Source: Opitutus sp. GAS368 (GTDB lineage Bacteria; Verrucomicrobiota; Verrucomicrobiia; Opitutales; Opitutaceae). From it: a DNA stretch of 64,000 bases. Of this stretch, positions 1-64,000 are shown piece by piece (positions within the stretch are counted from its first letter, which is position 1; the number at the start of each line of letters is the position of its first letter). The notes under the pieces are model-generated. The model was not told the DNA's origin. It saw only the letters and a program-made list of their open reading frames with translations, and did no database searches. The position numbers were made by a program, and so were the translations under genes. The stretch is taken from NCBI GenBank assembly GCA_945903465.1, contig CAMDOF010000020.1:1-64000 (forward strand). The letters run 5' to 3'.

Positions 1-450
1 GCCGCTAGCGAGGCCTGAGTTAAACTTTCGTCCGCGGTCGCCAAGCAGCTCGAAGCGTGCAGCGCGCTCCACCAAGCCGGATTCCACGCCCGCAGAATTC
101 CATCAAATGAGAGAACCCGTAATTTTGCGCGAATTTTCGACGCTTCACATTTGCGGTTCTTCTGGCCGCCGTCGTCCGCTGGATCCGAAAACCCACCCAT
201 CGAAAATTCCGGTCAATCGCCCAGACAAATTCGGTCAGGCCCAGCGAGTCGCCGCGGTCCGCGCTCGGACGTAGCCGAGCATCTGATCCCCTTCATCACG
301 ATGCGCAGCGGGTGGCGCCTCCGTTCAAAGCGATCAAAAAAAAGGTGAATTTGCGGATAAAATCAGGGTTTCTGCCTTCGTGATTTCAAAAAATCGGCAC
401 GAACGCCGGTATTCGCCGGAAAGATCTCACCCAGCACACGACTCGATCAC
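1..450. other. Intergenic or edge region, no gene recognised
   Basis: I see no supportable gene here. The first 18 bases could be the tail of a reading frame entering from the left (ending in TGA at 16-18), but that is too short to judge. The open frame at 151-348 has no recognisable protein features. Confidence 0.4.
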
Positions 451-1167
451 TCAATGCTCCATTAAAAGAATGATCGCTCCGAGAATTCCGAATAAAGTTC
501 CGAGCAAGGCGGCCTCATAACGCTCGAAAGTTTGCAGCCGAAACCGATCAAAGCCAACGAGGGCCAGCCAAGTGAATGACAGCATCCCCGCCAAGGTCGC
601 GACCGCGAGAATCAAGCTGAGCACGAAGAAACCGCGCCAGCCAAACTGCACGCCTGAAAGATAAACGGGGAGAAATCCCTCGCACGGCGATAATGTGAGC
701 ATGACAAACAGCCCGCTGATCGCCGCCGCCTCACCGGACTTTCCCGAGACCAGCGGAGAGTCTTTGAGTTCTTCATCCCAATGACTCCGCGCATGCCCGT
801 GGCCGCAATGTTCGCCGGCATGATGCTGACCACCCGGCGGGTGATGGTGGAGAATACCTCCACCGCTCCATTGCCGCCAAAAGTAAAACGCCGCGATCAG
901 GAGTAAGAGAGCACCCGCGAACCGCGAGAACCACTCGACCTTTTCCTCCAGTTGAAACCCACCCCAAGCGATCGCCAGACCGAGCAGGCTGGTTAACGCC
1001 ACATGGCCCAAACCCGCGAGTGCCGTGACCGCAAGCGTCTTGGCGTGCCCCCACTGGCGAGCCCGTGCCACCAGCACAAACGGCAGCCAGTGCGTCGGGA
1101 TCGCCGCGTGGAAAAAGGCCACGGAGAAACCGGTCGCAGCGATCGTGGTGAGAACAGTGGATTGCAT
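451..1167 (-). CDS. Polytopic membrane protein with His-rich loop, nickel/cobalt-transporter-like
   Basis: A predicted inner-membrane protein of 238 residues with about six hydrophobic segments. An early segment carries His residues in the pattern HAAIPTHW, and a central hydrophilic loop is rich in His (HHH, HH, HCGHGHARSH), as in NicO/UreH/HupE-type metal transport proteins. A second conserved-looking stretch, LSPCEGFLPVYLSG, opens the C-terminal half. I chose the ATG at 1165-1167 because it lies just before the first hydrophobic segment; an in-frame start at 1239 would add a 24-residue polar tail and nearly touch hemF. It is divergent from hemF. A role in divalent metal transport is inferred from the His-rich loop and topology; the exact family is uncertain. 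Confidence 0.6.
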   Translation of the reverse strand: MQSTVLTTIAATGFSVAFFHAAIPTHWLPFVLVARARQWGHAKTLAVTALAGLGHVALTSLLGLAIAWGGFQLEEKVEWFSRFAGALLLLIAAFYFWRQWSGGGILHHHPPGGQHHAGEHCGHGHARSHWDEELKDSPLVSGKSGEAAAISGLFVMLTLSPCEGFLPVYLSGVQFGWRGFFVLSLILAVATLAGMLSFTWLALVGFDRFRLQTFERYEAALLGTLFGILGAIILLMEH

Positions 1168-1330
1168 AGATGAAAGGTGAGCCAGCACGGGGCGCGGCGG
1201 ACTGTCGACGGGAAATCTAGCAGAGTCGTCAAGCGTCACGTTGCAACCGCTCGGTACGAAAAATCATCCTCGTTCTCACGCACCGTTCCGGTTCTCCTTC
1301 CCGTCCAGCGCGCTGAACGGCGCGTCTTCG

Positions 1331-2290
1331 ATGACGACCACATCTCACCTTACTCGAGTCCGTGACTATCTGCTGACGTTGCAGGCAACTTTGTGCGGCG
1401 CGCTGTCCGAGGAAGCGGAGGGTGCGCGGTTTTCCACGGATCAGTGGACGCGAGCGGAGGGTGGCGGTGGCTGTACGCGCCTGCTGAACGATGATGCGGT
1501 TTTTGAAAAGGCGGGGGTGGCCTTTTCCCATGTGCGGGGCACCCAGCTTCCGCCGGCCGCCACCGCGCATCGACCCGAGCTCGTGGGCAAACTTTGGGAG
1601 GCCCTCGGCGTTTCGCTCGTGCTGCATCCCCGCAACCCCTACGCCCCCACCGCGCACGCCAATGTGCGTTTCTTTCTGGCCGGCGCCGATGCGGCGCAGC
1701 CGGTCTGGTGGTTCGGCGGCGGTTTCGATCTTACCCCTTACTACGGCGACGAGGCCGACGCCGTGCACTGGCACCAGACAGCGCGCACCGCGCTCACCCC
1801 TTTCGGCCCAACGCTCTATCCGCGCTTCAAGAAAAACTGCGACGACTATTTTTACCTTAAACACCGCCACGAAGCGCGCGGTATCGGCGGGGTTTTCTTC
1901 GACGATTTTAACGAGCTCGGTTTCGAACGTTCCTTCGCCCTCGCGCGGGCGGTCGGCGACGCTTTCCTGCCCGCTTACCGCCCCATTCTCTCGCGCCGAA
2001 AATCCACCCAGTACAGCGAGCGCGAGCGCCAGTTTCAGCTCTACCGGCGCGGCCGCTACGTCGAGTTCAACCTTGTGTGGGATCGCGGTACGTTATTCGG
2101 CCTGCAAAGCGGCGGCCGCACCGAATCGATTCTGATGTCGCTCCCGCCCTTGGTGCGGTGGGACTACGACTGGCACCCCGCTCCCGGTTCACCCGAGGCG
2201 CAGCTCTATGAAAAATTTCTCCCGCCGCACGACTGGGCGAAGCTCGGGGATCTGCCTTCCTCACCATCATCGACCCCTCCAAACGCGTGA
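1331..2290 (+). CDS. hemF: Oxygen-dependent coproporphyrinogen III oxidase
   Basis: Cytoplasmic haem enzyme that uses O2 to decarboxylate two propionates of coproporphyrinogen III, giving protoporphyrinogen IX. The 319-residue length is close to the family norm of about 300. Hallmarks visible are [15 protein letters not shown] (about 99-113), [11 protein letters not shown] (about 128-138) and the C-terminal [20 protein letters not shown], which is typical of HemF. ATG at 1331 gives a normal N-terminus; an upstream in-frame start at 1241 would add 30 unconvincing residues. Its stop overlaps the GTG start of hemE by 4 bp, so the two are translationally coupled. The O2-dependent form, with HemY downstream, indicates aerobic haem synthesis. 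Confidence 0.96.
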
Positions 2291-3321
2291 ACTCCCGCCA
2301 ACGTTTTCTTGCCGCCTGCTCCGGTCAATCCCTGCCACGACCGCCTCTCTGGGTGATGCGCCAGGCCGGGCGCTACTTGCCCGAGTATCGCGCGCTCAAG
2401 GCGAAGTCATCCTTTCTCGAAATGGTGCGGACACCCGCGCTCGCGGCCGAGGTGACTCTGCAACCTTTGCAACGTTTCCCCGGTCTCGATGCGGCCATTC
2501 TGTTCTCCGATATTCTCGTGATTCCGGAAGCCCTTGGCCAAGGCTACCACTTTCGTGAGCAAGGCGGCATCGGCATGGAATTTCGGCTCGAAACGCGCGC
2601 CCAGATCGCGGCCCTCGCCCCCGCCGAGGCCATCCCCGAACGCCTCCACTACGTCACCGCGGCCCTCGCTCTGCTAAAAACTGAGCTCGCGGGCAGTCGC
2701 GCGCTCTTGGGCTTCGGCGGTTCACCTTGGACCCTCGCCACCTACATGGTCGAGGGCGGCAGTTCCGACGAGTTCGAGCGGATTAAAACCCTCTTCTATA
2801 CGGAGCGCCCCCTCTTCGAGGCGTTGCTCGAGAAACTCACCGCCGCATTAATCACCTACTTTAAACTCCAGATCGCCGCGGGTGCTGATGCGATTCAGAT
2901 TTTCGACTCTTGGGGAGGTATCATCGCCGGGCCGGATTACGAGGCCGCTTCCTTGCGCTGGATCCGCCAGATCGTCGCCGCCCTCCCCGCCGATTTCCCC
3001 ATCATTCTTTACGCTAAGGGGACCGCCGCTCACCTCACCGATCAGGCCTTCACCGGCGTCCGCGTCCTCAGCGTGGATTGGACCAACGATCTCGCCATTG
3101 TGCGCCGAACGTTGCCCGCCACCATCGCGGTCCAGGGCAATCTCGATCCGGTCCTGCTTAACACGACCCCCGCCATCGTCACCCGCGAAGCCACCCGCCT
3201 CCTCGAATCCATGCGCGGTACCAACGGCCACATCTTCAATCTGGGTCACGGGATCATGCCCCACGCCAAAATCGAGTGTATGCAGGCCCTCGTCGATACC
3301 GTGACCTCCTGGGAAAAATAA
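2287..3321 (+). CDS. hemE: Uroporphyrinogen decarboxylase
   Basis: Removes the four acetate carboxyls of uroporphyrinogen III to make coproporphyrinogen III, the substrate of HemF. The protein is 344 residues, usual for the family. The signature [16 protein letters not shown] lies at about 19-34, and the C-terminal [11 protein letters not shown] motif is present. Translation starts at GTG 2287, inside the last codons of hemF (GTGA overlap). The gene order hemF-hemE-hemY places three late haem steps together; the order is not that of the pathway, since HemE acts before HemF. Confidence 0.97.
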
Positions 3322-3445
3322 ACCCGCTGACGCCGCTCCCACCGTTCTCACTATCACGTCACGCCGACCGAGGCCACGCCCGCACAACCAATCGAGCGAA
3401 GCCGCCGACCGCGCTTCCCGCCCTCACGTCACGCCTTCGCCTCCC

Positions 3446-4804
3446 GTGCCCAGCACCTCTTCTCAGTCGATCGCCATTCTCGGCGCCGGCGTTACCGGCC
3501 TGACGGCCGCCTATCGCTTGATGCAACGGGGCTTCACCGTGCGCGTGTTTGCAGCGTCCGATCGGGTCGGCGGCGCGATTCGCACCGATATTTCAGGGGA
3601 ATGGCTCAGCGAAGCCGGCCCCAACACTCTCCTCGGCCACGCCCCCGCCACGAACGTCCTCATCGACGAACTGGGCCTCTCCGCCGAACGCACTCCCGCG
3701 CAACCCGCCGCCAAGAATCGCTATATCGTGCGCCGTGGCGTGCCCGTCGCCCTCCCGCGCTCACCCGGCGCCCTGTTGATTTCACCTTTGTTTTCAATGG
3801 GCGCAAAACTTCGTTTGCTTGCCGAGTGGCGCCACCGTCCCCTCGTACGATCCACCGACCTGAGCCTCCAATCTTTCATCTGCTCCCATTTCGGCCAGGA
3901 GTTCGTCGACTACGCGCTCAACCCATTCGTCACGGGGATCTACGCTGGCGACCCCGCCAAACTCTCCGCCCAGTACGCTTTCCCGCAGCTCTGGGCCATG
4001 GAGCGAACCCACGGCTCACTCCTCCGCGGCCAACTGGTCGCTGCCCGCATGACGCCCCAGCCCAAACCGCGCGGAATTTTTTCCTTTCGCCGAGGATTAC
4101 AGACCTTGCCGGACACGCTCGCCGCGCGTCTTCCCGCGGGCAGCCTCGCACTTGGCTGCCGCGTCGAACATCTTCAGCCTGGCCCACCGTGGCGGATCAG
4201 CTGGATCGAGGGCGGTTCGCCACATTCCGCCCCGTTCGACCAGGTGATCGCCGCCCTGCCCGCACCCGCGCTCGCCCGACTCCGGTTCGGCCCTGCCGCC
4301 ACTACCCCGCTCGCGTCGCTCGACCGCATCGAACACCCCCCGCTCACCTCCCTCTTCCTCGGCTTTCATCGCGCTCAAGTCGCCCACCCGCTGGACGGCT
4401 TTGGCCTCTTGGTCCCAGCCGTCGAAAAACGCACCATCCTCGGCGTCCTTTTCTCCTCCACCCTTTTTCCCGGCCGCGCCCCCGCCCACCATGTCGGCTT
4501 GACCGTCCTCATCGGCGGAACCCGTCAACCCGACCTCGCCCAGCTCTCGCCCGAGCACGCGTTGGCAGCGATCACGCCCGATTTACAGGAATTGCTGGGC
4601 GTCGTTGGCCCGCCGGTTTTTAGCCGCCACACCTTCTGGCCACAGGCAATCCCGCAATATAATCTTGGCTACGCCGATCATCTCCTGACCATGCAGACCA
4701 CCGAAGAGGCCTTTCCGGGCTTTCTGATCGGCGGTCAAGCGCGCGACGGCATCGCTTTACCAGCTTGCCTCGCGGCTGGGGAAGCGCTCGCCGCCCGCAT
4801 TTAA
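3446..4804 (+). CDS. hemY: Protoporphyrinogen oxidase, HemY type
   Basis: FAD-dependent enzyme that oxidises protoporphyrinogen IX to protoporphyrin IX with O2, the step after HemF. The 452-residue protein begins with the dinucleotide-binding motif [13 protein letters not shown] (13-25), followed by the acidic/GG part DRVGGAIRT. The C-terminus has the FAD-binding stretch [25 protein letters not shown], typical of the amine-oxidase/PPOX fold. The start is GTG at 3446, 124 bp after hemE, and probably in the same transcript. No HemG or HemJ alternative is seen nearby. Confidence 0.93.
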
Positions 4805-4898
4805 AACGGCTGCACCGCCACCGACTTACCTCCAATTTCAAACTTGCCCAAATATTCCATTGACAGCGACGAAGCCCGCCTATGCCTTCACCCCTTTT

Positions 4899-5024
4899 AT
4901 GAAAGTCGTCTCCTCTATCAAATCCGCCAAGAAGCGTCACCCAGCGTGTCAGGTGGTCCGCCGCAAGGGCAAGATTTACGTCATTAACAAGGTCGAGCCG
5001 CGTTACAAAGCGCGCCAAGGCTAA
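4899..5024 (+). CDS. rpmJ: 50S ribosomal protein L36, cysteine-poor (type B) form
   Basis: A 41-residue basic protein starting [18 protein letters not shown] and ending with RYKARQG. The classical zinc form of L36 has three Cys and one His binding Zn; this copy keeps a single Cys and matches the C-minus (YkgO-like) class, which has the same SAK-RH-CQVVRR-G-IYVINK layout. The gene lies 15 bp before the L31 gene and shares its terminator. Its start is preceded by a C/T-rich leader with no Shine-Dalgarno sequence. Confidence 0.9.
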
Positions 5025-5039
5025 CCCAAATCTACCGCC

Positions 5040-5297
5040 ATGAAAGCTGAAGGCCACCCTACTCTTAACAACGTCTGCTTCCTTGATATTGGAACCGGCC
5101 GACGTTTCCTCACCAAGTCCACCATGAAGTCTGCACGCAAAGAGCAGATCGATGGTAAGGAGTATTTCGTGATCGCTCGCGATGTCACGATGGATTCCCA
5201 CCCCGCCTACACCGGTGAGAAACGTCTCGTCGATACCGCTGGTCGCGTCGAAAAATTCACCTCTCGGTTCAAGCGCGGCTCTGCCCCGAAGAAATAA
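5040..5297 (+). CDS. rpmE2: 50S ribosomal protein L31, type B
   Basis: An 85-residue protein of the large ribosomal subunit. The type B class is shown by its length (zinc-type L31 is about 70 residues), by the IDGKEYFV and SHPAYTGEKR motifs, and by the C-terminal DTAGRVEKFTSRF. It has one Cys only (NNVCFLD), so it lacks the CxxC zinc site of type A. It is co-transcribed with L36 and followed by a strong intrinsic terminator. Zinc-independent L31/L36 pairs are often Zur-controlled in other bacteria; I see no convincing Zur operator here. Confidence 0.93.
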   Translation: MKAEGHPTLNNVCFLDIGTGRRFLTKSTMKSARKEQIDGKEYFVIARDVTMDSHPAYTGEKRLVDTAGRVEKFTSRFKRGSAPKK

Positions 5298-5330
5298 TCG
5301 CGTCCGCCTCCGCGAACGCCGCTCCTTTTC

Positions 5331-5358
5331 AGCCCTCCGGAAACGGGGGGCTTTTTAT
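5331..5358 (+). terminator. Rho-independent terminator after the L36-L31 genes
   Basis: Nine-base stem (5331-5339 with 5344-5352, one T-G pair), GAAA tetraloop at 5340-5343, then a run of five T. It sits 34 bp after the L31 stop codon. Confidence 0.9.
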
Positions 5359-5463
5359 TGCCACTCCCCTTGCCTCGGTCTCGCCGATCCAACAGTTCCA
5401 AGCACCGTTTTTATTTTTCCATCGACCGCCCCGACTCCACTTCATCATCTCATTTCTCACGCT

Positions 5464-6678
5464 ATGCGCATTCATCCCTTCCAAGGTCTCGTTCCTTCGC
5501 CCGCCAGCGCCCCTGAGGTCGCCTGCGTGCCGTACGATGTCGTCAACGCCGCCGAAGCTGCCATCCTCGCCGCCGGCCGGCCGCAGAGCCTTCTCCACGT
5601 CGACCGCGCTGAAATCGACCTGCCCGCGGGCACCAATCCCTACAGCGATCCCGTTTACGCCAAGGCCCGGGAAAATTTCCTCGCCCTGCAACAGGCCGGC
5701 GTGCTGCTCCGCGAGACCACCCCTTGCCTTTATATCTATCAGCAGCAAATGGGCACCCACGTCCAACGTGGTCTCGTCGCCGGTTGCCACGTCGACGACT
5801 ATGACGCCGGCCTCATCAAGAAACACGAGAAAACCCGCCAGGATAAAGAGGACGACCGCACCCGGCTGATCGATACGCTCAGCGCCGACACCGGGCCCGT
5901 CTTCCTCACCTACCGCGACAACGCGGCCGTCAACGCCCTCGTCGCCGCCAAAACGCGCGAAACTCCCTTGCACGATTTTACCGCGCCCGACGGCATCCGC
6001 CATACCCTCTGGCGGATCCCAGGCGGCCAAGACTGGGTCGAGACCTTCCGCGCCGTCCCCACCACGTATATTGCAGATGGTCACCACCGCGCTGCCAGCG
6101 CCGCGCGCGTCGCCCGCCTCCGCCGCGACCGCCAGCCTCAACCCACCGGACAAGAGGATTATAATTGGTTCCTGTGCGTGCTGTTTCCCGCGAGTGAACT
6201 AAAAATTCTCCCCTACAACCGGTTGGTTGTTGATCTCAACGGCCATGCGCCCGCCGATTTTCTCGCGCAGGTCCAAGCCGTCTTCGGACTGCAAGAAAAC
6301 GCGGCCCCGTCACCCGCGGCCGTCGGTCAAGTCAGCATGTACCTCGCCGGAAAATGGTACGGTTTGCGCTGCACCGCCGCCCCTCAGGCCGATCCCGTCT
6401 CGCGGCTTGATGTGAGCATCTTACAAGATAAATTCCTCGGCCCCGTCCTTGGCATCGCCGATGTGCGCACGAGCAAGCGGATCGATTTCGTCGGCGGGAT
6501 TCGCGGAACGGCGGAACTGATGCGCCGCGTCGACGCCGAAGGGGGCGTCGCGTTTTCCATGTACCCGGTGACGCTCGCCCAGCTCATGGACATCGCCGAC
6601 GCCGGCCAGATCATGCCACCAAAGAGCACGTGGTTCGAACCGAAACTCCGCTCGGGACTTTTCATCCACACCTTTTGA
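5464..6678 (+). CDS. DUF1015 family protein
   Basis: A 404-residue soluble protein. Its recognisable family marks are the N-terminal RIHPFQGLVPSP and ACVPYDVV, the central YIADGHHRAASAARV (about residues 200-214), and the C-terminal FVGGIRGTAELMRRVD and MPPKSTWFEPKLRSGL. This is the DUF1015 layout, complete and uninterrupted. The DGHHR motif recalls the ParB/sulfiredoxin-like fold that includes ADP-dependent serine kinases; a small-molecule kinase role is only a possibility. ATG 5464 was chosen because the upstream in-frame extension runs back through the L31 terminator. The next gene is an antiporter, and no functional link is evident. Confidence 0.85.
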   Translation: MRIHPFQGLVPSPASAPEVACVPYDVVNAAEAAILAAGRPQSLLHVDRAEIDLPAGTNPYSDPVYAKARENFLALQQAGVLLRETTPCLYIYQQQMGTHVQRGLVAGCHVDDYDAGLIKKHEKTRQDKEDDRTRLIDTLSADTGPVFLTYRDNAAVNALVAAKTRETPLHDFTAPDGIRHTLWRIPGGQDWVETFRAVPTTYIADGHHRAASAARVARLRRDRQPQPTGQEDYNWFLCVLFPASELKILPYNRLVVDLNGHAPADFLAQVQAVFGLQENAAPSPAAVGQVSMYLAGKWYGLRCTAAPQADPVSRLDVSILQDKFLGPVLGIADVRTSKRIDFVGGIRGTAELMRRVDAEGGVAFSMYPVTLAQLMDIADAGQIMPPKSTWFEPKLRSGLFIHTF

Positions 6679-6763
6679 TCCGCGCGGGGCGGCGTCCATG
6701 CGCTTGCGCGGCAACGCTGCCGCGTAAGCGGCGGCGCGAGCAGCTTTCCTCCGCCTCTCCATC

Positions 6764-8071
6764 ATGTCCGCCACCTCGCCTGAAATCCCCCTGTGGCTCC
6801 TCGGCCCGTTTGGACTGCTGCTGCTGCTCATCGCCACGATGCCGCTGACGCCACCGCGGGTAAAACAGATGTGGGAGCACTATTACCCCCACCTTTCGCT
6901 CGGGCTCGCCGGGATCGTCGGCATTTACTACCTCACGCAAATTCCGAACGGCGGCAGCACACTCGCGCACACGCTTCACGAATATTTTTCGTTCATCGCC
7001 CTTATCGGCGCTCTCTTCGTCGTCGCTGGTGGCATCCACATCAAGGTCAAGGGTGAGGCGACCCCCGCGGTCAACCTCGGCTTTCTCCTCATCGGCGCGA
7101 TCCTCGCCAACTTCATCGGCACCACCGGTGCATCCATGGTTCTGATACGTCCTTGGATCCGCATGAACAAAATTCGGATCAGCGCCTTCCACGTCGTTTT
7201 CTTCATTTTTATCATTTCAAACGTCGGCGGCGCCCTTACCCCGATCGGCGACCCACCGCTCTTTATCGGTTACCTGCGGGGCGTCCCCTTCTTCTGGCTG
7301 CTGGAACACGCGATCCCTGCCTGGATTTTCACCCTCGGAACACTCCTCGCCGTCTTCTACGTTCTCGACCGGCGGAGTTTCCAGAAAATGCCGCGCCGCC
7401 TCCAGCATGAAGCCGCCCGCGAGGCCGAGACCTGGCGCATCGACGGCCTCGCCAATGTGCTCTTGCTCGGAATCATCATCGGCGGCGTTTTCTTGCCGGA
7501 GACCTATTTTTCCCGGGAGATCGTGATGCTCGCCGCCGCCACCACCAGCTACTTCCTCACTCCCAAAATCGCCCACCTCGAGAACGCTTTCACCTTCGCC
7601 CCGATTCGCGAAGTCGCCTTTCTGTTTGTCGGCATCTTTATCACGATGATGCCGGCACTTGGTTACCTCGCCACCCACGGGGCCGAACTGGGCTTCACTC
7701 GCCCGATCCAATACTACTTCGCCACGGGTCTCCTCTCCGCCGTCCTCGACAACGCGCCGACTTACGTGAACTTCCTCCAACTCGCTCAGGCGAGCGTTCT
7801 CTCCGAAAATACCGCCCTCGTCACCGCTCCGGGCGGCGTCGACAGCATGAAAATCCTCCTCACCGAAAAATCCCTGCACCTCGTCGCCATCAGTCTCGGC
7901 GCCGTCTTTTTCGGCGCGCTCACCTACATCGGCAATGGGCCCAACTTCATGGTCAAATCCATCGCCCACGACGCCGGGGTCCACTGCCCCAGTTTCTTCG
8001 GCTACATCTTCCGCTACAGCTTGCCCATCTTGCTGCCCATCCTCGCCCTCGTCGGTTGGCTCTTTATGTAG
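6764..8071 (+). CDS. nhaD: NhaD-type Na+/H+ antiporter
   Basis: A polytopic inner-membrane protein of 435 residues with about 11-12 hydrophobic segments, in the ArsB/NhaD/CitMHS superfamily. The diagnostic motifs are GTTGASMVLIRPWIR (119-133), then HVVFFIFIISNVGG and LTPIGDPPLFIGYLRG, and late in the protein AVLDNAPTYVNFLQLA and GNGPNFMVKSIA. These polar breaks in helices are where the family is thought to bind cations. It probably exports Na+ (or Li+) in exchange for protons. The gene stands alone between DUF1015 and a gene on the same strand. Confidence 0.87.
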   Translation: MSATSPEIPLWLLGPFGLLLLLIATMPLTPPRVKQMWEHYYPHLSLGLAGIVGIYYLTQIPNGGSTLAHTLHEYFSFIALIGALFVVAGGIHIKVKGEATPAVNLGFLLIGAILANFIGTTGASMVLIRPWIRMNKIRISAFHVVFFIFIISNVGGALTPIGDPPLFIGYLRGVPFFWLLEHAIPAWIFTLGTLLAVFYVLDRRSFQKMPRRLQHEAAREAETWRIDGLANVLLLGIIIGGVFLPETYFSREIVMLAAATTSYFLTPKIAHLENAFTFAPIREVAFLFVGIFITMMPALGYLATHGAELGFTRPIQYYFATGLLSAVLDNAPTYVNFLQLAQASVLSENTALVTAPGGVDSMKILLTEKSLHLVAISLGAVFFGALTYIGNGPNFMVKSIAHDAGVHCPSFFGYIFRYSLPILLPILALVGWLFM

Positions 8072-8349
8072 GTCATTCCCGCACCCAGAGCCCCCCAAAC
8101 CCGCGGCGGCCCGGCGGCTTCACGACTTCCGCTCGGAATCGGCCGGACCTTCGACCCGCGCAGGACTTTCGGTCGATCGCCAAGCTCCGCGCGGAGACCA
8201 GCCCGCACGCTCCGCCCGCCCGCCTTTCACCGCCGTTGGGTTGCACCCAGCCGCGCCACCGTCCACGGCCCGGCCCAGATTAACCATTGGCATGGCGGGC
8301 CGACATCTTGAATGATCGCCATCCTCTCTCGGCCATCGCGCTGTCATCT

Positions 8350-9792
8350 ATGGGATTTATCATCAAACTTATCCGCTGGATCTTTAAGAAATTCGCCGCC
8401 GCCGCCGTGATCGTCGCGCTGGCCCTCGCCGCGGGCGGGCTCTGGCTTTTCCTCAAAGACACCATTGATTTCAGCCAGTGGCGGCAAGACGTCGTCAACG
8501 TCCTCAACGGTCAACGTTCCGAAATCAACGCCGCCCTCGACGATGTCCAAAATCGCCTGAATCGCCTCTCGGCCGAGATCACCGCCGAGCAGGCGCGCGC
8601 CGCCGGCGCCGATCACGTCATCGCCCAACTCCACGAGCTCGAGAGCACTTGGGACCGCCTCTTCGGGAATCCGGAGCAACAAAAGGCCAATGCCGCCCAA
8701 TTGGAAAAAATGAATGAGATGCGCCTCGCCTTGAAGACGAAGATCACCGCCCTCCGCCGCGAACTCACCCGCACCACGTGGGAAATCGACGGCCTGAAAA
8801 TCGCCCTGGGGAAACTCGATGCCCAAATCACCGCGGCCGCTGAAAAAAAGTCCCGCGTCATGCATTACCTGGAAACGGCGTGGGATTACCCGCTCGGCCG
8901 AGACCTCGTCCAATTCCCCGTCAAGATTTGGGTCTATCTCTTCCTCGGCCTTTATTTTACCGGACCTTCTCTGGCAAAATTAATCCTGTACACCTGCGTC
9001 GCACCCGTCATCACCCGCGGTCGCCCCGTGCGGCTAGCGGAGACCCTGCCAGCCATGCCTGCCGTCACGGAGAGTCGCGTCGCCATCGATCTACCCCTCG
9101 TCTCCGGCCAACGACTCTGGGTGCGGGAAAAATTTCTCCAAGCTTCCGATGAGGGCGTCCAACGCCAGACCCGCGCGGTCCTCGACTGGCGCATTCCTTT
9201 CACTTGTGCCGCCACCGGCTTGATCGAACTCATCGAGCTCAAAAATAACTCCGCGACCGCCCAGGATCGCCAGGTTACCCTGGCTCATCAGGACGACCCG
9301 CACTGCGAGCTCGCCGTCCTCACGCTACCGCTCGGTGCCGCCTTCGTCCTCCGGCCCAGTTTTCTCGCCGGCGTCATCACCACCGCCGATGCTCGCCTGA
9401 GAATCCGCCGCCGCTGGCAGCTGTTCCGCTGGCAGTCGTGGGTGACCGGCCAATTTCGGTTCTTCGAGTTTAACGGCCCTTGCGCGTTGGTCATCGCCGG
9501 TGTTCGCGGCGTCCGCGCTGAGCGACTCATCGACCGCCCGGGCGACGCCCTCCCCGCCCGGCGCACCAATCAGGACGCCACCGTCGGCTTTACCCCCAAC
9601 CTCGATTACCAACCCGTCCGAGCGGAAACCTTCTGGAGCTACTACCGCGGAATGAACCCGCTCTTCGACGACCTCTTTTCCGGGCGCGGAATTTTCCTCA
9701 CCCAGGCCATCGCCACGCCAGGCGACACCGCGGGAATGCGTCGCTTCTGGTCCGCACTCTGGGCGTCCGCGATGAGGATCTTCGGTTTGTAA
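8350..9792 (+). CDS. Membrane-anchored coiled-coil protein, possibly AIM24-like at the C-terminus
   Basis: A 480-residue protein of unknown function. An N-terminal hydrophobic segment (about 17-36, rich in Ala/Val/Leu) is followed by a long Gln/Glu/Leu-rich predicted coiled coil (about 45-175), a second hydrophobic segment (about 195-220, VYLFLGLYFTG), and then a beta-rich domain. The C-terminal part, with FFEFNGPCALVIAGVRG and DDLFSGRGIFLTQ, resembles AIM24/TIGR00266-type beta-helical proteins, but this is a weak reading. ATG 8350 is preferred over 8287 because it opens directly on a basic-then-hydrophobic N-terminus. The gene lies 44 bp before uvrB. Confidence 0.6.
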   Translation: MGFIIKLIRWIFKKFAAAAVIVALALAAGGLWLFLKDTIDFSQWRQDVVNVLNGQRSEINAALDDVQNRLNRLSAEITAEQARAAGADHVIAQLHELESTWDRLFGNPEQQKANAAQLEKMNEMRLALKTKITALRRELTRTTWEIDGLKIALGKLDAQITAAAEKKSRVMHYLETAWDYPLGRDLVQFPVKIWVYLFLGLYFTGPSLAKLILYTCVAPVITRGRPVRLAETLPAMPAVTESRVAIDLPLVSGQRLWVREKFLQASDEGVQRQTRAVLDWRIPFTCAATGLIELIELKNNSATAQDRQVTLAHQDDPHCELAVLTLPLGAAFVLRPSFLAGVITTADARLRIRRRWQLFRWQSWVTGQFRFFEFNGPCALVIAGVRGVRAERLIDRPGDALPARRTNQDATVGFTPNLDYQPVRAETFWSYYRGMNPLFDDLFSGRGIFLTQAIATPGDTAGMRRFWSALWASAMRIFGL

Positions 9793-9836
9793 TTGCGCCA
9801 AAACGAAGCCGATTTACCGCCACGCGTTTTCGCTGC

Positions 9837-11882
9837 ATGCTCTTTAAACTCCATTCACCCTTCCAACCCACCGGCGACCAACCCCAGGCCATCGCTCGAC
9901 TCGTCGCCTCGTTGCGCGCCCCGCACTCCGCCCAAACGCTGCTCGGCGTGACCGGTTCCGGGAAGACTTTCACCATCGCCAACGTCATCGCTGAGGTCCA
10001 ACGCCCGACCCTCATCCTCTCCCACAACAAGACGCTCGCCGCTCAGCTCTACTCAGAATTTAAAAATTTCTTCCCCGAAAACGCCGTCGAATACTTCGTC
10101 AGCTATTACGACTACTACCAGCCGGAGGCGTACGTGCCCTCCAGTGATACTTTCATCGAGAAGGATTCTTCGATTAACGAGGAGATCGAGCGAATGCGCA
10201 TCTCCGCCTCTAGCTCCCTGGTCTCGCGACGCGATGTCATCGTCGTCGCCAGCGTCTCCTGCATCTACGGCTTGGGCTCTCCCCAGGAATTCACCGAAAT
10301 GCGCATTCCTCTCCGCCGCGGGCTCGGGATCGGCCGGCAAAAGCTCCTCGAGCGCCTCGTCGATAATCTTTATGATCGCAACGATTTTGAACTGAAACCA
10401 GGCCGTTTCCGCGTCCGCGGCGATGTCGTCGACATCATGCCCGCCTACCTCGAACAGGGTTTGCGCGTGGAGTTTTTCGGAGATGAAATTGAGGCCTTGC
10501 ATGAGTTTGACCAGCTCACCGGTACGGTCATCCGCCCGCTCGAACAATTTGACCTGTATCCAGCCAATCAGTACGTAACCAGCCGGAGTAAACTCGAGCC
10601 CGCGATCCGCGCCATCCGGGCCGAGCTCGACGAACGCGTCGCTCACTTCGAGGCCAAGGGTCAATATCTGGAGGCGCAACGCATCCGCATGCGCACCAAT
10701 TACGATTTGGAGATGCTCCAAGAAATGGGTTTCTGCAACGGCATCGAAAACTACTCCCGCCATCTCACCGCCCGCCAGCCCGGCGAGCGCCCGTTTTGCC
10801 TGATCGACTTCTTCCCCAAGGATTTCCTTTTCGTCGTCGACGAGAGTCACGTCACGATTCCCCAGGTCGGTGGCATGTTCAACGGCGATCGCGCCCGCAA
10901 ACAGACGCTCGTCGATTACGGCTTTCGCCTGCCATCAGCCCTCGACAATCGCCCCCAGAGCTTCCCGGAATTCGAAAGCGTGACCGGCCAGACTATTTAC
11001 GTCTCCGCCACCCCCGCTGAATTCGAGCTCAAGAAATCGGCGGTAATCGCCGAGCAACTGGTGCGCCCCACCGGCCTGCTCGATCCAGAGATAACCATCC
11101 GCTCGACCAAAGGACAGGTCGAGAATCTGATCGGTGAGGTGAAAGCCGCCGCCGCCGCGGGCGAACGCGTCCTTGTCACCACCCTCACCAAACGTCTCTC
11201 CGAGGACCTCACGAGCTACATGCGCGAGGCCAAAGTCCGCGTCGAATACCTCCACTCCGATATCGATGCGATCGAGCGAGTGGAAATCCTCCGCAACCTG
11301 CGACTGGGAAACTTCGACGTCCTCATCGGCATTAATCTCCTCCGCGAGGGCCTCGATCTTCCAGAAGTCGCGCTGGTCGCGATTCTCGACGCCGACAAAG
11401 AAGGGTTCCTCCGCAGCGAAACCTCGCTCATTCAGACCGCTGGTCGGGCCGCCCGGCACGAAAAGGGCCGAGTGATTTTTTACGCCGATCGCATCACCGA
11501 ATCAATCCGCCGCACGCAAGCCGCCGTCGCCTATCGGCGGCAAAAACAAATGGCCTACAATCTCGAGCACGGCATCACGCCACGCAGCGTGCACCGGACC
11601 GCTCAGACCAGCCTCCGGGTCTACGACGGCTCGGGCGTCGCCCCGATCGATACCAAGGTCGCGGAGGAGGTCGACGATGTCGCCGCCGTTATCGCCGAGC
11701 TGGAGCTAGAAATGCAAGCGGCCGCCGAACGCCTCGAATTCGAACGCGCCGCCGTCTTGCGCGATCAGGTCAACGCCCTGCGCCACGGCGACTATCGGAA
11801 GGTCGCGTCACGACCCGTCCAAGACTATCCCAAAGCTCGCCGCACCGCTGCCGCCGTCCGCGGAAAATCGCGGGGGTCCTAA
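9837..11882 (+). CDS. uvrB: Excinuclease ABC subunit B
   Basis: The helicase-like damage verifier of nucleotide excision repair; it is loaded by UvrA and recruits UvrC. The 681-residue protein is full length. Walker A is GVTGSGKT (37-44), the beta-hairpin region is YYDYYQPEAYVPSSDTFIEK, and the Walker B-like box is DESHVTIPQ. Helicase motifs V/VI are visible in GINLLREGLDLPEVALVAILDADKEG-like and QTAGRAARH sequence. A C-terminal UVR motif (about 620-655), which binds UvrC, is present. No uvrA or uvrC lies in the window. It is convergent with hpt. Confidence 0.98.
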   Translation: MLFKLHSPFQPTGDQPQAIARLVASLRAPHSAQTLLGVTGSGKTFTIANVIAEVQRPTLILSHNKTLAAQLYSEFKNFFPENAVEYFVSYYDYYQPEAYVPSSDTFIEKDSSINEEIERMRISASSSLVSRRDVIVVASVSCIYGLGSPQEFTEMRIPLRRGLGIGRQKLLERLVDNLYDRNDFELKPGRFRVRGDVVDIMPAYLEQGLRVEFFGDEIEALHEFDQLTGTVIRPLEQFDLYPANQYVTSRSKLEPAIRAIRAELDERVAHFEAKGQYLEAQRIRMRTNYDLEMLQEMGFCNGIENYSRHLTARQPGERPFCLIDFFPKDFLFVVDESHVTIPQVGGMFNGDRARKQTLVDYGFRLPSALDNRPQSFPEFESVTGQTIYVSATPAEFELKKSAVIAEQLVRPTGLLDPEITIRSTKGQVENLIGEVKAAAAAGERVLVTTLTKRLSEDLTSYMREAKVRVEYLHSDIDAIERVEILRNLRLGNFDVLIGINLLREGLDLPEVALVAILDADKEGFLRSETSLIQTAGRAARHEKGRVIFYADRITESIRRTQAAVAYRRQKQMAYNLEHGITPRSVHRTAQTSLRVYDGSGVAPIDTKVAEEVDDVAAVIAELELEMQAAAERLEFERAAVLRDQVNALRHGDYRKVASRPVQDYPKARRTAAAVRGKSRGS

Positions 11883-11909
11883 AACCCGCCAAGTCGCCCG
11901 CCCCACGCC

Positions 11910-12494
11910 TTAGCCCACCGCCCACGCCCCCACCGTTTGCTTGGACTTCTTCAACACCCCAATACCTCGTAAATTTCGATAACGCTCCGCGAAATCGAGG
12001 CCGTACCCCACCACAAAACGATCCGGAATTTCAAAGCCCACGAAATCGGCTTCCAAGGCGACTTCCCGCCGCGCTTTTTTATCTAAGAGCACACAGGTCC
12101 GCAAACTCGCCGGCCTCAGCGCTCGCACCAGTTCGCTGACGAGCTTCAAAGTCTTCCCTGTATCCAGGATGTCATCGATCACCAGCACATCGCGTTTCGC
12201 GATATCCAGGGTGAGGCTGTGAATGATTTGGGGCGTGCCGATCGACTTGGTCTTGCTCCCGTAGCTCGAGACGCGAATGCAGTCCAACCGCACCGGATTA
12301 TCGATCTCCCTCATTAGGTCGCAGGTAAACATCACCGCCCCGTTAATCAGCGATATAATCGTAAACTCGCCGTCTCCATACACCTGCTTGATCTCCACCG
12401 CCAGCGACCGCACTCGGCGCTTAATCTGAAGATCGGTGAGCAGGACCTCGGAGAGATCAGGATGTAATCCCGGAGAACGTTTAAGCGCAGGCAT
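11910..12494 (-). CDS. hpt: Hypoxanthine phosphoribosyltransferase
   Basis: Purine salvage enzyme joining hypoxanthine (or guanine) to PRPP. The 194-residue type I phosphoribosyltransferase has the PRPP loop VLVIDDILDTGKTL (about 115-128), the flexible-loop region SYGSKTKS, and the purine-contact segment DFVGFEIPDRFVVGYGLDFAERYRNL split over the C-terminal third. ATG 12494 gives an N-terminus slightly longer than usual. It is convergent with uvrB and divergent from the ABC gene. Confidence 0.93.
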   Translation of the reverse strand: MPALKRSPGLHPDLSEVLLTDLQIKRRVRSLAVEIKQVYGDGEFTIISLINGAVMFTCDLMREIDNPVRLDCIRVSSYGSKTKSIGTPQIIHSLTLDIAKRDVLVIDDILDTGKTLKLVSELVRALRPASLRTCVLLDKKARREVALEADFVGFEIPDRFVVGYGLDFAERYRNLRGIGVLKKSKQTVGAWAVG

Positions 12495-12572
12495 GCGCCG
12501 TTCTCACGCCCCCAACCGCCAATGTCAGCCCGATTGTCACTTTTCACGCCCATTTAAGGCGTCGGTCCATCC

Positions 12573-12600
12573 AGCCGGCCTGTCGCGGAAACGGCCGGCT
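12573..12600. repeat. Inverted repeat between hpt and the ABC gene
   Basis: An exact 8-base inverted repeat, AGCCGGCC (12573-12580) with GGCCGGCT (12593-12600), and a 12-base spacer. It lies in the divergent promoter region. It is followed by TCTATTCCC rather than a T run, so it could be an operator or a weak terminator. Confidence 0.4.
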
Positions 12601-12668
12601 TCTATTCCCTTTGACTAGCGCCGCTTCGGGCCGTTGGATCCGCGCCGCCTTTGGTCGGCCCGCGCTCC

Positions 12669-13739
12669 ATGATTTCCATTCGCATCCAGCAACTGTCTAA
12701 ACGCTTCGGAGCGGTCGTCGCCTTACAAAATCTGGACCTTACCATCGAGCCGGGGGAACTCTTCTTCCTTCTTGGCCCCAGCGGTTGCGGCAAGACCACG
12801 CTCCTGCGTAGCTTGGCCGGATTTTATTTGCCCGATGCCGGCCAGATTTTCTTCGGCGACGAAGACGTCACCCAGCTCGCTCCTCACAAAAGAAATACCG
12901 GCATGATGTTCCAGAGCTATGCGCTCTGGCCTCATCTCACCGTCAGCGAAAACGTGGCGTTCGGACTCGAAGAACGCCGTGTGCCCAAGGCAGAAATCCA
13001 AACGCGCACCATGGCCGCGCTCGAGGCGGTCCACATGGGCGACTACGCTCAACGTCGTCCGAACCAGCTCTCCGGCGGCCAGCAACAACGCATCGCACTC
13101 GCCCGCGCTCTGGTCATCCGGCCGCGTTGCCTGCTGCTCGACGAACCCCTCTCCAATCTCGACGCCAAACTCCGACTCGAAATGCGCGCGGAGATCCGCC
13201 GCGTCTGCAAGGAGTTTAATGTGACGACCGTCTACGTGACCCACGATCAGAAGGAGGCGCTTTCGGTCTCCGACCGTATGGCCGTACTCGATCGCGGGAA
13301 AATCCTTCAAGTGGGCTCACCCGCGGAAGTCTACCGTCGCCCCGCTTCCAAAATGGTCGCGGACTTTATCGGCGAGACCGATTTTATCCCGGGTAAGGTC
13401 ATCGCCACCAGCGAGGGACGCGCCTTCGTCGACACCGCACTTGGGCGCTTTGAGGGCCTCCTCGGCGACGCTTCCGCTCGTCCAGGAACCGGCGCCGCCG
13501 TCACGCTCTCCATCCGGCCCGAGGCTTGGACCTTGAGCCAGACACGGCCCGCCAAGAATTTCGTACGCGGCCGGATCGGCCACGCGATTTATCTCGGCGA
13601 GCTCGCGCAATACGAACTCGTTGCCGATGGGCACCATTTAAAAATGCTCGAGCTCAACCCGCGCCGGCTCGATCCAGCGCAACGCGGCGAGGTCTTTGCC
13701 TCGGCCGATCCGGACGACGTCATCGTCCTCTGCGAGTGA
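12669..13739 (+). CDS. ABC transporter ATP-binding protein, FbpC/PotA type
   Basis: The ATPase subunit of an importer, 356 residues. Walker A is GPSGCGKTT (36-44), the Q-loop is in [11 protein letters not shown], the signature is [15 protein letters not shown], Walker B is [12 protein letters not shown], and the switch His is in [13 protein letters not shown]-terminal TOBE-like beta domain (about 240-356) places it with the iron(III), spermidine or sugar importer ATPases. ATG 12669 is used because the upstream six residues look non-native. A solute-binding protein gene follows after 82 bp, but no permease gene is present, so the partner must be elsewhere or lost. Confidence 0.88.
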
Positions 13740-13821
13740 AGAGGCTCCTCGCCCGCCGCCTGCGCCCAAGCCCGCAAACTTGGGCGCCACGCGCGAACTG
13801 GCGGGGCGTTTCCGTTTTCAT

Positions 13822-15453
13822 ATGAAGCGAGTCCTGCTCCTGCTCACACTCGCCGTCGTCGTGGTGTTGCCGTTTACCCTCCGCCCCAAAGGCACGCCTC
13901 TCGGTACCGCCAACGATACTGTCGTCATCATCACGCCTCATAATGAGGCCATTCGCTACGAGTACGCCCGGGGCTTCGGCGAGTGGTATCGCGCTAAAAC
14001 CGGCCGCACGGTGGCGATTGATTGGCGGATCGTCGGAGGCACGAGTGAAATCGCGCGGTTTCTCGAGGGGGAATACACCACCTCGTTCCAGAACTATTGG
14101 ACCCGTCAACTGGGGAAACCATGGAGCGCGGAGGTTCAGGGGTCCTTTCAATTGCCTCGCCTACCCGCGTCCGCCACCACCCAAGCCCAAGAGGCGCGCG
14201 CCGCCTTTCTCTCCTCTGATGTCGGCTGCGGGATCGATATTTTTTTTGGCGGGGGCACCTATGATTTGGAGCGTCAGGCCCAAGCCGGCCGTTTGGTCAG
14301 TTCAGGTCTGCCTCAACTGCACCCCGAGTGGTTTACCGCCGACACCATCCCGGAGTATTTCGGCGGCGAACGTTACTGGCATCCCCAAGGCTTATGGATC
14401 GGCACCGTCCTCAGTTCCTACGGCATCATTTTCAATCGCGATGCCTTGAAACGCCTCGGTTTCAGCAACCCGCCAACGCAATGGGACGACCTCGCCGATC
14501 CGCGTTTTTTTGGCGAAATCGGCCTCGCTGATCCGACTAAAAGCAGTTCCGTCGCCAAGGCCTTCGAGAATATCCTGCAGCAACAGATGCAGAAGAAACT
14601 TCACGTCTTCACTCGCGAACAACCTAACGCTCCCCCCGCTGAAATCCAAGCCGCCGCCGTCCGCGAGGGCTGGGCCGCCGGCCTACGCCTCCTCCAACTC
14701 ATCGGCGCCAACGCCCGCTATTTCACCGACTCCTCGCAAAAGCCTCCGATCGACGTCGCCGCGGGTAACTGCGCCGCGGGCCTTTGTATCGATTTTTACG
14801 GCCGCCAACAGCAAGAGGCCGTCCGCCGCCGGGGTGCCGGCGATCGGATCGGTTATGTCTCCCCCGCGGGTGGCGCCGTCGCCTCGGTCGACCCCATCGG
14901 CCTGCTCCGCGGCACGAAAAACCGCGCCGCCTCGGTCGCTTTTATCGAATACAGCCTATCCATGGAGGGGCAGAAACTCTGGAACTTTAAAGTGGGGGCA
15001 CCGGGAGGACCCACCCGACTGGTCCTCCGCCGCATCCCCGTGCGCCGCGACTTCTACACCCACACCGAGTGGCACGCTTGGAGGAGCGATCCCGAGGAGA
15101 CGCCCTTCGAACAGGTCGATCCGCTCATTTATCGCGAGGCCTGGACCGGAAAAATCTTCCGCGAGATGGCTTTTATCGTGCGTATCATGTGCGAGGATAC
15201 CCACACTGAACTCCGCTCCGCTTGGCGGGCGATTATCGCCGCACCCGAACCCGCTAAATCCCGCGCTCTCGCCGTCCTTCAAGATCTCTCCGCCGTAACT
15301 TACGAGCGCACCAACCAAGAAATCCGCGCGCGGCTCAATTCAAAAAACAAGGTGGAGGAAGTCCGCGCCGCCCAAGAACTCGCCGCCGTCTTCCGCACCA
15401 ACTACCGCCGCGCGGAGGCGATCGCGACCAGTCAAGCCGCGCCCTCCCCCTGA
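13822..15453 (+). CDS. Extracellular solute-binding protein, iron(III)-type
   Basis: A periplasmic or membrane-anchored ABC substrate-binding protein. The N-terminus MKRVLLLLTLAVVVVLPF is a signal peptide or anchor without a lipobox Cys. The body has type-2 periplasmic-binding features, including VIITPHNEAIRYEYARGF, WYRAKTGRTVAIDWR, GLWIGTVLSSYGIIFNRDAL, GEIGLADPTKSSSVAKAFE and the late FIEYSLSMEGQKLW. At 543 residues it is long for the family (usually 330-400); the last 130 or so residues form a charged helical extension. It probably forms an operon with the ATPase just upstream. The ligand is unknown; Fe3+-like is inferred from the ATPase type and the fold. Confidence 0.82.
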   Translation: MKRVLLLLTLAVVVVLPFTLRPKGTPLGTANDTVVIITPHNEAIRYEYARGFGEWYRAKTGRTVAIDWRIVGGTSEIARFLEGEYTTSFQNYWTRQLGKPWSAEVQGSFQLPRLPASATTQAQEARAAFLSSDVGCGIDIFFGGGTYDLERQAQAGRLVSSGLPQLHPEWFTADTIPEYFGGERYWHPQGLWIGTVLSSYGIIFNRDALKRLGFSNPPTQWDDLADPRFFGEIGLADPTKSSSVAKAFENILQQQMQKKLHVFTREQPNAPPAEIQAAAVREGWAAGLRLLQLIGANARYFTDSSQKPPIDVAAGNCAAGLCIDFYGRQQQEAVRRRGAGDRIGYVSPAGGAVASVDPIGLLRGTKNRAASVAFIEYSLSMEGQKLWNFKVGAPGGPTRLVLRRIPVRRDFYTHTEWHAWRSDPEETPFEQVDPLIYREAWTGKIFREMAFIVRIMCEDTHTELRSAWRAIIAAPEPAKSRALAVLQDLSAVTYERTNQEIRARLNSKNKVEEVRAAQELAAVFRTNYRRAEAIATSQAAPSP

Positions 15454-15499
15454 CCCCGTACCACCGCCGAGCCTACCGCGGAGTCCCCGCCAGCGGAAG

Positions 15500-15599
15500 T
15501 CGCCGCCCCTCGTCGGCCGGGTCGCGACATCATGATCGCAGGGCGAACAGAGAACCACCAGACAGCCGACATCGCCGCCCTCGTTGGCCGGGTCGCGAC
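15500..15599. repeat. Short direct repeat, two copies
   Basis: A motif of 28-29 bases beginning TCGCCGCCC and ending GGCCGGGTCGCGAC occurs at 15500-15528 and 15572-15599 with two differences. It lies in the gap between two convergent genes. Confidence 0.6.
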
Positions 15600-15608
15600 C
15601 GACCCGGC
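15587..15608. terminator. Perfect hairpin between convergent genes
   Basis: A 9-base perfect stem (15587-15595 with 15600-15608) around the loop CGAC, in the gap between the ABC binding-protein gene and the exported protein on the other strand. There is no T run on either side, so termination is likely but not certain. Confidence 0.4.
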
Positions 15609-15615
15609 AATAAAA

Positions 15616-16365
15616 TCACGGGCTCGCCGCGCGCGTTCTTTTTACTGGCTGCATGAAATCACCAAAGGTAACGGTCATCTCCGCGTCTAGGGACTTAAAG
15701 AAAAACGCCGTCCCGCGCACCCGCGTCGCTACCTGCTGCGGGAAGCTGGGCCGCCCTTCCGTCGGGAGACTGTAAGTCATCCGCGTCAGCAACTCGCCAA
15801 TGCTCACCCCAAAGCCCGGGCTAAACCCGCTCGTACTCGCCAACTCGATCACTTCAATCGTGTGCGTGACTTTGTGGACAACCACCGTCGCCCGCAGGAA
15901 CGCCGCCGTCTTGTCCCCGGTTTCTCCTGGCCGCAACCGGCAACGATACGTCACTCTCACGTCGTCGCCCGACACCGTCTCTAACGATCCTAGGTCCAAT
16001 TGGTCAACGAGCCTCGGGGCGGTCCCCCCACGCGAGCGACGCGACCGCGCGTCCCCATAGTCGCGGAGGTCACCCGCGGCCGGCGCCCGACCATCTTTTA
16101 ACGCGAGGGTCCATCGATCAAATTCCGGCTTGCCCGCATCACTGCGCTCAACGGTCGACTTACCCTCGGCGGAGGTCGTTTGCGTGAACGACCAACCGGG
16201 GGGCACATCCGACCGAAAACCCTTTAGAGCCAGCTCAAGGTCGCGCGGTACCGCTGCTCCCGCGGAACAGAGAGCCGCCAAAAAAATAACGAGAAAACAC
16301 ATACAAAGAGCCAGTGTCCGAACTTTCCGGCTCCAGCGGAAACAAAAAAGAGCACCGCCCCCCAC
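15616..16365 (-). CDS. Exported protein of unknown function
   Basis: A 249-residue protein not recognised as a known family. The N-terminus has basic residues then a hydrophobic stretch (about residues 17-38, LALCMCFLVIFLAALCSAGAA), consistent with a signal peptide. The rest is a mixed alpha/beta domain with regular hydrophobic strands. The start is GTG at 16363-16365. It lies 30 bp downstream of the large BNR protein gene on the same strand, so the two are probably co-transcribed. Confidence 0.6.
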   Translation of the reverse strand: MGGGALFCFRWSRKVRTLALCMCFLVIFLAALCSAGAAVPRDLELALKGFRSDVPPGWSFTQTTSAEGKSTVERSDAGKPEFDRWTLALKDGRAPAAGDLRDYGDARSRRSRGGTAPRLVDQLDLGSLETVSGDDVRVTYRCRLRPGETGDKTAAFLRATVVVHKVTHTIEVIELASTSGFSPGFGVSIGELLTRMTYSLPTEGRPSFPQQVATRVRGTAFFFKSLDAEMTVTFGDFMQPVKRTRAASP

Positions 16366-16395
16366 CTTTATCCCCGCATCGGCCGGGCCGTCCGG

Positions 16396-19164
16396 TCAAT
16401 CCGCATCATAAATTTCCACCAGTACGAGCCCGGCCGTGCCCGCCACCCCCGCCACTAACACCGTGTACGCCCCTGGGGCCAAAGTGATGAGCAGCGCCGC
16501 GTCCAAACTCGCGGGCGCCAGGGCAAACGCCCCCACCCTTTGCGCCGTCACCGCCAGCGCGGCACCGCTCCGGCTGATCTCCCAATCATCATTGATCGCC
16601 AGCGGCGTGGCCCCTTGGTAAAGCCGCAACACCGGATCCGCCAGCACCCCGGTCACTCCATATTCACCCAGCGTTGGTCCTACGGCTCGGACCAACACCC
16701 GCCGCGGTTGGGTCCCGCCGATCACAAATCCCGCCGCGAGTGCATCGTCGCCACCGCGCACCAAAGCCCGCGCCGAAAGATTCACCAAGCGCCCGCCGTC
16801 GCCACCGCCTGGCGCTCGATCACCATCGTAAACTTCAACCAGCACTGTACCCACCGTCGCATTCACCCCGCTGACCACCGCGGTGTAGCTCGCGGCACTC
16901 AACGGCTGCACGAGGGCCGCGTCCCGACTCCCCTCTCCAAACGGAAATGCTCCCAACCTCGCGAAGAGCGCCGCACTCGCCGACCCCAACTCCCAACGAT
17001 CATTGACCAGGCTCACGTCCACCGCAGCTCCTTGCAAACTCAACCGCGGTTCGGCCAAGTTGCCCGTGACCCCAAAGCCCGCCAACGCTGGACCCGCTGC
17101 CCGCACCAAGATCGATTTGTCGCCGTCAATCACAAAGCCCACGATCAGCTGGCTTGCCCCGATCCCCGAAAATCCTCGCGCCGCGAGATTGATCAAACGC
17201 GCGGACGTGCCGAACGTGACCGCTCCCGATCTGACCGTATCCGTGGTCAGCGTCCGCCCCGATAGCGCATCCCCCGAAAAGACGTATTCGCGGGTCACCA
17301 GGCCCGCCGCCCCCGCGGGCGTTTCCACTCCTTGCCAGATCAGTCCCGCTGGCAATACCGGCAACAGAGCACCCGCGGTCCCCGTCCCCAACGGCTTCAA
17401 CGTACCCGTTGGCCACTTGCCTCCCAAAAAATCCACTCCGCTCACCGTCAACTCCCCCGCTAGCGCCAACGCCTTGCGTTGCGCCCAAACCACCCGCCGC
17501 CCCGCCCCCTGCTCGCCCGAGACCATCATCGCCTCACCCCACTCAGCGCGCCACGGATTACCACCGCCCAGATACTCAAATACATTCAGCTCGCCATCAC
17601 CATCGGGATCGCCGCCCGCCGCTCCTTTCCCACCAAAATCACCCGGCTGAAAACGCGCTATCCGCCATGCATCAAAACTCTCTTGAGGCTGGGGCGTGAA
17701 CCTCACCACAAACGGATCCGAATCACCCGTCCGCGTATCACACCAAACTGCCACACAGGGCTGGTCCGCGGCCAGCGAGGGCGCGAGCCCAAGGTAATCG
17801 CCCAACATCACCCCTCGCTCCGTCTGCGGCCCAAAACGAATATCGCTGCTCATCTCCGTCAAACGTAGATTCGGCTGCCACGCCGTCCCCCCATCGAAGG
17901 ATTGGGCCACCGACAAGTCGACAAAGTTGCGCCCATCCACCGCGTGCCGCTTGTCCATAAAAATAACCGAGACTGACCGGCCGTCCGGAGTAACCGCTAT
18001 CGCCGGATTCATCACACTCACCCCAGCCGGTTGATCACTAATGGCCACGGGCGTCCGCCAACTCACTCCTCCGTCCAACGAGGCCGTCACCAAAACACGG
18101 GGCGATCCCGCCACGACCGCGACGTAGGTGACAAAAATCGCTCCGCTTCCCCGCGCCACCGCCACCGCGGGCAGAAACGTTCCGTCCCGCAGCTCGGGAT
18201 CATCCCATCCCGCCACCGCCGCCACCACCACGTTCGGCAGGGCCGGATACGTCCGGCCTCCGTCGAGGGAGCGCTTACACTCTATCCGAAAACGATTCAC
18301 ATCATTCACGTCGAGAAATCGAATATAAACCACCGCCAGCGAGCCGTCGGGAAGGAAAACGGGCTGGGTCCCCTGGTTGTTGGCACCGAGCGGATTGATA
18401 TCAATCGGCGCTGCCCAGCTCACGCCCCGATCATCGCTGACCGACGCGACGATCGGCGTGCTGATCAGTCCGCCCGCTGCGTTACTAATAAAATTCGTCC
18501 ACGTTGAGACCAAACGCCCATAGTTGGGCGTCCCCGGAAAATCATTCACGGCGAGCCAGTTCTTGTCGGGCGCAATCAATCGCGAGGGCGGCTCATAAAC
18601 CGTCACCGGCGGCCCCCACGTCGCGCCGGTGTCGGTGGATCGACTCACCACCACTGCGGCGAGATCAAATGCACCCACGAGAGACCCCAACGCTTGCAAA
18701 TAGAGGTCCCCTTGCGGCCCCGCCCCCGCCACGGGGTCGGTCGCGCGATTGAAACGCCCGCCACTCGCGAAAGTGAGATTCGGCACCAGCGCCCGCGTCC
18801 AGGTCAGCCCCCCATCCCGCGAGACCGAGTAGCCGCAACCGATGGCGCCACCATCCGCGTACCGCCCTTCCTGAAAGGTCGCGAGCAACGTATCCGGATT
18901 TGAAGTACTGCGCACAATATGCGGTTCAGCCTGTCCGCGTTGTGCCGCGGGCAAGGCCGCCGGGTCATCGCCCAATCGCGTGTTCACCCCGACCCGCGCA
19001 TCCAACACCGCGGGCGGACGCCCTTTGGAGAGATCAAGCCCACCCCCGGCCGCCCTCGCGACGTCGGCCCGGTGCACCCCGGACGCCCGCACCTCCGCCC
19101 TCGCTGGCAGCGTCCCCAAGCCGGCAATCAATAAAATCCCCGCGCGCGCCCACAGTTGCAGCAT
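16396..19164 (-). CDS. Large exported BNR-repeat (sialidase-like) protein with two C-terminal modules
   Basis: A 922-residue exported protein. The signal peptide is MLQLWARAGILLIAGLG followed by TLPARA. Residues about 60-480 form a beta-propeller with Asp-box motifs such as SRDGGLTW, STDTGATW, SDDRGVSW, SLDGGRTY, SLDGGVSW and SFDGGTAW, as in exo-sialidases and other BNR proteins. A short Ca-binding-like motif, DPDGDGELNVFEYLGGGNP, follows. The last 250 or so residues are two related modules of about 120 residues, each with the pattern RL-NL-AR, ILVRA-GP-L-GVTG and LVEVYDGD or LVEIYDAD at the end. This module is recalled from Verrucomicrobiota exported proteins. I see no clear catalytic Asp-Tyr-Arg set, so enzymatic activity is not claimed. 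ATG 19164 is preferred to 19191 because it gives a standard signal peptide. Confidence 0.78.
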   Translation of the reverse strand: MLQLWARAGILLIAGLGTLPARAEVRASGVHRADVARAAGGGLDLSKGRPPAVLDARVGVNTRLGDDPAALPAAQRGQAEPHIVRSTSNPDTLLATFQEGRYADGGAIGCGYSVSRDGGLTWTRALVPNLTFASGGRFNRATDPVAGAGPQGDLYLQALGSLVGAFDLAAVVVSRSTDTGATWGPPVTVYEPPSRLIAPDKNWLAVNDFPGTPNYGRLVSTWTNFISNAAGGLISTPIVASVSDDRGVSWAAPIDINPLGANNQGTQPVFLPDGSLAVVYIRFLDVNDVNRFRIECKRSLDGGRTYPALPNVVVAAVAGWDDPELRDGTFLPAVAVARGSGAIFVTYVAVVAGSPRVLVTASLDGGVSWRTPVAISDQPAGVSVMNPAIAVTPDGRSVSVIFMDKRHAVDGRNFVDLSVAQSFDGGTAWQPNLRLTEMSSDIRFGPQTERGVMLGDYLGLAPSLAADQPCVAVWCDTRTGDSDPFVVRFTPQPQESFDAWRIARFQPGDFGGKGAAGGDPDGDGELNVFEYLGGGNPWRAEWGEAMMVSGEQGAGRRVVWAQRKALALAGELTVSGVDFLGGKWPTGTLKPLGTGTAGALLPVLPAGLIWQGVETPAGAAGLVTREYVFSGDALSGRTLTTDTVRSGAVTFGTSARLINLAARGFSGIGASQLIVGFVIDGDKSILVRAAGPALAGFGVTGNLAEPRLSLQGAAVDVSLVNDRWELGSASAALFARLGAFPFGEGSRDAALVQPLSAASYTAVVSGVNATVGTVLVEVYDGDRAPGGGDGGRLVNLSARALVRGGDDALAAGFVIGGTQPRRVLVRAVGPTLGEYGVTGVLADPVLRLYQGATPLAINDDWEISRSGAALAVTAQRVGAFALAPASLDAALLITLAPGAYTVLVAGVAGTAGLVLVEIYDAD

Positions 19165-19278
19165 GAGACCAGTCAACGGATCGCTCGCCAACCCTCAAGA
19201 CTGAGCGCGCCGATTCTCCCCTATTTTACCCGCTTCGGGCGCGCGAGCTGAACAGCCACCTCCGCCGACCCCGCCAGC

Positions 19279-19510
19279 CGTCCCCTTCCTCGGACGCTCA
19301 CGCCCCCCCCCTGACGCCAAGCTCAGTACACAGCGATGATTCGCTGCGTGGCCCCCAACCCGCGCCCACCGCCCACCCAGACTTCACCCGCCCGCCGTCC
19401 CCTTCCTCGGACGCTCACGCCCCCCCTGACGCCACGCTCAGTACACGGCGATGATTCGCTGCGTGGCCCCCAACCCGCGCCCACCGCCCACCCAGACTTC
19501 ACCCGCCCGC
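19279..19510. repeat. Two tandem copies of about 116 bp containing the 3' end of the GreA-like gene
   Basis: Copy 1 is 19279-19395 and copy 2 is 19396-19510. They are nearly identical, differing by the length of a C run (9 versus 7) and a few bases. Copy 2 carries the real last codons of the GreA-like gene, ending at its TGA. Copy 1 therefore holds a second coding tail that ends in the same way but is attached to no gene. Both copies start with CGTCC, which also occurs at 19511, suggesting a duplication at short homology. Confidence 0.9.
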
Positions 19511-19929
19511 CGTCCGAGAACTTCGCGGCCGAGCGGCGATTGCGGTGTCAGCACCAGCACCTCCCCGCCATCCACGACGACCGCCAGCCCACCCGCCCGC
19601 GGACCCAGCAGATACCGGGCGCGACGCAAACGCCCCGCGGGGCCACTTTCCAACTCTACGACCGCGCCGATCGCCACCGGATCACTCGGCCCAAACCCGG
19701 GTAACGGGAGCGCGCTGTAAAGCTCAATACTGGCCCTGATCTCTCCCGCTAACTTCGCCTGCCCTTCCGCAAGGTAAGCGGCTTCCTGGCTATGGGTATC
19801 CCATTTACTCTCCGCCCGACTCTCCTCGCTGATCGCTTCATCTCGCGCCATCACCGCCGCTGTGGTTTGCCGCGCCAATTCTTGCTTCAACTGCTGAAGA
19901 ATCTCTTCCCGGAGTACGGCTTTATTCAC
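19438..19929 (-). CDS. GreA/GreB-like protein
   Basis: A 163-residue protein with the layout of proteins annotated as GreAB elongation-factor-like. The N-terminal part is a helical hairpin (EEILQQLKQELARQTTAAV and then ARDEAISEESRAES), and the acidic tip and the KWDTHSQEAAYLAEGQAKL segment are well preserved. The C-terminal domain is an FKBP-like fold with IGAVVELES and VVVDGGEVLVLTPQSPLG. The likely start is GTG 19929 (VNKAVLREE); an ATG at 20016 would add an unconvincing 29 residues. Its last codons lie in a tandem duplication. It may act on RNA polymerase, but the distant similarity leaves that open. Confidence 0.68.
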   Translation of the reverse strand: MNKAVLREEILQQLKQELARQTTAAVMARDEAISEESRAESKWDTHSQEAAYLAEGQAKLAGEIRASIELYSALPLPGFGPSDPVAIGAVVELESGPAGRLRRARYLLGPRAGGLAVVVDGGEVLVLTPQSPLGREVLGRRAGEVWVGGGRGLGATQRIIAVY

Positions 19930-20103
19930 GAGCGGCCCACTCCCAAAAATCTTCCCAGTGTCCGCCACGCGCGCGCCCGCCCAACCCCGGTCCGCGCCCG
20001 GCCAACGCCACCGCACGTCATCAACCCCACCGACGATCGCATGATGGCCATCGTAGAATCGATAAAACCTAACTTGCTCAAAAAATTGCCGGCGGGAGCC
20101 ACG

Positions 20104-20841
20104 TTAGGATCGCGAGGGGCGCACCAGCAGTTCTTCGACCGTCGCCCGAGCCGGCAGCGTCGCCACAAACCAAATACATGCCGCAATATCTTCCGGTTGC
20201 ATCATGCGCGTTCTCGCCTCCGCCAAAGGGGGCACCGGCCGTTTGTTCAATAAGGGTGTGTCAATATCACCCGGAAAAATACCGCAGGCGCGAATCCCAT
20301 TGGCCCGCTCCTCCGCGTTGATCGTCTGCGTCAACCCCGTCAGCCCAAACTTTGATACCACATACGCCGCCCCGGCTTTCGCCGAGGCTTGCTTACCCGC
20401 TTCTGACCCGACGTTCACCACCGTGCCCGCGCCTTGCTCCCGCATCTTGGGCAGAAACGCCTGCACTGCGTACAACACGCCATTCACGTTCGCGTCCATC
20501 ACCGCGGCGTAATCCTCCCGCGTCAGTTCGCCGAGCGAGCGTTGCGGGATATTAGTCCCTGCCGCATTCACCAAAACATCCGCGCGACCGAAACGAGCCA
20601 ACACCGCCGAGGCCAACGCCGCGACGCCCGTCGGATCACCCAAATCACAGGGCAGCGCCCACAATCTCCGCCGCTCCGCGGGCTTGGCTAACCCGATGGT
20701 CTCGGCGAGCGCGTGCGGGCGGCGCCCCACAAGAACGACTCGCCAGCCTTCACCGGCAAACTTCAGGACGGTCGCTCGACCAACCCCAGAACCCGCCCCC
20801 GTCACCACTACCACCGGAAGAGATGATTTCTTAGTAGCCAT
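20104..20841 (-). CDS. SDR-family oxidoreductase
   Basis: A 245-residue short-chain dehydrogenase. The cofactor motif is TGAGSGVG (14-21), with NAAG in the middle and a YVVSK pair (Tyr-x-x-x-Lys) as catalytic residues; the preceding Ser is in VGSEAG. The conserved PGDIDTPLL follows. The substrate is unknown. It ends in RPSRS with no extension. A run of A/T (ATATATAAAATC on the plus strand) precedes the start, but no Shine-Dalgarno sequence is present. Confidence 0.87.
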   Translation of the reverse strand: MATKKSSLPVVVVTGAGSGVGRATVLKFAGEGWRVVLVGRRPHALAETIGLAKPAERRRLWALPCDLGDPTGVAALASAVLARFGRADVLVNAAGTNIPQRSLGELTREDYAAVMDANVNGVLYAVQAFLPKMREQGAGTVVNVGSEAGKQASAKAGAAYVVSKFGLTGLTQTINAEERANGIRACGIFPGDIDTPLLNKRPVPPLAEARTRMMQPEDIAACIWFVATLPARATVEELLVRPSRS

Positions 20842-20924
20842 ATATATAAAATCTATCAGTCAAAATGCTCGCGGCCGTTCAGGCGAGAAACAACGCGCGC
20901 GTCTCGCCGCGGCCCTTCGCCTCC

Positions 20925-20997
20925 CTTCTCAATTGTCGTGGCCCTCTTTCGTCGCATCCCGGTCGCCGCGACCTTGATTTTTAACGGCGTCCTGACC
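20925..20997 (+). repeat. Second copy of the leader and signal-peptide start of the S9-like gene
   Basis: This 73-base stretch matches 24301-24373 with 9 differences. It includes a GTG at 20938 and would encode MALFRRIPVAATLIFNGVLT, compared with MSLFRRISVATTLIFNGVLT at the start of the S9-like protein. After this point the frame (to 21201) turns into Pro/Ser-rich sequence with no family resemblance, so it looks like a remnant, or a leader that does not belong to a functional gene. It sits 121 bp upstream of the sugar isomerase-like gene. Confidence 0.75.
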
Positions 20998-21118
20998 CCT
21001 TCGCCTCGCCCTCCCCGCCAGGCCCCTCCCGACTTCCGCCCGCGCAACGCGCGCTTGCTTCAGACCACCCTTCTTTATCCACTTCCTTTCGTTCATCCGT
21101 CTTCTTCTCCACCCACCT

Positions 21119-21955
21119 ATGATCCCTCGTTGCTTTCAACCGTTCGCTCTCCTCCTTGCCGCCGTTTGGGCACTTGCGAACGCCCAGGCCGCCCCGGCTA
21201 ACGCCGGCCGCGGCCCTCTCCTCGGACTGCAAACGTGGACGTGCCGCAACATGACCTTCGACCAAGTCGTCGCGTTTGCCGTCAAGCATGGCGTCACTCA
21301 AATCGAATTCATCAAAGCCCACCTCGATCCCTCCGCCACCCCGAAAGAAAACCTCCGAAAAAAGGCGATCCTCGAGCAGCATGGGCTCACCGCCTACTCG
21401 TTCGGCGTCAACGGCACTTCCCTCGATCCCGCAGCTAATCGAACGTTGTTTGAGTTCGCGAAGCTCATGGGCATGAAGGTCATTATTGTGGAACCAAAAA
21501 ATCCCGCCGAGTGGGATAACCTCGAGGCGCTCGTTAAGGAATATGATATCAAGCTCGCCATCCATAATCACGGCACTGGCTCAACCTACGGCGATCCGGT
21601 CACCGTAAAAAAAATCCTCGCCGCCCGCGACCGCCGTATCGGTGTTTGCCTCGACGTCGGCTGGGTCACTTCGGCGGGCTTCGACGCCGCCGCCATCTTC
21701 CGCGACTACGGCGACCGCGTCTACGATATCCATTTCAAGGATAAGACCACCGAGACCGACGCGAAGGGTAAAGCCACGCCGGTCGATACCGAAATCGGCC
21801 AAGGCAAGGCCAACTACGCTGGGCTCTTCGCCGAAATAAAAAAGAGCCAATGGCGCGGAGTCATGGCGATCGAGACCGATTCCAAGGCGTTTGCCGAGGA
21901 TCCCAACCGCTTAGTCGCCGCGGCCAAAACTTTTTTCAACGCGAGCATTAAATAA
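21119..21955 (+). CDS. Exported sugar phosphate isomerase/epimerase-like TIM-barrel protein
   Basis: A 278-residue protein with a cleavable N-terminal signal (CFQPFALLLAAVWALANAQA). The mature part is an AP-endonuclease-2/xylose-isomerase-like TIM barrel, with GLQTWTCRN at the first strand, QIEFIKAHLD, IIVEPKN, the metal-site-like LAIHNHGTG, GVCLDVGWVTSAGFD and VYDIHFKDK in order, and a late MAIETDSKA. Glu/Asp/His positions for metal binding appear intact. A secreted epimerase or dehydrogenase-related sugar enzyme is likely; the exact substrate is not known. It is next to the sulfatase, which is 416 bp downstream. Confidence 0.82.
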   Translation: MIPRCFQPFALLLAAVWALANAQAAPANAGRGPLLGLQTWTCRNMTFDQVVAFAVKHGVTQIEFIKAHLDPSATPKENLRKKAILEQHGLTAYSFGVNGTSLDPAANRTLFEFAKLMGMKVIIVEPKNPAEWDNLEALVKEYDIKLAIHNHGTGSTYGDPVTVKKILAARDRRIGVCLDVGWVTSAGFDAAAIFRDYGDRVYDIHFKDKTTETDAKGKATPVDTEIGQGKANYAGLFAEIKKSQWRGVMAIETDSKAFAEDPNRLVAAAKTFFNASIK

Positions 21956-22371
21956 TTCTACCATCCGCCGCGGCCACCAGCGCCGGCGCCCGCCCCCAAA
22001 AAAACAGAATTCCCGCGCTCGATTTTATCGTTGCCGGTTCCAGCCGTGCACCCAGCCCCGTTTTCCAGCCAGCTTTGCCCTTGAACATTTCGCGACCATT
22101 GCCCCGAAGCGCCGTTCACCGACGCCGGGGTTATCCAGACGATCACGGGCAATTTTGCAAAAAGCAGGCGGGGCGTTCTATCGGCCGGGGACGGCCATCC
22201 GCCCCGCGGTGCGGTCACGCACCTTACCACCCAGCGCGCACTGCATCCCCGGCGGAAACGGGCACCTAAAAAATGCCGCCTAACCGCCCCCTTGACTGGG
22301 ACTCTCCGCCGAAAAAAAAACTCCGGCCGACGATCCAATCAAAGTGTTGGCCGAATCTCTTCCACTCTTTT
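21956..22371. other. Intergenic, nothing recognised
   Basis: The 416-bp gap between the isomerase and sulfatase genes. No gene or RNA is seen. Long A runs occur near 22310-22320. Confidence 0.5.
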
Positions 22372-23838
22372 ATGAAAACCGTCCTACGACTACTCGCCAT
22401 CCTCTGCGCGTGGGCGCACCCCGCCGCGGCCGCCGCCTCCCCCCCGAGGCCCAATGTGCTCTTCATCGCGGTCGACGATATGAATAACGATCTCGGCTGC
22501 TACGGCAGCCCGATCGTAAAGTCTCCCCACATCGATCGCCTCGCCGCCCGCGGCGTCCGCTTCGAACGCGCCTACTGCCAATTTCCGCTCTGCAGCCCCA
22601 GCCGATCATCCATTATGACCGGCTTGCGGCCCGACCAGACCCGTGTCTTCGACCTGCAGTATCATTTTCGCGCCGGAATCCCCGACGTTGTGACCATCCC
22701 CCAACTCTTCATGCGGCATGGTTACTTCGCCGCCCGCGTGGGCAAGATCTACCATTACGGGAACCCCGGTGATATCGGCACGAGCGGGCTCGACGACGCC
22801 CCTTCGTGGAACGAGGTCGTGAACCCCGCCGGTCGCGATAAAACTACGCTGGAATCCGAGATCATCAACCATACGCCGCAGCGCGGGCTGGGCTCCGCCC
22901 TCTCTTTTCTTTCCGACCGGTCCGGTCGCGACGAAGACCACACCGACGGCAAGGTGGCAACCGAGGCCATCCGGATCTTGGAAAAACACCGCCAAGAACC
23001 CTTCTTTCTCGCCGTGGGTTTCTACAAACCGCACACGCCCTACGTCGCGCCGAAGAAATACTTCGATTTATATCCAATCGAAAAAATCACGGTACCGACC
23101 ATGCCCGCGAATTACACCGATACGGTCCCGGAGCCCGCCCTCCTCTCCACCCGTCCATGGCCCATTTTCAACGTGACCCCGCAGCAAGCGCGGGAGGCCA
23201 AGCAGGGCTATTACGCCGCCATCTCCTTTGTCGACGCGCAGATCGGCCGGGTTCTCGATGCCCTCGATCGACTCGGCCTGCGCGAAAATACCGTGGTCGT
23301 TTTTTGGAGCGACCATGGGTACTCACTCGGAACGCATGGACTTTGGATGAAGCAAAACTGCTTTGAAGATTCGACCCGGGTGCCCTTCGTTATCGCTGGC
23401 CCCGGGGTAACTGCCGGCGGGGTTTCACCTCGCTTGGTGGAGCTGATCGATGTTTACCCAACCCTGGCCGATTTCGCGGCGCTCCCGCTGTCCAAGCCGC
23501 TCCCCGGCGCATCGTTGCGGCCCCTGCTGGCGCAACCCAACGCCCCTTGGAACCGGCCTGCTTTCTCCCAGGTCGAGCGCGGCGGCTTCCCCGGCCACAC
23601 CGTGCGCACGCCACTCTGGCGATATACGGAATGGGACAACGGAAAAAAGGGCCGCGAACTTTACGACGAGCAAAAGGATCCGGGTGAAATGAATAATCTC
23701 GCCGGCCAACCCGCTTATGCCGCCACCATTTCCGAACTCCAATCCTTGGTGAAAAAAAACTGGCCCGAGCCCGTCACCGGTGGCAAAGCCGAAGCGGGGG
23801 CCAAGAAAAAGCGAAAAGAAAAGAATGCCGGGAACTAG
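22372..23838 (+). CDS. Exported sulfatase (iduronate-2-sulfatase-like)
   Basis: Hydrolyses sulfate esters, probably on sulfated glycans, in the periplasm or outside the cell. The protein has 488 residues with a signal peptide (MKTVLRLLAILCAWAHPAAA). The metal-binding Asp pair is VDDMNND (34-40), and the sulfatase signature is CSPSR at 74-78, whose Cys is converted to formylglycine by a maturase. Further marks are GKIYHYG, the FYKPHTPY segment and WSDHGYSLGTHGLWMK. ATG 22372 is chosen because the upstream in-frame stretch is polar and lacks a signal. A maturase gene is not in the window. The C-terminus is Lys-rich. Confidence 0.92.
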   Translation: MKTVLRLLAILCAWAHPAAAAASPPRPNVLFIAVDDMNNDLGCYGSPIVKSPHIDRLAARGVRFERAYCQFPLCSPSRSSIMTGLRPDQTRVFDLQYHFRAGIPDVVTIPQLFMRHGYFAARVGKIYHYGNPGDIGTSGLDDAPSWNEVVNPAGRDKTTLESEIINHTPQRGLGSALSFLSDRSGRDEDHTDGKVATEAIRILEKHRQEPFFLAVGFYKPHTPYVAPKKYFDLYPIEKITVPTMPANYTDTVPEPALLSTRPWPIFNVTPQQAREAKQGYYAAISFVDAQIGRVLDALDRLGLRENTVVVFWSDHGYSLGTHGLWMKQNCFEDSTRVPFVIAGPGVTAGGVSPRLVELIDVYPTLADFAALPLSKPLPGASLRPLLAQPNAPWNRPAFSQVERGGFPGHTVRTPLWRYTEWDNGKKGRELYDEQKDPGEMNNLAGQPAYAATISELQSLVKKNWPEPVTGGKAEAGAKKKRKEKNAGN

Positions 23839-24313
23839 CCGTTCATTCTCCGCGTACCCCGCGGCCACAGGCCTCGTTTAACCAACGCGCAGCCGTCTTC
23901 GGGTTAAAGAAAAACTCCCGCGATTCGTCTTTTCCCAGGCCGGTCCCCCGCGCGCTCCGTCCTCCGCGTACTCGCCCCTGTCCGCTCGCCGCGCCGGCCC
24001 TTTCCACTGCGGTTTTTTCCCGTTCAGCTCGCTTCGGCACCCGCCTCCGCTCCCGTCCCGCTGGCTAGGCCAACGCTTCCGACTGGGGACGTTACCTCCG
24101 CCAAGTTCTCCTCCGGGCGCCCCGCCCCACTCCCTTTCCGTCATCGACGCACCGAAAAATGCGGCTGATTTTTTCGCTTGGAGATATCTTCCCGCTTAGC
24201 CCGAAGATCTTTCCGGTCCGACCACGAAGGCCCTCACCCCGCCGCAATTCGCCGACGTCTTATTCTGTTTACCCTGTCACCGCTGCAGGTTCCGCCCCGT
24301 CTTCTCCATTGTC
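23839..24313. other. Intergenic, nothing recognised apart from the leader at its end
   Basis: A 475-bp gap with no gene. Its last 13 bases (24301-24313) are the upstream part of the duplicated leader shared with 20925-20937. Confidence 0.5.
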
Positions 24314-26491
24314 GTGTCACTCTTTCGTCGCATCAGTGTCGCCACTACCTTGATTTTTAACGGCGTCCTCACCAGCCGCGCGGCGTCGTCGTTTGAGGAA
24401 CGAATTACGGCGTTGTACCGCCCTCTCCAAGCTGACCAGGTGGCGCTATCGCCAGATGGCGAATACCTCGCCTACACTCGCCACGACCGCGGCGAGCTCG
24501 CCATCTATATCATGGCGATCGACCACACCGAGAGGAAATTCAAGATTGGCGTCGAGGGAGACCGCGCGGTCGCGTTCAGCAAGGAGAAAGCCCCGCCGCG
24601 CCTTCGCTTCCTGCGCTGGGCCTCACCCCGCCGGCTCGTCTTCGCACCGACCGAATATAACAACGGTGTCCGAGTAATCGCGCCCATCTATGCCGTCAAT
24701 CGCGACGGCACGGATCCCAAGAACCTAGCGGAAAGCGACGACTTCGCGCTCCTCGCCGGCGGCGTGGCCGAGGCACCGCCGACAACCGTCGAACGGAAGA
24801 CGGCCATTCTCGGATTCATGCCCGGTAACCGCGACACGTTGCTCGTCGAGGCTCGGGGACGACCGACTTTTCCTCCGGAGGATCCGATTCCGACCACGTT
24901 GTTCTCCATGAACCTTGCGACCGGTAAGTTGACCACGTTGACCGAGGAGCAGCACGACGGTCGCTACTTCTACGATCAGAAGGGAAATGCGCGCCTCGTT
25001 TACACGCATCCCCGTCTCTCGACGACGCGCACCTTTCTCCAAAACACCGGCGGGACTTGGGGCCGCTGGGTCAACGCCAGCGAAAACTGGGCCGGCCCGA
25101 CCGCAAAAACATTCCCCGTGACGATCGCCAATTACTATGGCGAGCGCGCCTTTCCCCTCGGGTTCGATGCGAACCCCGATATCCTGTACTACGCATCCAA
25201 CCTCGGCCGCGATACCTACGGCGTCTACGCGCTCGATCTCGCGCGCAAGCAGCCCACCGGATTCACACTCGAGGAGCCCCATGTCGACTTGGTGTCGCTC
25301 GAACCGGGCGATGCGAGCGCAGGCCTTGTCTTCGACGAAACCCGCGGCCACCTAGCCGGCGTGCGCGCCCTCGGGCTGGCGCCGTTTACCCGCTGGGTCG
25401 ATCCCGAACTCGCCCGCATTCAGGTCGATGTCGATCGGAAGTTTACCCAGCGCACCGTTGAAATCGTGCAGTGGGACGATGCACGCCGGCGGTTCCTACT
25501 CCGCGTCACCGGTGGCGTCGAGCCGGGCCGATATTATGTCTACCAACGCCCCGAGAACGTCGTGGTTGAGGTGTTGCGGCGCGCGCCGTGGCTGCGGAAC
25601 GCCGACCTGCACAACGGAACCGCCTTCGCCTTCGATACGCCGGGAGGAGTGCACCTCACCGGCCATCTCACGTTCCCGCGCCAATCACGACTCAATCCGC
25701 CGCCGCTGCTGATCGATTTCTCCGACGGACTAATGGGCCGACCGCTCCACGGCTTCGATCCCGACGCGCAGGCCCTTGCAGAAATGGGTTTCATCGTGGC
25801 GCGAATTAATCATCGCGGCGGCGGGGGCTTTGGCGTGAAGCATCGCCGCGCCATTCACGCCGGTATCGATCGTGTACCGGTCGACGATGCCCTCGCCACG
25901 ATCGAGTGGATTGCGCAACACCACGCCATCGACCGAAGGCGGATCGCCACGATCGGGCGCGGGCTCGGGGGTTATCTCGCGCTCCGCGCGGTCCAACTGG
26001 AATCAGCGAAGTTCCGCTGCGCCGTCGCCATCGAAGCACCCCTCGATCCACGCGCGTGGCTGGAACCGCCGCTCGAGGATCTTGGACCGGGCGCTTCCGA
26101 GAGCGCGGCCGATATCGGTTTTCGCCCCTCGCGGCCGTCTCGGCCCCCACCGCCGATCAATTTCTTGCAAGAAGCGCAGCGCACATTTCTGGCGCAGGGT
26201 AAACAAAAGCCGTCCGAACTGTCGGTCCTGCGAAACATCGACCAACTCACCAAGCCGGTCATGCTGGTGGTCGATGCGCCACGAGACCAAGCCATCACCG
26301 CGCAAAACTCCGACTTGCGCTCGAAATTGAAGCGGCTCGGCCGACCAGCCGAGTACGTCGAGGTGGGCAGCGGTTTCGCCGAAAACATCCCTGGAGCCAA
26401 GGCCAAGCTGTTTCGCCAGATCGAGGAATTCTTTAACCTCAACTTGTATGATTACAAAGTGAACGTCGGCCCGGCCCAGGAGGTAAAATGA
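24314..26491 (+). CDS. Exported S9-peptidase-like protein lacking catalytic Ser and His
   Basis: A 725-residue protein with a signal peptide (SLFRRISVATTLIFNGVLTS). The N-terminal two thirds is a beta-propeller-like domain, with repeats such as ALSPDGEYLAYTRHDRG. The C-terminal third (about residues 450-700) has the prolyl-oligopeptidase alpha/beta-hydrolase layout: VHLTGHLTFPRQ, INHRGGGGFG, then RRIATIGRGLGGYLALRAV. In the usual GxSxGG motif the Ser is replaced by Gly550 (GGG codon at 25961-25963). In the late motif usually EGHGF, the residue is Ser686 in VGSGF (AGC at 26369-26371). It is therefore probably not a working protease. The start is GTG 24314. It overlaps the next gene by 4 bp (ATGA). 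Confidence 0.85.
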   Translation: MSLFRRISVATTLIFNGVLTSRAASSFEERITALYRPLQADQVALSPDGEYLAYTRHDRGELAIYIMAIDHTERKFKIGVEGDRAVAFSKEKAPPRLRFLRWASPRRLVFAPTEYNNGVRVIAPIYAVNRDGTDPKNLAESDDFALLAGGVAEAPPTTVERKTAILGFMPGNRDTLLVEARGRPTFPPEDPIPTTLFSMNLATGKLTTLTEEQHDGRYFYDQKGNARLVYTHPRLSTTRTFLQNTGGTWGRWVNASENWAGPTAKTFPVTIANYYGERAFPLGFDANPDILYYASNLGRDTYGVYALDLARKQPTGFTLEEPHVDLVSLEPGDASAGLVFDETRGHLAGVRALGLAPFTRWVDPELARIQVDVDRKFTQRTVEIVQWDDARRRFLLRVTGGVEPGRYYVYQRPENVVVEVLRRAPWLRNADLHNGTAFAFDTPGGVHLTGHLTFPRQSRLNPPPLLIDFSDGLMGRPLHGFDPDAQALAEMGFIVARINHRGGGGFGVKHRRAIHAGIDRVPVDDALATIEWIAQHHAIDRRRIATIGRGLGGYLALRAVQLESAKFRCAVAIEAPLDPRAWLEPPLEDLGPGASESAADIGFRPSRPSRPPPPINFLQEAQRTFLAQGKQKPSELSVLRNIDQLTKPVMLVVDAPRDQAITAQNSDLRSKLKRLGRPAEYVEVGSGFAENIPGAKAKLFRQIEEFFNLNLYDYKVNVGPAQEVK

Positions 26492-28254
26492 ACGCCGTCC
26501 GCGCGCTCAGTTTCGCCGGTTTCGCGACAGGCCTGATCGCCGCCGGCGCAGCGGCGGAGACCACCTCCCTCACTCCGCCGGCCGCGCCGAAGAGCGCCGT
26601 CGAACGCGAGGCGGCGATCGAACTTCCACCCATGATTATCAGCGAGTCGTCGAAGGCCGCGCCGTGGCTCTACGTGGCAGTTGACGACACGGAATACCTC
26701 TCGCGCTGCTCGGCTACAACAACGCGCGCCTATGTGACCGCGCAACTGGAGATCCGCCGAATTTTACACGTCTTCGTCCCAGCAGATTTTTTTGGCACGA
26801 GCGCCGTCCGCTCGGTCTCCCTCCTCGCTCCGTTAGAGACCGGCTCGGGCACCGACGACGCCGTCCGCCGCGAGATGCAGCGGACCGCGCAGCAATCGAT
26901 GCAGGCCACCAACGATGAGAATCGCCGAGCGCGAAGGCTACCGTCGCCGGGGCAGTTTCGGTTCCTCCCAAATCTCCGCCTCGATGATCGCGATATGCTG
27001 GCGGTCTTTAGTTATCTCAGCGAGAGGGATTTCCGCGGCGAAAACATGATTGCGGCGGACGATTACGTTTATGCGCGACTGGTCGCCCGGACACCGACGC
27101 TGCCCGGCTGGCTGATTCAGGGTATCACGCGCCTCTATCCACAAACGACCACGCGGGTTGATCCGATTACGATGCGGCCGGTCCGCTGGCTTTCGCCGGA
27201 AGACACCGCCGGACTACAACGCGATCCGGAAAGCCGGCGCGTGATGATTCCTGCCAGTGAGCTCTTCGACATCCGCGCGCTGTCGACGCCGGAAAACCAG
27301 CACCCCTTGCGCGTCGCCGCTTGGCAAGCGCAAGCGGCGCTATTTGTCCGCTGGGCCCTCGATCCGGCCCAGGCGCCGGCCGCCGCGTCACTCTGGAGCT
27401 TTGCCCGCCGCGTTAGCCAAGAACCAGCCACCGAGGCGGTCTTCGCCGAATGTTTTGGTTTCGGCTACGCCGATCTGCAGGAGCGCCTCAGCGATTACCT
27501 ACCCGTGGCCGTGAAACAACCAGCCCGAATTCTTTCCGGTAAACTAGCTCCGCTACCCCGCTTCGAGATCAAGCCAGCGACACCCGCCCAAATCGCAAGA
27601 CTGCGCGGCGAATGGGAGCGGCTCGAGATTCCTTTCGTGCGGAGCAAGCACCCGGAGTTCCTTCCCAAGTACATCGAGCAGGCCCGGACTTCCTTGCTCC
27701 GAGCGGTGGGCCGCGGTGACCGCGATCCCCGACTGCTCGCCGCGCTCGGATTGTGCGAGCTCGATGCAGGCGATGCCAAGGCAGCGCGCCCATGGCTCGA
27801 ACAGGCCGCCGCGGCCCGCGTGGCCGGCCCGCGCGTCTACTACGAGATCGCGCGCCTGCGATGGGCGGAACTGATCGGAGGTGAACCCGAGACGTCCGGT
27901 TTCACGGCGGCGCAGCTTCAGGCCGTGCTCGAACCGTTGCGCGTCGCCGCCTCGCAATCACCGCCCCTACCCGAAGTGTACATGCTCATGGCGGACGCCT
28001 GGCTCCGCTGCCGCGAACGCGTACGCGCGTCCGATCTGCCCACGCTCGTCGCAGCCACACCGCTGTTTCGCAGTATTCCCGGAGTATCGTATCGCGTGGC
28101 GCTCATGCAGATCCGCGAGGGGCAGTATGCCGAAGCGGCTAAGTTGCTCAGCGTCGGCGCGGAATTTGCAATCGAAGCCAATGTGCGGGCCCAATACCAA
28201 GAAGTGCTCGCCGCACTCGCCCAGTCAACCAAGCCGACCCCCGAAAAAGAGTGA
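26488..28254 (+). CDS. Exported protein with degenerate gluzincin-like site and helical repeats
   Basis: A 588-residue protein with a signal peptide (MNAVRALSFAGFATGLIAAG). The region around residues 185-220 resembles the HExxH and WL-EG motifs of peptidase-MA-type gluzincins, but reads DDYVY (191-195) and WLIQG (208-212), so all the zinc ligands I can align are absent. The C-terminal third (about 400-588) is Ala/Leu-rich with TPR-like helix pairs, such as DPRLLAALGLCELDAGDAKAA. The start ATG 26488 overlaps the upstream S9-like gene and has a perfect AGGAGGT four bases before it, unusual for this window. A paired role with the S9-like protein is likely; the function is unknown. Confidence 0.75.
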   Translation: MNAVRALSFAGFATGLIAAGAAAETTSLTPPAAPKSAVEREAAIELPPMIISESSKAAPWLYVAVDDTEYLSRCSATTTRAYVTAQLEIRRILHVFVPADFFGTSAVRSVSLLAPLETGSGTDDAVRREMQRTAQQSMQATNDENRRARRLPSPGQFRFLPNLRLDDRDMLAVFSYLSERDFRGENMIAADDYVYARLVARTPTLPGWLIQGITRLYPQTTTRVDPITMRPVRWLSPEDTAGLQRDPESRRVMIPASELFDIRALSTPENQHPLRVAAWQAQAALFVRWALDPAQAPAAASLWSFARRVSQEPATEAVFAECFGFGYADLQERLSDYLPVAVKQPARILSGKLAPLPRFEIKPATPAQIARLRGEWERLEIPFVRSKHPEFLPKYIEQARTSLLRAVGRGDRDPRLLAALGLCELDAGDAKAARPWLEQAAAARVAGPRVYYEIARLRWAELIGGEPETSGFTAAQLQAVLEPLRVAASQSPPLPEVYMLMADAWLRCRERVRASDLPTLVAATPLFRSIPGVSYRVALMQIREGQYAEAAKLLSVGAEFAIEANVRAQYQEVLAALAQSTKPTPEKE

Positions 28255-28961
28255 GGACAAAGGCGAGGAGCCGATGGGTGGCCGGTGGTTGAGTCCGTCT
28301 ACTGATGGTGACTGCTCGTCGTGCTTGCTCTGCTGAGAAACGTTTTCGCGATCGTTTGCGGAAAAAAATACTCCGTCTTGTCTGCGCCGATTGGCCGTGC
28401 GCCGATCGGCCTTTTAAAACCCGCGCTTAGAAAATGGAGTTCATCCTCCAAATTGCCCAAAAGATTTAGACTTTAAGAGACAGAGAAGCCGCACACGCCA
28501 GCGAGTAATGATCAACCCACTCGCGGCGCTCGCGGCTACCAGCAAGTCGAGGCTTCAAGGGCAGTTGATCGTAAAGCATGTCACTAGCCCAGCGACCATC
28601 CACCACCCGCCCGCCGCGTCACACCGCACTCCAAACTTGTTTCGCGCAGCGCACCCGCTGAAGATAGCCTGGAAGTGATGTGCATTATTGGACTCCACCC
28701 GCAGCAGCTGTCGCCCATTTACGCCCACTCCCGCATGGCTGCTGAAAACCCCTCCACGCTCATTCAAAATTTCTCGCCTGAGAGCAGCCCCGCTCCCAGC
28801 GGCCGAGGCTGGGCTTGGGAATGGCGTTCCGACTTAAGATCCGTCCAAGCTGGACAAGAAGGGGGGGCGATTATTTGGCAGCGTCTTACGACGCTGCCGG
28901 TGAATAATTCGGGGGAGCAAAATACCCTGTCCACTGAAGTCCGGCCAGAATCACTTTCCCC
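28255..28961. other. Intergenic region holding a terminator, otherwise no gene seen
   Basis: A 707-bp gap. The terminator at 28386-28416 closes the S9-like operon. The remainder shows no recognisable coding or RNA gene. Confidence 0.5.
28386..28416 (+). terminator. Rho-independent terminator after the S9-like operon
   Basis: A 10-base stem (28386-28395 with 28401-28410, one T-G pair), loop CGTGC, then CTTTT. It is about 130 bp downstream of the second gene's stop. Confidence 0.75.
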
Positions 28962-30800
28962 GTGCTCCGCACTCTGATTTTTCCAGTCTTACTCGCCGCC
29001 GGCCTGCTTGCGCCTGGGTGGCTGCTTGGCCGGGTGTTGCGTGTTTCGACTGGGTTCGTGAGTGCCTTTCTCGGTTCCGCGGTTGTGCTGTTTCACGTCG
29101 CGCTGACGCTCGTAATTTTTGATCTACCGCTCGACCTCCGTCATCTGGCCGGCGGACTCACCGTCGTCAGTCTCGTCTTCTGGCTCGTAGATCGGGGGTT
29201 GGCGCCCGCCCACCGGCCAGCGCACATCGCCTCACCACCAAAAACACCTTGGTCTTGGCAGCATTACCTGCTGATACCAGCGGCGTTGGGCTTAGCTTCC
29301 ATCGCACTAAAAGCGGGGCTCGAACCCCTCTCCGGGGTCGACCACGGATTTCGTTGGAATCATCTCGCCCGACAAATGTTGCAGACGGCGACTATGGATT
29401 TTTATCCGCCCGTCACGGATCAGCATTTCCTGCTCTATTTTTGGTGCGATGGGATTGCGCCGCTCGTGGCCGATCTTTATCTTTGGTGTTATCTGGCTCT
29501 TGGCCGAGAGATGAGTGCCGCCACGATCCCCGTGGTGATCATGCAGGGGTTATTACTCTTCCACGCAGTCCACCAGTTGGCTGCGCGACACGGGGGCCCG
29601 GTCGCGGGTCGTGCAGCGATGGCTCTGCTCGCTACGAGCGCGCTCTTGCTCTGGGGTGTCGCGATGGGGCAGGAAACCGGCCTCACCGCGCTTAGCCTCA
29701 CCTGCATGCTGCTATTTCTTGACCACTACCGCACCGATCCTCGCCGCGGCTGGCTGATCTGGGCGGGACTCGCAGCGGGCGCCGGCGCGTTGTCTCGGGA
29801 ATACGGGCTCGCCTTCGTTCCGCTGGGTTGGTTCGCCCTTCGGCATCTCGGCCGATTCCGCCGAGGCGCCACGACGTTTACCCTCACGGCCGCCGCCGTT
29901 ACAGCGCCTTGGTTGCTGCGCAATTGGTTCAGAACCGGCAACCCCCTTTTCAGCCATGACCTGTGGGGGTGGTTTCCCGTCAATCCGGCTCATCGCGCTG
30001 TCATGCAAAGTATCGAGCTCTTCACGCGCTACTGGGAAAACCCGCCCCAACTTGCCGAGATGGCCACTGCGCTCGGCCTCCTCGCCCTGCTTCCGCTGAG
30101 TCTTGGCCTCGCCACTGGACTGGGCCGGTGGCGCGACTTTGGCCCATGGGTGCTCGCGATGGTCGTGATGATCGCATTGTGGCTCTGGTCCATCCGGCAG
30201 ACGGCGGGAGGGGTGCTCTATTCTCTCCGCGTGCTCACGCCGGCACTTTCGATCGGGGCCGCTTTGGGCGGAATTGCCTTGGGGAGGTTAACCAGCGCTC
30301 GCTTTGGGCAAGGGTTACTTTTGCTCATCATGATGCCGGTTGCGATTGATGCGAGTGTGCGCGCATGCTACCTCCCGTTTGATCACAAGGTCGCCTGGTG
30401 GCAAAATTCTCCCGGCGCCTGGAGAGATTTCGGCGCAACCCTCCGGCAGGAACCAAGCCCCGTATGGGCAGCCATCGCCCAAGCTGCCGGTACAAAGGGG
30501 ATCATCGTGCTTGGCCCCGGCCACTACGCGCTACTGGCCAAGCTGGGCGCTCAGGCCATCCCTCCGTTTAGTCCGAAGCTCCTTTTTATTGGCGATCCTA
30601 AGAGCGATTTCACTCAAAGTCTCACCTCGCTTCGCGCCCAAGATATTCGCTTCCTGCTCTTGCCAAGAAACGATCCTGTCACCGATCGCTTCGTCGCACG
30701 TTCCCGTTTTTTGAGGGAGCTGACCCGCTTGCCCCCCCTGCACGTTGATCTCCACTTTGTGCTCTATGATCTGCGCGCCACCTCTCTCGATACTCGCTGA
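28962..30800 (+). CDS. GT-C-like polytopic membrane protein
   Basis: A 612-residue inner-membrane protein with about 12 hydrophobic segments. The opening VLLAAGLLAPGWLLGRVLR is hydrophobic, and the long loop after it has GVDHGFRWNHLARQML and FYPPVTDQHFLLYFWCDG. A charged SREYGLAFVPLGWFALR segment follows, then GNPLFSHDLWGWFPVNP, as in ArnT/PMT/GT39-type transferases that use lipid-linked sugars. A soluble C-terminal domain (about 490-612) follows. The likely role is transfer of a sugar from a lipid carrier; the substrate is unknown. Start GTG 28962. Confidence 0.68.
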   Translation: MLRTLIFPVLLAAGLLAPGWLLGRVLRVSTGFVSAFLGSAVVLFHVALTLVIFDLPLDLRHLAGGLTVVSLVFWLVDRGLAPAHRPAHIASPPKTPWSWQHYLLIPAALGLASIALKAGLEPLSGVDHGFRWNHLARQMLQTATMDFYPPVTDQHFLLYFWCDGIAPLVADLYLWCYLALGREMSAATIPVVIMQGLLLFHAVHQLAARHGGPVAGRAAMALLATSALLLWGVAMGQETGLTALSLTCMLLFLDHYRTDPRRGWLIWAGLAAGAGALSREYGLAFVPLGWFALRHLGRFRRGATTFTLTAAAVTAPWLLRNWFRTGNPLFSHDLWGWFPVNPAHRAVMQSIELFTRYWENPPQLAEMATALGLLALLPLSLGLATGLGRWRDFGPWVLAMVVMIALWLWSIRQTAGGVLYSLRVLTPALSIGAALGGIALGRLTSARFGQGLLLLIMMPVAIDASVRACYLPFDHKVAWWQNSPGAWRDFGATLRQEPSPVWAAIAQAAGTKGIIVLGPGHYALLAKLGAQAIPPFSPKLLFIGDPKSDFTQSLTSLRAQDIRFLLLPRNDPVTDRFVARSRFLRELTRLPPLHVDLHFVLYDLRATSLDTR

Positions 30801-31425
30801 ATACGCGAACCGCGGTATCACCCAATCGCTGCCCATCAATTTAACTTCCCCGGTGCTTTCGCGTTTACCCACCAGCCCGCCGTCCCGACGCTTTTTACCT
30901 GCGCCACCGCCTGCACTGACCGCGCGCAACTCCGCTCGCCCACTCATCCGCCCGGCCACCGTCCCACGCCTGATTCCGTGCCACCGTCGCACTCATTCGC
31001 TCTTCAGACGGATCTTCCCCATTTCGGCCAATTAATTGAGCAAGTTTACCTATTAAAAGCGCAGCTAAATAGGTTGTTTTGGGGTGGAATGGGCAGTGAA
31101 GTAAGCGGCAACGAAGTCCAGAGCAAGCCGGGGAAGAGTCCTCGGGATGAGCCGGGAAGTGACGAAGGAAGAAGCCACTGGCTTTAGGCTAAACAAAACC
31201 AGCCAGCACCGCACGGTCCAGACAGCGGATTCCTTGGATTTCGGGTTTACGGTCTCGTGTCCAAAGAAATGGGGGGCGATATAAAAGAAATGGGTGGCGA
31301 TATACGAGGAGGCGGTCGGACTTCGCCGCTGGGAGGCGTTTATGGCTCAATTTTCGACTTTTTATGCGCGCAAACTTCCCAAGAATTGATGATCGAAGCC
31401 TTGATTTCCTAAGTCCGACCATCCG
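30801..31425. other. Intergenic region with a 21-bp tandem repeat, no gene supported
   Basis: A 625-bp gap between the GT-C-like gene and recJ. No coding region is supported; the open frame on the minus strand at 31189-31422 has no recognisable features. It holds the tandem repeat reported separately. Confidence 0.5.
31263..31304. repeat. 21-bp tandem repeat, two copies
   Basis: AAAGAAATGGGGGGCGATAT plus A (31263-31283) is followed at once by a copy differing at one base (31284-31304). It may be a remnant of a mobile element end or a simple slippage duplication. Confidence 0.75.
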
Positions 31426-33147
31426 CTAGCCGGAACGGCGCCAATCAATCAAGCCGATCTGCAGCAGCTTGCGGTTATTGAAATGATTCCATTTCAACTC
31501 GACGGCAAAATCCAAGGGCACATCGACCGGCGGGCAACGATGCGCCATTTTCCAGGCGACCCCGTGCAGGCGGCGCCCACGTCCGTCCTCTAAAATAAAA
31601 CGAAAGTGCTGTTCCTTGAAAACTTCCGGGACGGCGCGCAAAACCACGCCGCGCACCCCAAAGACCGGCTCAGGATTACCCTGACCAAACGGATGCAGCT
31701 GATCGAGTTCTTCGAGTAACTGCTCGTTAATTTGCTCGGGGGTCAACCACACCGCGAGATCGAGGCGGGCCGCGGCGATGTCGCCCCCCGCATGTGCGCG
31801 GACCGCCGCAGCGAAGCCCGCTCGAAAACTCTCAATATGAATCTTGGCGAGGGACACCCCCACGGCCATCGGGTGACCGCCCCAGCTGGTCAGGTTTTCG
31901 CAGCACGTTCCCAGGACTTCGACCAGATTGATCCCATCGACGCTCCGACCCGAACCTTTCGCCATATCCCCTTCATTGCCGAGAACGACACACGGGCGGT
32001 TGTACTTGCGCGTGACACGGCCGGCCACGATGCCGACCACGCCAGGGTGCCAATTCTCCGCAAATAAAACGATTCCGGCACTCGCGAGGTAATTCTGCTC
32101 GATGCACTTTTCGGCTTCGTCGGTGATCGCTCGCTCAATATCCTGCCTCTCGCGATTAAAGACATCGAGTTGACGGGCAGTATCATTACAAAATCCGCGA
32201 TCATCGCTGAGCAAAAGCTGCACCGAGAGCGCGGCGTCAGCCAGTCGACCACTCGCGTTGATGCGTGGGCCGAGGCGAAACGAGATATCCGTCGGGATGA
32301 TGCCCAGTACGGGCTTGACGCCCGCCACCTCCATAAGGGCACGAATACCCGGCCGGCGCGCTTCCTGGAGAGTAATCAAACCATGGTAAGCAAGGATGCG
32401 ATTTTCGCCGAGTAAGGGGACCAGATCAGCAACGGTACCGAGTGCGACGAGATCAAGGTGGTCTCGTAGCTTGATTTGAAAGGCGACCGGATGGTTCTCC
32501 TGCCGGAGCTGTTTAAGGAGACCGTGGCATAACTTAAAAACGAGGCCGACGGTGCAGAGATTCCGCCAAGCGGCATCAGCATTGGTGCCATCGGCTTCGA
32601 CGTGGGGATTAATCAGGATGCACTCCTTAAGCGGCTCTTCCTTGGAACGATGATGGTCTATTACCAGCACATCGATACCTTGGCCGCGAAGATAGGCGGC
32701 TTCCGCATGCGAATTAGTGCCGCAGTCGAGGGCGATAAACAGATGAGGCTTGCCCCCTTCCAGCGCGCGGTCGATCGCGCTGCGCGAAAGCCCATAGCCA
32801 TCCTCGGAACGACGCGGTACGACGAAGCGAGGACTCAGGCCAAATTGACGCAAAACCAAAACCAGGAATGCGGTGCTGGTCACCCCATCGACATCGTAAT
32901 CGCCGAGGACGACGATGGATTCTTTTTGGGCGATAGCTTGACGCAACCGGCTCGCGCCTGCCGCGAGATTGCGAAGCAGGAACGGATCATGCAGGCTCGC
33001 CAAAGTCGGCTGTAGAAACGCGGCCGCCGCCTCCGGTTGGTTCTGACCTGCACGCAGCAGCAGCTCCGCCAAAACACGACTGACACTCACTTCTTTCATG
33101 AGCGCCGCCACCGTTGCGCTCTCCGGGGGCGTGTGAGTCCAGCGCAT
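31426..33147 (-). CDS. recJ: Single-stranded-DNA-specific exonuclease RecJ
   Basis: A 5'-3' exonuclease on single-stranded DNA acting in recombination and mismatch and base excision repair. The 573-residue protein has DHH-family motifs GDYDVDG (82-88), DCGTN (141-145) and VIDHHRS (162-168), the DHHA1 region with WGGHPMAVG (usually GGH-A-G), and an OB-type C-terminus. ATG 33147 begins the usual N-terminus; a longer frame to 33243 would overlap the end of secDF. It lies downstream of secDF on the same strand. Confidence 0.95.
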   Translation of the reverse strand: MRWTHTPPESATVAALMKEVSVSRVLAELLLRAGQNQPEAAAAFLQPTLASLHDPFLLRNLAAGASRLRQAIAQKESIVVLGDYDVDGVTSTAFLVLVLRQFGLSPRFVVPRRSEDGYGLSRSAIDRALEGGKPHLFIALDCGTNSHAEAAYLRGQGIDVLVIDHHRSKEEPLKECILINPHVEADGTNADAAWRNLCTVGLVFKLCHGLLKQLRQENHPVAFQIKLRDHLDLVALGTVADLVPLLGENRILAYHGLITLQEARRPGIRALMEVAGVKPVLGIIPTDISFRLGPRINASGRLADAALSVQLLLSDDRGFCNDTARQLDVFNRERQDIERAITDEAEKCIEQNYLASAGIVLFAENWHPGVVGIVAGRVTRKYNRPCVVLGNEGDMAKGSGRSVDGINLVEVLGTCCENLTSWGGHPMAVGVSLAKIHIESFRAGFAAAVRAHAGGDIAAARLDLAVWLTPEQINEQLLEELDQLHPFGQGNPEPVFGVRGVVLRAVPEVFKEQHFRFILEDGRGRRLHGVAWKMAHRCPPVDVPLDFAVELKWNHFNNRKLLQIGLIDWRRSG

Positions 33148-33244
33148 CGAGTTAATTTTGAGGCAGAACGTGTTGACCTCAACACGTCTATCCGGAGAGG
33201 CGCGTGCGGAAAACACCCGCACCACCCCAGACCCTCGAACCAAA

Positions 33245-35794
33245 TTACTCCGACGCCTTGCTCGAACCCTGCCACTCGTACTTCGGAGCTACGTCATGCT
33301 GCTCCTCGACGTGCTTACGATCGCCCTTATGCCACCAGAAGAATACGGGAGTAGCGATGAAGAGAGATGAAAACGTACCGGTGATCACGCCGATCAACAA
33401 CGTGAAGGCGATATCATTAACGTCGCCGCTGGTGGTCACAATGAGCGTGATAGCGGTGAGCAACGTCGTGCCACCTGTTATGATGGTGCGCGAGAGCGTC
33501 AGGTTGAGTGACCGGTTGATCACGTCGCGGAGGGTACCGGTGGGGTTCAACTTAAGTTCTTCGCGAATGCGATCGAACACCACGACGGTGTCGTTAATCG
33601 AGTAACCTATGATGAGCAAAATCGCCGCGACCATGGAGGCGTTGAACTGGCGGTCAAAGAGCACGAAGATACCGATTGTCATGAGCGTATCGTGGACGGT
33701 GGAGACTACCGCGCCGATGCCGTAGCCCATTTCAAAGCGGAAGGCGACATAGGCAAAGATCGCGACCAGGGCCCACATGACAGATTTGAGGGCGTTCCAC
33801 TGAATCTCATGGCCAACCGAGGCGCCGATGCGCGTTTCGCCGGCGACCTCGAACTTCGCTTGGGGAAGTGCCTGCTGAAGTTTTTGAACCAGTGGTTTAC
33901 CCTGATCAAAATTGGTGGTGACTCTAAGCACCTCGCGGGTTCCCCCGATCGGCTGCTGGTAAGAGAACGTCACATCTTTGACCCCGGTTTGGGCGGCAAC
34001 CTTGAGGAGTTCACCCGTTGCCACTTTCTTGGCGAAATTCAGGGTAACCATATCGCCGCCGACAAAATCGATACCGTAGATTTCTTTGCCCTTGTAGACA
34101 ACCGCGCCACAGCCGACGAGCAGGATGACGACCGTGCCAATGACCGCGGCCTTCGTGTACTTGAGGAAGTCGAAGGACGTATTGATCAGAATCGACACCA
34201 TCTTGAGCGATTTGATCACGCCGGGGTGAACCAAGAACTCGAGCATGAGTTTGCTGACGACGACCGCGGCAAACATCGTGGTGAAAATACCGATCGCGAG
34301 GGTTACCCCGAAGCCCTTAACCGGACCGGTCCCGAGCCAAATCATAATCGCCGCCACCAGCAAGGTCGTGACATTGGAATCAAGGATCGCCGACCAAGCT
34401 TTTTCAAAACCCGACTCCAGAGCGGAACTGAGTGATTTACCTTGATTGAGCTCCTCGCGCATGCGCTCGAAAATAAGAATGTTCGAGTCGACGGACATCG
34501 CGAGGGTGAGGACGATGCCGGCGATACCAGGCATCGTCAGCGTCGCGCCGATACTGGCCATTACGCCGATCGTAATGAGAACATTAACGCCCATGCCGAT
34601 TGCGGCCACGACGCCGCCGACGGTGTAAAGCATAACCATAAACCCAATGGTGAGGAGCGTGCTCACAATAAAAGCATTCTTCGCCGAAACGATAGCGTCA
34701 CTCGCCAAGGTCGGCCCGACTTCGTATTGCTCCTTAATTTCCAGGGCAATATCGAGCGGGTTGTTCAACACGTTCGCAAGATTGATGGCCTCGCGATCAG
34801 AGAAGCTGCCGGTGATTTGAGCGGAGGGACTGTTGATTTCCTCGCGAACGGTGGGAGCAGAATAAAGTTTGCCGTCCAAAACGATCGCGAGACGCCCGAG
34901 GCGACCACCGCGCTGACCGCCGTCGGCAATGGTCCGAGTCACGTCGGCGAAGCGCGTTTTACCATCCTTCGTGAACTCGAGAATAACCTCGGGTTTCCCG
35001 TACATATCAGGGCGGGCAAACGAATTGGAGATCATCTCCCCGGTCATTTCCGGGATGCGTTTAACAAAGATTTCCTCCGTGCCCGTCTCGCCCTTGCGCC
35101 CCTCATAGTCGAGCGTCTTGATCTCATAGCCTGGAGGGGTGTCGACGCCAGTATTCGGCGAAAGGGTCGGGTGGACGATGCGGAAATCAAGGCGCGCCGG
35201 CTTGGTCGTCTCACTGACGATCTCAGGATTATCCTTGGTGCTGACGCCCGGGAGCTGGATCTCGATCCGGTTATCGCCGATCGGGCGAATGATGGGCTCG
35301 GCTACACCGAAACCGTTGATCCGGTTACCGATGATCTCGATCGCCTTCTGCAGTTTCTCTTTCCGCTCAAAATCTTGGACAATCTTGCCAGGCTCGTCTT
35401 TAGCCTCGAGGGTGAAGGCCACGCCCCCCTTGAGGTCAAGACCCAGCTGCAAACGCCCCTTGGAACGGCGGAGGAGTTCGGAGAGCAGGATCTCGTTGCG
35501 TTTCTCGACGTTTTTCAGCGAATCCTCAAGTCGGATATCAGGAAAAAACTGAGTCAAATCGAGCTTACGCTCCTTGCCGATTTGCTTGAGAGCGACGAAC
35601 TCGCTCGCAGCCTGGAGGTTTTTTTTGCGAGCGGTGGCCTCGTCAATTAATTTGCCGAATTCTGCGGTTTTGCCGGTGGCATGCGACCGGATGTAGTCGA
35701 CAAAAGGCGCATCGTTGACGGGGACGAGCTGCGTGAGGGACCAAGCCAAGACGGCGAGGCAAAGCACGAGCTTCCAGAGGTTGCGTTTAAGCAT
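33245..35794 (-). CDS. secDF: Fused protein translocase SecDF
   Basis: A protein-export accessory subunit that uses the proton gradient to pull proteins through SecYEG. The 849-residue protein fuses SecD (about 1-560) and SecF (about 560-849). SecD has LGLDLKGGVAFTLE, the P1 head region and SIGATLTMPGIAGIVLTLAM; SecF has YGIDFVGGDMVTLNF and, later, GYSINDTVVVFDRIREE. Twelve membrane segments are expected. It is downstream of yajC on the same strand (95 bp), the usual pairing. Confidence 0.97.
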   Translation of the reverse strand: MLKRNLWKLVLCLAVLAWSLTQLVPVNDAPFVDYIRSHATGKTAEFGKLIDEATARKKNLQAASEFVALKQIGKERKLDLTQFFPDIRLEDSLKNVEKRNEILLSELLRRSKGRLQLGLDLKGGVAFTLEAKDEPGKIVQDFERKEKLQKAIEIIGNRINGFGVAEPIIRPIGDNRIEIQLPGVSTKDNPEIVSETTKPARLDFRIVHPTLSPNTGVDTPPGYEIKTLDYEGRKGETGTEEIFVKRIPEMTGEMISNSFARPDMYGKPEVILEFTKDGKTRFADVTRTIADGGQRGGRLGRLAIVLDGKLYSAPTVREEINSPSAQITGSFSDREAINLANVLNNPLDIALEIKEQYEVGPTLASDAIVSAKNAFIVSTLLTIGFMVMLYTVGGVVAAIGMGVNVLITIGVMASIGATLTMPGIAGIVLTLAMSVDSNILIFERMREELNQGKSLSSALESGFEKAWSAILDSNVTTLLVAAIMIWLGTGPVKGFGVTLAIGIFTTMFAAVVVSKLMLEFLVHPGVIKSLKMVSILINTSFDFLKYTKAAVIGTVVILLVGCGAVVYKGKEIYGIDFVGGDMVTLNFAKKVATGELLKVAAQTGVKDVTFSYQQPIGGTREVLRVTTNFDQGKPLVQKLQQALPQAKFEVAGETRIGASVGHEIQWNALKSVMWALVAIFAYVAFRFEMGYGIGAVVSTVHDTLMTIGIFVLFDRQFNASMVAAILLIIGYSINDTVVVFDRIREELKLNPTGTLRDVINRSLNLTLSRTIITGGTTLLTAITLIVTTSGDVNDIAFTLLIGVITGTFSSLFIATPVFFWWHKGDRKHVEEQHDVAPKYEWQGSSKASE

Positions 35795-35889
35795 GATTGT
35801 TTGGGTTTAAAAATGAATGCCCCGAGCTGACGCCTACCGAACGACCCGAAGGCCGTACCGCCACAATCGGCGGTGGGGCGGGATTCGGA

Positions 35890-36246
35890 TTATTTCTTAT
35901 CGTCCGCCGACGGTTTCTTGATGACGGTCTGGACGAACGATTTGCCGATCTCGATCTTGGTGTTATCCGCGATCCGGACCACAAAACGGTCATCTTTCAC
36001 GTTGGTGATCACACCGAAAATACCGCCGGTCGTAACGATTTCGTCACCAGAGGACAGGGCGGCGAGCATCTTGTCGTGCTCCTTCTGCTTTTTTCGCTGC
36101 GGCGCGATCATGAAAAAGTACATCGCCCCAAACAATAGCACCATGGGCAGAATCTGGACCCAAGCGGCGGGATTTTGCGCTCCGTCGGGGGCGGGAGTTT
36201 GGGCCAGAAAGTTTAAGCCAGCGGTCATCGAAGACATTTTCGTCAT
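35890..36246 (-). CDS. yajC: Preprotein translocase subunit YajC
   Basis: A small Sec accessory protein with one membrane segment (about residues 32-48, ILPMVLLFGAMYFFMIAPQR). The cytoplasmic part has RKKQKEHDKMLAAL and GDEIVTTGGIFGVI. The length of 118 residues fits. It is just upstream of secDF in the same orientation. The leader is T-rich with no Shine-Dalgarno sequence. Confidence 0.95.
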   Translation of the reverse strand: MTKMSSMTAGLNFLAQTPAPDGAQNPAAWVQILPMVLLFGAMYFFMIAPQRKKQKEHDKMLAALSSGDEIVTTGGIFGVITNVKDDRFVVRIADNTKIEIGKSFVQTVIKKPSADDKK

Positions 36247-36340
36247 TGCGTGTTGTTTGATTTGAAAAAAGAAAAAGGGTATCTAACTAATTCGTTTCCA
36301 TCGAAAGCAAGCTATAACTCCCCGCATACCGAAACACCAT

Positions 36341-38293
36341 TTGAAAAGTAAATCATCATCCGCCTGGTCGGCCGCCAAGTCCGAAGAACACTACGGTTTC
36401 AAACGCTGGGGCTCTGGCCACATTTCGGTTGATGACGATGGATTCGTGAATGTGCAACCGTTGGTCGATGGTCGCGGAATCCGCGTCCTCGACGTGGTGC
36501 AAGAGGCTTTGGGGATGGGCTTGAAGGCACCCCTGGTGATCCGTTTTCAGGATCTCTTGCGGCATCGGGTCACGCAGTTGAACGAAATGTTTGCGAAGGC
36601 GATTAAGGAGGAAGGGTACAAAGGGAACTATCGGGGGGTATTCCCGATCAAGGTGAATCAACTGCGCGAAGTGGTCGACGAGATCGTGGCGGCCGGCAAG
36701 GATTTCAACTACGGGCTTGAGGCGGGTTCGAAGCCGGAGTTGATGATCGCGCTGGCCATGCACGAAGGTTCGCAGCGCCTCATTATCTGCAACGGCTACA
36801 AGGACCATGATTACATCCGGCTCGCGCTGATGGGAAGAAAGCTCGGTAAGAAAATCATCATCGTAGTGGAGCAATTAGCCGAGCTGGACGATATCATCCG
36901 GATTTCTGCGGAAACCGGAGTTGAGCCGATGATCGGATTTCGCGCGAAACTGCAGACTCGGGGCGAGGGCAAATGGGCGATGTCGAGCGGGGACAACGCC
37001 AAGTTCGGCCTCAATACCGCGGAGATTCTTTTTGCGATCGAAAAGCTTCGATCCGCCAAGCTCACCCAGTCCCTCCGGTTGGTCCATTTCCACATCGGCT
37101 CGCAGGTGCCGAACATTCTCACGATCAAGAACGCGGTCGTTGAGGCCACGCGTTTTTACTGCCAGTTGGCCAAGATGGGGTTCCCGATGGGTTATCTCGA
37201 TGTTGGTGGCGGCCTCGGGATCGATTACGATGGTTCGCGGACAAACTTTGAGTCCTCGATGAACTACTCCATGGAGGAATACGCGCGGGATGTGGTCTTC
37301 AACATCCGCGAGATTTGCACCTCTTCCGGCGTGGCCGTCCCGGACATTGTGAGTGAATCAGGCCGCGCCATCGTGGCCCCCCATTCGCTGCTGGTCGTCG
37401 AGGTTTTTGAGCGGATCAACAAGCGGGAATCGCTCGGTCACCAGCACCAGCCAAAGCAAAAACACAAGGTCGTGATCGACTTGGAGGTGATGCTGACAAA
37501 CCAGACCAAGCTCGGACGTCTGGAGCGGTTTCACGATGCCTTACAAAAAAAGGAGGAAGCCTTTTCCTTGTTTAATCTGGGCTATCTTGATCTGGAGAAC
37601 CGGGCGGCCGCGGAATCACTCTTCTGGCAGATCTGCGAGCGGATCGCGAAGGAAGGGCGGAAGACGGGCTACCAGCCCGAGGAATTGCACGACCTCGATA
37701 AGCTCCTCGCCGACCAATACGTCTGCAACTTCTCGGTCTTTCAGTCGCTTTTGGACCACTGGGCACTCAAGCAGCTCTTTCCCGTCGCTCCTTTGCACCG
37801 TTTGAAAGAGAAACCGACGGTGAATGCGATCTTGGTCGACATCACCTGCGACTCGGACGGGAAAATCTCTTCGTTCATCGATCTTCAGGACGTGAAGGAT
37901 TACATCCGGCTCCACCCGCTTAACAACAAGCCCTATTACCTTGGGGTTTTCCTGACCGGTGCGTATCAAGATATCATGGGTGATTTGCACAATTTGTTCG
38001 GTCGAGTGAACGAAGTGCATGTTTTCTTGGAGGACGATGAGCCGAACGGTTTTTACATTGAAGAGGCACTCAGCGGCAGCCGCATCGCCGACGTCATCGA
38101 AGGCGTCCAATATCAGCAGGAAGAACTCTGTCGGCGCATGAAGGCGCAGATCGACGCGGCGACTAAAAAGGATCAGGTAAAGCCGCGGGAAGGCGTCCGC
38201 CTTTTGGAACTTTATGAGAGCCAGATGCTCAATAAGACCTATTTGAACATCGAGCCGAAGACAGGCCGTAAGCAGAAAAAGAAAAAGGCTTAA
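36341..38293 (+). CDS. speA: Biosynthetic arginine decarboxylase
   Basis: A PLP enzyme converting arginine to agmatine for polyamine synthesis. The 650-residue alanine-racemase-like fold has the PLP Lys in RGVFPIKVNQ (Lys104), the phosphate-contact GGGLGIDYDGS and the acidic ESGRAIVAPHSL. Length and motifs fit the SpeA class rather than the shorter LysA type. The first codon I can support is TTG 36341; no better ATG exists upstream. No agmatinase or agmatine deiminase gene is nearby. Confidence 0.96.
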   Translation: MKSKSSSAWSAAKSEEHYGFKRWGSGHISVDDDGFVNVQPLVDGRGIRVLDVVQEALGMGLKAPLVIRFQDLLRHRVTQLNEMFAKAIKEEGYKGNYRGVFPIKVNQLREVVDEIVAAGKDFNYGLEAGSKPELMIALAMHEGSQRLIICNGYKDHDYIRLALMGRKLGKKIIIVVEQLAELDDIIRISAETGVEPMIGFRAKLQTRGEGKWAMSSGDNAKFGLNTAEILFAIEKLRSAKLTQSLRLVHFHIGSQVPNILTIKNAVVEATRFYCQLAKMGFPMGYLDVGGGLGIDYDGSRTNFESSMNYSMEEYARDVVFNIREICTSSGVAVPDIVSESGRAIVAPHSLLVVEVFERINKRESLGHQHQPKQKHKVVIDLEVMLTNQTKLGRLERFHDALQKKEEAFSLFNLGYLDLENRAAAESLFWQICERIAKEGRKTGYQPEELHDLDKLLADQYVCNFSVFQSLLDHWALKQLFPVAPLHRLKEKPTVNAILVDITCDSDGKISSFIDLQDVKDYIRLHPLNNKPYYLGVFLTGAYQDIMGDLHNLFGRVNEVHVFLEDDEPNGFYIEEALSGSRIADVIEGVQYQQEELCRRMKAQIDAATKKDQVKPREGVRLLELYESQMLNKTYLNIEPKTGRKQKKKKA

Positions 38294-38381
38294 AGCTCGC
38301 TCGGTCGCTGGAATTTACTCGCCTGAGCTCGGTGGAAAAATCTTGGCGCGGGTACAGCGGTTCGAGATTCTGACCGGCTCC

Positions 38382-39740
38382 ATGCTATTGCCCGACCTGC
38401 TTGCTATTTCGCCCTTCACGCAGCCCGTGCGTGGTCGCGTGGCCTTACCCGGCTCAAAAAGCATTACGAATCGTGCGCTGCTGCTCGGAGCGCTCTCTGA
38501 TCAGGAGATAACTCTCGAGCGGGCCCTCTTTAGCGAAGATACGGAGCTCATGTGCACGGCGCTGCGCCAACTCGGCTTTACGGTAACGACGGACCCGAGC
38601 GCGCACACGATCAGCGTCGCTGGCCTGGGTGGAGCAATTCCCGTCAGGCAGGCCGATTTATTTGTTGGCTTGGCCGGGACCGCGGCGCGTTTTCTGACGG
38701 CGCTATGCGCGGCAGCCTCCTCGGGGGTTTATCGGTTGGATGGCGTGCCCCAGATGCGCCGCCGACCGATGAAACCGTTGATTGATGCCCTGCGGGCGCT
38801 CGGGGCGGACATCCGCTGCACCGGGGAAGAAGGTTATTTTCCGCTGGAGGTTCACGCTCGTGGCCTCGTCGGCGGAGCCGTTGAGCTCGACGCGAGCGAG
38901 AGTAGCCAATTGCTATCAGCGCTCTTAATGGTTGCGCCACTCGCGCAGCGGGACGTGCACATCACGCTGCGCGGCACCGTGCGGCAGGCGTATGTCGAAA
39001 TGACGGCGAGGGTGATGGCGGCGTTCACCGTCGGCCAACGCGGGCGGGTGACGTGGCCTGACCCGCACACTCTGGCGGTCGCGGCCGGGCAACCGCCTTA
39101 CCACCGACCAAGTGGCGTCTATGCAATCGAGCCCGATGCCTCGGCCGCCAGCTACTTTCTGACGCTCCCGCTCGTGACCGGGGGGCAACTTTCCCTTGAG
39201 GGAGCGCAAGACGCTCGGTGCGGTCTGCAAGGCGACACCGAGTTTGCGGACGTCGTGCGCGGGATCGGCGCCGAAGTTCGCCCCACCACGGGCGGCTTGA
39301 CTGTGGACTTCAGGACTGGAGCCAGTCGGCGCGCGGTGACTGCGCGCAATTTCAAGGCCATTTCGGATACATTTTTAACGCTGGCCGCGCTGGCACCGTT
39401 ATTATCCGGACCGACGCGGATCACGGGCATCGCGCACACGCGCAAGCAAGAAACGGATCGCGTGGCCGGTATGGCGAGGGAACTGACGCGGCTAGGTCAG
39501 CGCGTCATTGAGGCGGAAGATTCGCTCGAAATCCATCCGCAAGCGCTGCGCAGCGGCGAGACCGTCGAGACCTACCACGATCATCGTTTTGCGATGAGTT
39601 TTGGGGTGCTCGGCTGCCACGACCTTCACGGGGATGGTCGACCGTGGCTCACGATTCGCGATCCCGGATGCTGCGCAAAGACCTTTCCCCATTTTTTTGA
39701 TTTACTCGAAACGCTTCGGCGGACCTCGCTCACTCTTTGA
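38382..39740 (+). CDS. aroA: 3-phosphoshikimate 1-carboxyvinyltransferase (EPSP synthase)
   Basis: Transfers the enolpyruvyl group of PEP to shikimate-3-phosphate in the shikimate pathway. The 452-residue protein has PGSKSITNRALLLGAL (23-38), the RFLTALCAA and GVPQMRRRPM segments, SSQLLSALLM, the ISDTFLTLAALA and TRKQETDR motifs, and DHRFAMSFG near the end. An alternative TTG start at 38343, with GGTGG upstream, is possible. Its stop overlaps the ATG of cmk by one base, forming an aroA-cmk-plsC operon. Confidence 0.95.
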   Translation: MLLPDLLAISPFTQPVRGRVALPGSKSITNRALLLGALSDQEITLERALFSEDTELMCTALRQLGFTVTTDPSAHTISVAGLGGAIPVRQADLFVGLAGTAARFLTALCAAASSGVYRLDGVPQMRRRPMKPLIDALRALGADIRCTGEEGYFPLEVHARGLVGGAVELDASESSQLLSALLMVAPLAQRDVHITLRGTVRQAYVEMTARVMAAFTVGQRGRVTWPDPHTLAVAAGQPPYHRPSGVYAIEPDASAASYFLTLPLVTGGQLSLEGAQDARCGLQGDTEFADVVRGIGAEVRPTTGGLTVDFRTGASRRAVTARNFKAISDTFLTLAALAPLLSGPTRITGIAHTRKQETDRVAGMARELTRLGQRVIEAEDSLEIHPQALRSGETVETYHDHRFAMSFGVLGCHDLHGDGRPWLTIRDPGCCAKTFPHFFDLLETLRRTSLTL

Positions 39741-40411
39741 TGATCACTTCCTCTTTTATTATTGTGGCGATTGATGGCGGGGCCGCGTCGGGCAAATCTT
39801 CCTCCGCCCGCGCTCTGAGCGAACGCTTTAACCTACTCCACGTTGACACCGGTTCGTTCTACCGCGCCATCACCGCCGAAATGCTGCGACGTGGTCTGCG
39901 GACGGATGATCTCAGCGGAATTTCCGCGACCATCGCACACGTGCGCCTCACGACTCAAGTGCAGGGCCGCTCGGCCCGCATGGAACTGGACGGGCGGGTT
40001 GCCGGTGAAGAAATCCGCGGCAGCGCCGTCAACGACGCGGTTTCCCATTTTGCCGCGATTCCCGAAGTGCGGCAGGCGTTGCTCGCGTACCAGAGGGGCC
40101 AGGCGGAAGTCGCCCGCGGGGCTGGTTTCCGCGGCCTGGTGATGGAAGGGCGCGATATTGGCTCGGTTATTTTTCCGGACGCGACGTTTCGTTTTTTCCT
40201 GCAAGCGGATCCTGAAGAACGCGCACGGCGGCGCGCCAGCGAGGGCCAGCGCGACCCAATCGCGGAGCGCGATCGCCTCGATTCAACCCGGAAGACAGCA
40301 CCGCTGGCCTGCCCGCCCGGCGCACTCGCGATCGACACGACGCACCTCAATTTAGCGGAAGTGGTCGCGAGGATGGTCGCGCCCATCACCAGAGCTCTGG
40401 AGCCCCTATGA
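39740..40411 (+). CDS. cmk: Cytidylate kinase
   Basis: Phosphorylates CMP and dCMP with ATP. The 223-residue protein has the P-loop DGGAASGKSS (12-21), the substrate-binding LLHVDTGSFYRAI, the FRGLVMEGRDIG segment and the lid region ERARRRASEG. It is translationally coupled with aroA (one-base overlap) and plsC (ATGA). Confidence 0.95.
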   Translation: MITSSFIIVAIDGGAASGKSSSARALSERFNLLHVDTGSFYRAITAEMLRRGLRTDDLSGISATIAHVRLTTQVQGRSARMELDGRVAGEEIRGSAVNDAVSHFAAIPEVRQALLAYQRGQAEVARGAGFRGLVMEGRDIGSVIFPDATFRFFLQADPEERARRRASEGQRDPIAERDRLDSTRKTAPLACPPGALAIDTTHLNLAEVVARMVAPITRALEPL

Positions 40412-41067
40412 ATTGCGCATTTCCCCAGGTCGAAATGCAACCGGTGTATGGATTTTTTCATTACACGCTGAGGGTGATGTTCGATATGTTTTTTCGAGGG
40501 GAAGTCGTCGGCCTCCAACATCTGCCTGCGCGGGGTGGTTTTCTGATCGCCGCGAATCATGCCAGCTTTATCGATCCGCCGATGATCGGATGCCAGGTTT
40601 CCCGGCAGATCGCTTATTTTGCCCGCAAAACACTCTGGAACGGGCCGGCGGCTTCTTGGTGGCTGGATGCGGTGGGCACGATTCCAGTGGATCGTGATGG
40701 CGGTCAGGACATCAGCGCGATCAAGCGCGTCCTGCGCGCGATCAAGGAACAGCGTGGTTTGATTTTATTTCCGGAAGGAACGCGCACGACGGATGGCCAG
40801 CTGCAACCGGCTAAACCAGGAGTCGGTTTTATCGCCATCAAAACTCAGGTGCCGGTCGTACCGGTGAGAATTTTCGGCTCCTTTGAGGCTTTTGGCAAAG
40901 GTCGTCGACCGCGCCTCGGGACACCGGTAACCGTGGTTTTTGGCCCGCCGCTGGCGCCAGCGGACTACGACCAGCCGGATGCAGCGAAGGAACGCGCGCA
41001 AATTGCCAGCGAGCGGATTATGGCGGCAATCGCACAGCTCTGCCCCCCGCCGGTAAGAGTAATCTGA
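40408..41067 (+). CDS. plsC: 1-acyl-sn-glycerol-3-phosphate acyltransferase
   Basis: Makes phosphatidic acid by acylating lysophosphatidic acid at the inner membrane. The 219-residue protein has the HxxxxD motif (His51 to Asp56, NHASFID), the acceptor-site FPEGTR, and the hydrophobic N-terminal segment after YGFFHYTLRVMFDMFF. A partial Shine-Dalgarno sequence (GGAG) is present. ATG overlaps the cmk stop. It is convergent with trpS. Confidence 0.92.
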   Translation: MNCAFPQVEMQPVYGFFHYTLRVMFDMFFRGEVVGLQHLPARGGFLIAANHASFIDPPMIGCQVSRQIAYFARKTLWNGPAASWWLDAVGTIPVDRDGGQDISAIKRVLRAIKEQRGLILFPEGTRTTDGQLQPAKPGVGFIAIKTQVPVVPVRIFGSFEAFGKGRRPRLGTPVTVVFGPPLAPADYDQPDAAKERAQIASERIMAAIAQLCPPPVRVI

Positions 41068-41160
41068 GGTGAGGCCGGGACCGTCGCGCGGCGCCCGCCA
41101 CTGTCCCGTGACAAATCAGCGCGGCCGGCTCACCCGATTAACGGAGTAGGTCGCCACCGA

Positions 41161-42126
41161 TCAACGGAGACCACAGGCCTTGCGGGCGCGGTCCATGACT
41201 TGTGCAGCCACCGCATTGGCGCGCACCGCCCCATCACTTAAGATCCGCTCGACATAATCGAGATTGGCCGCGAGCTCGGCGCGGCGAGTTCGCGCCCCGG
41301 AAAAATAATTCCAATAGTGCTCGAAGAGTGCCTTTTTCAGATCGCCGTAACCGAGACCACCCGTGCGCAGGCGTTGCTCAAAGTCGATCGCCACATCCGT
41401 CGGCGCAAAGAGCTTGAGGAGCTGAATCGCGAGATTCTTATCCGCATCGGGCTTGGGCTCGGCCGGCGAACGCGAGTCCATCACAATGCCCATAACTTTT
41501 TTTCGGAGCGCTTTCTCATCGCCAAAAATCTCAATCGTATTGCCATAACTTTTTGACATTTTTTGACCATCCAAACCAGGCACAACCGCGACCGCATCGC
41601 GAATCTCCGATTCAGGAACGATCAGCGTTTCCCCATAGGCCTCGTTAAACTTAATCGCCATGTCCCGCGTCATCTCGACATGCTGCTTCTGATCACGCCC
41701 GACGGGCACGCGCTGGGTATCGTAAAGCAGAATGTCCGCCGCCATCAGCACGGGATAGGCGAAGAGGCCGAAATTTGGTGAGAGCCCCTTGGCGGTTTTA
41801 TCTTTATAGCTGTGCGCCCGCTCCATCAGCCCCATCGGGGTGAGTGAACCCAGCATCCACATCAATTCGCAAACGACCGGCACATCACTCTGCCTCCAAA
41901 AAACGCTCTTGGCCGGGTCGAGTCCGCAGGCCAGCCAGTCAAGGGCGATCGCTTGCGTGTTCTTCCGCCGCTCCCGCGGATCGGTGACCGTCGTCATCGA
42001 GTGATAGTCGGCGATGAAGTAAAAACAATCGCCCCGGGATTGCGCATCGATGGCGGGCCGCATGGCGCCGAAATAGTTGCCAATATGCAGCGTGCCGGAG
42101 GGCGTGATACCAGTGAGAGTACGCAT
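41161..42126 (-). CDS. trpS: Tryptophanyl-tRNA synthetase
   Basis: Charges tRNA-Trp. A class I synthetase of 321 residues, typical for the bacterial enzyme. The HIGH-type motif is TPSGTLHIGN (8-17), and the KMSKS motif is GLDGQKMSKSYGN (about 190-202). DQKQHVEMTRDMA for substrate binding is intact. ATG 42126 is preferred to the longer start at 42195, as the extra residues are not in the family. Confidence 0.97.
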   Translation of the reverse strand: MRTLTGITPSGTLHIGNYFGAMRPAIDAQSRGDCFYFIADYHSMTTVTDPRERRKNTQAIALDWLACGLDPAKSVFWRQSDVPVVCELMWMLGSLTPMGLMERAHSYKDKTAKGLSPNFGLFAYPVLMAADILLYDTQRVPVGRDQKQHVEMTRDMAIKFNEAYGETLIVPESEIRDAVAVVPGLDGQKMSKSYGNTIEIFGDEKALRKKVMGIVMDSRSPAEPKPDADKNLAIQLLKLFAPTDVAIDFEQRLRTGGLGYGDLKKALFEHYWNYFSGARTRRAELAANLDYVERILSDGAVRANAVAAQVMDRARKACGLR

Positions 42127-42230
42127 AGAAAGGAGAACGCGGGCGTGATCGTAGTCGTGGATTGATTCGTTTGGATAATCGGGACGAACGGACAAAGAGT
42201 ACGAATCGAGGAATTAAAACCAGAAAGATT

Positions 42231-42911
42231 TTAATCTCGGCGGAGAATGAATTTCACGGACGGACGGGCATGGGCGATGGTGTTGGCGGGGAGGTAGCCG
42301 CTGAAGGCGAGCGTGGGCGTGACGAGCGCACGCCGACCGAGGATCGAGCCAGGATTTAGCACCGCGTTACAACCGACCTCCGCCCCGTCGCCCACGATGG
42401 CCCCGAACTTACGCAAACCCGTGGCGTAAACCTGATCCCCGACCCGGACGACAACCGGTTGCTGATCGAGCCGTAAATTGGAGCAAATCACCCCAGCCCC
42501 AAGGTGGGCGCGATTACCTAAAATAGAATCACCGACATAGTTAAAGTGCGGCGCCTGCACGCCATCCAAGAGCAGGCAGTTTTTAAATTCGCAGGCGTTA
42601 CCGAGCACGCCCCCCTCACCCACAATCACGTTGCCGCGAATAAAAGCACCGGGACGAATCTCGGTCCGGGCCCCAATCCAAGCGGGTCCGATGATCGTCG
42701 CCGAAGGCGGAAGATTAACCGACGGATGGATCCACACGCGACCTTCGAGGTGGACGCCAGTCGGGCACGTCGCGACCGGGAGAGGATCCGGCAAGGCCGC
42801 GAGGGCCGGCGCGATCTGTTTGAGCCATTCCCACGGTGGGACGTCCGCCACGAAGTGCGCGGCGAATATCGCGAGTGAATCGGGTAAGCTGAAAAAATCG
42901 GAAGCCTTCAT
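42231..42911 (-). CDS. Left-handed beta-helix (hexapeptide repeat) protein, GlmU-like
   Basis: A 226-residue protein made of hexapeptide repeats (PSATIIGPAWIGARTEIRPG and the following rungs), the fold of GlmU and LpxA-type acyl- and acetyltransferases. The N-terminal 60 or so residues are helical, without the Rossmann pyrophosphorylase domain of full GlmU. The order of rungs and the sequence FNYVGDSILG, as in GlmU (LNYLGD), point to a nucleotide-sugar or acetyl transfer role. The start is ATG 42911. Substrate unknown. Confidence 0.7.
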   Translation of the reverse strand: MKASDFFSLPDSLAIFAAHFVADVPPWEWLKQIAPALAALPDPLPVATCPTGVHLEGRVWIHPSVNLPPSATIIGPAWIGARTEIRPGAFIRGNVIVGEGGVLGNACEFKNCLLLDGVQAPHFNYVGDSILGNRAHLGAGVICSNLRLDQQPVVVRVGDQVYATGLRKFGAIVGDGAEVGCNAVLNPGSILGRRALVTPTLAFSGYLPANTIAHARPSVKFILRRD

Positions 42912-43088
42912 ACGGTCGGAAGAGGTGGTGGAGGGAGAGAGGTAACGCAACCGAAACGACAGCCGCCGGGGTTGGTCTGCTCGAGACGCTGCGACCTTTC
43001 TCGGAAAACAGGTTGACCGGGGCGAGTGGGAGGGGGCCAACGTCGCGGCTGGTCAGGAGCGCCGAGCATACGCGCGTTTTAGCGCGTT

Positions 43089-44018
43089 TTAGCGACTGCG
43101 GTTGCGAGGATGAAATTTTGCGTGGTGGTCGACTAATCGCTGCGGTTCGACCGCGGTGTAAATTTGCGTAGTCGAAATGCTCGCGTGACCGAGCATTTCC
43201 TGGATGGCGCGGAGATCGGCTCCGCCAGTGAGCAGATGCGTCGCAAACGAGTGACGCAGCGCATGAGGCTTTACCTTTTGGTCGATACCTGCGCGTTGCG
43301 CGTGATCTTTGACAATCATCCAAAGGGCAACGCGGGAAAGAGCGCGGCCCCGGTGGTTGAGGAAAAACTGGCTGCCCGTGTGCGCGCGCACCAAGTGAGG
43401 GCGACCGGCCTCGAGGTAAGTCTTTAACGCGACGCAGGCGCGGCCGCCCACGGGGACCATACGCTCCTTCGCGCCCTTACCGAACACCCGCAAAAAGCCC
43501 TGCTGCAGGTCGATTTGCTGCAACATCAAGGTGGCAAGTTCGGAAACCCGGAGCCCGCTCGAATAAAATAATTCCAAGAGCGCGCGATCTCGCAAGGCGC
43601 GCGGCGTGCCCCCCGTGGGCGCGATCATCAAGCGTGCCACGTCCGCAACGGAAAGAGTCTCGGGCATTTTTCTGCGCGCCTTCGGACCGACCAAGAGCGC
43701 GCTGAAATCATCCGCCCGCAGTCGTTCACGCACGAGGAAACGCGCAAGTGAGCGCAAGGCTGCCAGTTTCCGGGCGAGACTGGCCACGGTATAGAGCGCT
43801 TCAGAAAGGGCGTGAATCCATGCCGTTGCGTGCGCCGGGGTGACCCCTCGCCAATCCGTGGCCCCGCGCTGAGCCACAAAGTGCGCGGCCTGATCGAGAT
43901 CCCGGCGATAGGCCGCCACGGTGTGCTTCGAAAGCCCACGTTCCAAACTCATGAAGCCAAGCAAAGCCTCGATATCCGTCGCGAACGCCGCAGGGGCGCG
44001 GCTATGATCATCCCGCAT
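43089..44018 (-). CDS. xerD: Tyrosine recombinase XerD-like
   Basis: A site-specific recombinase that resolves chromosome dimers. The 309-residue protein has the full catalytic set: Arg157 (SSGLRVSEL), Lys181 (GKGAKER), His252 and Arg255 (HALRHSFATHLL), His278 (LGHASIS) and nucleophilic Tyr287. The N-terminal core-binding domain LLGFMSLERGLSKHTVAAY is typical of XerC/D, so the housekeeping role is preferred to an integrase role. The intrinsic terminator of infA lies just before its start. Confidence 0.92.
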   Translation of the reverse strand: MRDDHSRAPAAFATDIEALLGFMSLERGLSKHTVAAYRRDLDQAAHFVAQRGATDWRGVTPAHATAWIHALSEALYTVASLARKLAALRSLARFLVRERLRADDFSALLVGPKARRKMPETLSVADVARLMIAPTGGTPRALRDRALLELFYSSGLRVSELATLMLQQIDLQQGFLRVFGKGAKERMVPVGGRACVALKTYLEAGRPHLVRAHTGSQFFLNHRGRALSRVALWMIVKDHAQRAGIDQKVKPHALRHSFATHLLTGGADLRAIQEMLGHASISTTQIYTAVEPQRLVDHHAKFHPRNRSR

Positions 44019-44021
44019 GCC

Positions 44022-44051
44022 AAAAAAAAGACGCCGCAGGCCAGCGGCGTC
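44022..44051 (-). terminator. Rho-independent terminator of infA
   Basis: A perfect 8-base stem (44030-44037 with 44044-44051) around AGGCCA, with eight A on the plus strand at 44022-44029, so it reads as U8 for the minus-strand transcript. It is only 3 bp from the xerD start, so xerD needs its own promoter or read-through. Confidence 0.88.
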
Positions 44052-44080
44052 GATCTGAATTTATCGCGCGAACCGCTTTA

Positions 44081-44347
44081 TTAATACGTGCGGCGGCGCG
44101 GGGCCGGCACGTAGTTGGAATTCGTTTCCTTCATTCGGAAGGTGATGCGCGCTTTCTCCAAGTCATAAGGACTCATCTCCATCTTCACGGTATCGCCAGC
44201 GGCGATCTTGATGAAATTTTTACGCAGCTTGCCAGAGATATGGGCAAGGACCACGTGCCCATTGGACAGCTGGACCTTGAACATGGTACCGGGAAGAACC
44301 GAGATGACCTTTCCCTCTACTTCGATCGCGTTATTATCAAGCGACAT
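44081..44347 (-). CDS. infA: Translation initiation factor IF-1
   Basis: An essential 88-residue OB-fold protein that binds the ribosomal A site. The core [19 protein letters not shown] and [14 protein letters not shown], plus [14 protein letters not shown], is standard. Typical IF-1 is about 72 residues; here a further tail of about 15 residues (ending [11 protein letters not shown]) is present. The start is ATG 44347, and the gene is divergent from tadA. Confidence 0.96.
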
Positions 44348-44454
44348 ATTGAGCGAGGTGTTGGATCACTTTTCCGATGGTCATAGATGAGTGTTTCAAA
44401 AGCCCCTTGTAGGCAGGGTTTCACGGCCTTAGTCAAGGTTTCCCTATAAAAGAC

Positions 44455-44985
44455 GTGAACATCTCCACCTCTGCGCCCACGCCACCGCTCTGCCCTTTTG
44501 AAAAGAGGTTTCCTTCTCAATTGGTCCGCGACGATCTTTTTTTCATGAATTTGGCTTTCAATCAGGCCATCGATGCGTGGCGCCAGGATGAAGTGCCGAT
44601 TGGCGCGATCATTGAACTGGAGGGTGAGGTGATCGGCGCGGCCCATAATGCCGTGGAGAGCGCACGTGACCCGACCGCCCATGCCGAGATGCTCGCGATT
44701 ACCCAAGCTGCCGCGAAAATGGGCGATTGGCGACTCGCCGGGGCCACCGTGTTCGTCACGAAAGAGCCGTGTCCGATGTGTTCGGGCGCTCTCCTCATGT
44801 CCCGCGTACGGCGAGTCTGCTACGCCGTCCCCGATCCGAAAATGGGCTGCTTGGGCGGTGCGACCAACTTGAACGATCTACCGCGAGTGAACCACCATCT
44901 TGAATTGACGGCGGGCGGGGTGCTTGAAGCGGAGTGTCGCGAGCTCCTGCAAACTTTTTTCCGGCTGAAACGCGCGGAAGGTTAA
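44455..44985 (+). CDS. tadA: tRNA-specific adenosine deaminase
   Basis: Deaminates A34 of tRNA-Arg(ACG) to inosine. The 176-residue cytidine-deaminase fold has the zinc site HAE (His76, Glu78) and PCPMC (Cys106, Cys109), and the family segment GCLGGATNLND. The first residues are longer than usual. The start GTG 44455 is five bases after a TATAAA (44445-44450) that might be a -10 box, so the mRNA could have a very short leader. Confidence 0.93.
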   Translation: MNISTSAPTPPLCPFEKRFPSQLVRDDLFFMNLAFNQAIDAWRQDEVPIGAIIELEGEVIGAAHNAVESARDPTAHAEMLAITQAAAKMGDWRLAGATVFVTKEPCPMCSGALLMSRVRRVCYAVPDPKMGCLGGATNLNDLPRVNHHLELTAGGVLEAECRELLQTFFRLKRAEG

Positions 44986-45131
44986 GCCGCCCAGCCAGCT
45001 CACCGCGGGTTATCAATCGCGGCCCGCTCGGCCGATCCGACCAAAGTCTTTTCGCGCCAGCCGGGCGATTTCGGCTTCGCTGCGGGCATGCGCCTCTGAG
45101 TCTCGAGCCCGACCGCGAAGCCTGCGCCCAT

Positions 45132-46499
45132 CTACGGCAAGGCCCCCACCACGGGCTGCGTCCAAGCAGTTTCAAATTCACCGGCCACGCTGCCGTTTTG
45201 CTTTGGTTTTGTTGAAATAATTTTAGCGCGAACGTAGATTTCGTCGCCTTTGCAGCGATAAATTGCCTTTGGGCCCGAAACTTCCGCCAAGACCGCGCCC
45301 ACCTCCTTGCTATAACGATGATGGGGCAACGTGCGGCGCGGCGTCGATTCATTGCTCGGCGGCGGCATCAGTTCGCTCCCACGGTCAAATCCTCGGCGGG
45401 TACCGATAAATTGGACGGTGTAAGTGACGCCGGCCTCCGCACGAATTTCGACGCTGAGCTCGCCGGGCGCCCGGCGCACATCGTTGAGATAAACACCTGA
45501 GCTCGCGTAAAAATCACCTGCCTCCATCGCAAGGACGATGCTCGCGGGAGTGAGGTGCCGCGCGCGCACCATGACCCAACCACGCCCCGCATTACTCCGC
45601 CCCAAACCGAGTGCGTGATAGCTGTGAGAATCATCAACCCCGATACCGAAAACCAAGCCGAGCTTTAACTCGGCCAGGCGAAAAGTCAGCATGACATCCC
45701 ACATCGAATCCATGCTCAGACGAGTAGCATCACCCGCATTTTCGACTCCAGGATGGCCATTGTAGACTTCAAAAAAACGCTGGCCCTGAACTCGCATCAA
45801 TTCCTCAACGGTGATGCCCCAGCGAAAGTTCGGATGATTGATGTGAGCGAACATGGGTTGGCCGGATTTCTCCCGCTGAGCCGCCACATCGTTAAGCGTG
45901 CGCGCCATGACCTCGGTGGCGTTATCGGCGGTATGGGGCTTAATGAATTCGCGCGGATTGGTCGCGTTGATGTGAACCGGACCGCTGCGCTCGGGCATCG
46001 TGCTGGTTTTGGGCAACGTCCAGCTGCCGGTAATTTCCTCGCTCGGGATCATCAGAAAGCGACCGGGCTCCTCCAACAGCACACGGTATTCATCGAGCGG
46101 TTTCAGGCGCACTTCTTTTTTCACGCCGACTTGCCGCTGCTCGACCCAGTCCGCGCCGAAGCGCTGTAAATATTTTTGCAGGACCGCTCCGCCACCTCGT
46201 TGCACCACCTCGCCTTTGAGCGAAACCGGTGACTTGATTTCGAACCAGCGCGTTCCTTCGGCCAAAATGTTGTGATCAGACATCGCGAGAAAATGGTAAT
46301 TCTCTTGCTTGTACCAAGCCGCGATCATTTCCGGGTAATCATCACCGTCGCTCCAGAGCGAGTGGGTGTGCAGATTACCTTTGAACCAGTGCGCGTCACT
46401 TTGGGCGTGGAGCCACCGACCACCGAAGAATGCGCCGAGGAGGGCGGCCAAGGTGACTCGACCAATTAATGCGCGCATGGGGGTAATCGGAGTTAACAT
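45132..46499 (-). CDS. Exported PHP-domain metallohydrolase (CehA/McbA-like)
   Basis: A 455-residue protein with a hydrophobic N-terminus (RALIGRVTLAALLGAFFGG) and the PHP metal-binding motif NLHTHSLWSDGDDYPE. The second metal motif is AMSDHNILAEG, and a further pair is in FAHINHPNFRWG. PHP enzymes of this CehA/McbA class hydrolyse esters or phosphoesters; the substrate is unknown. A signal peptide places it outside the cytoplasm. It starts 8 bp after the ADH stop codon, so the two are probably co-transcribed. Confidence 0.85.
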   Translation of the reverse strand: MLTPITPMRALIGRVTLAALLGAFFGGRWLHAQSDAHWFKGNLHTHSLWSDGDDYPEMIAAWYKQENYHFLAMSDHNILAEGTRWFEIKSPVSLKGEVVQRGGGAVLQKYLQRFGADWVEQRQVGVKKEVRLKPLDEYRVLLEEPGRFLMIPSEEITGSWTLPKTSTMPERSGPVHINATNPREFIKPHTADNATEVMARTLNDVAAQREKSGQPMFAHINHPNFRWGITVEELMRVQGQRFFEVYNGHPGVENAGDATRLSMDSMWDVMLTFRLAELKLGLVFGIGVDDSHSYHALGLGRSNAGRGWVMVRARHLTPASIVLAMEAGDFYASSGVYLNDVRRAPGELSVEIRAEAGVTYTVQFIGTRRGFDRGSELMPPPSNESTPRRTLPHHRYSKEVGAVLAEVSGPKAIYRCKGDEIYVRAKIISTKPKQNGSVAGEFETAWTQPVVGALP

Positions 46500-46507
46500 G
46501 GTAAACG

Positions 46508-47527
46508 TTAAGCTGGCACGGTGATCATCGCTTTGACCACGCGTGGGTTGCCGGCGATTTCTGCAGGAAAAAAAGTGGGAGTTTCCTCTAAATGAAAGCG
46601 GTGAGTGATCCAAGGCGTCACGTCGATACGACCTGACTCCACTAAGTCAATGATCGTACGGAACGTGGCCGCAGTCGCGTTACGACTCGCGCAAAGGGTG
46701 AGCTCGCGGCGGTGCAAATGGGGATCGCTGAAGGTAATATCGCCCTGCACGAGACCCACGAAAACGATGCGACCACCATGGGCGGTCAGCTCGAAGGTGG
46801 CGGCCATCGATCTCGCGTTGCCCGTTGCATCAATAACGATGGTCGGCAGATCGCCACCACCGATGGCACGCAGAGCGGCGACAGGATCGCTCGGTGCTTG
46901 CAGGGTGTGGCTCACGCCCAAGTGCGTGCGCACAAATTCGAGGCGCATGGCATTTACGTCCATGACGGCCAACGTCGCGCCGCTCAGTCGGGCAAATTGG
47001 ACCACACTCAAGCCGATCGGACCAGCCCCGATCACGAGGACAAAATCATCAGGCTGAATCTCGGCTCGCTCGACCGCATGCGCGCCAATGCCGAGCGTCT
47101 CGATCAACGCGAGTGATTCGTAACCCAAGGTAGCGGAACGATGTAACTTGCGAGTGGGCAGCGCGAGGTAAGGGCGCATCCCTCCGTCCGTGTGGACGCC
47201 GAGGCATTTTAATTCAGTGCAGCAATTGGTCTTGCCGCGGCGGCAGGCGACGCAGCGACCACAGGTCAAGTAAGGTTCTACCGCACAGCGATCCCCTGCC
47301 CTTAAACCGTTCGGCTCGTCGCCTGGGTCAATGACCTCGACCCCAAGTTCGTGACCCAAGATACGGGGGTAATCAAAAAACGGTTGGCGTCCCGCAAACG
47401 CGTGAATATCCGTGCCGCAAATGCCAATCCGATGCACCCGCACAAGGGCCTGCCCACAGGAAATCGCTGGAATACATCCCGTTTTGGCTTTAAAACTACC
47501 GGGTCTTTCGAGCGAAATCTGGAGCAT
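46508..47527 (-). CDS. Zinc-dependent alcohol dehydrogenase family protein
   Basis: A 339-residue MDR-type dehydrogenase. Catalytic zinc ligands are Cys37 (GICGTD) and His59/Glu60 (GHELGVEV). Structural zinc Cys are 89, 92, 95 and 103 (CGRCVAC then CC). The Rossmann motif is GAGPIGLSV. The usual substrates are sugars or polyols such as sorbitol, threonine or L-idonate. ATG 47527 starts 418 bp from the divergent BNR protein; upstream in-frame codons to 47866 are not like the family. Confidence 0.88.
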   Translation of the reverse strand: MLQISLERPGSFKAKTGCIPAISCGQALVRVHRIGICGTDIHAFAGRQPFFDYPRILGHELGVEVIDPGDEPNGLRAGDRCAVEPYLTCGRCVACRRGKTNCCTELKCLGVHTDGGMRPYLALPTRKLHRSATLGYESLALIETLGIGAHAVERAEIQPDDFVLVIGAGPIGLSVVQFARLSGATLAVMDVNAMRLEFVRTHLGVSHTLQAPSDPVAALRAIGGGDLPTIVIDATGNARSMAATFELTAHGGRIVFVGLVQGDITFSDPHLHRRELTLCASRNATAATFRTIIDLVESGRIDVTPWITHRFHLEETPTFFPAEIAGNPRVVKAMITVPA

Positions 47528-47945
47528 ACGCAGATGAACACTTTCTGCGACAGACGATATGATTCCAGCGAAATCGGTCCATCGCCCCCGCCACCTCGTA
47601 ATTAAAACCCACCTGTTCGTTAAAACAATTCCGAGCGATAATCCATGCGACCGTCGCCAGGGACAACATCGGCCGGCTTCCTCATTGACCGAGGTTTGCA
47701 GCTCTCCTCGCCTGAGCCGCCATCGCGGTCGACTGGAGCAGCCGCGACTGCAAAAAGTCAGTGGATCCGCACTGATTACGGCAAAAATCACGACTTGGAT
47801 CGGAGTGCGGAATCGCTTAGAGCAACTTCCGTAGCCGTGGAATTCGGGGCTGACGCCGCTTCGCATTTACGCATGAATTTACCCCAATCGGATTTCAAAC
47901 GGCGCGCGGCGGGGCCCCCAAAACTTTCTAAATAAAATCTCCGTC
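47528..47945. other. Divergent intergenic region, no gene seen
   Basis: A 418-bp region between the ADH and the second BNR protein, likely holding both promoters. I could not identify a convincing -10/-35 pair. Confidence 0.4.
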
Positions 47946-49286
47946 ATGAATATCTTATCCCCAGGCCAATGGGTCGGCGACACGTTTAAGTCAGCCCGCC
48001 TCCTCGCTTTTTTTATACCCATCGGCCTGCTGGCGCAACCCAGCAAGGGATTGTCTCAGCGTCCTGTCGGTGAAATCCGACGCGAAATATTCTTGGCATC
48101 ACCCGCCCCGCGGACCGCGGTCCTCGCGAACACCTATTACACGACACCAACGGGCACCGCGTTAATTTCGATCCATGAGTTAATGACGCGTTCCGACACG
48201 ACCGAAACCGCCTACTTTCGATCTTCATTGGACCACGGGCACACCTGGTCAGCGGCCACTGAGATGCCAACATTAGAGGTGCGGCCCCAAGGTAAATTGC
48301 GCCGGATGATGCGTGGCGCCTGGGTAGATCCGCGCACCGGCCGACTCCTGCGTTTTCGCATCGAGGGAATCTTGCCGAACGACGATCCCCTCGAGGGGAT
48401 GAAACAATGGGTCGTCTACTACAGCGCATCCGAGGACGGCGGGCGCACGTGGTACCTCGATGAACCCATCATTCATCGCGGGGCCGAGTTTTCGCGGACG
48501 CACCCCATCCCCGGAGTCGAAACAGGGCGCACCTGCTTTATGATCGGCGATACCGCTTCCGTACCGCTCCAGCTCGATGACGGCACGATTTTAATTCCGG
48601 TCATCATCACTCCGAGCGGGCCCGATGGCGAAGCCACCAATCCTGGCGGCGGTTATACTTACACGGATGCGGCGGTGCTGCATGGCCGGTGGCTGCCCGA
48701 CGGACGGCGCTTGGAGTGGCAGCTCTCCGCGCGGGTGCAGGCTGACCCCGCACGATCAACGCGCGGTATGGATGAGCCGACGCTGGCCTTACTGAACGAA
48801 GGTCGCCTGATGATGATCTTGCGAGGTTCTAATCACACCCGCCCCGCCCTCCCCGCTCGCCGTTGGGTCGCCTTCTCCGGCGATCGCGGCCACACGTGGA
48901 CAGCGCCCGTACCGTGGACTTTTTCAGACGGGACCAATTTTTTTTCACCAGCGTCCTGCTCTCAGCTGATTAACCACTCGTCTGGCAGGGTATTTTGGCT
49001 CGGAAATATTACTCCAGAAAATCCTGTGGGCAATCGCCCGCGCTTTCCGTTTGTGATTGGCGAGGTCGACCGTCGCACAGGTCTTTTGCAACCAGCATCC
49101 CTTCGCGTCGTGGATGATCGTGGCCCGGGGGACAGCCCCGACCTTTCGCTGTCGAATTTTTCTGCGCGCGAAGATCGAACCAACGGCGAGATTATTCTCC
49201 ATCTTAGTCGGCTCTTTCAACATTCCACCCCCACCGAGCGGGATTGGACCTCCGACGCCTGGTGGTACCATATACCCGTTGAATAA
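47946..49286 (+). CDS. Exported BNR-repeat (sialidase-like) protein
   Basis: A 446-residue protein with a likely signal peptide (SARLLAFFIPIGLLAQ). Asp-box motifs SLDHGHTWS, SEDGGRTWY and SGDRGHTWT indicate a six-bladed beta-propeller, as in exo-alpha-sialidase or other BNR hydrolases. Asp-boxes are structural, so the sialidase call needs the catalytic Arg triad, which I cannot place with certainty. It is divergent from the ADH/PHP pair and may share regulation with it. Confidence 0.72.
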   Translation: MNILSPGQWVGDTFKSARLLAFFIPIGLLAQPSKGLSQRPVGEIRREIFLASPAPRTAVLANTYYTTPTGTALISIHELMTRSDTTETAYFRSSLDHGHTWSAATEMPTLEVRPQGKLRRMMRGAWVDPRTGRLLRFRIEGILPNDDPLEGMKQWVVYYSASEDGGRTWYLDEPIIHRGAEFSRTHPIPGVETGRTCFMIGDTASVPLQLDDGTILIPVIITPSGPDGEATNPGGGYTYTDAAVLHGRWLPDGRRLEWQLSARVQADPARSTRGMDEPTLALLNEGRLMMILRGSNHTRPALPARRWVAFSGDRGHTWTAPVPWTFSDGTNFFSPASCSQLINHSSGRVFWLGNITPENPVGNRPRFPFVIGEVDRRTGLLQPASLRVVDDRGPGDSPDLSLSNFSAREDRTNGEIILHLSRLFQHSTPTERDWTSDAWWYHIPVE

Positions 49287-49512
49287 CATATCCTCGCCGA
49301 CTCACGCCTCGGCTGGCTCACCCGCGCGATGAAGGCCTCGCCCGCCCTCCGCCCGCCCGCGGCGACTCCCCCGATCGTCGCCCAAGCCCAGAGCAGTCCT
49401 GACGTTTTAACGGGCAACGTGCGACCGGTTTTTTTAGATCGAGTGTTCGCGCGTTTCGCGTGGCTATTGACGTGAACCTCGACTTCGCCGACAACCCTTC
49501 GCCCAAACATTG

Positions 49513-50862
49513 ATGAGTATCAGCAACGGCACCGGCCAGTCTCAACCTTCCGCTCCGACGTCCGCGCTCGCTACGACGATCAAGCCGACGGATCTCCGTG
49601 GTATCCTGAAGTACGTTCCCCGTTTCCAGGGTCAGATTTTCATCATCGCTGTGGACGGCTCAATCGTGGCCGACGATAATTTCGGGAATTTGCTCGTCGA
49701 TATCGCGGTGCTCCGTTCCCTCGCGATCAAGGTGGTTTTGGTGCATGGGATCAGCCACCAACTGCGGGAGCTATCGGTTGTGCGCAACGTGCCCATCTCC
49801 AATTCCGATGGCAGCGGCCTGACAGATGCCGCGACCTTGGATCTCGCCATCCGAGCATCTTCGCGGGTCGCCCACATCATCGTGGAGGGTCTCACTCAAA
49901 ATATTTTAAAATGCGCCACGACCAACGCGGTGCGGGCACTGCCTCTTGGTATTATCAAGGGCGTGGATCAACAATTCACCGGCAAGGTTGAACGCATCGA
50001 CAAAGAATTCATCACCGAACTCATCGACCGTCAGGTCGTGCCGGTGGTTTCGCCCGTGGCTTTTGGGCCGGACGGAAAATCACTGCGGGTAAATTCGGAT
50101 CTGCTCGCCGCCGAAATGGCGGAAGCACTCCACGCGACCAAAATCATTTATCTCACGCCGGCCTCGGGCCTGGAGATTGACGGCGAAATTCGCCGGGAGA
50201 TCTCCGTGGATGCACTCAAGAAAATGGTGCTGGGCGAACCAGAGCGGATCGCGGCCGACAGTTTGAGCAAGGCGGCTCACGCCATCAAGGCGATCGAGAC
50301 GGGCACTCCGCGGGTCCACATCCTTGACGGACGGGTTTTCGATGGACTGCTTAATGAGGTCTTTTCCAACGAAGGCGTTGGCTCACTCGTTTACGGCAAC
50401 GACTACGCGCAGATCCGCAAGGCGCGGAAGAGCGACGTGCGCATGATCTATAATTTGACGCGCGCCGCCGTTCGTCGTGAGGAACTGATATTCCGATCCC
50501 AGCAGGCGATTGAAAAGAATATCGAGCAGTTCTTTGTTTTCGAAATCGACGAGAACATCATCGCGTGCGTCACGCTCTATTTTTACCCTGACAAGCAACA
50601 CTTGGCTGAAGTGGGCTCGCTTTACGTGATGCCGTTTTACCACAACCGAGGCATCGGGAAGAAAATGGTCGATTACGCCTGCATGGTGGCCAAGGAGCGG
50701 GGCACGACGACGATCATCGCGCTTTCGACCCAAAGTTTCGGGTTTTTCACCAATGTCGTCGGATTCGAAGAGACGACCAAAGAGATTCTTCCGGAAGCCC
50801 GTCTCAAGGTCTATGAAGAAAGCGGGCGTAATGCGAAGGTGCTGATGCGGCAAATCAGCTAA
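49513..50862 (+). CDS. argA: Amino-acid N-acetyltransferase (N-acetylglutamate synthase)
   Basis: First step of arginine synthesis, acetylating glutamate. The 449-residue protein is the classical ArgA fusion: an amino-acid-kinase-like domain (about 25-290, VLVHGISHQLR and ALPLGIIKG) and a C-terminal GNAT domain (about 305-449) with the acetyl-CoA loop HNRGIGKKMV. The kinase part usually carries arginine feedback. The start is ATG 49513. It is convergent with the RidA gene. Confidence 0.93.
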   Translation: MSISNGTGQSQPSAPTSALATTIKPTDLRGILKYVPRFQGQIFIIAVDGSIVADDNFGNLLVDIAVLRSLAIKVVLVHGISHQLRELSVVRNVPISNSDGSGLTDAATLDLAIRASSRVAHIIVEGLTQNILKCATTNAVRALPLGIIKGVDQQFTGKVERIDKEFITELIDRQVVPVVSPVAFGPDGKSLRVNSDLLAAEMAEALHATKIIYLTPASGLEIDGEIRREISVDALKKMVLGEPERIAADSLSKAAHAIKAIETGTPRVHILDGRVFDGLLNEVFSNEGVGSLVYGNDYAQIRKARKSDVRMIYNLTRAAVRREELIFRSQQAIEKNIEQFFVFEIDENIIACVTLYFYPDKQHLAEVGSLYVMPFYHNRGIGKKMVDYACMVAKERGTTTIIALSTQSFGFFTNVVGFEETTKEILPEARLKVYEESGRNAKVLMRQIS

Positions 50863-50880
50863 GGCGACTGGTCTTTGGCC

Positions 50881-51342
50881 CTAACTTTTTAATTCAGCGA
50901 CGACCTGCACTTCAACGGTGGTGCCGCGCGGAAGTCCACTCACCGCCACAGCTGCGCGCGCATGCTTGCCGGCCTCGCCGAAAATTTTCACAAAGAGATC
51001 GCTCGCGCCATTAATGACCGCGGGACTTTCCGTAAAGCCATCCACCGCGTTGACGAAGCCGGTAACAAAAACGATCCGCGTCACTTGGTCGAGTGAACCG
51101 ACGGCGGCCTTGATGTTGGCCAGCGTATTGAGCGCGCACACCTCCGCCGCCTGGCGCGCGGTCGCGACCGTCTGCTCCTTGCCGACCTGACCGACGTGCG
51201 TCATCTGCCCGTTGAACAGACAGATTGTGCCCGCGCAGTAGAGCAAATTTCCCGTGCGCACGGTCGGCACATAACTGCCGGCGGCAGCGGGAGGAGTGGG
51301 CAGCGTGAGACCAAGTTCGGTGAGTTTATCTTCAGGATTCAT
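50881..51342 (-). CDS. RidA family protein
   Basis: A 153-residue member of the YjgF/YER057c/UK114 family, which hydrolyse reactive enamine/imine intermediates. The family marks are GNLLYCAGTI, LANIKAAVGSLDQVTRIVFVTGFV, and the C-terminal ARAAVAVSGLPRGTTVEVQVVAEL, including the conserved Arg. This subclass is longer at the front than canonical RidA. ATG 51342 is chosen. It lies just downstream of an NMT1-like lipoprotein gene. Confidence 0.9.
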   Translation of the reverse strand: MNPEDKLTELGLTLPTPPAAAGSYVPTVRTGNLLYCAGTICLFNGQMTHVGQVGKEQTVATARQAAEVCALNTLANIKAAVGSLDQVTRIVFVTGFVNAVDGFTESPAVINGASDLFVKIFGEAGKHARAAVAVSGLPRGTTVEVQVVAELKS

Positions 51343-51394
51343 CGTGGTGAAAGCGCGCATCCAACAACCTTCTCCCCCAGGCGCGCAACGAGAA

Positions 51395-52399
51395 TCAAGG
51401 CAGGGAGCGCGTCGGCAGAAACTGCCGCGTGGCCACACCGGCTAGAGCGACCGGAACCTCCAAAATCTGCAGAGCTAAGAGCAGGCCCGCCTGCTCCTCG
51501 AGTCGCGTCAATGACAGTTGCCCAATGCCCTCACCCACCAAGGGGTCTCCATCGACCAGCCGATGAATGATCATTTCGCTGCGTGCATAATTCAACAACT
51601 CCGGCGTCATCTGCGGATTGCGCTGTAAAATCAAAGCGTCCCCGAGCGCGGCATCTCCAAATAAATAATCGCGCCAACCACGAATCGAAGCCTGGACAAA
51701 AGCGCCCACGACCACCGGCGCGAGTCGCACCAGATCACGCCGACAAAAAATCACATGGTAACAATCGTACCCCGACGACGCGAGCTGGAGCGTTCGGACG
51801 GCGCGCCCCTGCTGCTCGGCAAAATACGGTTCACTCGTTAGCACGCACTGCTGAATGACCTCCCGATTCGCGAGGAATTCACCAATGCCGTAGGTGTTTT
51901 GACGTTTCTCAAAGTGGATACCAAATTTACGCTCGAGGTAGGGCAAGTAAGCCATCCCGACATTTCCGATGACGGTGCGTCCGTTCAGGTCGGCGAAGGT
52001 TTTCACAGGGCTCGCGGCGTGCACCATGAGGCCCATCGGATCATGTTGCATGGTGGCCGCCACCATGACGAGCGGGAGGCCCTGGCTGGCCGCTAAAAGA
52101 ATATCGTCGCTCCGATTCATACCAAAATCGGCTTCACCTCGGGCTACCTTCAGCTTGATCCCAGCACCCGGTCCACCCGGCAGAATATCGACTGCGAGAC
52201 CGGCCTCCGCGTAAAAACCACGGGCCTGCGCCTGATAAAACCCACCATGCTCGGCCTGCGGAAACCAATCGGTTTGCAAAACCACTTTGCGAAGCATGGG
52301 CCGACTGCTCTGAGCCGATTTGGTCGTCTCCTTTCGATCACAGCCCGAGCCCCCGATGATGACCGCGGATAAAATTAAATAGCTAAACCGAAATCGCAT
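51395..52399 (-). CDS. NMT1/THI5-like substrate-binding lipoprotein
   Basis: A 334-residue ABC-type periplasmic binding protein. The N-terminus MRFRFSYLILSAVIIGGSGC ends in a lipobox-like GSGC, so it is probably a lipoprotein. The body has VVLQTDWFPQAEHGGFYQAQARGFY (split over about 39-63), VDILPGGPGAGIKLKVARGEADFG and KTFADLNGRTV, all typical of NMT1/THI5-like proteins that bind pyrimidines, taurine or nitrate-type ligands. No permease or ATPase is adjacent, so its transporter is elsewhere. The ligand cannot be told. Confidence 0.83.
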   Translation of the reverse strand: MRFRFSYLILSAVIIGGSGCDRKETTKSAQSSRPMLRKVVLQTDWFPQAEHGGFYQAQARGFYAEAGLAVDILPGGPGAGIKLKVARGEADFGMNRSDDILLAASQGLPLVMVAATMQHDPMGLMVHAASPVKTFADLNGRTVIGNVGMAYLPYLERKFGIHFEKRQNTYGIGEFLANREVIQQCVLTSEPYFAEQQGRAVRTLQLASSGYDCYHVIFCRRDLVRLAPVVVGAFVQASIRGWRDYLFGDAALGDALILQRNPQMTPELLNYARSEMIIHRLVDGDPLVGEGIGQLSLTRLEEQAGLLLALQILEVPVALAGVATRQFLPTRSLP

Positions 52400-52449
52400 G
52401 ATTGGAAAATAATGCACGCGTTGATAACGCGAGCAAACTCAAGCGAGAG

Positions 52450-52478
52450 TTGCCTCGCGCCCACGTTTTCAGAATAGT
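52450..52478 (+). promoter_or_regulatory. Putative promoter of the amidase gene
   Basis: TTGCCT (52450-52455) and AATAGT (52473-52478) with a 17-base spacer, each matching 4 of 6 consensus bases. The expected start of transcription is at or within a few bases of the ATG at 52485, so the mRNA could be leaderless. Confidence 0.3.
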
Positions 52479-52484
52479 TTTTTG

Positions 52485-53726
52485 ATGAACTTCTCTGCAT
52501 GGCAAGAACTCTCGCCGGCGCAGGCCGCGCACGAAGTCCACCACCGCGTCCGGCGCAGCTTCTCGCCCGCCCAGCAACGGGCGGCGATTGCCCACCTCGC
52601 CTCCGTCGATGAGATCACCGCGCGCTTTGCCGCCTCGCCGCGCCATCAGCCGCTCGGTGGCGTCCCGTATTTCGCCAAGGACCTTTTCGACGTGGCCGGC
52701 ACGGTCACACTCGCTGGATCCACCTTCTTGCCAGAAGTGCGGCCGTCGCTTCCCGTCGACGGCGCCTTTGCCCAAGCGCTCCACCAGCAGGGCGCAGTTT
52801 TCGTCGGGAAAACCCAGCTGCATGAATTCGCCTACGGGGTGACTGGAGAGAACCCCCATTATGGCGACTGCGAACACCCCCAGTTTCCTGGGCGCACGAC
52901 CGGCGGGTCCAGCAGTGGTTCCGCCGCCGTCGTTGCGGCCGAGATCACTCCGTTCGCCCTTGGGAGTGATACGGGGGGCTCCGTCCGCGTGCCGGCCGCC
53001 TTCTGCGGCCTTTTCGGTTTCCGCCTTACCCCCGGCGATCCATGGATCCGCGATGCGTTTCCGCTCTCGCCCACTTTTGATACGCCGGGCTGGTTCACTC
53101 GCACCGCCGGCGATCTCCAGAAAACCCTCGCCGCGCTCGTCCCCAGTCAACCCATGGCGCGCGCGCCACGCGGGTGCTACCTTGAGTATGGTCTCCTCGA
53201 TCCCGAGGTTGCCGCCGCCTGCGGGCGAGCCGCCGCTCATCTCACGAGACCAGCGGACGCCACGACCCGTGCGGAACTGGAAACCGGCTTCGCCCCTGCG
53301 CTCGAGGCTTACAACACGATCGTCGCCCTGGAGGCTTGGCAAACCCACCATACGTGGGCGGCCAATTTCCGCGACCGCTACGATCCACAAGTCTGGCAAC
53401 GACTCAACCGCGTCCACACCGTTTCGCCTGAACAAGGCGCAGCGGCGCGCGGGGTGCTTGGAAACGTGCGGGCTTTCTGGGCGCAATTTTTCTCCACCTA
53501 CGACTTCCTCGTGCTCCCGGCCTCACCCACGCCGGCTCCGACCAAGGCCGCGTGTACGCCGGAGATCCGCACACGTATCCTTAAAATAACGACACCGGCG
53601 AGTTTAGGCGGGCAACCCGTCCTGACCATCCCCGTACTCCTGCCGTCAGGCCTAACCACCGGCTTGCAAATCATCGCACGCGACCCAACCAGCGGCGTTT
53701 TTAGTGAACTTTTAAAACACGGTTAG
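52485..53726 (+). CDS. Amidase-signature family amidase
   Basis: A 413-residue amidase-signature hydrolase. The Ser-cisSer-Lys triad is intact: Lys65 in FAKDLFDV, the cis-Ser in GGSSSGS (about 142-144) and nucleophile Ser166 in SDTGGSVRVPAA. The C-terminal part is shorter and lacks the extra domain of GatA, so this is probably a stand-alone amidase rather than the Glu-tRNA amidotransferase. The start is ATG 52485. It overlaps the convergent amidohydrolase by 4 bp at the stop codons. Confidence 0.9.
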   Translation: MNFSAWQELSPAQAAHEVHHRVRRSFSPAQQRAAIAHLASVDEITARFAASPRHQPLGGVPYFAKDLFDVAGTVTLAGSTFLPEVRPSLPVDGAFAQALHQQGAVFVGKTQLHEFAYGVTGENPHYGDCEHPQFPGRTTGGSSSGSAAVVAAEITPFALGSDTGGSVRVPAAFCGLFGFRLTPGDPWIRDAFPLSPTFDTPGWFTRTAGDLQKTLAALVPSQPMARAPRGCYLEYGLLDPEVAAACGRAAAHLTRPADATTRAELETGFAPALEAYNTIVALEAWQTHHTWAANFRDRYDPQVWQRLNRVHTVSPEQGAAARGVLGNVRAFWAQFFSTYDFLVLPASPTPAPTKAACTPEIRTRILKITTPASLGGQPVLTIPVLLPSGLTTGLQIIARDPTSGVFSELLKHG

Positions 53727-54613
53727 TCGTTCGTTGCCGTGATATTTAATAATTTCCGGACGTTTTCTCCCAGCACTCGCGCATCTGCTCCCGCGCGTCG
53801 AGCTTCCGCCAAAAAGCGCGCCATTTCCGGACCGCCCGCCATCGCAGGATAAAGATTCAAGGGGAAATCCGAACCGAAAATTATCCGCTCGCGCCCGAGG
53901 CGCTCCCATATCTTCACCCAAACTTCTTCGCCATAGATCAGCGGGAACGCGGCGGTATCGTAGTACACGTTGGGACAAGCGCGGGCGACCACCCCCGCAG
54001 CAACCACGGGCGTAAGGCCTCCACCGTGCGCCAAAATAAACGTCGTCCCTGGGAACGCCCGCGCGAGCTGGCCAAAATCCTCAAGCGGAGTGTCCACCCG
54101 TCCGGGGTACGGGCGGGCAGCGGGGTCCGTTACATGAAAATTGACAGGGAACCCCCACTCGCCCGCCAGCGTAATCACCTCACCGAAAACTGCGTCATCG
54201 ATCGCGTAACCTTGAGAATGCGGCGACAGCTCGCCTAGGCCCACCAGCCCCTCCTCACGTGCTCGCCGCAGCTCGTTAATCACCGCAATGCGGCCCGCCG
54301 CCGGATGCAACGTCGCAAACGCCGATAAACGATCGGCGTGCGCGCGCACGCAGGCAGCATAAAATCTATTCTGGGCCACACAGTTGGCGGGTTTTTCCCA
54401 GTACCAGCCGAGAAGCACGGCGTGGGTAATCTGTGCCGCGTCCATCATTCGTAAAAGTTCGTCGACCTTCGGAAATGATTGGACTGGTCGCCCATCCTTG
54501 CGCCGACGCAAGCATAGCGCGGCCCATTGCGCCTCGCCCGCCGTCGCCGCCCAAGCCGCTGGGTCCGCGCTGATTTCCGGTGGGTAAAGGTGAACGTGCG
54601 CATCGATGATCAT
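53723..54613 (-). CDS. Amidohydrolase family 2 protein
   Basis: A 296-residue TIM-barrel metal hydrolase or decarboxylase. Metal ligands are seen in IIDAHVHLYPP, VNFHVTD, ILAHGGG and FGSDFPLN, the order typical of amidohydrolase-2 proteins such as ACMSD or o-pyrocatechuate decarboxylase. The substrate is unknown. The start is ATG 54613; an upstream start at 54646 adds 11 residues. Confidence 0.85.
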   Translation of the reverse strand: MIIDAHVHLYPPEISADPAAWAATAGEAQWAALCLRRRKDGRPVQSFPKVDELLRMMDAAQITHAVLLGWYWEKPANCVAQNRFYAACVRAHADRLSAFATLHPAAGRIAVINELRRAREEGLVGLGELSPHSQGYAIDDAVFGEVITLAGEWGFPVNFHVTDPAARPYPGRVDTPLEDFGQLARAFPGTTFILAHGGGLTPVVAAGVVARACPNVYYDTAAFPLIYGEEVWVKIWERLGRERIIFGSDFPLNLYPAMAGGPEMARFLAEARRAGADARVLGENVRKLLNITATND

Positions 54614-54787
54614 GCGTCCCTTTTGGCCCACACCCGCTGGGTGCACAAGCCGCCCGATCAGTTCGCAAGCAAAATGGCCGCTGGGGTGATGCGAGCGAAT
54701 TCCGCTGAGATGACCCCGGCCTTGAGTCGGCGGAGAATCACCACGCGTTGCCGGCGGTTGGCTCGGAGCCGGCGGATCGGCCAGACT

Positions 54788-55888
54788 TTAAGAGGAGGCA
54801 GGTGAACGATCCCCAAAGCTGATGCCGAGAGCGCGACCGGTGCGGAGAATATCGCCATCCAGCGGGACGGTGCGCAGCCGACCGACGGCATATGAAATGA
54901 GGACTGCCGATGTATCGGGTGGATGGTGCGCGACCATGTAGCCGTACTTTTCCTTACTAATCAGCTCGACCGCACTCGCGCCAAACCGAGTGCAGAGGAG
55001 CCGGTCAAAAGTAGTCGGCACCCCACCCCGTTGCAGGTGCCCCAGCACGCAGACGCGCGTCTCTTTTCCGGTACCACGGCCGATCGCTTCAGCGACCACG
55101 GCACCAATCCCGCCGAGCCGCGCCTCGCGAATCGCCCCCGCCTCGCCCATCGTCACGAAGTCCCTGCCCGCCTCGCGCGCGCCTTCCGCCACCACCACCA
55201 ACGTGAACCGTTTCCCTTCCGCTTCCCGCTCCGCGACGACGCGGCAAATAGCATCCATGTGAAACGGAATTTCGGGAATCAAAATCACATCCGCCCCACC
55301 CGCGATGCCGGCGTGCGCCGCGATCCAGCCAGCATAACGGCCCATAACTTCACCGACCATTACGCGATCGTGGCTCTGCGCGGTGGAGCGCAGCCGGTCG
55401 AGCGCATCGGTCGCAAATGACACCGCGCTGTCAAATCCGAAGGTGACGACCGTGCCGTCAATATCGTTGTCGATGGTCTTGGGCACGCCAACGACCGGAA
55501 TACCAGCCTCAAAGCATTGCTGAGCGATGGTCAAAGAGCCATCACCGCCGACCACAACCAGCGCCCGCAACCCCAGCGACTCAAAGCCCGCGCGGGCGTC
55601 GACCAGCACGTCCGGATCAATCTGGCGAGTCTCGCCGTGGCCGGTCTTACCCGAGAATCGTCCCTTATTACACGTACCCAAAATTGTGCCCCCGAGGTAG
55701 AGAAGCCCATCCATCTCATGATAATTAAGAACTCGGCTGTTCGTCGGCGCCAACAAACCCTCGAAGCCCCCCATGATTCCCAAAGTTTCCCAACCGCGTT
55801 TGAAGGCAGATTTGACGACGGCGCGAATCACGGCGTTCAAGCCAGGGCAATCTCCACCACCAGTAAGAATCCCGATGCGAGTCTTCAT
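54788..55888 (-). CDS. pfkA: 6-phosphofructokinase, group III
   Basis: Phosphorylates fructose-6-phosphate in glycolysis. The 366-residue protein has GGGDCPGLNAVIR (10-22), VGGDGSLT (113-120), PKTIDNDIDGT (136-146) and GHLQRGG near the C-terminus. The residue after GGD is Gly117, which usually marks ATP use, while Lys137 of PKTIDND is the residue usually found in PPi-dependent enzymes. This Gly/Lys mix is known in group III enzymes and favours ATP, but the donor should be tested. The start is ATG 55888. Confidence 0.94.
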   Translation of the reverse strand: MKTRIGILTGGGDCPGLNAVIRAVVKSAFKRGWETLGIMGGFEGLLAPTNSRVLNYHEMDGLLYLGGTILGTCNKGRFSGKTGHGETRQIDPDVLVDARAGFESLGLRALVVVGGDGSLTIAQQCFEAGIPVVGVPKTIDNDIDGTVVTFGFDSAVSFATDALDRLRSTAQSHDRVMVGEVMGRYAGWIAAHAGIAGGADVILIPEIPFHMDAICRVVAEREAEGKRFTLVVVAEGAREAGRDFVTMGEAGAIREARLGGIGAVVAEAIGRGTGKETRVCVLGHLQRGGVPTTFDRLLCTRFGASAVELISKEKYGYMVAHHPPDTSAVLISYAVGRLRTVPLDGDILRTGRALGISFGDRSPASS

Positions 55889-56024
55889 GACGTTTTTAAA
55901 GCATATGCTTTGCCCGCTGTCGAACCCGACGGCCAAACATTTAAGAACGACAGCGCGTTTCGATTTCTTTAAATTTGATTACGAGCACGCGAACAAATCA
56001 CGAGTGCCTGTGGCGCCGACAGAA

Positions 56025-57314
56025 TTACGCGAAAACCGGGTCGCGTGGATCGACCAGGAGCCAGCAGGCCGCGCCCAGCAAAAAGATCCCGCCGATCGCC
56101 ATGATGGGGGCATTCCAGTCGCCGTAGTGGGCCAATAATCCCGTTACTGCGAGCGGCGTGCAAAATCCGCCCACCTGCCCAGCCGTATTCATCGCCGCAC
56201 TGACCACTCCCACGTGTTGCCCGCCAATATCGAGGCACGTGCCCCACGTCGCGCCGAGAGTTGCCATCGTCGCCATCACGGAAAAAGAAATTAACGAGAT
56301 CGCGACAATCGGATGGTGCACCTGGGTCGCTGCCAACATCGCTAAACCCGCGATCGCGTTCCCTAGACCGGCCACTCCCGCGCGGCCGATCCGCAGCCCA
56401 AATTTAACGGTTACCCAGTCTGTGGCGGCGCCACCGAAAAGGTCGCCGACCACCGCCGCCATTAAAGGCAGCCCTGAGAAAAAGCCCAAGGCCAGTGCCT
56501 CGAAGTGGTGCTTCTCTTTCAAGTAAGTCGGCAGCCATGTGATGCAAAAATAGAATGCGCAGCTGTTCGGGATGTACGCCAAGCAAAGCGGCAGCGTATT
56601 GCGATGGGCGAGGAGGCGCCGCCAATAGGCCCATCCTTCGTGGTCCGCGCTGGCAGGCCCCCGGCCCAAAGTGATCAGCGCGACTTCTGCGCTGTTCACC
56701 TCCGGGTGCGCCGTCGGTTCGTCCCGAAACCAGCGATACCAAACCACCGTCCAAATCAGACCAATCAGGCCAAATACGAGGAAGACGGCGCGCCAGCCCC
56801 AGAGCGCACTGATACCGAGAGCGATCATCGGAGTGAGCCCGCCCGCTAAGTGGGCGCCACTAAAAAAAATCCCTTGAATGCGGCCGCGTTGGCTCAGGGG
56901 AATCCAGCGCGAAAAGGTCCGCGCTACGCACGGCCACGCGCCCGCTTCACCTGCCCCAAATAAGAAACGGATGACAATCAAGGAGGAGAAATTAAACGCG
57001 GCCGCGGTCGCCATTGTAAAAGCCGACCACCACAAAACAATGCGCGTCAGGACGTGGCGCGTGCCTCGCCGATCGGCCCACCACGCCGTGGGAATTTCAA
57101 AAAAACCGTAAGCGAGCGCAAAAGCGCTGTAGACTAGGCTCATCTGCTCCCTGCTCAGAACCAGATCCTTCATGATCTCCGGTGCGAGCGTGCCTATGCA
57201 GGCTCGATCCAAATACGTTACCATCGCCAACCCAATCGAGAGTCCGACAACTTTATAACGCACACGTGTGGCCGTCGGAAAATCAAACGATGCAGGCGAC
57301 ACGGAAGACGACAT
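56025..57314 (-). CDS. MFS transporter, ACS-like
   Basis: A 429-residue, 12-segment major facilitator. The first loop and motif A are visible in AWWADRRGTRHVLTR, and the N-terminal MVTYLDRACIGTLAPEI matches the anion:cation symporter (hexuronate/galactonate) class, as does FLFGAGEAGAWPCVAR. Its substrate is likely an organic acid or sugar acid. ATG 57314 gives a standard N-terminus; it is divergent from lipB. Confidence 0.85.
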   Translation of the reverse strand: MSSSVSPASFDFPTATRVRYKVVGLSIGLAMVTYLDRACIGTLAPEIMKDLVLSREQMSLVYSAFALAYGFFEIPTAWWADRRGTRHVLTRIVLWWSAFTMATAAAFNFSSLIVIRFLFGAGEAGAWPCVARTFSRWIPLSQRGRIQGIFFSGAHLAGGLTPMIALGISALWGWRAVFLVFGLIGLIWTVVWYRWFRDEPTAHPEVNSAEVALITLGRGPASADHEGWAYWRRLLAHRNTLPLCLAYIPNSCAFYFCITWLPTYLKEKHHFEALALGFFSGLPLMAAVVGDLFGGAATDWVTVKFGLRIGRAGVAGLGNAIAGLAMLAATQVHHPIVAISLISFSVMATMATLGATWGTCLDIGGQHVGVVSAAMNTAGQVGGFCTPLAVTGLLAHYGDWNAPIMAIGGIFLLGAACWLLVDPRDPVFA

Positions 57315-57495
57315 GGGATGGAGGGGATTGGGGGGAAGAACGGAGCGTTCCGCATTGACGCCACCTTGTCGATGCTGAGGCGCTAACCATCCAAAAAAAG
57401 TGCGAGTAATCCATGACCGCGGCCCGTCGCTTATACGCCGCAGCCGAACGCAGACGAAGGTTGCCTCCGTGCCGGAATGATCGACCCTCGAGGTC

Positions 57496-58206
57496 ATGCC
57501 CGAAGGCACCACCGCTCTGCACTCAACCCGATACTGGGGACGGACCAGCTATAAAGATGCGTGGCATCGCCAGAGCGAGCTAGTCACGCGTCGCCTCAGC
57601 GGCGGCATTGGCGACACCTTGGTTTTAACCGAACACGATCCCGTTTTCACGCACGGCCAACGCGCTGGAGCCCTCGCGAATCTCGTTTGGGACGCCCCCC
57701 GCCTTGAGCGAGAAGGTATTGCCGTCTTACCGACTAACCGCGGGGGCGACATCACCTACCACGGTCCCGGCCAGATCGTCGGTTACCCGATCGTGTGCCT
57801 CGAGGTCCGCCGTGACTTGCACGCCTACCTCCGCTTTCTCGAGGATGTCCTTTTGGCAACTCTCGGCGACTGGGGCCTGGCGGGAAACCGTCGTGAGGGC
57901 AAGACGGGGATCTGGCTCGGCGCACGCAAGATCGCCGCGATCGGCGTCGCCGTGCGACGGTGGGTCACTTACCATGGCTTTGCCTTAAACGTCGATGTCA
58001 ACCTCGCTCACTTTGCAGGCATCGTGCCCTGCGGGATAACTAATTCCGAGGGCACCGTGACTTCAATGCACACCGAGCTGTCTCGCTCAATCGATCTCGC
58101 CGCCGTGCACGCCTCTCTGGCCGCTCATTTCTGGCAGCAATTGCCAGAATTTCTAGCTGCTAAATCAGCGGCGCCATCCATCCGCTCAGCGCCTAGGCCG
58201 GTCTGA
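57496..58206 (+). CDS. lipB: Lipoyl(octanoyl) transferase
   Basis: Moves octanoate from acyl carrier protein to lipoyl domains. The 236-residue protein has the motifs NRGGDITYHGPGQIVGYP (81-98), the Lys145 in ARKIAAIGV and the catalytic Cys179 in GIVPCGI. ATG 57496 starts the normal N-terminus. lipA lies 207 bp downstream, giving the complete protein-lipoylation pathway from octanoyl-ACP. Confidence 0.96.
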   Translation: MPEGTTALHSTRYWGRTSYKDAWHRQSELVTRRLSGGIGDTLVLTEHDPVFTHGQRAGALANLVWDAPRLEREGIAVLPTNRGGDITYHGPGQIVGYPIVCLEVRRDLHAYLRFLEDVLLATLGDWGLAGNRREGKTGIWLGARKIAAIGVAVRRWVTYHGFALNVDVNLAHFAGIVPCGITNSEGTVTSMHTELSRSIDLAAVHASLAAHFWQQLPEFLAAKSAAPSIRSAPRPV

Positions 58207-58413
58207 GCACAGCTCTTAGCAGCGACCGCCCAGAGACCGCTCGCACCTGCCGCCAGCTTGCGCGCGCTGGTCCCCAGTCACTCGCTTCGTCAGTTCGGCC
58301 AGCGGTAGTCACCCGCCCGACACGAGGACGCGGCAGTTCGATGTCACCACCAATCAAAAAAAACCTCCGAGAACCCGCTTGCGCTTAATCAGAGTTCGTG
58401 TGCGTTTTGGCCG

Positions 58414-59319
58414 ATGTCTCTGTCGACGCAAACTACGCGCAAACCTTCCTGGCTCAGGGCAAAACTTCCGAGCGGCCCTGGCTACGCCGCGACTCGTCGG
58501 CTCGTCGATGAAAATAAGTTGCACACCGTCTGCCAAAGCGCGCAGTGCCCCAACCTGGGGGAATGCTGGTCCCGCGGCACCGCCACGGTTATGATCCTCG
58601 GCAATATCTGCACGCGCTCATGCAACTTTTGCGCAATTGCCACCGGCCGCCCCACTGAGCTCGACCTCGGGGAACCAGCTCGCGTCGCTGACGCCGTCGC
58701 GAAGATGAACCTCAAGCACTGCGTCGTCACGAGCGTCGCGCGCGACGAACTGAACGACGGCGGCGCGAGCGTCTGGGCCGCCACTATCCGCGCCATCCGC
58801 CATCGCAATCCCCAAACTGCGATCGAAGTCCTTACACCTGATTTTAAGGGCAACACCGCGCACATCGATATCGTCCTGGATGCGACGCCAGATATCTTTA
58901 ATCACAACGTCGAGACCGTCGAGCGTCTCCAGAAACCAGTGCGCGTCCAGGCTCGTTACGACCGTTCTCGCTCCGTATTGCGCCATGCAAAAGGCCGGGG
59001 TTTCGTCACCAAGACGGGCATTATGCTCGGCCTCGGCGAAACCGCTGCCGAGATCGAACAGACTCTGCGCGACATCGCGGCCGACCGCACGGATATCCTG
59101 ACCATCGGTCAATATCTTCAGCCGACGCCGCAACACTTGCCCGTCGCCCGCTGGGCACCACCGGAAGAGTTTCTGCATTGGAAGAAATTCGGTCTTAGCC
59201 TCGGACTCGGTGTCGTGGAGAGTGGGGCCTTGGTTCGGTCCAGCTACCACGCCGACGAACAGTCGCAGAAGTATACTGGCGCGGAACATCTCAACACGTC
59301 TAACGCCTTGGCCGATTGA
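58414..59319 (+). CDS. lipA: Lipoyl synthase
   Basis: A radical SAM enzyme that inserts two sulfurs into octanoyl groups. The 301-residue protein has the auxiliary cluster Cys (40, 45, 51; CQSAQCPNLGEC), the radical SAM motif C-x3-C-x2-C (Cys66, 70, 73), and ends with VRSSYHADEQ and its Ser ligand. The start is ATG 58414. Confidence 0.97.
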   Translation: MSLSTQTTRKPSWLRAKLPSGPGYAATRRLVDENKLHTVCQSAQCPNLGECWSRGTATVMILGNICTRSCNFCAIATGRPTELDLGEPARVADAVAKMNLKHCVVTSVARDELNDGGASVWAATIRAIRHRNPQTAIEVLTPDFKGNTAHIDIVLDATPDIFNHNVETVERLQKPVRVQARYDRSRSVLRHAKGRGFVTKTGIMLGLGETAAEIEQTLRDIAADRTDILTIGQYLQPTPQHLPVARWAPPEEFLHWKKFGLSLGLGVVESGALVRSSYHADEQSQKYTGAEHLNTSNALAD

Positions 59320-59551
59320 CGATGACCCCACCAGCGCCGCTCTCTCCCCTTGCGGTGATCTCGAGTTCAGTGATCGGATTTGTAAAGGCGCCGTCCCGGT
59401 TCGCTCAACACGGCGCCCGCGGTGACTAGACACCTTCCTGCCCATTTACGCTCAGATGCTGAGCCACCGCTAACCGCCCGCGGGGCTGCCCAACGATGGG
59501 AGGAGGGTCGAGCGGTTCACCCGCCGGCCCCATCGCGCTCAGGAAACGACC

Positions 59552-60310
59552 TCACCCGCGGCCCACGAACGGCATCTGCGTCGCCATCACCGTCATGTTC
59601 AGCACATTGGTTGAAAGCGGCAGACCCGCCATGTACAGCACCGCCTGCACGACCGGCTCCACCTCAATCGTCGCCTCCACGGCGATCGCCCCATTTGCCT
59701 GCGGGACACCTCGCTTCATCCGCCCGCCCATCGCAGTATCCGCATTGCCAATATCAATTTGTCCACACGCGATATTAAAGGCCCGCCCATCGAGCGCGGT
59801 CGCTTTCGTGAGCCCCGTGATCCCATGCTTGGCCGCCGTATAGGGCGCGGAATTCGGCCGAGGCACTTGAGCGGAAATCGAACCATTGTTAATAATCCGC
59901 CCCCCTTGGGGATCTTGGCCCTTCATCATCCGAAACGCTTCCTGAGTGCAAAGAAACGGCCCTGTCAAATTAGTCTCCAGCACCGTTTTCCACTGAGCAA
60001 ACGTCAGCTCCTCCATCGGCACGGACGGGGCATTCGTACCAGCGTTATTAAATAATACATCCAGCCGCCCAAAAGTCTCGCGAGTCCGTGCGAAAAGGTG
60101 CCCCACGTCGTCCGGCGACATGATGTCCGTAGGGACGAGCAGATAGCGCCCCTCCGGGACTCCACTCGCCGCCGCCACACTGGCCAGCGCCTCAGCCCGC
60201 CGTCCCGCCAACACGACCGCATAGCCGGCCGCAAGAAAGCCGAGTACCGCCCCGCGGCCAATACCCGAGCCCGCCCCGGTGACCATTGCCACTTTCCGCC
60301 TTGTTTCCAT
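59552..60310 (-). CDS. SDR-family oxidoreductase
   Basis: A 252-residue short-chain dehydrogenase. Cofactor motif [10 protein letters not shown] (11-20), FNNAGTN, catalytic Ser in INNGSISA, and YTAAK (Tyr and Lys). A late variation, [14 protein letters not shown], is used instead of the usual PG-V-T. The substrate is unknown. It is not a close copy of the SDR at 20104-20841, though both end near 250 residues. Confidence 0.88.
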
Positions 60311-60438
60311 AGAGGGCGATTCTGCGCGACCACCTTCTCGATTGCCCAGCCTTTTCCTCTCCCCCCCAAACCGACCAAGGTCTCTTGGAATCGAATCGGA
60401 AGTGGATGGTGAGCAAGCGCTCTACTTTGGGCTAAACA

Positions 60439-61200
60439 ATGGGAGCGGTTTGCGCTGAGGTAGGTTGGGATGAAGCCACCAAAACGCCCGTCACGACAGA
60501 CGAAACTATTTCGGCGGAGCCCAGCGGGACCGTGGCGGTACGGGTCGCAGCCGCGGCGGAGATCGCGCGGTTCGACGCGCAGTTGACGGAGGGCCATTAC
60601 CTCGGGGCGGGGCGGTCGGTCGGGGATTATCTCCGGCAGGTCGTCACGGTGCAGGGCGAGGTGGCGGCCTTGCTGGTGTGGGGCCCGGCCTGATATGCGC
60701 TCAAGGATCGCGACCGTTGGATTGGTTGGAGCGCGAACCAGCGGGTGGATCGCCTGAAGCTCATCGTGCAGAACCGCCGCTTCCTCGTGCTGGGTGAAAA
60801 GGGCCGGTCGCCCAACCTCGCCTCCCAGGCGATGGGGGCGGCCCTGCGCGCGCTGTCCGCGCAGTGGCGGGAAAACTTCGGCTATCGCCCGCGGCTCGCC
60901 GAAAGCTTCACCGCCCCGGAGGCGTCGGCGGGCACCTGCTACGAGGCCAGCAATTGGGAACCGGTCGGTTTCAGCGAAGGCTACAGCCGGCACCGGGCTG
61001 ATTTTTATGTGGCAAACGAGCGGCCCAAGCGCCTCTGGCTGCGTCCGCTCGATCCGTCCGCCCGGCGGGCCTTGTCGGCCGTGAGCGTGCCCGCCGCCTG
61101 TGCAGCCGGAGTGATCGCCCCGCCCAAAGGCGTGCGGCCGATCACCCTTCCCCAGATGATCTCGCAGGAGGAAGTATTCCGCCGGGCACCGGCGCCCTGA
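60439..61200 (+). pseudogene. DUF4338 (DruA-like) gene broken by an in-frame TGA
   Basis: The frame from 60439 reads as a DUF4338 protein, with QLTEGHYLGAGRSVGDYLR, then LVWGPA, a TGA at 60691-60693, and directly in the same frame YALKDRDRWIGW, LASQAMGAALRAL and GTCYEASNWEPVG. The match to DUF4338 (a domain of DruA and of some transposases) resumes with no shift, so one point mutation stopped it. I do not see a Shine-Dalgarno sequence, and no selenocysteine signal is apparent. The C-terminal part ends at 61200 in TGA, before the transposase-like remnant. Confidence 0.8.
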
Positions 61201-61501
61201 TCCGGGTACGCTGCACCCGGACGGTGAAGCGCGCGGCGCTCGCTACCGACGAAGTCCGTGCCGACTGGTCCAGCGCCGAGCCCACCGCGCACACCCCGAC
61301 GCAATAGCCCGCCCTCGTCCAAGGCCACTGGGCCGGCGTGGAGATCCGCCATCACTGGCGCCGTGACGGCGTCTGGGGCGAGGGACGTTCCCGCACCCGC
61401 AACCCCTCGGCCTACGCGAATCACGCGCTCGTCGTACAACGGCAACGCCTACATCGCAAACGCGGCCCGCAACCCCTCGGCCTTCGCGAATCACGCGCTC
61501 G
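61200..61501 (+). mobile_element. Decayed transposase C-terminal remnant
   Basis: In another frame (codons from 61200) the sequence reads IRVRCTRTVKRAALATDE, then a TAG at 61305-61307 and VQGHWAGVEIRHHWRRDG and GEGRSRTRN. This resembles the RGHW-IEN-HW-D...EDRSR C-terminal pattern of ISAs1/IS4-type transposases. With the DUF4338 frame just before it, it looks like the remains of one insertion element. No intact ends were identified. Confidence 0.6.
61396..61501. repeat. 36-bp direct repeat in the element remnant
   Basis: Copies at 61396-61431 and 61466-61501, starting CCCGCAACCCCTCGGCC, differ at one base. They lie inside the transposase-like remnant, 70 bp apart. Confidence 0.85.
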
Positions 61502-61752
61502 GGCGGAACGTCCTGCCCGCGCTACTCCCCGTGCACTTTCCCGATCTCTCCCTCCCCCCAATCAACGAGCAACCCCACCCCCATCCGGCCGCCGGCCACC
61601 ATCTTCTCCGCAAAAAGTGAACGCAAAAAAAGATTCTGCGACCCAGGGTACCAGCTCCGCATCCGCCACGGCGAAGCCCCGGAACATTTTGAGGTAACTC
61701 GAAAGACAAGACTTGCTGAAATTCGCGCACGTTAGTCTGCTGACTTTTACCT

Positions 61753-63453
61753 ATGGGCAACGCCACCGATCACACACGTAAATTCTCCTCCGTCATTCAC
61801 GACGGTGCTGACCGAGCGCCCGCTCGCTCCATGCTCCGCACAGTCGGCTTCAGCGACGCGGATTTTAAAAAGTCCGTCATCGGCATCGCCTCGACGTGGA
61901 GCATGGTCACGCCGTGCAATATGCACATCGACCAGCTCGCGCGGGAAGCCGCGGGCGGTGCGGACGCCGCCGGCGGTAAAGCCATCATCTTCGGCACCAT
62001 CACCGTGTCCGATGGCATCAGTATGGGAACTCAGGGCATGCGCTATTCGCTCGTCTCTCGAGAAGTCATTGCGGACTCCATTGAAACCGTCTCCGGCGGT
62101 GAGGGCTTTGACGCCGTCGTCACCATCGGCGGATGCGACAAAAATATGCCCGGATGCATCATGGCCCTTGCACGCCTTAATCGGCCCGGCGTCTTCGTTT
62201 ACGGCGGGACGATCCTGCCGGGCATTCACCCTGATTCTAAAAAAGAATGTGATATCGTCTCGGTCTTCGAGGCCGTGGGCCAACACTCCGCTAACAAGAT
62301 CGACGATTCCGCGCTCCGCAAAATTGAGGCTTGCTCGATCCCCGGTCCAGGCTCTTGCGGCGGTATGTACACCGCCAATACAATGGCTTCCGCTATTGAG
62401 GCCCTCGGCATGTCGCTTCCCAATTCCTCTGCGCAGATCGCCATCTCCAAAGAAAAGAAGGAAGATTGCCGCAACGCCGGCGCCGCCGCTCTCGCTCTCC
62501 TGAAAGCCGGTATCCGGCCCCGCGACATCATGACGCGCAAGGCGTTTGAGAACGCCATCACCGTTACCATTGCTCTCGGCGGCTCCACCAACGCGGTCCT
62601 CCACCTGCTCGCCATGGCCCACTCAGCCAAGGTCAAACTCTCCCTCGATGACTTCACCAAGATCGGGAAGAAGGTCCCCGTGCTCGCCGACCTCAAACCC
62701 TCCGGCAAATACGGCATGGTGCACCTCACGCGCATCGGCGGTCTTCCCCCGCTTATGAAAATGCTCCTCGACGCCGGACTTCTCCACGGTGAATGCCTGA
62801 CTGTCACCGGCAAGACCGTCGCGGAAAATCTCCGGGACGTCGCGCCCTACCCGACCGATCAGGACGTCGTCCGCCCACTGAGCAATCCCATCAAGGCCGA
62901 TAGCCATCTGCGCATTCTGTACGGAAATCTCGCCCCGGAGGGGTCCGTCGCCAAGATTTCAGGGAAAGAGGGTCTCCTGTTTTCTGGCAAGGCGATCACC
63001 TTTGAATCAGAAGAGACCGCTCTGCGCGCGATCCTCGATGGCAAAGTCAAACCAGGCCACGTGATGGTGATCCGCAACGAGGGCCCCCGAGGCGGTCCCG
63101 GGATGCGGGAGATGCTTTCGCCCACCAGCGCGATCATGGGTAAGGGTCTGGGCAAGGAAGTCGCCCTCATCACCGACGGCCGCTTCAGCGGCGGCAGCCA
63201 TGGTTTCGTCGTGGGCCACATCACCCCCGAGGCCTTCAACGGCGGCCCACTTGCCATTATTAAAAACGGCGATCCGATCAAAATCGATGCCGTTAAAAAC
63301 GAACTGACCCTCGCGCTGCCCGCTAAAGAAATCCAAGCCCGTCTGAAAGCGTGGCGACCGAAAAAGTCCAAGGAAACCCATGGCGTCCTCGCGAAGTATG
63401 CGCACACCGTGACAAGCGCTTCGGAGGGAGCGGTGACCGATAAAAACCTTTGA
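61753..63453 (+). CDS. ilvD: Dihydroxy-acid dehydratase
   Basis: A dehydratase in valine, leucine and isoleucine synthesis. The 566-residue protein has Fe-S Cys ligands at 55 (VTPCNMH), 128 (GGCDKNMPGC) and 202 (GPGSCGGMYTANTM). The C-terminal GPRGGPGMREML and TDGRFSGGSHGFVVGH are standard. No other ilv gene is in the window. Its start is preceded by TTTTACCT with no Shine-Dalgarno sequence. A hairpin terminator follows. Confidence 0.97.
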   Translation: MGNATDHTRKFSSVIHDGADRAPARSMLRTVGFSDADFKKSVIGIASTWSMVTPCNMHIDQLAREAAGGADAAGGKAIIFGTITVSDGISMGTQGMRYSLVSREVIADSIETVSGGEGFDAVVTIGGCDKNMPGCIMALARLNRPGVFVYGGTILPGIHPDSKKECDIVSVFEAVGQHSANKIDDSALRKIEACSIPGPGSCGGMYTANTMASAIEALGMSLPNSSAQIAISKEKKEDCRNAGAAALALLKAGIRPRDIMTRKAFENAITVTIALGGSTNAVLHLLAMAHSAKVKLSLDDFTKIGKKVPVLADLKPSGKYGMVHLTRIGGLPPLMKMLLDAGLLHGECLTVTGKTVAENLRDVAPYPTDQDVVRPLSNPIKADSHLRILYGNLAPEGSVAKISGKEGLLFSGKAITFESEETALRAILDGKVKPGHVMVIRNEGPRGGPGMREMLSPTSAIMGKGLGKEVALITDGRFSGGSHGFVVGHITPEAFNGGPLAIIKNGDPIKIDAVKNELTLALPAKEIQARLKAWRPKKSKETHGVLAKYAHTVTSASEGAVTDKNL

Positions 63454-63459
63454 GGCAGT

Positions 63460-63500
63460 CGTGGCGCGCCCACTTCGCCACGGCGCGCCACGTCTTCATT
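63460..63500 (+). terminator. Likely terminator of ilvD
   Basis: An 11-base perfect inverted repeat (63460-63470 with 63482-63492), loop of 11 bases, followed by TCTTCATTTTA. It is 6 bp after the ilvD stop. Confidence 0.6.
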
Positions 63501-63661
63501 TTAGCAGCCGCCGGCCCTTAGCATCGCCCCTGAGCCCGGCCCTCCGACCCGATTTAACGCGGCCGCCCGCCGCCCGAACGCTCGCGCCTAGGCCGGGGTG
63601 CTTAGCGTGCGATCAAGCACCCCGCCATCGAGATGCCCAGAGACATGCCGCGGACCGTCTT

Positions 63662-63962
63662 TCCTCATCGGAGAAGCCGCGCGCGGAGCGGACGGACCAC
63701 CTTTCGACCCAACCAAGCCGAAGCAAGCTTTGGGGTATCGGACCCAGCGCGGGTAAAAATCTCCGGGGCATTGGGCAAACCGAACCTGTCTCCGTCATGA
63801 GTCTCCACCCTAATTCTGCGGCGTCTCCAAAGTGGTCCGTGCGCTCCGCGTGCGGCTGGATCGGTCGGTGCTTCCTACTCGGAGAAGCCGCGCGTGGAGC
63901 GCACGGCCCACCCTTCGACCCGACCAAGCCGAAGCAAGCTTCGGGGTATCGGACCCAACGCG
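63662..63962. repeat. Interspersed repeat family: two direct copies and one partial inverted copy
   Basis: Unit 1 (63662-63753) and unit 2 (63872-63962) are about 91 bp and similar along their length, starting TTCCT and containing GGAGAAGCCGCGCG and the GGGGTATCGGACCCA segment. Between them, 63829-63857 is the reverse complement of part of the unit (GCCGC-CGGAGCG-ACGG). Such arrangements suggest a genome-wide repeat, possibly REP-like. Confidence 0.8.
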
Positions 63963-64000
63963 AATGAAGCGCCCTATTATCTTGGGTCTTTCGGGCTATT

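Follow-up and report, generated by a model that had tools for sequence, protein, structure and literature searches.

A conserved S9 peptidase-like protein lacking its catalytic triad and an overlapping, predicted non-catalytic metallopeptidase relative in Opitutaceae

Two overlapping genes in the window, the 64,000-nucleotide stretch of Opitutus sp. GAS368 DNA analyzed here, encode a pair of proteins that we propose, with moderate confidence, to be exported and non-catalytic and to bind a ligand as a complex. As judged from sequence, both proteins lack the catalytic sites of the peptidase families to which they are related, the two genes are linked and usually overlap among the relatives, and the distances within the two sets of proteins covary. 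The first member would be an S9 (prolyl-oligopeptidase-like) protein without the nucleophile, the Asp, and the His, and the second a gluzincin-like protein (Peptidase_MA/DUF1570 type) without HExxH and with a C-terminal TPR-like part.

24314..26491, plus strand: pseudo-S9 gene, 725 aa, beta-propeller and alpha/beta-hydrolase, predicted export, catalytic triad absent
24314..24385, plus strand: putative signal peptide of the pseudo-S9 protein, residues 1-24 (MSLFRRIS..SRAA), assigned by eye from the sequence
26488..28254, plus strand: partner gene NB, 588 aa, inactive gluzincin-like domain followed by TPR-like helices

The pseudo-S9 open reading frame (ORF), located in an assembly of 8.16 Mb and 343 contigs, has a GTG start and encodes 725 aa with zero internal stops, and its coordinates and frame are right. 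The sequence-only reading had described an S9 propeller and hydrolase of full length, and three lines of evidence agree with this: Pfam Peptidase_S9 (PF00326) matches residues 481-582 at 67.6 bits (cut-off 22.6) and is matched by all 56 members of our alignment A1; the AlphaFold2 model built from this 56-row alignment (mean pLDDT 89.5, pTM 0.88) consists of propeller-type strands and then an alpha/beta domain; and a Foldseek search with the model returned S9 peptidases, the best being 5l8s_A (E 2.7e-27). By Pfam and Foldseek alike, the protein fits the S9 (prolyl oligopeptidase) fold family. The N-terminus of the nearest orthologue, L061, is as long as that of the window protein but different. 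We also noticed that the pseudo-S9 start and the signal-peptide codons are spanned by one copy (24301-24373) of a 73-bp direct repeat, 88% identical, whose other copy (20925-20997) lies upstream of the gene at 21119; a genome search found these two copies only, and the L061 DNA differs there.

Active S9 enzymes use a Ser-Asp-His triad. To place the corresponding residues of the window protein (550, 657, and 686/688), we combined the family alignment with the secondary structure of the model.

25961..25963, plus strand: Gly550 codon, nucleophile position (GRGLGGY), from the family alignment and the model
26282..26284, plus strand: Arg657 codon, catalytic Asp column, from the family alignment
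26369..26377, plus strand: Ser686-Gly687-Phe688 codons, Phe688 being in the aligned catalytic His column, from the family alignment

In the AlphaFold2 model, Gly550 sits at the nucleophile elbow, where strand 540-549 gives way to helix 551-562, and both the family alignment and this elbow confirm that it replaces the nucleophile Ser, as had been read from GRGLGGY. The same comparison with S9 proteins moved the His column. The GSGF motif and the lack of a His, both pointed out before, hold, but the assignment of Ser686 to the His position is probably wrong: the catalytic His column of the family alignment falls on Phe688, two residues on, in a loop that is aligned with a gap and whose exact column is uncertain. 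The window protein is without a His whether the column is Ser686 or Phe688. Of the 60 lettered rows (of 70) in this column, 42 have Phe or Tyr and 6 have His. The Asp column, which the sequence-only reading had not mentioned, carries Arg657 in the window protein and retains Asp in 10 of 67 lettered rows (of 70). The window protein thus has no Ser in GxSxGG, no catalytic Asp, and no His, the residues by which an S9 peptidase is recognized, and on the alignment and the model it is an S9 fold from which the catalytic triad is absent.

The substitution at the nucleophile is inherited across a clade. Searches found matches in 25 of the 27 genomes of the genus and in 188 of 252 genomes of the family, ordinary S9 peptidases being among them. 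From the stronger matches we fetched 60 stretches and obtained 70 S9 relatives above 100 bits, the window protein included; an S9 profile match of 34 bits, L118:8760-11999, was excluded before this count, and L083 is truncated and has no letter at the nucleophile column, leaving 69 letters from the 70 members. These are 63 Gly, 5 Asp, 1 Asn, and 0 Ser. Twenty further stretches, mostly at the clade border, were then picked from the stronger matches, one of which (L309) had no S9 match. The added stretches contain 22 S9 matches, among them two fragments (L292:3718 and L291:1281) that are in the tree and not in the count; eleven of the other 20 fall in the clade, with 8 Gly, 1 Asp, 1 Trp, and 1 Lys at the nucleophile, and nine fall on the Ser-bearing side. 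Taken together, Ser is found in 0 of 80 lettered clade members (71 Gly, 6 Asp, 1 Asn, 1 Trp, 1 Lys), a sample in which the clade is under-represented, with at most four candidates per genome scored in the family search. The orthologues therefore keep the substitution. Gly, Asp, or Asn make up 78 of the 80 replacements. The nucleophile elbow is strained, and these three are the residues able to tolerate such a backbone; their predominance fits a fold that was kept while catalysis was released.

All eight active paralogues in the alignment have the Ser, the Asp, and the GH motif, and three of the eight (L002, L003, and L004) come from the window's own genome. Every clade member found belongs to the window's family, Opitutaceae, and the four relatives examined from other families of the order (L178, L179, L180, and L186) all have Ser. 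A scan of named genomes with the window protein found no relative, and the scan with the partner alignment gave 75 loci; 32 S9 matches on those loci are outside the counts above. A search of plasmid proteins returned distant S9 proteins only (32 records, all below 60% identity, the ten listed having 21-27%).

Phylogenetic trees set the clade apart from the Ser-bearing S9 proteins with an SH-aLRT support of 100, both with 9 and with 19 comparison S9s. Five members placed toward the Ser-bearing side (L071, L073, L078, L109, and L115; SH-aLRT 99) already have Gly and keep the His, and L071 and L073 also keep the catalytic Asp; the loss was thus stepwise, with Ser lost first and His and Asp later. 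Among the nine matches on the Ser-bearing side, six have Ser (L290:2368, L294, L295, L297, L307, and L308), and the other three have Gly (L290:237 and L298) or Lys (L296), implying that Ser was lost more than once. We noticed that L290:237-2279 (Gly) and L290:2368-4548 (Ser) are tandem S9 genes outside the main clade, where Ser was lost independently. In the largest tree, a single long row makes the midpoint root meaningless and some deep forks reach supports of 88-93, and the monophyly of the clade was read there by rooting on the Ser-bearing group.

To see how selection acts on the genes, we compared the window with L061, whose S9 protein is 78% identical. The dN/dS (NG86) of the pseudo-S9 gene is 0.156, with 0.155 for the propeller and 0.114 for the hydrolase domain, values that are rough since dS is about 1 in this comparison; the partner gene gave 0.167. 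Six other clade pairs gave 0.08 to 0.28 in five cases and 0.37 in one. These values indicate that the gene pair of the window is under purifying selection, the inactive hydrolase domain included. That the pseudo-S9 gene is a recent or ongoing pseudogene is extremely unlikely; copies elsewhere are broken or misassembled (the L083 ORF is cut short and the copy of G006:C4, L227, lies in separate frames), but the window ORF is intact and its state is common to the 80 lettered members, and gene decay is ruled out by the dN/dS together with the clade-wide conservation.

25985..25987, plus strand: Arg558 codon, Arg in 65/69 clade members and Ala in 8/8 active paralogues

Arg558 is on the helix that follows the nucleophile elbow. 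Two further residues are specific to the clade, Trp387 (66 of 70) and Arg351 (63 of 69), both of which are variable in the active set. The conservation of Arg558, Trp387, and Arg351 suggests that the clade gained constraint beyond the mere loss of the triad. We looked for a replacement triad and found no Ser, Cys, or His column with at least 85% conservation among the columns filled in at least 60 of the 70 rows; the conserved polar residues of the clade are Trp, Asp, Arg, Gln, and one Thr. This result, and the scarcity of His in its own column, make it very unlikely that the pseudo-S9 protein is an enzyme working by a different mechanism, for example through an Asp, an Arg, or a residue of the partner, even though the fold and the domain boundaries are intact, the elbow is conserved, and six of the 80 members have Asp at the nucleophile. 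The sequence-only reading had named two results that would contradict it, another Ser and His reaching the active site in a structure, or orthologues with an intact triad and an alteration in this genome alone. Neither was found, no member placed in the clade having Ser, and the view that the enzyme is inactive but conserved, and not decaying, is upheld by the lack of Ser across the clade, the separation of the clade in the trees, the low dN/dS, and the lack of a rebuilt triad.

The pseudo-S9 gene is directly followed by the partner gene, NB, and the two overlap.

26488..26491, plus strand: ATGA, NB start codon overlapping the pseudo-S9 stop, from the sequence

Partner homologues lie beside 41 of the 70 pseudo-S9 genes, 40 of which were found by script; the remaining one is L101, whose partner ORF start was over-extended. 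In the junctions with the partner downstream, 32 of 38 have an in-frame overlapping start, and L061 is one of the six that do not overlap, its partner starting about 190 bp downstream. The partner is downstream except in three loci (L065, L081, and L082), where the order is reversed and the genes are still adjacent, and whole pairs are repeated in four loci (L062, L074 with three, L093, and L114). A mirror-tree comparison of 39 pairs gave an r of 0.863, where 1000 permutations reached at most 0.257, with the nearest neighbor common to both proteins in 32 of the 39, a correlation that is also explained by plain co-inheritance of two adjacent genes. Among the observations that speak against the pair model, 29 of the 70 members have no adjacent partner, including sub-clades of 5, 18, and 6 rows, and L061 lacks the overlap. 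The members without a partner, above all these whole sub-clades, would be expected if the pseudo-S9 protein worked by itself in a binding or receptor role, with the partner being just a frequent neighbor kept by operon structure. We regard this as a minor possibility, since the in-frame overlap in most junctions and the adjacency that is retained when the order is reversed or the whole pair is repeated argue for a joint role where the partner is present, and a pair of proteins acting together remains our preferred reading.

The partner family is wider than the pair. Within the family, 145 of 252 genomes contain it at an E of 1e-10 or better; in a set spread over the phylum, 36 of 387 genomes do so at E 1e-5, and there the matches stronger than 1e-7 are from the same family except G583, which is from the order. 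Some of its paralogues lie apart from any pseudo-S9 gene. The alignments used here cover 56 of the 70 pseudo-S9 members (A1) and 32 of the 41 partners (A2).

The N-terminal domain of the partner can be traced to metallopeptidases through its distant relatives.

27058..27072, plus strand: DDYVY, residues 191-195, at the HExxH position of DUF1570-type relatives, from the alignment
27109..27123, plus strand: WLIQG, residues 208-212, at the WLNEG position (Glu to Gln), from the alignment

BLASTP aligns the window partner with L149 across the active site (E 1e-14), such that HEYVH faces DDYVY and WLNEG faces WLIQG, and L149 matches DUF1570 in Pfam (1.6e-7), as does L150. In distant relatives of the partner, both HExxH and WLNEG are retained, and these proteins match DUF1570 or Peptidase_MA, in some cases below the cut-off. 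HExxH is present in all 24 DUF1570-type relatives, which were found with an HExxH-bearing query. Of 25 intermediate paralogues, 4 have it, and of 40 lettered partners none does (the 32 of the alignment and 8 more; the L075 fragment has no letters there); two of the 24 relatives, L191 and L195, are the same genes as L149 and L150 among the 25 paralogues. The Glu of WLNEG, which we take to be the third zinc ligand, is retained in 13 of 32 partners. The Pfam search with the window partner itself gave no DUF1570 match and TPR matches below the cut-off. For the TPR part, the best PDB profile match is 7rqf, PA4667 (LbcA), with an E of 5.4e-9, and Foldseek gave TPR matches from E 7e-5; among the best 50 Foldseek matches, which are mostly of the TPR type, no gluzincin was found for the N-terminal domain. 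From the alignments, we conclude that the partner is a gluzincin-like protein without the HExxH zinc site. We also noticed partner-family paralogues lacking HExxH that occur as tandem pairs (L140, L142, and L144), in fetched stretches without a pseudo-S9 profile match.

In our reading, the two proteins would be translated in a coupled manner and exported across the inner membrane. The most probable outcome there is a complex whose peptide or protein ligand would be bound by the propeller/hydrolase cavity together with the TPR surface, and this ligand might be held, presented, or regulated rather than cut. We infer from the sequences that the pair probably binds or holds something and performs no cutting. 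A role of the pseudo-S9 protein as a scaffold or regulator, suggested earlier, is plausible and gains weight from the conserved overlapping partner, itself an inactive peptidase relative.

A possible connection of the pair to TonB-dependent receptors comes from a short motif of the partner and from receptor genes in some of the loci.

26617..26640, plus strand: partner N-terminal motif IELPPMII, residues 44-51 (family VxLPPMxV), from the sequence
G000:C134, 14214-15137, minus strand: Ser-bearing S9 paralogue
G000:C134, 16272-16628, plus strand: receptor Plug match
G000:C134, 19004-20479, plus strand: Ser-bearing S9 paralogue

VxLPPMxV, which follows the partner signal peptide, resembles the VxLSPFxV that some of the TonB-dependent receptors encoded at these loci carry. 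A regular expression for the motif, applied to 2868 ORFs, gave 28 matches that comprise 22 partners, 6 receptors, and 0 others; it was composed after both motifs had been seen, and 19 of the 41 partner ORFs and 10 of the 16 receptor ORFs escaped it. Receptor genes occur in 16 of the 60 fetched loci and within 200 bp of the module in eight, and in L061, the closest orthologue, a receptor gene is directly downstream of the pair. A receptor profile run on the window gave no match. We do not claim an enrichment of receptors near the pair, as these genomes are rich in them: 8 of 20 (G000, G005, G007, G008, G009, G011, G017, and G018) gave at least 141 Plug matches each. Elsewhere in the window's own genome, on G000:C134, the Ser-bearing S9 paralogues L002 and L003 flank a receptor Plug match.

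The motif resemblance and the receptor genes close to the module are what would favor the pair as an accessory of a TonB-dependent receptor, for example a peptide-binding subunit. We consider this unlikely, because adjacency is not clearly above the background set by such common receptors, several of the eight close cases are related by descent, the receptor profile has no match in the window, and the regular expression was made post hoc and missed many partners and receptors. A bolder form of our own proposal, an obligate, exported, non-catalytic S9 and gluzincin heteromer that serves as a peptide or protein receptor and is possibly TonB-linked through VxLPPMxV, is put forward tentatively. 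Clustering of the flanking ORFs gave clusters of at most eight loci, made up of common families (receptors, sulfatases, and Gfo/Idh oxidoreductases) or close relatives only, and Pfam assigned unrelated functions, or none, to 20 flanking proteins. Outside the pair, gene content differs among most loci and points to no pathway.

Among the known proteins related to the pair, the bacterial S9 peptidases 5l8s and 8wt1 rank near the top of the window protein's matches in sequence and in fold; in contrast to active S9 enzymes of this type, the window protein has Gly, Arg, and probably Phe at the triad positions. The partner is like DUF1570/Peptidase_MA proteins across the catalytic motif but differs from them in that none of the 40 lettered partners has HExxH. 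In its TPR part, it is like the TPR adaptor PA4667 (LbcA), a similarity that is generic for TPR proteins; LbcA is an adaptor of the CtpA protease. Among the open-licence titles listed in a literature search, none concerns such a bacterial pair. If the bolder reading is true, Opitutaceae turned two unrelated peptidase families into one non-catalytic heteromer. Some genomes have several copies of the pseudo-S9 gene, which is often paired with the second, independently inactive peptidase relative, and the live relatives of both S9 and DUF1570 type in this bacterial family, together with the live/dead tandem of L290, would offer a setting for following how a peptidase becomes a binding protein.

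The best-known inactive S9 proteins are DPP6 and DPP10 of animals. These S9B proteins (DPPX and DPPY), which have a propeller and a hydrolase fold with the Ser replaced, as the window protein does, modulate Kv4 channels instead of cutting; the partner of the window gene is instead an inactive gluzincin relative. DPP10 is also the second phmmer match of the window protein (35.9 bits). The catalytic Ser is replaced by Asp in DPP6 and by Gly in DPP10 with the elbow unaltered, and DPP10 retains His759 and Asp727 (PMC4350108), whereas the window protein is without all three triad residues. Proteins of the DPP6/DPP10 type are regulatory subunits of a membrane channel and type II membrane proteins. 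The Gly shared by DPP10 and the bacterial clade looks like a parallel change, because the clade groups with S9 proteins of its own order; DPP10 itself is outside our trees. By analogy, DPP6 and DPP10 are the nearest precedent for inactive S9 proteins that partner something else, and a nucleophile loss of this kind has become fixed in the bacterial clade and is kept there under selection.
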